From: Sphingobacterium thalpophilum
GTDB lineage: Bacteria > Bacteroidota > Bacteroidia > Flavobacteriales > Flavobacteriaceae
Length of the DNA: 10,964 nt
Direction of reading: 5' to 3'
Assembly (NCBI GenBank): GCA_943328865.2
Contig: CALQBR020000018.1
Span: forward strand, 1-10,964
Below the pieces are notes generated by a model. It was given only the letters and a program-made list of their open reading frames with translations. It ran no database searches and was not told the origin of the DNA. This document shows, piece after piece, positions 1 to 10,964 of the stretch. Positions within the stretch are counted from its first letter, which is position 1. Every line of letters starts with the position of its first letter. The position numbers and the translations under genes were made by a program.

Positions 1-2414
1 ACATTAATATTATCTAATAGTTCTTCCTCCTTTTTTTGATCATAAACCAATTTTGCTTCCTCTCCAAAACCTTCTACAGCGCTGCTATTGTCAATTAAAA
101 CTTTAGGCAGCCCCAAATCCTGTTCGTCAACATTAAGCCACAATTTGTCTTTGGGTTTTCTATTGTAGTCCTCTTCGGCAAAAGGCATGATGACTACCGG
201 AAACTCCAATCCCTTCGATTTGTGAATGGTCATAATCCGCACGGCATTATTCCCCTCTGGAGATGGAATGCTGAATTTCTCGACGTTTTTGTCCCAATAA
301 TTCAGGAAATCCGCAATACCGGCTTGATTTCGCACATCGCGTTCCAAAACAATATCTAGAAAATATTGAACATACGCATTATTGCTTTTGGGATTGATAA
401 ATTTAGAAATGATGATTTCTACAGATTCATACAAGGACTTTTTTCTGATATTTTGAAACGAAAGCGAAATGTCGAATCCCATCAGCCACTTTTCGAAATC
501 CACTTCCTGCTTTTCGTCCATTCCTTTGGCAATAAAATCATGAATAGGCAATTGATCCTGAAGGTGTTCAGCCACATAATGCAAGAAATGGGATTTCGCT
601 TCCAAATCGGCATTGTTTTTTAAATATTTCAACAAATAAATAATGAACCTGACTTCGGTCGCATTTTGAATCATCAAAGTTTCCGAGGACAACAGCGGAA
701 TGCCTTGTTTGGTTAAATAATTTGCAATGGCAATTCCTTGATCGCGTTTTCGGGTAAGAATAACAATATCTTTATATTCAAACCCTCGTTGCACTACTTT
801 TTGAATGGTATTTAAGGTCGCTAAAACATACAACTCCGTTTTGTCCAACGTTTCCTCATCAGTGGTTTCTACTTCAGGAATAAAAGAAAGATTCACATAG
901 CCCCCAATTTTGTCATTGGTTTTTTGCGTGCTGTGATTTTCATACAAATCCTTATAATCCAAATTGGCGAATGTGGAAGCCAACAAATGAAAAAAATCGT
1001 TATTGAATGCTATTATTTCTGAATAACTACGGTAGTTTTTATCCAAATGTTCCAGCACTTTTTCGGGATTATTAAATGGATTTTGGTCTTTACTCAAGGC
1101 TATAAACTGCTCGGCTTTTCCACCACGCCAACGGTAAATAGACTGTTTAGGATCACCTACAATCATCAAAGTTCCTTTTTCCCCTTCCACTTCACTAGAA
1201 GTAGCATTGTCAATAAGCGGAATAAGATTCTGCCATTGCATTTCGGAGGTGTCTTGAAACTCATCGATAAAAAAATGACGGTAGCGCTCCCCCAATCGTT
1301 CATAGATAAATGGCGCGGGCTGATTTTGAATTTCCCGATGAATAATCGCATTGAATTCAGAAATCGAAAGTACATTTTGTTCACTTTGGATTTTGGCCAA
1401 TTCGTTACTAACGGTATTTAGCAAAGACAATGGGGTGATATTTTTTAGAAACGCTTTATAAAAATCACGTTTTTCGAATTGCTGATACACTTGATCTAAT
1501 AAGTGCAACAAATCGGGAATGATATTTTCAATAATGGCGGTATCCTTTGCAGTTTTATTAATGGAAATGTCTTCAAACTCTCGAAACATTTTATTTTTCG
1601 GATTGAATTTTCCATCCACTATACTTTGAAGGTGATTTGGAAAAGTCCCCCTTGAAAAAGATTTGACATCAATCCCATTTTGGTCGATTAATTGTAAGGC
1701 TTGCTTTGCAAGAAGCACACTGTCTTGTTCCAATACTTTGCAGGCTTCAATTAGTTTGTTTTTTATGGCTACAAATTCAGCAATGGACTTGTCCTGAAAA
1801 TGAGTAATTTCATTTCGATTGTTTTCATTGAGAACCAAACGGCCCGTTTCCAGAATTTCTTTGGAAATATCCCAAGATTTGTCATCATCGGTTTTTTCCA
1901 TCGTAAAATCAACCAACAATTTTGTTAGCGTTTCATCTTCCCCTGCCTGAGCAATAATCGCATCTACCGCTTCAACGAGCAAGTTCTCGGTATCCAAAGT
2001 CACTTCAAAAGTCATCGGCAAATTCAAATCATGGGCAAAAGCACGAATGACTTTGTGCGTAAATTTATCAATGGTAGAAATATCGAAAGCCGCATAATTA
2101 TGAATAATATGCTTGATGATTTGTTGGGATTTAGTCTTGATTTGAATGATCGAAAGGGCGGTGTCTTGGGCCAAATCCCGCATTAAATCCTGCGCTTTGG
2201 CACTGGGTTCGTCTTTGGCAAATTCAGACAAACTCCCCACAATACGGCTTTTCATTTCGTGAACCGCCTTATTGGTAAACGTGATGGCCAATATGTTGCG
2301 GTAGGCATCATTTTTTTTAGCCACCAAAATAATCTTCAGGTATTCTTTGACAAGGGCATAGGTTTTTCCGGAACCCGCCGAAGCATCATAAATGGAAAAA
2401 GAAGGTCTTTGCAT
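1..2414 (-). CDS. UvrD/AddA-type ATP-dependent DNA helicase (partial, C-terminus off the left edge)
   Basis: I translated this frame by hand: 804 codons stay open from ATG at 2414 to the window edge. It is a superfamily 1A helicase. Walker A (ASAGSGKT) is at residues 11-18, motif Ia (ITFTNKA) near 44, Walker B/motif II (IDEFQD) near 382-387, motif III (GDPKQSIYRWRGG) near 420, an NYRS motif after it, and the late helicase motif (TIHKSKGLEFP) near 728-738. A Walker A this close to the N-terminus and the long insertions fit the AddA/RecB branch, which unwinds DNA ends for recombinational repair. Such proteins often carry a C-terminal PD-(D/E)XK nuclease domain; that part is outside the window, so nuclease activity cannot be judged. 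The start is well fixed: an in-frame TAA lies 15 bases upstream and Walker A follows at once. It is divergent from the superoxide dismutase gene. Which subunit name applies (AddA-like or RecB-like) is inference. Confidence 0.9.
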   Translation of the reverse strand, partial: MQRPSFSIYDASAGSGKTYALVKEYLKIILVAKKNDAYRNILAITFTNKAVHEMKSRIVGSLSEFAKDEPSAKAQDLMRDLAQDTALSIIQIKTKSQQIIKHIIHNYAAFDISTIDKFTHKVIRAFAHDLNLPMTFEVTLDTENLLVEAVDAIIAQAGEDETLTKLLVDFTMEKTDDDKSWDISKEILETGRLVLNENNRNEITHFQDKSIAEFVAIKNKLIEACKVLEQDSVLLAKQALQLIDQNGIDVKSFSRGTFPNHLQSIVDGKFNPKNKMFREFEDISINKTAKDTAIIENIIPDLLHLLDQVYQQFEKRDFYKAFLKNITPLSLLNTVSNELAKIQSEQNVLSISEFNAIIHREIQNQPAPFIYERLGERYRHFFIDEFQDTSEMQWQNLIPLIDNATSSEVEGEKGTLMIVGDPKQSIYRWRGGKAEQFIALSKDQNPFNNPEKVLEHLDKNYRSYSEIIAFNNDFFHLLASTFANLDYKDLYENHSTQKTNDKIGGYVNLSFIPEVETTDEETLDKTELYVLATLNTIQKVVQRGFEYKDIVILTRKRDQGIAIANYLTKQGIPLLSSETLMIQNATEVRFIIYLLKYLKNNADLEAKSHFLHYVAEHLQDQLPIHDFIAKGMDEKQEVDFEKWLMGFDISLSFQNIRKKSLYESVEIIISKFINPKSNNAYVQYFLDIVLERDVRNQAGIADFLNYWDKNVEKFSIPSPEGNNAVRIMTIHKSKGLEFPVVIMPFAEEDYNRKPKDKLWLNVDEQDLGLPKVLIDNSSAVEGFGEEAKLVYDQKKEEELLDNIN

Positions 2415-2614
2415 GTGTGTTTTATATTTTTAGTAGGGCACTCCAAACTGAAATGATTGAAAGAATTTCTTGGATCATCTGAATTTTAGACAATCGATAA
2501 AACTGATACGCTACTGATAGTGCTTGATTTTATTGGTTTTGGGCGTAAAAACTGTATCTAAGTATTGAATACTGTTTGATGGTGTATTTGAAAATACCCA
2601 ATAACGATTTTTAG

Positions 2615-2649
2615 ACTTTTCACTTTATGACTTTTAAACTTTCGACTTA
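2615..2649. repeat. Degenerate ACTTT heptamer-like tandem repeat
   Basis: ACTTT starts at 2615, 2622, 2630 and 2638, with a diverged copy (ACTTA) at 2645, giving spacings of 7, 8, 8 and 7 bases. It lies between the divergent helicase and superoxide dismutase genes, upstream of the likely dismutase promoter. The units are short and imperfect, so chance in AT-rich DNA is possible. Confidence 0.35.
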
Positions 2650-2711
2650 CTTATTTTACGCATTTCATTAAATAATAACAAGGGACTATTTCAATTCCAA
2701 AGTTAAATGTT

Positions 2712-2719
2712 TAATTTTG
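2712..2719 (+). promoter_or_regulatory. Candidate -7 promoter element of the superoxide dismutase gene
   Basis: TAATTTTG matches the Bacteroidota -7 consensus TAnnTTTG exactly. The expected -33 region has only TTTC (2689-2692) in place of TTTG. Transcription would start near 2726 and give a leader of about 30 bases ending in an A-rich stretch before ATG 2756, with no Shine-Dalgarno sequence, as usual in this phylum. Confidence 0.45.
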
Positions 2720-2755
2720 AATAAATTATTTATAAATCATTAAAAAACGATACTT

Positions 2756-3364
2756 ATGGCTTTTGAATTACCTCAATTACCTTACGCTTATGACGCATTA
2801 GAACCTTATATTGATGCGCGAACCATGGAAATTCATCACACGAAACACCACAATGCTTATATCACTAACGTAAATGCGGCTATCGCAGGCACCGATTTAG
2901 AAGGCAAGACAATTGAAAATATTTTGATTAATCTTGACATGAAAAATATGCCTGTACGTAACAATGGTGGTGGTTTTTATAACCATAATTTGTTTTGGAC
3001 GGTAATGACTCCAAATGGTGGCGGACTTCCTACAGGTGATTTATTGGCTGCAATTGAAAAAGATTTTGGTTCTTTTGAAGCGTTTAAAGCGGCTTTCAGC
3101 AAAGCTGGAATTACACAATTTGGTTCTGGATGGGCTTGGCTTTGTGTGCACAAAGGAGGCAAATTGGAAGTTTGTGGAACCCCTAATCAAGACAATCCAT
3201 TAATGCCTGGTGTAGGTTGTGGTGGAACGCCTATTTTAGCGATGGATGTTTGGGAGCATGCGTATTATTTGCATTACCAAAACAGAAGACCTGATTATAT
3301 TGACGCTTTCTTTAATGTGATTAACTGGACAGAAGTGTCTAGAAGATTTGCTTCAGAAAAATAA
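2756..3364 (+). CDS. sodA: Superoxide dismutase, Fe/Mn family, Mn-type signature
   Basis: The 202-residue protein has the usual family length. It converts superoxide to oxygen and hydrogen peroxide. The four metal ligands are visible: His27 (in EIHHTKHH), His77 (in NHNLFW), and Asp164 and His168 (in DVWEHAYY). The residue pattern that separates metal types points to manganese: glycine (Gly73) sits four residues before His77 where Fe enzymes have glutamine, and the active-site glutamine is Gln145 in GTPNQDNP, as in Mn enzymes. Members from Bacteroidota can be cambialistic, so the metal is not settled by sequence. No signal peptide is visible, so it should be cytoplasmic. Three cysteines (130, 140, 155) are notable for this family. 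The gene stands alone, with its own candidate promoter and a strong terminator 62 bases after the stop. Confidence 0.96.
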
Positions 3365-3426
3365 GAAAATCTAGACCACACTAATCGTGTAGGTCTAAAA
3401 AGATGTTCTTTAATCCTATTGATAAA

Positions 3427-3467
3427 ATGCCGTGCTTTTCTATCGAAAAGCACGGCATTTTTATTTT
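3427..3467 (+). terminator. Intrinsic terminator of the superoxide dismutase gene
   Basis: A perfect 14-bp stem (ATGCCGTGCTTTTC at 3427-3440 with its complement at 3445-3458) has a TATC loop and is followed by TTTTATTTT. Three further A-T pairs extend the stem outward. The A-run on the left arm would also give a short U-run on the minus strand, so it may back up termination of the convergent purF-like transcript. Confidence 0.88.
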
Positions 3468-3484
3468 GACCCACTTGATTCCAA

Positions 3485-3517
3485 TAAAAAAGGCAGAATG
3501 TTACTTCCGCCCTTTTT
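3485..3517 (-). terminator. Candidate intrinsic terminator of the purF-like transcript
   Basis: Read on the minus strand, GGGCGGAA and TTCTGCC pair through a 6-base loop (G-U pairs allowed), flanked by A-runs and U-runs and ending in six T. On the plus strand the same stem has mismatches, so the structure fits minus-strand RNA. It lies about 120 bases beyond the purF-like stop codon. Confidence 0.6.
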
Positions 3518-3610
3518 GCCCCAAATCTACCACAAACTTTACCTACTAATGCTATGGTGGTACAAATGTATATTGAAGGAATACTTTAAAAAAACAAATC
3601 AGACCAAGCG

Positions 3611-3642
3611 CCTATTAAATCGATAAAATACGATTTAATAGG
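3611..3642. repeat. 12-bp perfect inverted repeat over the purF-like stop codon
   Basis: CCTATTAAATCG (3611-3622) and its exact complement (3631-3642) are separated by 8 bases. The stop codon of the purF-like gene (3637-3635, minus strand) is inside one arm. There is no T-run after it on either strand, so it is not a standard terminator. It could protect the 3' end of the mRNA or bind a protein. Confidence 0.7.
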
Positions 3643-5533
3643 CCCTGGCGTCTTTTCCTTCATAGAAATTCATAAATGCACGGTTCACGACGCGATTCCC
3701 GCCAGGCGTTGGATAATCCCCTGTAAAATACCAATCGCCTAAATTCTTAGGACAGGCAATGTGTAAATTTTCAACGGTTTGAAATATAATTTTTACTTCG
3801 GCATTTACAGAAGCATCGGTGAGCATTTCGGCAATTTTATCTGATATTTCCTGTGGTTGGAAAGGCGCATAAATCTCCGCAACATAATTGACCACATCCG
3901 CATCTTTAAAGTTTTCTTGCGCTTTACACTTTTCGTAAACCGCATCAACAATGTCATATAAGTTTCTTTCTTTTAGCAATTCTAATGCCGCCTGAAAAGC
4001 AACAAGCCCTTCTAGTTTAGCCATATCGATTCCGTAACAATCAGGATATCTAATTTGTGGCGCAGAAGAAACCACTACAATACGCTTCGGCTTCAAACGG
4101 TCCATCATTTTGATGATACTCATTTTCAGCGTAGTGCCGCGAACGATACTGTCATCGATAATGACCAAGTTATCCGTTGGTTTTATCACTCCATAAGTAA
4201 CGTCATACACATGCGCCACTAAATCATTACGGCTGCTGTCTTCAGTAATAAACGTTCGGAGTTTGGCATCTTTTATCGCAACTTTTTCCGTTCTAATCTT
4301 TACGGCTAACAATTCCTGAAGCGTTTCCTTAGTTAACGTATCTTTATTTTCAAGGATGTAATTGTTTTTGCGTTGGTTCAGAAAATCTTGTGCCGCTTCT
4401 ACCATCCCGTAAAAAGAGGTTTCGGCCGTATTGGGAATATAAGAGAAAACGGTATTATCTGTATCGTCCTCAATAGCCTCCAAAACAGAGGGTAAGATTA
4501 GTTTTCCTAAATTTTTACGTTCTTGGTAAATCTCAGCATCGCTTCCTCTAGAGAAATAAATGCGTTCAAAAGAACAGGCTTTTTTAACGGTTGGTGTGCG
4601 GATTTCTTCTTCGGTAACGGTTCCGTTTTTCTTGATAATTAAAGCATTTCCAGGTTTCAATTCCTGCACTTTATTGAAATCTACATTAAAAACCGTTTGA
4701 ATCACAGGTCTTTCTGAAGCAACCACCACAATTTCATCATCCTGATAAAAGTAAGCCGGACGAATCCCTGCTGGATCCCTAACCACAAAGGCATCTCCGT
4801 GACCTAACAATCCTGCCATGGCATAACCGCCATCCCAGCCTTTGGAAGCGCGCCGCAAAATTTTGGCGATTTCTAATTTTTCAGCAATCACTGAGGATGC
4901 TTCTCTCTTAGACATCCCATTAAGCTTACACTCATGGTACAAATCTGTTACTTCCTCATCAAGAAAATGACCAATTTTTTCCATTACCGTTACGGTATCC
5001 GCCATTTCTTTTGGATGCTGTCCCAGTTCCACTAAACTGCTAAAAAGCTCTTTCACGTTGGTCATATTGAAATTCCCAGCAACAATTAAGTTGCGGTGCA
5101 TCCAATTGTTTTGACGTAAAAAAGGATGTACGCTTTCGATACTATTTTTCCCAAAAGTCCCGTATCGTACGTGTCCTAAAAACACCTCTCCGATATAAGG
5201 AATATTTTTTTTCTGAAGCGCAACACTATCAGTATATTCGGGATGCGAAGCCATCTCGTCATTGATTCTTTCGTTAATCTGCGCAAAAACATCTTGAATG
5301 GCTTGCGGATCATTGGAACGCACCCGGCTGATATAACGTTCTCCAGGTTCCATATCCAATTTTATGCTTGCAAAACCGGCACCATCCTGACCTCGATTGT
5401 GCTGCTTTTCCATTAAAAGATACATCTTTTGTATCCCATAAAAAGCAGTTCCATATTTCTCTTTATAAAACTCAAGCGGTTTTAATAATCTTAAATAGGC
5501 TATTCCACATTCGTGTTTGATTGCATCGCTCAT
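3635..5533 (-). CDS. purF: Amidophosphoribosyltransferase, long Bacteroidota-type PurF homologue
   Basis: PurF makes 5-phosphoribosylamine from PRPP and glutamine, the first step of purine synthesis. I chose ATG 5533 (632 residues): it puts the nucleophile cysteine at residue 9 (MSDAIKHEC), so a short propeptide would be removed. Frames extending to 5572 begin with TTG and lack support. The N-terminal glutaminase domain shows HNRGQDGAG (45-53) and GHVRYG with Arg123. The C-terminal transferase domain has the PRPP loop, DDSIVRGTT at 460-468. Two points are odd. The protein is over 100 residues longer than classical PurF (about 470-505), with insertions in the glutaminase half and an extra C-terminal tail. 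Also, the NGN motif of the oxyanion hole reads AGN (Ala152-Gly153-Asn154). This is known as a separate long clade in Bacteroidota; classical activity is likely but not certain. It is the last gene of a minus-strand cluster. Confidence 0.88.
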   Translation of the reverse strand: MSDAIKHECGIAYLRLLKPLEFYKEKYGTAFYGIQKMYLLMEKQHNRGQDGAGFASIKLDMEPGERYISRVRSNDPQAIQDVFAQINERINDEMASHPEYTDSVALQKKNIPYIGEVFLGHVRYGTFGKNSIESVHPFLRQNNWMHRNLIVAGNFNMTNVKELFSSLVELGQHPKEMADTVTVMEKIGHFLDEEVTDLYHECKLNGMSKREASSVIAEKLEIAKILRRASKGWDGGYAMAGLLGHGDAFVVRDPAGIRPAYFYQDDEIVVVASERPVIQTVFNVDFNKVQELKPGNALIIKKNGTVTEEEIRTPTVKKACSFERIYFSRGSDAEIYQERKNLGKLILPSVLEAIEDDTDNTVFSYIPNTAETSFYGMVEAAQDFLNQRKNNYILENKDTLTKETLQELLAVKIRTEKVAIKDAKLRTFITEDSSRNDLVAHVYDVTYGVIKPTDNLVIIDDSIVRGTTLKMSIIKMMDRLKPKRIVVVSSAPQIRYPDCYGIDMAKLEGLVAFQAALELLKERNLYDIVDAVYEKCKAQENFKDADVVNYVAEIYAPFQPQEISDKIAEMLTDASVNAEVKIIFQTVENLHIACPKNLGDWYFTGDYPTPGGNRVVNRAFMNFYEGKDARAY

Positions 5534-5565
5534 TGTGCTGGGGTTTGTAGTTTTTGTAAGTGTTT

Positions 5566-5589
5566 TAAACAATCGTTATCGATTGTTTA
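5566..5589. promoter_or_regulatory. 10-bp palindrome upstream of the purF-like gene, possible operator or leader hairpin
   Basis: TAAACAATCG (5566-5575) and its exact complement (5580-5589) flank a 4-base TTAT centre, 33 bases before ATG 5533. It sits between the terminator of the kinase gene and the purF-like start, where a promoter for purF would have to be. I could not find a full TAnnTTTG box in this short space. Binding by a repressor is inference from symmetry and position only. Confidence 0.5.
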
Positions 5590-5596
5590 GGAATTG

Positions 5597-5620
5597 AAAA
5601 AGCCCCGTCTCCGAGGCTTT
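5597..5620 (-). terminator. Intrinsic terminator between the PfkB kinase gene and the purF-like gene
   Basis: On the minus strand AAAGCCTC pairs with GGGGCTTT (one G-U pair) around a 6-base loop, followed by a short T-run (TTTTTC overlapping the stem end). It begins 13 bases after the kinase stop codon. It implies that purF is transcribed by read-through or from its own promoter. Confidence 0.7.
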
Positions 5621-5632
5621 GCCAGAAATGTA

Positions 5633-6556
5633 TTATAAAGTAATATCAAATTGTGTTAATGACTTGAATTGTGCCAATCTATTCACCACATCGCTATGCT
5701 CAAGACCAATCATTCTTTCTGTTCCAAATTGCTCCACGCAAAAAGAAGCCAGATTTGAACCATAAATAATGGCGTTTTTCATGTTCTCAAAAGAAATGTT
5801 TCCGGTTTGTGTGATGAATCCTGCAAATCCTCCCGCGAAAGTATCTCCAGCTCCAGTTGGATCAAAAACTTCCTCTAAAGGCAAGGCTGGAGCAAAGAAA
5901 ATATCTTTGTCATGAAACAATAACGCGCCATGTTCTCCTTTTTTAATCACAACATATTTGGGTCCCATCGTGCGGATTTTGGCGGCCGCCTTTACTAATG
6001 AATATTCACCAGAAAGTTGACGGGCTTCTTCATCATTGATGGTAATAACATCTACTCGTTTGATTACGTTTAACAAATCCGCTAAAGCGCAATCCATCCA
6101 AAAATTCATGGTGTCTAAAACCACCAACTTAGGTTTGGCTTCCATTTGGTCTAAAACGCTAGATTGTACTAATGGATGCAGATTCCCTAACATCACGACC
6201 TCAGCATTTTTGAAGTTTTGAGGTACTTTTGGTTGAAAATCAGCCAATACATTCAACTGGGTATCTAAGGTATCTCTAGAGTTCAAATCGTTGTGGTAAC
6301 GACCGCTCCAAAAAAAGGTTTTCCCTCCTTTTACTACTTCAAGACCCGAAATGTCAATATTTCTTGCTGTCAATAAATCTAAATATTCTTGTGGGAAATC
6401 GTCACCCACTACTGAAACGATGGCCGATTGCAAATTAAAATGAGAAGCCGAAAGTCCGATGTAAGTTCCAGCACCTCCTAAGATTTTATCGGTTTTACCG
6501 AAAGGTGTTTCAATAGCGTCGAAAGCAACCGTTCCAACAATCAATAATTTATTCAT
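5633..6556 (-). CDS. PfkB-family (ribokinase-like) sugar or nucleoside kinase, substrate unknown
   Basis: The 307-residue protein has the length and fold signals of the ribokinase/PfkB superfamily, which phosphorylates sugars, nucleosides and similar alcohols with ATP. The second family signature is clear: DPTGAGDTFAGGF at 232-244, with Asp238 as the catalytic base and the GAG anion hole before it. The N-terminal substrate-side motif is GGAGTYIG near 27-34; the asparagine found there in ribokinase and adenosine kinase is absent, so simple ribokinase activity is doubtful. The N-terminal phrase GTVAFDAIETPFG belongs to an uncharacterised subgroup. Position next to the purF-like gene suggests a role near purine or ribose metabolism, but that is inference. 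It has its own promoter (6665-6696) with a leader of about 100 bases, and a terminator just after its stop. ATG 6556 is the natural start, with the first beta strand following directly. Confidence 0.88.
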   Translation of the reverse strand: MNKLLIVGTVAFDAIETPFGKTDKILGGAGTYIGLSASHFNLQSAIVSVVGDDFPQEYLDLLTARNIDISGLEVVKGGKTFFWSGRYHNDLNSRDTLDTQLNVLADFQPKVPQNFKNAEVVMLGNLHPLVQSSVLDQMEAKPKLVVLDTMNFWMDCALADLLNVIKRVDVITINDEEARQLSGEYSLVKAAAKIRTMGPKYVVIKKGEHGALLFHDKDIFFAPALPLEEVFDPTGAGDTFAGGFAGFITQTGNISFENMKNAIIYGSNLASFCVEQFGTERMIGLEHSDVVNRLAQFKSLTQFDITL

Positions 6557-6664
6557 AAGTAGGTACTATTTGTTTTTTAGGGATATGATATTCAAACATT
6601 TAAGAGGTGATTGCATCAAATTTACGTGATGCGCTGTTCCTTTTTAAATTTTTAAATTAAGGGA

Positions 6665-6696
6665 CAAAGATACTTTATAACTTTGAAAGTTGCAAA
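6665..6696 (-). promoter_or_regulatory. Bacteroidota-type promoter of the PfkB kinase gene
   Basis: Read on the minus strand, TTTG (6696-6693) and TATCTTTG (6672-6665) are exact matches to the -33 and -7 consensus, with a 20-base spacer. This is the best promoter in the window. The spacer contains the inverted repeat AACTTTGAAAGTT (6679-6691), a possible operator. A second -7-like box, TAAATTTG (6624-6617), lies within the leader but has a poor -33 partner. Confidence 0.68.
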
Positions 6697-6710
6697 GGGT
6701 TCAAAATGGA

Positions 6711-6730
6711 AATTAAGCGTTATCTTAATT
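6711..6730. repeat. Inverted repeat upstream of the PfkB kinase promoter
   Basis: AATTAAG (6711-6717) and CTTAATT (6724-6730) are exact complements around CGTTAT. The repeat lies 14 bases upstream of the -33 box of the kinase promoter and 22 bases beyond the rnhA stop codon. Its centre, CGTTATC, also occurs in the centre of the palindrome before the purF-like gene. There is no strong T-run, so it is a weak candidate terminator for rnhA. Confidence 0.4.
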
Positions 6731-6752
6731 GGACAGACAATGGATTTGTAAG

Positions 6753-7232
6753 TTACAAGAAGCCACGCTCTTCTTTTTCATAAAAGGCATCTATAGAAAG
6801 CGAACTCCCCTGAGATCCCATTACGGCCAATTCATCACATCTTTCATTTTGCAGGTGATTGTTGTGTCCCTTAATCCATTTAAAATCAACATGGTGTTGG
6901 CGGTATATTTTTAAGAATCTGATCCATAAATCTGGATTTTTCTTTCCTGTAAATCCTTTTTTCTCCCAGCCAAAAACCCAACCTTTCAGTACCGAATCTA
7001 CTACATATTTAGAATCGGAAACAACGAGCACTTTTGACTTTGGATTTTTTAATTTTTCAAGCCCTACAATGACGGCCAGCAACTCCATCCTATTATTGGT
7101 GGTATGACGAAATCCTTCATAGAATTCTTTTTTATAAGGTTTCCCTACCCATTCCATTACGACACCATAACCTCCAGGTCCCGGATTGCCTTTGGCAGCA
7201 CCATCGGTATAAATATGCACGTCGTGACTCAT
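6753..7232 (-). CDS. rnhA: Ribonuclease HI
   Basis: The 159-residue protein matches the size of bacterial RNase HI, which cuts the RNA strand of RNA-DNA hybrids (R-loops, primers). The metal-binding catalytic residues are all present: Asp10 (IYTDGA), Glu50 (NNRMELLA), Asp73 (VVSDSKYV) and Asp133 (NERCDELA), plus the mobile His123 in KGHNNH. The basic segment GWVFGWEKKGFTGKKNPDLW (84-103) corresponds to the substrate-handle region of the E. coli type. There is no N-terminal hybrid-binding domain, so this is the plain type I form. The gene follows purN by 15 bases on the same strand and is probably co-transcribed with it. ATG 7232 gives the usual short N-terminus. Confidence 0.95.
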   Translation of the reverse strand: MSHDVHIYTDGAAKGNPGPGGYGVVMEWVGKPYKKEFYEGFRHTTNNRMELLAVIVGLEKLKNPKSKVLVVSDSKYVVDSVLKGWVFGWEKKGFTGKKNPDLWIRFLKIYRQHHVDFKWIKGHNNHLQNERCDELAVMGSQGSSLSIDAFYEKEERGFL

Positions 7233-7247
7233 TTGATATTGGTTATT

Positions 7248-7823
7248 TTAATATTGATTCGGAAGGTTCAAAACATTTTCAATTACACCTGGAAAATACT
7301 CCAATTCTAATTGGTGCACTTTCTCGGCGACTACTTCTGGGGATTCAAGACCAGTCAAAGGCACCCTTTTTTGGAAAATAATATGGCCTTCATCATAATC
7401 CGTATTCACAAAATGAATGGTAATGCCAGTTTGGGATTCTTTATTTTCAATAACGGCACGATGTACATTCATTCCATACATTCCTTTTCCACCATATTTT
7501 GGTAAGAGTGCTGGATGAATATTAATAACTTTGTGGGGATAGGATGCAATAATAGTAGGTGGAAATTTTAATAAAAAACCGGCAAGAACAATTAAATCAG
7601 GTTGGAAAGCATTTAGTTTTTCGGGTAATTCCTTCGAAAAAAGAGCTTCTTTACTGAAAACAATGGTGGGAACATTCCATTTTTTAGCTTTGTCTAGTAC
7701 TTTGGCATTCGGATTATTAGAGAATACCGCCACAACATTTGCTGAGTTGGTTTTATTAAAATGCGCGATGATATTTTCCGCATTAGTGCCCGATCCCGAA
7801 GCAAATACAACTATGTTCTTCAT
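7248..7823 (-). CDS. purN: Phosphoribosylglycinamide formyltransferase (GAR transformylase)
   Basis: PurN transfers a formyl group from 10-formyltetrahydrofolate to GAR, the third step of purine synthesis. The 191-residue length is normal for the folate-dependent enzyme. The N-terminal phosphate-binding loop SGSGTN is at 9-14. The catalytic trio is visible: Asn101 and His103 in VINIHPALLPKYGG, and Asp144 in DYDEGHIIFQ. The strand LIVLAGFL (77-84) is part of the folate site. The gene is divergent from acpP and leads a minus-strand pair with rnhA 15 bases downstream; the purF-like enzyme of the same pathway lies further along the same strand. I found no clear minus-strand promoter box in the 174-base gap to acpP. 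Confidence 0.96.
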   Translation of the reverse strand: MKNIVVFASGSGTNAENIIAHFNKTNSANVVAVFSNNPNAKVLDKAKKWNVPTIVFSKEALFSKELPEKLNAFQPDLIVLAGFLLKFPPTIIASYPHKVINIHPALLPKYGGKGMYGMNVHRAVIENKESQTGITIHFVNTDYDEGHIIFQKRVPLTGLESPEVVAEKVHQLELEYFPGVIENVLNLPNQY

Positions 7824-7901
7824 TTATTTCGTGGTTTTATGGTGCAAAAAAAAGAATAATTAATGATAATTAATCGATTTCAGAAGTCTTTATGGAATTT
7901 T

Positions 7902-7926
7902 TTTTTTATTTTCGCCGTCAGATTTA
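7902..7926 (+). promoter_or_regulatory. Upstream copy of the acpP promoter repeat (possible second promoter)
   Basis: The 25 bases here match 7955-7979 at 21 positions with an offset of 53. It contains TATTTTCG (7907-7914), one base off the -7 consensus. It could be a weak second start site or a decayed duplicate. Confidence 0.35.
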
Positions 7927-7959
7927 TTAACTAAAACGTGGTTTTAAAATAAAGTTTTT

Positions 7960-7967
7960 TATTTTTG
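7960..7967 (+). promoter_or_regulatory. -7 promoter element of acpP
   Basis: TATTTTTG is an exact match to TAnnTTTG, 31 bases before the acpP ATG. The -33 region is weak (TGG near 7939-7941 is the nearest match). The predicted leader is about 25 bases and A-rich before the start codon, as expected for a highly expressed Bacteroidota gene. Confidence 0.55.
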
Positions 7968-7997
7968 CCATCAAATTAAATTTTAAAATTAAAGATT

Positions 7998-8234
7998 ATG
8001 TCAGACATTGCATCAAGAGTAAAAGCGATTATCGTAGACAAATTAGGCGTTGACGAGAACGAAGTTGTAACAGAAGCTAGCTTCACGAATGATTTAGGAG
8101 CTGATTCATTAGACACTGTTGAGCTTATCATGGAGTTTGAAAAAGAATTTGATATCCAAATTCCAGACGACCAAGCTGAAAACATTGCTACTGTAGGTCA
8201 AGCAATTTCTTACATCGAAGAAGCAAAAAAATAA
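7998..8234 (+). CDS. acpP: Acyl carrier protein
   Basis: This 78-residue acidic protein carries growing acyl chains on 4'-phosphopantetheine during fatty-acid synthesis in the cytoplasm. The attachment serine is Ser37 in the classical [14 protein letters not shown] motif. Helix II after it is rich in acidic residues, the face that docks with partner enzymes such as FabF. Length and sequence are typical, with nothing missing. It is the first gene of the plus-strand cluster acpP-fabF-rnc. It is followed by a terminator-like hairpin, so much of its transcript may end before fabF, which fits the far greater need for ACP than for the synthase (inference). Confidence 0.97.
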
Positions 8235-8242
8235 TACATTTT

Positions 8243-8284
8243 ACACCCGTAGGCCTAAACGTTTGCGGGTGTTATTATTTTTTT
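8243..8284 (+). terminator. Terminator-like hairpin after acpP
   Basis: ACACCCG (8243-8249) pairs with CGGGTGT (8266-8272) around a 16-base loop, followed by TATTATTTTTTT. It starts 9 bases after the acpP stop. Because fabF follows on the same strand without a full promoter that I can see, partial termination is likely. Confidence 0.65.
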
Positions 8285-8300
8285 AAACATTTTAAATCAC

Positions 8301-8318
8301 AGATTGACTATTCAATCT
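8301..8318. repeat. Short inverted repeat in the acpP-fabF gap
   Basis: AGATTGA and TCAATCT are exact complements around a CTAT centre. It is the second of three inverted repeats in this gap. There is no T-run. It may be an RNA hairpin or a protein site; its function is unknown. Confidence 0.4.
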
Positions 8319-8333
8319 CAAAAATAATTATTG

Positions 8334-8384
8334 TAATACCTATGTCTTTTTATGATTTATACATAGAAGAAAGCATAGGTATTA
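8334..8384 (+). promoter_or_regulatory. Long hairpin in the fabF leader
   Basis: TAATACCTATG (8334-8344) and its exact complement (8374-8384) form an 11-bp outer stem. Inside, TTTATG can pair with CATAGA around an ATTTATA loop, so the whole 51 bases may fold into one extended hairpin. A T-rich stretch with interruptions follows at once, and fabF starts about 33 bases later. It could be a weak terminator, an attenuator or a structure that limits fabF translation. Confidence 0.5.
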
Positions 8385-8417
8385 TTTGTTTTGATTGATA
8401 ACTATAAAATGACACGT

Positions 8418-9671
8418 ATGGAATTAAGGCGAGTTGTAGTAACAGGTTTAGGTGCACTTACCCCTATTGGAAATAACATTCAAGAATATTGGAATGGACT
8501 AATTAACGGTGTTAGTGGTGCTGCTCCCATTACTTATTTTGATGCTTCAAAGTTTAAAACGCAGTTTGCCTGTGAATTAAAAGGTTTCAAAGTCGAGGAT
8601 TTCATGGATCGAAAAGAAGCGCGAAAAATGGACCGTTATGCACAGTATGCCTTGGTTTCATCAGACGAAGCGGTTCGTGATGCTAATTTTGATTTAGACA
8701 AATTAGACAAAGACAGAGTGGGTGTAATTTGGGGATCTGGGATTGGTGGCTTAGAGACTTTCCAAATCGAAATGCTCGATTTCGCTAAAGGAGATGGAAC
8801 ACCAAGATTCAATCCTTTCTTTATTCCAAAGATGATTTCTGATATTGCTTGTGGACATATTTCTATAAAATATGGCTTTAGAGGTCCTAACTTTGCAACT
8901 GTTTCTGCTTGTGCTTCCTCTACCAATGCGATCATTGACGCTTTCAATTATATCCGATTAGGTCATGCTGATGCTATGATAACTGGTGGTTCTGAAGCCG
9001 CAGTTACCATTGCTGGAATGGGTGGTTTCAACGCCATGCATGCCTTATCCACTAGAAATGACGACCCAAAAACAGCTTCAAGACCAATGGATAAAGACCG
9101 TGACGGATTTGTTTTAGGAGAAGGTGCAGGGGCTTTAGTTTTAGAAGAATACGAACACGCTATTGCTCGTGGGGCTACTATTTACTGCGAAATTGGCGGT
9201 GGTGGAATGTCTGCCGATGCGCATCATATTACCGCACCACATCCTGAAGGATTGGGCGCTAAAAACGTAATGATCAACTGTTTGCGCGATGCAGGATTAA
9301 AACCAACTGATGTTGATGGCGTGAATATGCACGGAACGTCAACGCCTCTTGGAGATATCGCAGAAAGCAAAGCCATTCTTCATGTTTTTGGCGAACATGC
9401 CTACACGATGAATTTAAATTCTACCAAATCAATGACGGGGCACTTATTAGGTGCAGCCGGAGCTGTAGAAACCATTTCTTCTATCCTTTCTATAAAGCAT
9501 GGAATTGTTCCTCCTACCATCAATCATTTTACCGATGATGAGAACATTGACAACAAATTAAACTTTACTTTCAATAAAGCCCAAAAAAGAGACGTTAAGG
9601 TCCTTATGAGTAACACCTTCGGTTTTGGCGGACACAATGCTTGTGTATTGGTTAAAAAATTAGTGCTTTAA
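8418..9671 (+). CDS. fabF: Beta-ketoacyl-ACP synthase II
   Basis: FabF condenses malonyl-ACP with acyl-ACP to lengthen fatty acids by two carbons. From ATG 8418 it is 417 residues, the normal family length, and begins MELRRVVVTGLGALTPIG as FabF proteins do. ATG 8409, three codons upstream, is an alternative; a TTG at 8391 would add nine unsupported residues. The Cys-His-His catalytic triad is Cys165 (VSACASS), His305 (NMHGTST) and His342 (MTGHLLGAAG), with the conserved Lys337 before the last. The C-terminal glycine-rich NTFGFGGHN motif is present. The gene follows acpP, its direct substrate carrier, and rnc begins 9 bases after its stop, so fabF and rnc share a transcript. Confidence 0.96.
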   Translation: MELRRVVVTGLGALTPIGNNIQEYWNGLINGVSGAAPITYFDASKFKTQFACELKGFKVEDFMDRKEARKMDRYAQYALVSSDEAVRDANFDLDKLDKDRVGVIWGSGIGGLETFQIEMLDFAKGDGTPRFNPFFIPKMISDIACGHISIKYGFRGPNFATVSACASSTNAIIDAFNYIRLGHADAMITGGSEAAVTIAGMGGFNAMHALSTRNDDPKTASRPMDKDRDGFVLGEGAGALVLEEYEHAIARGATIYCEIGGGGMSADAHHITAPHPEGLGAKNVMINCLRDAGLKPTDVDGVNMHGTSTPLGDIAESKAILHVFGEHAYTMNLNSTKSMTGHLLGAAGAVETISSILSIKHGIVPPTINHFTDDENIDNKLNFTFNKAQKRDVKVLMSNTFGFGGHNACVLVKKLVL

Positions 9672-9680
9672 TACTATTCT

Positions 9681-10421
9681 ATGAATATAATCAGAAAAAT
9701 ATTTCAAAAATCCCGTACTCCAGAAGACGGGATTTTTTTTACTGATATTCAAAAAATCCTGGGTTTCAAAATCATTGACATTAGTCACTATAAAAAAGCA
9801 TTCACGCATCGTTCCTTAAGCAAAGTTGATCAAAAAGGGAATCCTATAAATTACGAAAGACTGGAATTTCTAGGAGATTCGATATTGAGCACCGTAATTG
9901 CCGCCCATCTTTTTAACAAAGCACCTGCTGGTGATGAAGGGTATTTAACAAAAATGCGTTCTAAGATTGTCAGTAGAGAACATCTGAATGAACTGGGTCG
10001 CGATTTAAATTTAGTGCAATTTATCGAAAGCAAAGTACCTGTTTTGCATTTCGGCGAAAATATCCACGGTAATCTCTTCGAAGCTTTGGTTGGCGCTGTT
10101 TTTCTTGATAGAGGCTATACTTACTGTGAAAAATTCATTCAAAAAAGAGTGATTACCCCTTATGTTGATATTGCTAAACTAGAAGGCAAAGTAATCAGTT
10201 ACAAAAGCTTGTTGATTGAGTGGTGTCAAAAGGAGAAGAAAACATTCCATTATGACGTTTATGAAGACAATGAAATTACAGGAGAACGACTCTTTGGCGT
10301 CAAATTAAGCATTGACGGAAAAGTAGTTGCAAAAGCGAGAGCGACTTCCAAAAAGAAAGCCGAAGAAAAAGCATCCCAAAGGGGCTATTTTGCTTTCCAA
10401 GAAAAAATAGACAAAAAATAA
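9681..10421 (+). CDS. rnc: Ribonuclease III
   Basis: RNase III cuts double-stranded RNA, matures rRNA precursors and trims structured mRNAs. The 246-residue protein has an N-terminal nuclease domain with the signature ERLEFLGDS (59-67; Glu62 and Asp66 as metal ligands) and GNLFEALVGAVFLD (130-143; Glu134). A double-stranded-RNA-binding domain follows at about 170-243, ending in the basic ATSKKKAEEKA helix. The position equal to E. coli Asp114 is Asn131, a change from the textbook site. Its N-terminal extension of about 20 residues is encoded by DNA that forms a perfect terminator-like hairpin (9706-9740). ATG 9681 lies 9 bases after fabF, so the two are co-transcribed. The gene order rnc then IPExxxVDY is common in Bacteroidota. 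Confidence 0.95.
   Translation: MNIIRKIFQKSRTPEDGIFFTDIQKILGFKIIDISHYKKAFTHRSLSKVDQKGNPINYERLEFLGDSILSTVIAAHLFNKAPAGDEGYLTKMRSKIVSREHLNELGRDLNLVQFIESKVPVLHFGENIHGNLFEALVGAVFLDRGYTYCEKFIQKRVITPYVDIAKLEGKVISYKSLLIEWCQKEKKTFHYDVYEDNEITGERLFGVKLSIDGKVVAKARATSKKKAEEKASQRGYFAFQEKIDKK
9706..9740 (+). terminator. Perfect intrinsic terminator structure inside the start of rnc
   Basis: AAAAATCCCGT (9706-9716) and its exact complement (9727-9737) form an 11-bp stem with a 10-base loop, ending in eight consecutive T (9733-9740). It spans roughly codons 9-20 of rnc. By sequence it is as good as any terminator in the window. It may end part of the fabF transcripts when rnc is not being translated; that role is inference. 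Confidence 0.65.
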
Positions 10422-10435
10422 CCTCCATTTGTCTA
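10408..10435. repeat. Inverted repeat over the rnc stop codon
   Basis: TAGACAAA (10408-10415) and TTTGTCTA (10428-10435) are exact complements around 12 bases that contain the rnc stop codon (10419-10421). No T-run follows, so it is at best a weak terminator or an mRNA 3'-end structure. Confidence 0.4.
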
Positions 10436-10513
10436 GTTGTATAATACCATTGCATCCCGAATGAATTAACGTAAAGGTCATCGTTATTCCTATTTTTTTT
10501 CGTGTAGAAAGAG

Positions 10514-10521
10514 TATATTTA
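10514..10521 (+). promoter_or_regulatory. Possible -7 element of the IPExxxVDY gene
   Basis: TATATTTA differs from TAnnTTTG at the last base and lies 20 bases before ATG 10542. The -33 region is a T-run without a clean TTTG. Read-through from rnc is an alternative source of transcription. Confidence 0.28.
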
Positions 10522-10541
10522 CATCTCTTTTTTAATCAGAT

Positions 10542-10964
10542 ATGGCTCTCTATAAGTTGCATATTGAAGAATTTGATGAAGTGGATTATGAACTCATTGC
10601 TATTCATACTTCATTAGAAGATTATCGTTTGGCTTATTTTTTAAATCAAAAATTGCCAATCCGCTTAAAAAGAAACCAGATGCAAAATCCTACTAAAGAA
10701 GAGGATCCCTATTTTTCTAGGTTTCATTTTGAAGATGAGAAAAATGACACCCAATGGGATCTCATTCAAAACAAAAACGTATTCACCGTTGAAAAAAAAG
10801 AGACTACTCAAAATTTATTTACCGATACCAATCTAGAAGTTTCCACCAAAGTATACCTTTTGCCAGAGTTTAAAAAAGTGGATTATTTTCTTAAAATTGA
10901 AAACACCGAACTCGAAATATTAGATATTCTGAATAGTATACATGCAATAGATAGAATAGCGGCT
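10542..10964 (+). CDS. IPExxxVDY family protein (partial, C-terminus off the right edge)
   Basis: I translated 141 open codons from ATG 10542 to the window edge. The family is named for its motif, seen here as LPEFKKVDY at residues 107-115. It is a small soluble Bacteroidota-restricted family of unknown function, usually encoded between rnc and the pyruvate kinase gene; the position directly after rnc agrees. The protein is rich in charged residues, has no signal peptide or membrane segment, and begins MALYKLHIEEFDEVDYELIA. Members are only slightly longer than the part seen, so little is missing. I know no biochemical role and infer none beyond a conserved neighbourhood. Confidence 0.85.
   Translation, partial: MALYKLHIEEFDEVDYELIAIHTSLEDYRLAYFLNQKLPIRLKRNQMQNPTKEEDPYFSRFHFEDEKNDTQWDLIQNKNVFTVEKKETTQNLFTDTNLEVSTKVYLLPEFKKVDYFLKIENTELEILDILNSIHAIDRIAA

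Follow-up and report, generated by a model that had tools for sequence, protein, structure and literature searches.

A conserved terminator-like hairpin within the first codons of rnc in Flavobacteriaceae and related families

In leader-peptide attenuation, as in the trp and thr leaders, the position of a ribosome decides between termination and read-through, and Streptomyces absB is autoregulated by cleavage of its own operon RNA. As far as the available portions of the reports go, Escherichia coli RNase III cleaves its own rnc 5' UTR (PMC8708148), a stem-loop inside the E. coli arfA ORF serves as an RNase III site and at the same time as a premature terminator (PMC3989581), and mapping of RNA ends in E. 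coli has found premature termination in 5' UTRs and ORFs (PMC7815308). Ribosomes of bacteria such as those considered here rarely use Shine-Dalgarno sequences, according to what was available of two further papers (PMC8710568, PMC9976891).

Here we analyse a hairpin in rnc of a member of the Flavobacteriaceae. It is internal to the ORF and not, as the RNase III site of E. coli rnc is, part of the 5' UTR; it lies in the rnc frame, with no separate short ORF before it as in leader-peptide systems. It has two structural features of an intrinsic terminator, a GC-containing stem-loop of a stability above expectation and about 7-8 U directly after the GC core (T8 at 9733-9740). We propose, with moderate confidence, that a sense-strand intrinsic terminator of moderate strength in rnc halts transcription from fabF into rnc except when a ribosome already at work early on rnc covers its left arm. 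The kind of mechanism is already known; the place and the gene are apparently new within the literature searched, where no earlier description of the rnc hairpin was found among the matches listed (titles and abstract openings) and the main text of a F. psychrophilum transcriptome paper (PMC9723704), in the portion available, has no word beginning with rnc.

Locus and structure of the hairpin

The window, that is, the whole 10,964-nucleotide stretch of DNA analysed here, comes from a genome of 62% completeness. Its rnc ATG at 9681 follows the fabF stop codon after a gap of 9 nt (Table 1), and a pattern scan listed no other terminator-like site in that gap. The profile match of the rnc product to TIGR02191 begins at residue 24, so that the hairpin codons encode a tail outside the domain. 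Given the terminator-like hairpin in the acpP/fabF gap, the acpP-fabF-rnc series may be stepped down twice. Elsewhere in the window, at 3424-3461, two convergent genes are separated by a 17-bp hairpin of very high stability (-25.7 kcal/mol), an ordinary bidirectional terminator. The promoter pattern TTTG-N17-21-TANNTTTG matched once in the window, away from this locus and at chance level.

Table 1. Coordinates of the features discussed (positions in the window)
Feature	Position	Strand	Remarks
acpP	7998..8234	+	precedes fabF
Terminator-like hairpin, ordinary, intergenic	8243..8272	+	acpP/fabF gap
fabF	8409..9671	+	directly upstream of rnc; start codon uncertain (ORF list: TTG 8391)
rnc	9681..10421	+	RNase III, by TIGR02191 profile match
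rnc codon 7, ATA (Ile)	9699..9701	+	second synonymous constraint
Left arm AAAAATCCCGT	9706..9716	+	A-tract plus TCCCGT; rnc codons 9-12
Loop	9717..9726	+	10 nt; sequence and length vary among relatives, length changes mostly multiples of 3
Right arm ACGGGATTTTT	9727..9737	+	ACGGGA plus T5
T8 (U-tract)	9733..9740	+	codons 18-20, Ile-Phe-Phe

A preliminary description had placed an 11-bp stem with a 10-base loop and eight T in codons 9-20, 26 bases past the rnc start, and these coordinates were confirmed: the left arm begins at +26 of rnc (codon 9), and codon 20 contains the end of the T-run. Of the eight T, five also form the outer A-U pairs of the 11-bp stem. RNAfold predicts two additional pairs within the loop; the fold energy is -13.1 kcal/mol (z -3.7). 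Our pattern scanner, which has a loop limit of 8, did not list this hairpin. Among relatives the stem ranges from 5 to 17 bp, and 11 bp, the length in the window, is the commonest. A known Rfam element was rejected as its identity, since the scores were all below threshold: Rfam release 15 gave no match in the window, the best score over the hairpin was 19.8 bits against a gathering threshold of 54, and scores to attenuator leaders were far below threshold.

Conservation, codon choice and rarity

A hairpin occupies the same position at the rnc 5' end in 278 of 350 loci read, a redundant set, by a definition (at least 5 bp with at least 3 GC pairs, followed by T5 or longer) that is loose and admits weak cases such as L196. 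Group labels (Flavobacterium, Flavobacteriaceae, Flavobacteriales) follow named relatives and lineage. All 80 of the nearest named relatives carry it, a biased batch picked by similarity and with one search peptide overlapping the T-run. Within the genus it is present in 12/12 new loci from a draw across the order, in 40/40 picked loci (the majority with middle to low similarity, some from genomes already sampled) and in 22/24 of the most diverged loci. A genome labelled as the laboratory species Flavobacterium johnsoniae (L046) also has the hairpin. For the family the counts are 28/28 among the most similar loci, 39/40 in the middle and 14/30 among the least similar, with 8/10 in the order draw, which shares some genomes with other batches, and 1/2 among the last ones. 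A further 21/21 came through a hairpin-peptide pattern and so prove nothing.

Other families of the Flavobacteriales carry the hairpin in 9 of 26 genomes (10/28 loci before removal of a locus that belongs to the family of the window and of a duplicate genome). It occurs in families f2, f3, f6, f8 and f13, in f6 and f8 not throughout, and is absent from f4, f7, f10, f14 and f15; outside the order none of 32 loci has it. Two f8 loci (L202, L203) have a GGTTCCCG/CGGGAAC hairpin at the same place in rnc without a T-run. On a FastTree tree of 214 proteins, hairpin presence changes at least 15 times, and 9 of the 20 family loci outside the genus that lack it come from genomes of at most 2.3 Mb. Since it has been lost in part of the family, the hairpin is not essential everywhere.

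Codon choice within the hairpin is constrained. Across 173 unique hairpins, serine is encoded by TCC in 157/161 cases and glycine by GGG in 163/164 (background 0.11 for each), isoleucine by ATT in 70/70 (background 0.54) and the first phenylalanine by TTT in 173/173 (background 0.80). The hairpin codons equal those of the window in 555 of 558 comparisons among the nearest 80 rnc genes; codons for the same kinds of amino acid in the rest of rnc do so in 43.3%. For the 24 genus loci of greatest divergence the two figures are 110/116 and 42.2%. The corresponding identity in 18 family loci without the hairpin is 17/36, against 40.4% elsewhere in rnc, with serine at 0/5, arginine at 0/3 and glycine at 0/1. 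Judged by codon identity, loss of the hairpin goes with loss of the constraint.

Relatives that encode the same peptide with synonymous changes breaking the stem were one observation that the preliminary description had named as refuting it, and we looked for them. The peptide [KN]SRxx[ED]DGxFF is present in 136 of 348 loci, and all 136 keep the TCCCG/CGGG core and a detected hairpin. The sole synonymous change in the four codons affects the third base of the arginine codon, which is T in 122 loci, C in 12 (CGC) and A in 2 (CGA); a C or A there, in 14 loci altogether, breaks a single A-U pair at the stem top. Where the peptide itself differs, it shifts together with the pairing: KSR...DGIFF (AAA TCC CGT / GAC GGG ATT), NSR...NGNFF (AAT TCC CGT / AAC GGG AAT) and NSH...DGDFF (AAT TCC CAT / GAT GGG GAT). 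These patterns point to a hairpin conserved at the RNA level and kept by selection.

Compensatory change is also seen in an alignment of 99 hairpins, where pairing holds in 89.0% of cells (shuffles 83.5%, slid controls no more than 62.8%) and 55 cells differ on both sides (21.3 in shuffles, at most 24 when slid); the pair table and alignment A1 hold only loci with a detected hairpin, so pairing is favoured, and shared ancestry of the rows inflates the covariation counts. On the tree, the A-U/U-A pair changes at least 13 times on the left and at least 8 times on the right. The most-switched pair yields 5 independent comparisons on supported branches (2.8 the same way, 0 opposite, 2.2 without difference), and the sign test is not significant, 5 supported comparisons being too few to reach significance. 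The switch from G-C to A-U is a single event on this tree.

Hairpins of this grade are rare inside coding sequence. When codons 1-26 were recoded synonymously 200,000 times at the codon frequencies of nine window ORFs, only 425 of the resulting sequences carried one of equal grade. Over 400 kb of the complete genome of a genus-mate, 33 terminator-grade matches were found (some hairpins being counted twice), of which the one fully inside an ORF is that of rnc; 20 synonymous randomisations gave a mean of 0.0 inside ORFs. Extending the scan to 1.2 Mb with 993 ORFs of at least 80 aa placed 2 of 88 such hairpins inside an ORF in the sense direction, in rnc and in an SpoU methylase ORF (L426), and the synonymous null gave none in nine of ten replicates and one in the other. 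The first domain of the SpoU methylase begins at residue 26 and an ATG stands at codon 20, after the hairpin; this ORF start is called too early, and its hairpin is thus most likely intergenic. rnc is therefore the sole ORF among the 993 with such a terminator truly internal. With looser limits, 12 of 216 hairpins in the 1.2 Mb lie inside ORFs and the null ranges from 2 to 14, so the excess is not clear and it is the strict class alone that stands out.

A model of the hairpin scored 52.5 and 48.4 bits at the two rnc sites in 411 kb and at most 26.6 bits elsewhere; no further copy came near the rnc scores. Applied to 118 genomes of the order, the model matched in 17, and in 16 of these at rnc, with strict filters that missed several genomes in which the hairpin had been read directly. 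The lone match away from rnc (L389) is an ordinary terminator between convergent genes.

Position, proposed mechanism and competing explanations

The sense T-run measures 7-9 in 235 of 258 unique 5' ends and T6 or longer in 246, and the longest stretch of A immediately preceding the stem, which the minus strand reads as its T-run, does not exceed 4 in 223; the strong direction is thus the sense one. The rnc hairpin of the genus-mate G045 (-12.9 kcal/mol) ranks 27th of the 33 matches in 400 kb, in the weaker part of that genome's range, which suits a terminator that can be passed. From the outermost GC pair to the aligned rnc start the distance is 30.0 +/- 2.3 nt, against 18.7 +/- 18.2 nt between fabF and rnc. 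Eight loci with spacers of 100-125 nt still have fabF upstream and the hairpin in rnc, and the scan found no terminator-like site in those spacers. Placement relative to the fabF stop was rejected on the steady distance to the rnc start and these long-spacer loci. Nevertheless, fabF is upstream on the same strand in 276/276 hairpin-bearing loci, no more than 30 nt away in 264 of them, so that a function for rnc cannot be told from one for fabF by gene order. Every one of the 258 unique 5' ends has an in-frame start before the hairpin, and in 257 the hairpin interrupts no reading frame.

Six loci (L110, L132, L156, L157, L188, L191) have an insert of about 90 nt between fabF and rnc, with inverted stretches like AATAAACC/GGTTTATT in several and ATCC(C/T)GAATG left before it. 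This insert resembles a small repeat element, one that has made a second copy of the start region.

A ribosome at a start codon reaches to about +15, so it would leave the left arm at +26 free and would cover it about four codons later. This geometry suggests how translation could relieve termination. RNA polymerase coming from fabF would transcribe the rnc start, then the hairpin and then U8. With no ribosome past about codon 4-5 of rnc, the hairpin would form and transcription stop, giving a transcript with its 3' end a short way into rnc. An rnc-translating ribosome would instead cover the left arm and let the polymerase pass. If the ribosome masks the left arm, full rnc mRNA depends on prompt rnc translation. 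RNase III would probably be made only if ribosomes start on the rnc message in time, and the expected outcome is RNase III that is low relative to fabF, with a control point at the rnc start that may itself be regulated, possibly by RNase III.

Codon 7 shows a further synonymous constraint, and is a possible counterpart of the control codons that stand before the hairpin in leader-peptide attenuators. It is ATA in 248 of the 256 hairpin-bearing loci with isoleucine there and in 11 of 16 loci without the hairpin, and in the sequences read it stays at this place with or without codons inserted before the hairpin. This is well in excess of background: ATA makes up 88 of 235 isoleucine codons at positions 5-9 (327 ORFs in the 400-kb genus-mate stretch) and 24 of 236 in nine window ORFs. 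In only 18 of 258 unique 5' ends is the left arm repeated, as TCCCGA or TTCCGA, ahead of the rnc start, the repeat sitting just before it in L107, L116, L119, L121 and others; this repeat could pair with the right arm. No antiterminator fold was identified in a scan that covered these left-arm repeats before the rnc start.

Control by translation has to be weighed against a constitutive partial terminator, which would end most fabF transcripts and fix the fabF:rnc ratio while translation mattered little. We hold this to be unlikely, though with real weight: fabF is the constant upstream neighbour, the hairpin is of moderate strength, and the window has no other terminator-like site between the two genes. 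A terminator that sets a ratio would, however, more simply be intergenic, like that between acpP and fabF, whereas the rnc hairpin stays about 30 nt inside the gene even behind spacers of 100-125 nt, and its in-codon position exposes it to ribosomes. It seems to us rather improbable that RNase III instead binds or cuts the hairpin, destabilising or repressing its own mRNA, with termination incidental. Usual RNase III substrates have longer stems than this hairpin of 5-17 bp (11 bp in the window), and a self-target needs no T-run, yet T6 or longer is kept in 246 of 258 5' ends; the short stem and the conserved T-run together argue that termination, not cleavage, is the selected property. Self-targeting would gain from the identity of the gene, which is rnc itself, and from E. 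coli precedents, in the portions of the reports available: RNase III acts on the 5' UTR of its own mRNA and is able to cut coding regions (PMC8708148), and the arfA stem-loop combines an RNase III site with a premature terminator (PMC3989581). The interpretation in the preliminary description, which preferred attenuation over self-cleavage, is partly supported, that preference fitting a T-tract kept with the stem, a longer T-run in sense and a constant distance to the rnc start.

An annotation error, with rnc starting after the hairpin and the latter being an ordinary intergenic fabF terminator, has very little probability. The SpoU methylase ORF is such a case, and an in-frame ATG, GTG or TTG follows the hairpin in 73 of 258 unique 5' ends, but 185 of them (by inspection also the window) have no in-frame start between hairpin and domain, the frame is open in all but one, and loop length shifts mostly by multiples of 3. 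A later rnc start was rejected on the open frame and the absent downstream starts. It is just as doubtful that the hairpin forms the 3' end of a regulatory RNA from the end of fabF, for which functional ORF-internal RNAs in E. coli offer a precedent (PMC7815308, in the portion available), or a DNA site for a protein: a spaced DNA site is at odds with a loop length that varies without loss of the hairpin. Chance or protein constraint by itself scarcely deserves consideration; the peptide is partly conserved, but rare codons are held, the peptide changes along with the pairing, and the hairpin is unique among 993 ORFs. Codon identity, the core kept in 136/136 and the synonymous nulls led us to reject it.

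Returning to termination relieved by translation, we also note a bolder and, in our estimate, unlikely extension, an autogenous switch of a new class. RNase III would sense its own level at the start of its mRNA, the in-codon terminator would read this out, and the N-terminal tail would owe its present sequence mainly to the encoding of this RNA. Sensing could occur through binding or cutting of the leader or the hairpin, or through slowed initiation, perhaps via the fixed ATA at codon 7, and failed translation would be turned at once into failed transcription.

Comparison with known systems

If the proposed mechanism holds, the gene of a global RNase would contain a terminator inside its coding sequence, conserved across much of an order, and would offer a natural reporter of transcription-translation coupling in bacteria that rarely use Shine-Dalgarno sequences. 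The N-terminal tail of the rnc product is also an instance of a protein segment shaped by an RNA signal.

As in leader-peptide attenuation, the position of a ribosome on nascent RNA would decide the outcome; the difference is that rnc has no separate leader peptide and that no antiterminator was found in the scan of left-arm repeats; the structural gene would be its own leader. The likeness to E. coli rnc autoregulation, as far as the available portion of that report shows (PMC8708148), lies in the same gene and a structure in its own mRNA, with control here putative; the cut in E. coli falls in the 5' UTR, whereas the present hairpin is terminator-shaped, with a U-tract and an 11-bp stem, inside the ORF. 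The stem-loop of arfA, in the available portion of its description (PMC3989581), likewise lies in coding sequence and causes premature transcription termination, which is putative here. It is, however, located in the 3' region of a 72-aa ORF, where RNase III cuts it, and the functional protein is the shortened one. The rnc hairpin occupies codons 9-20, so early that truncation would leave a product with none of the catalytic domain. The premature-termination sites of E. coli, in what was available of that study (PMC7815308), share a regulatory use of early termination, within an ORF or shortly ahead of it, again putative for rnc, but those sites come from mapped RNA ends, whereas the rnc hairpin is known from its conservation across an order.
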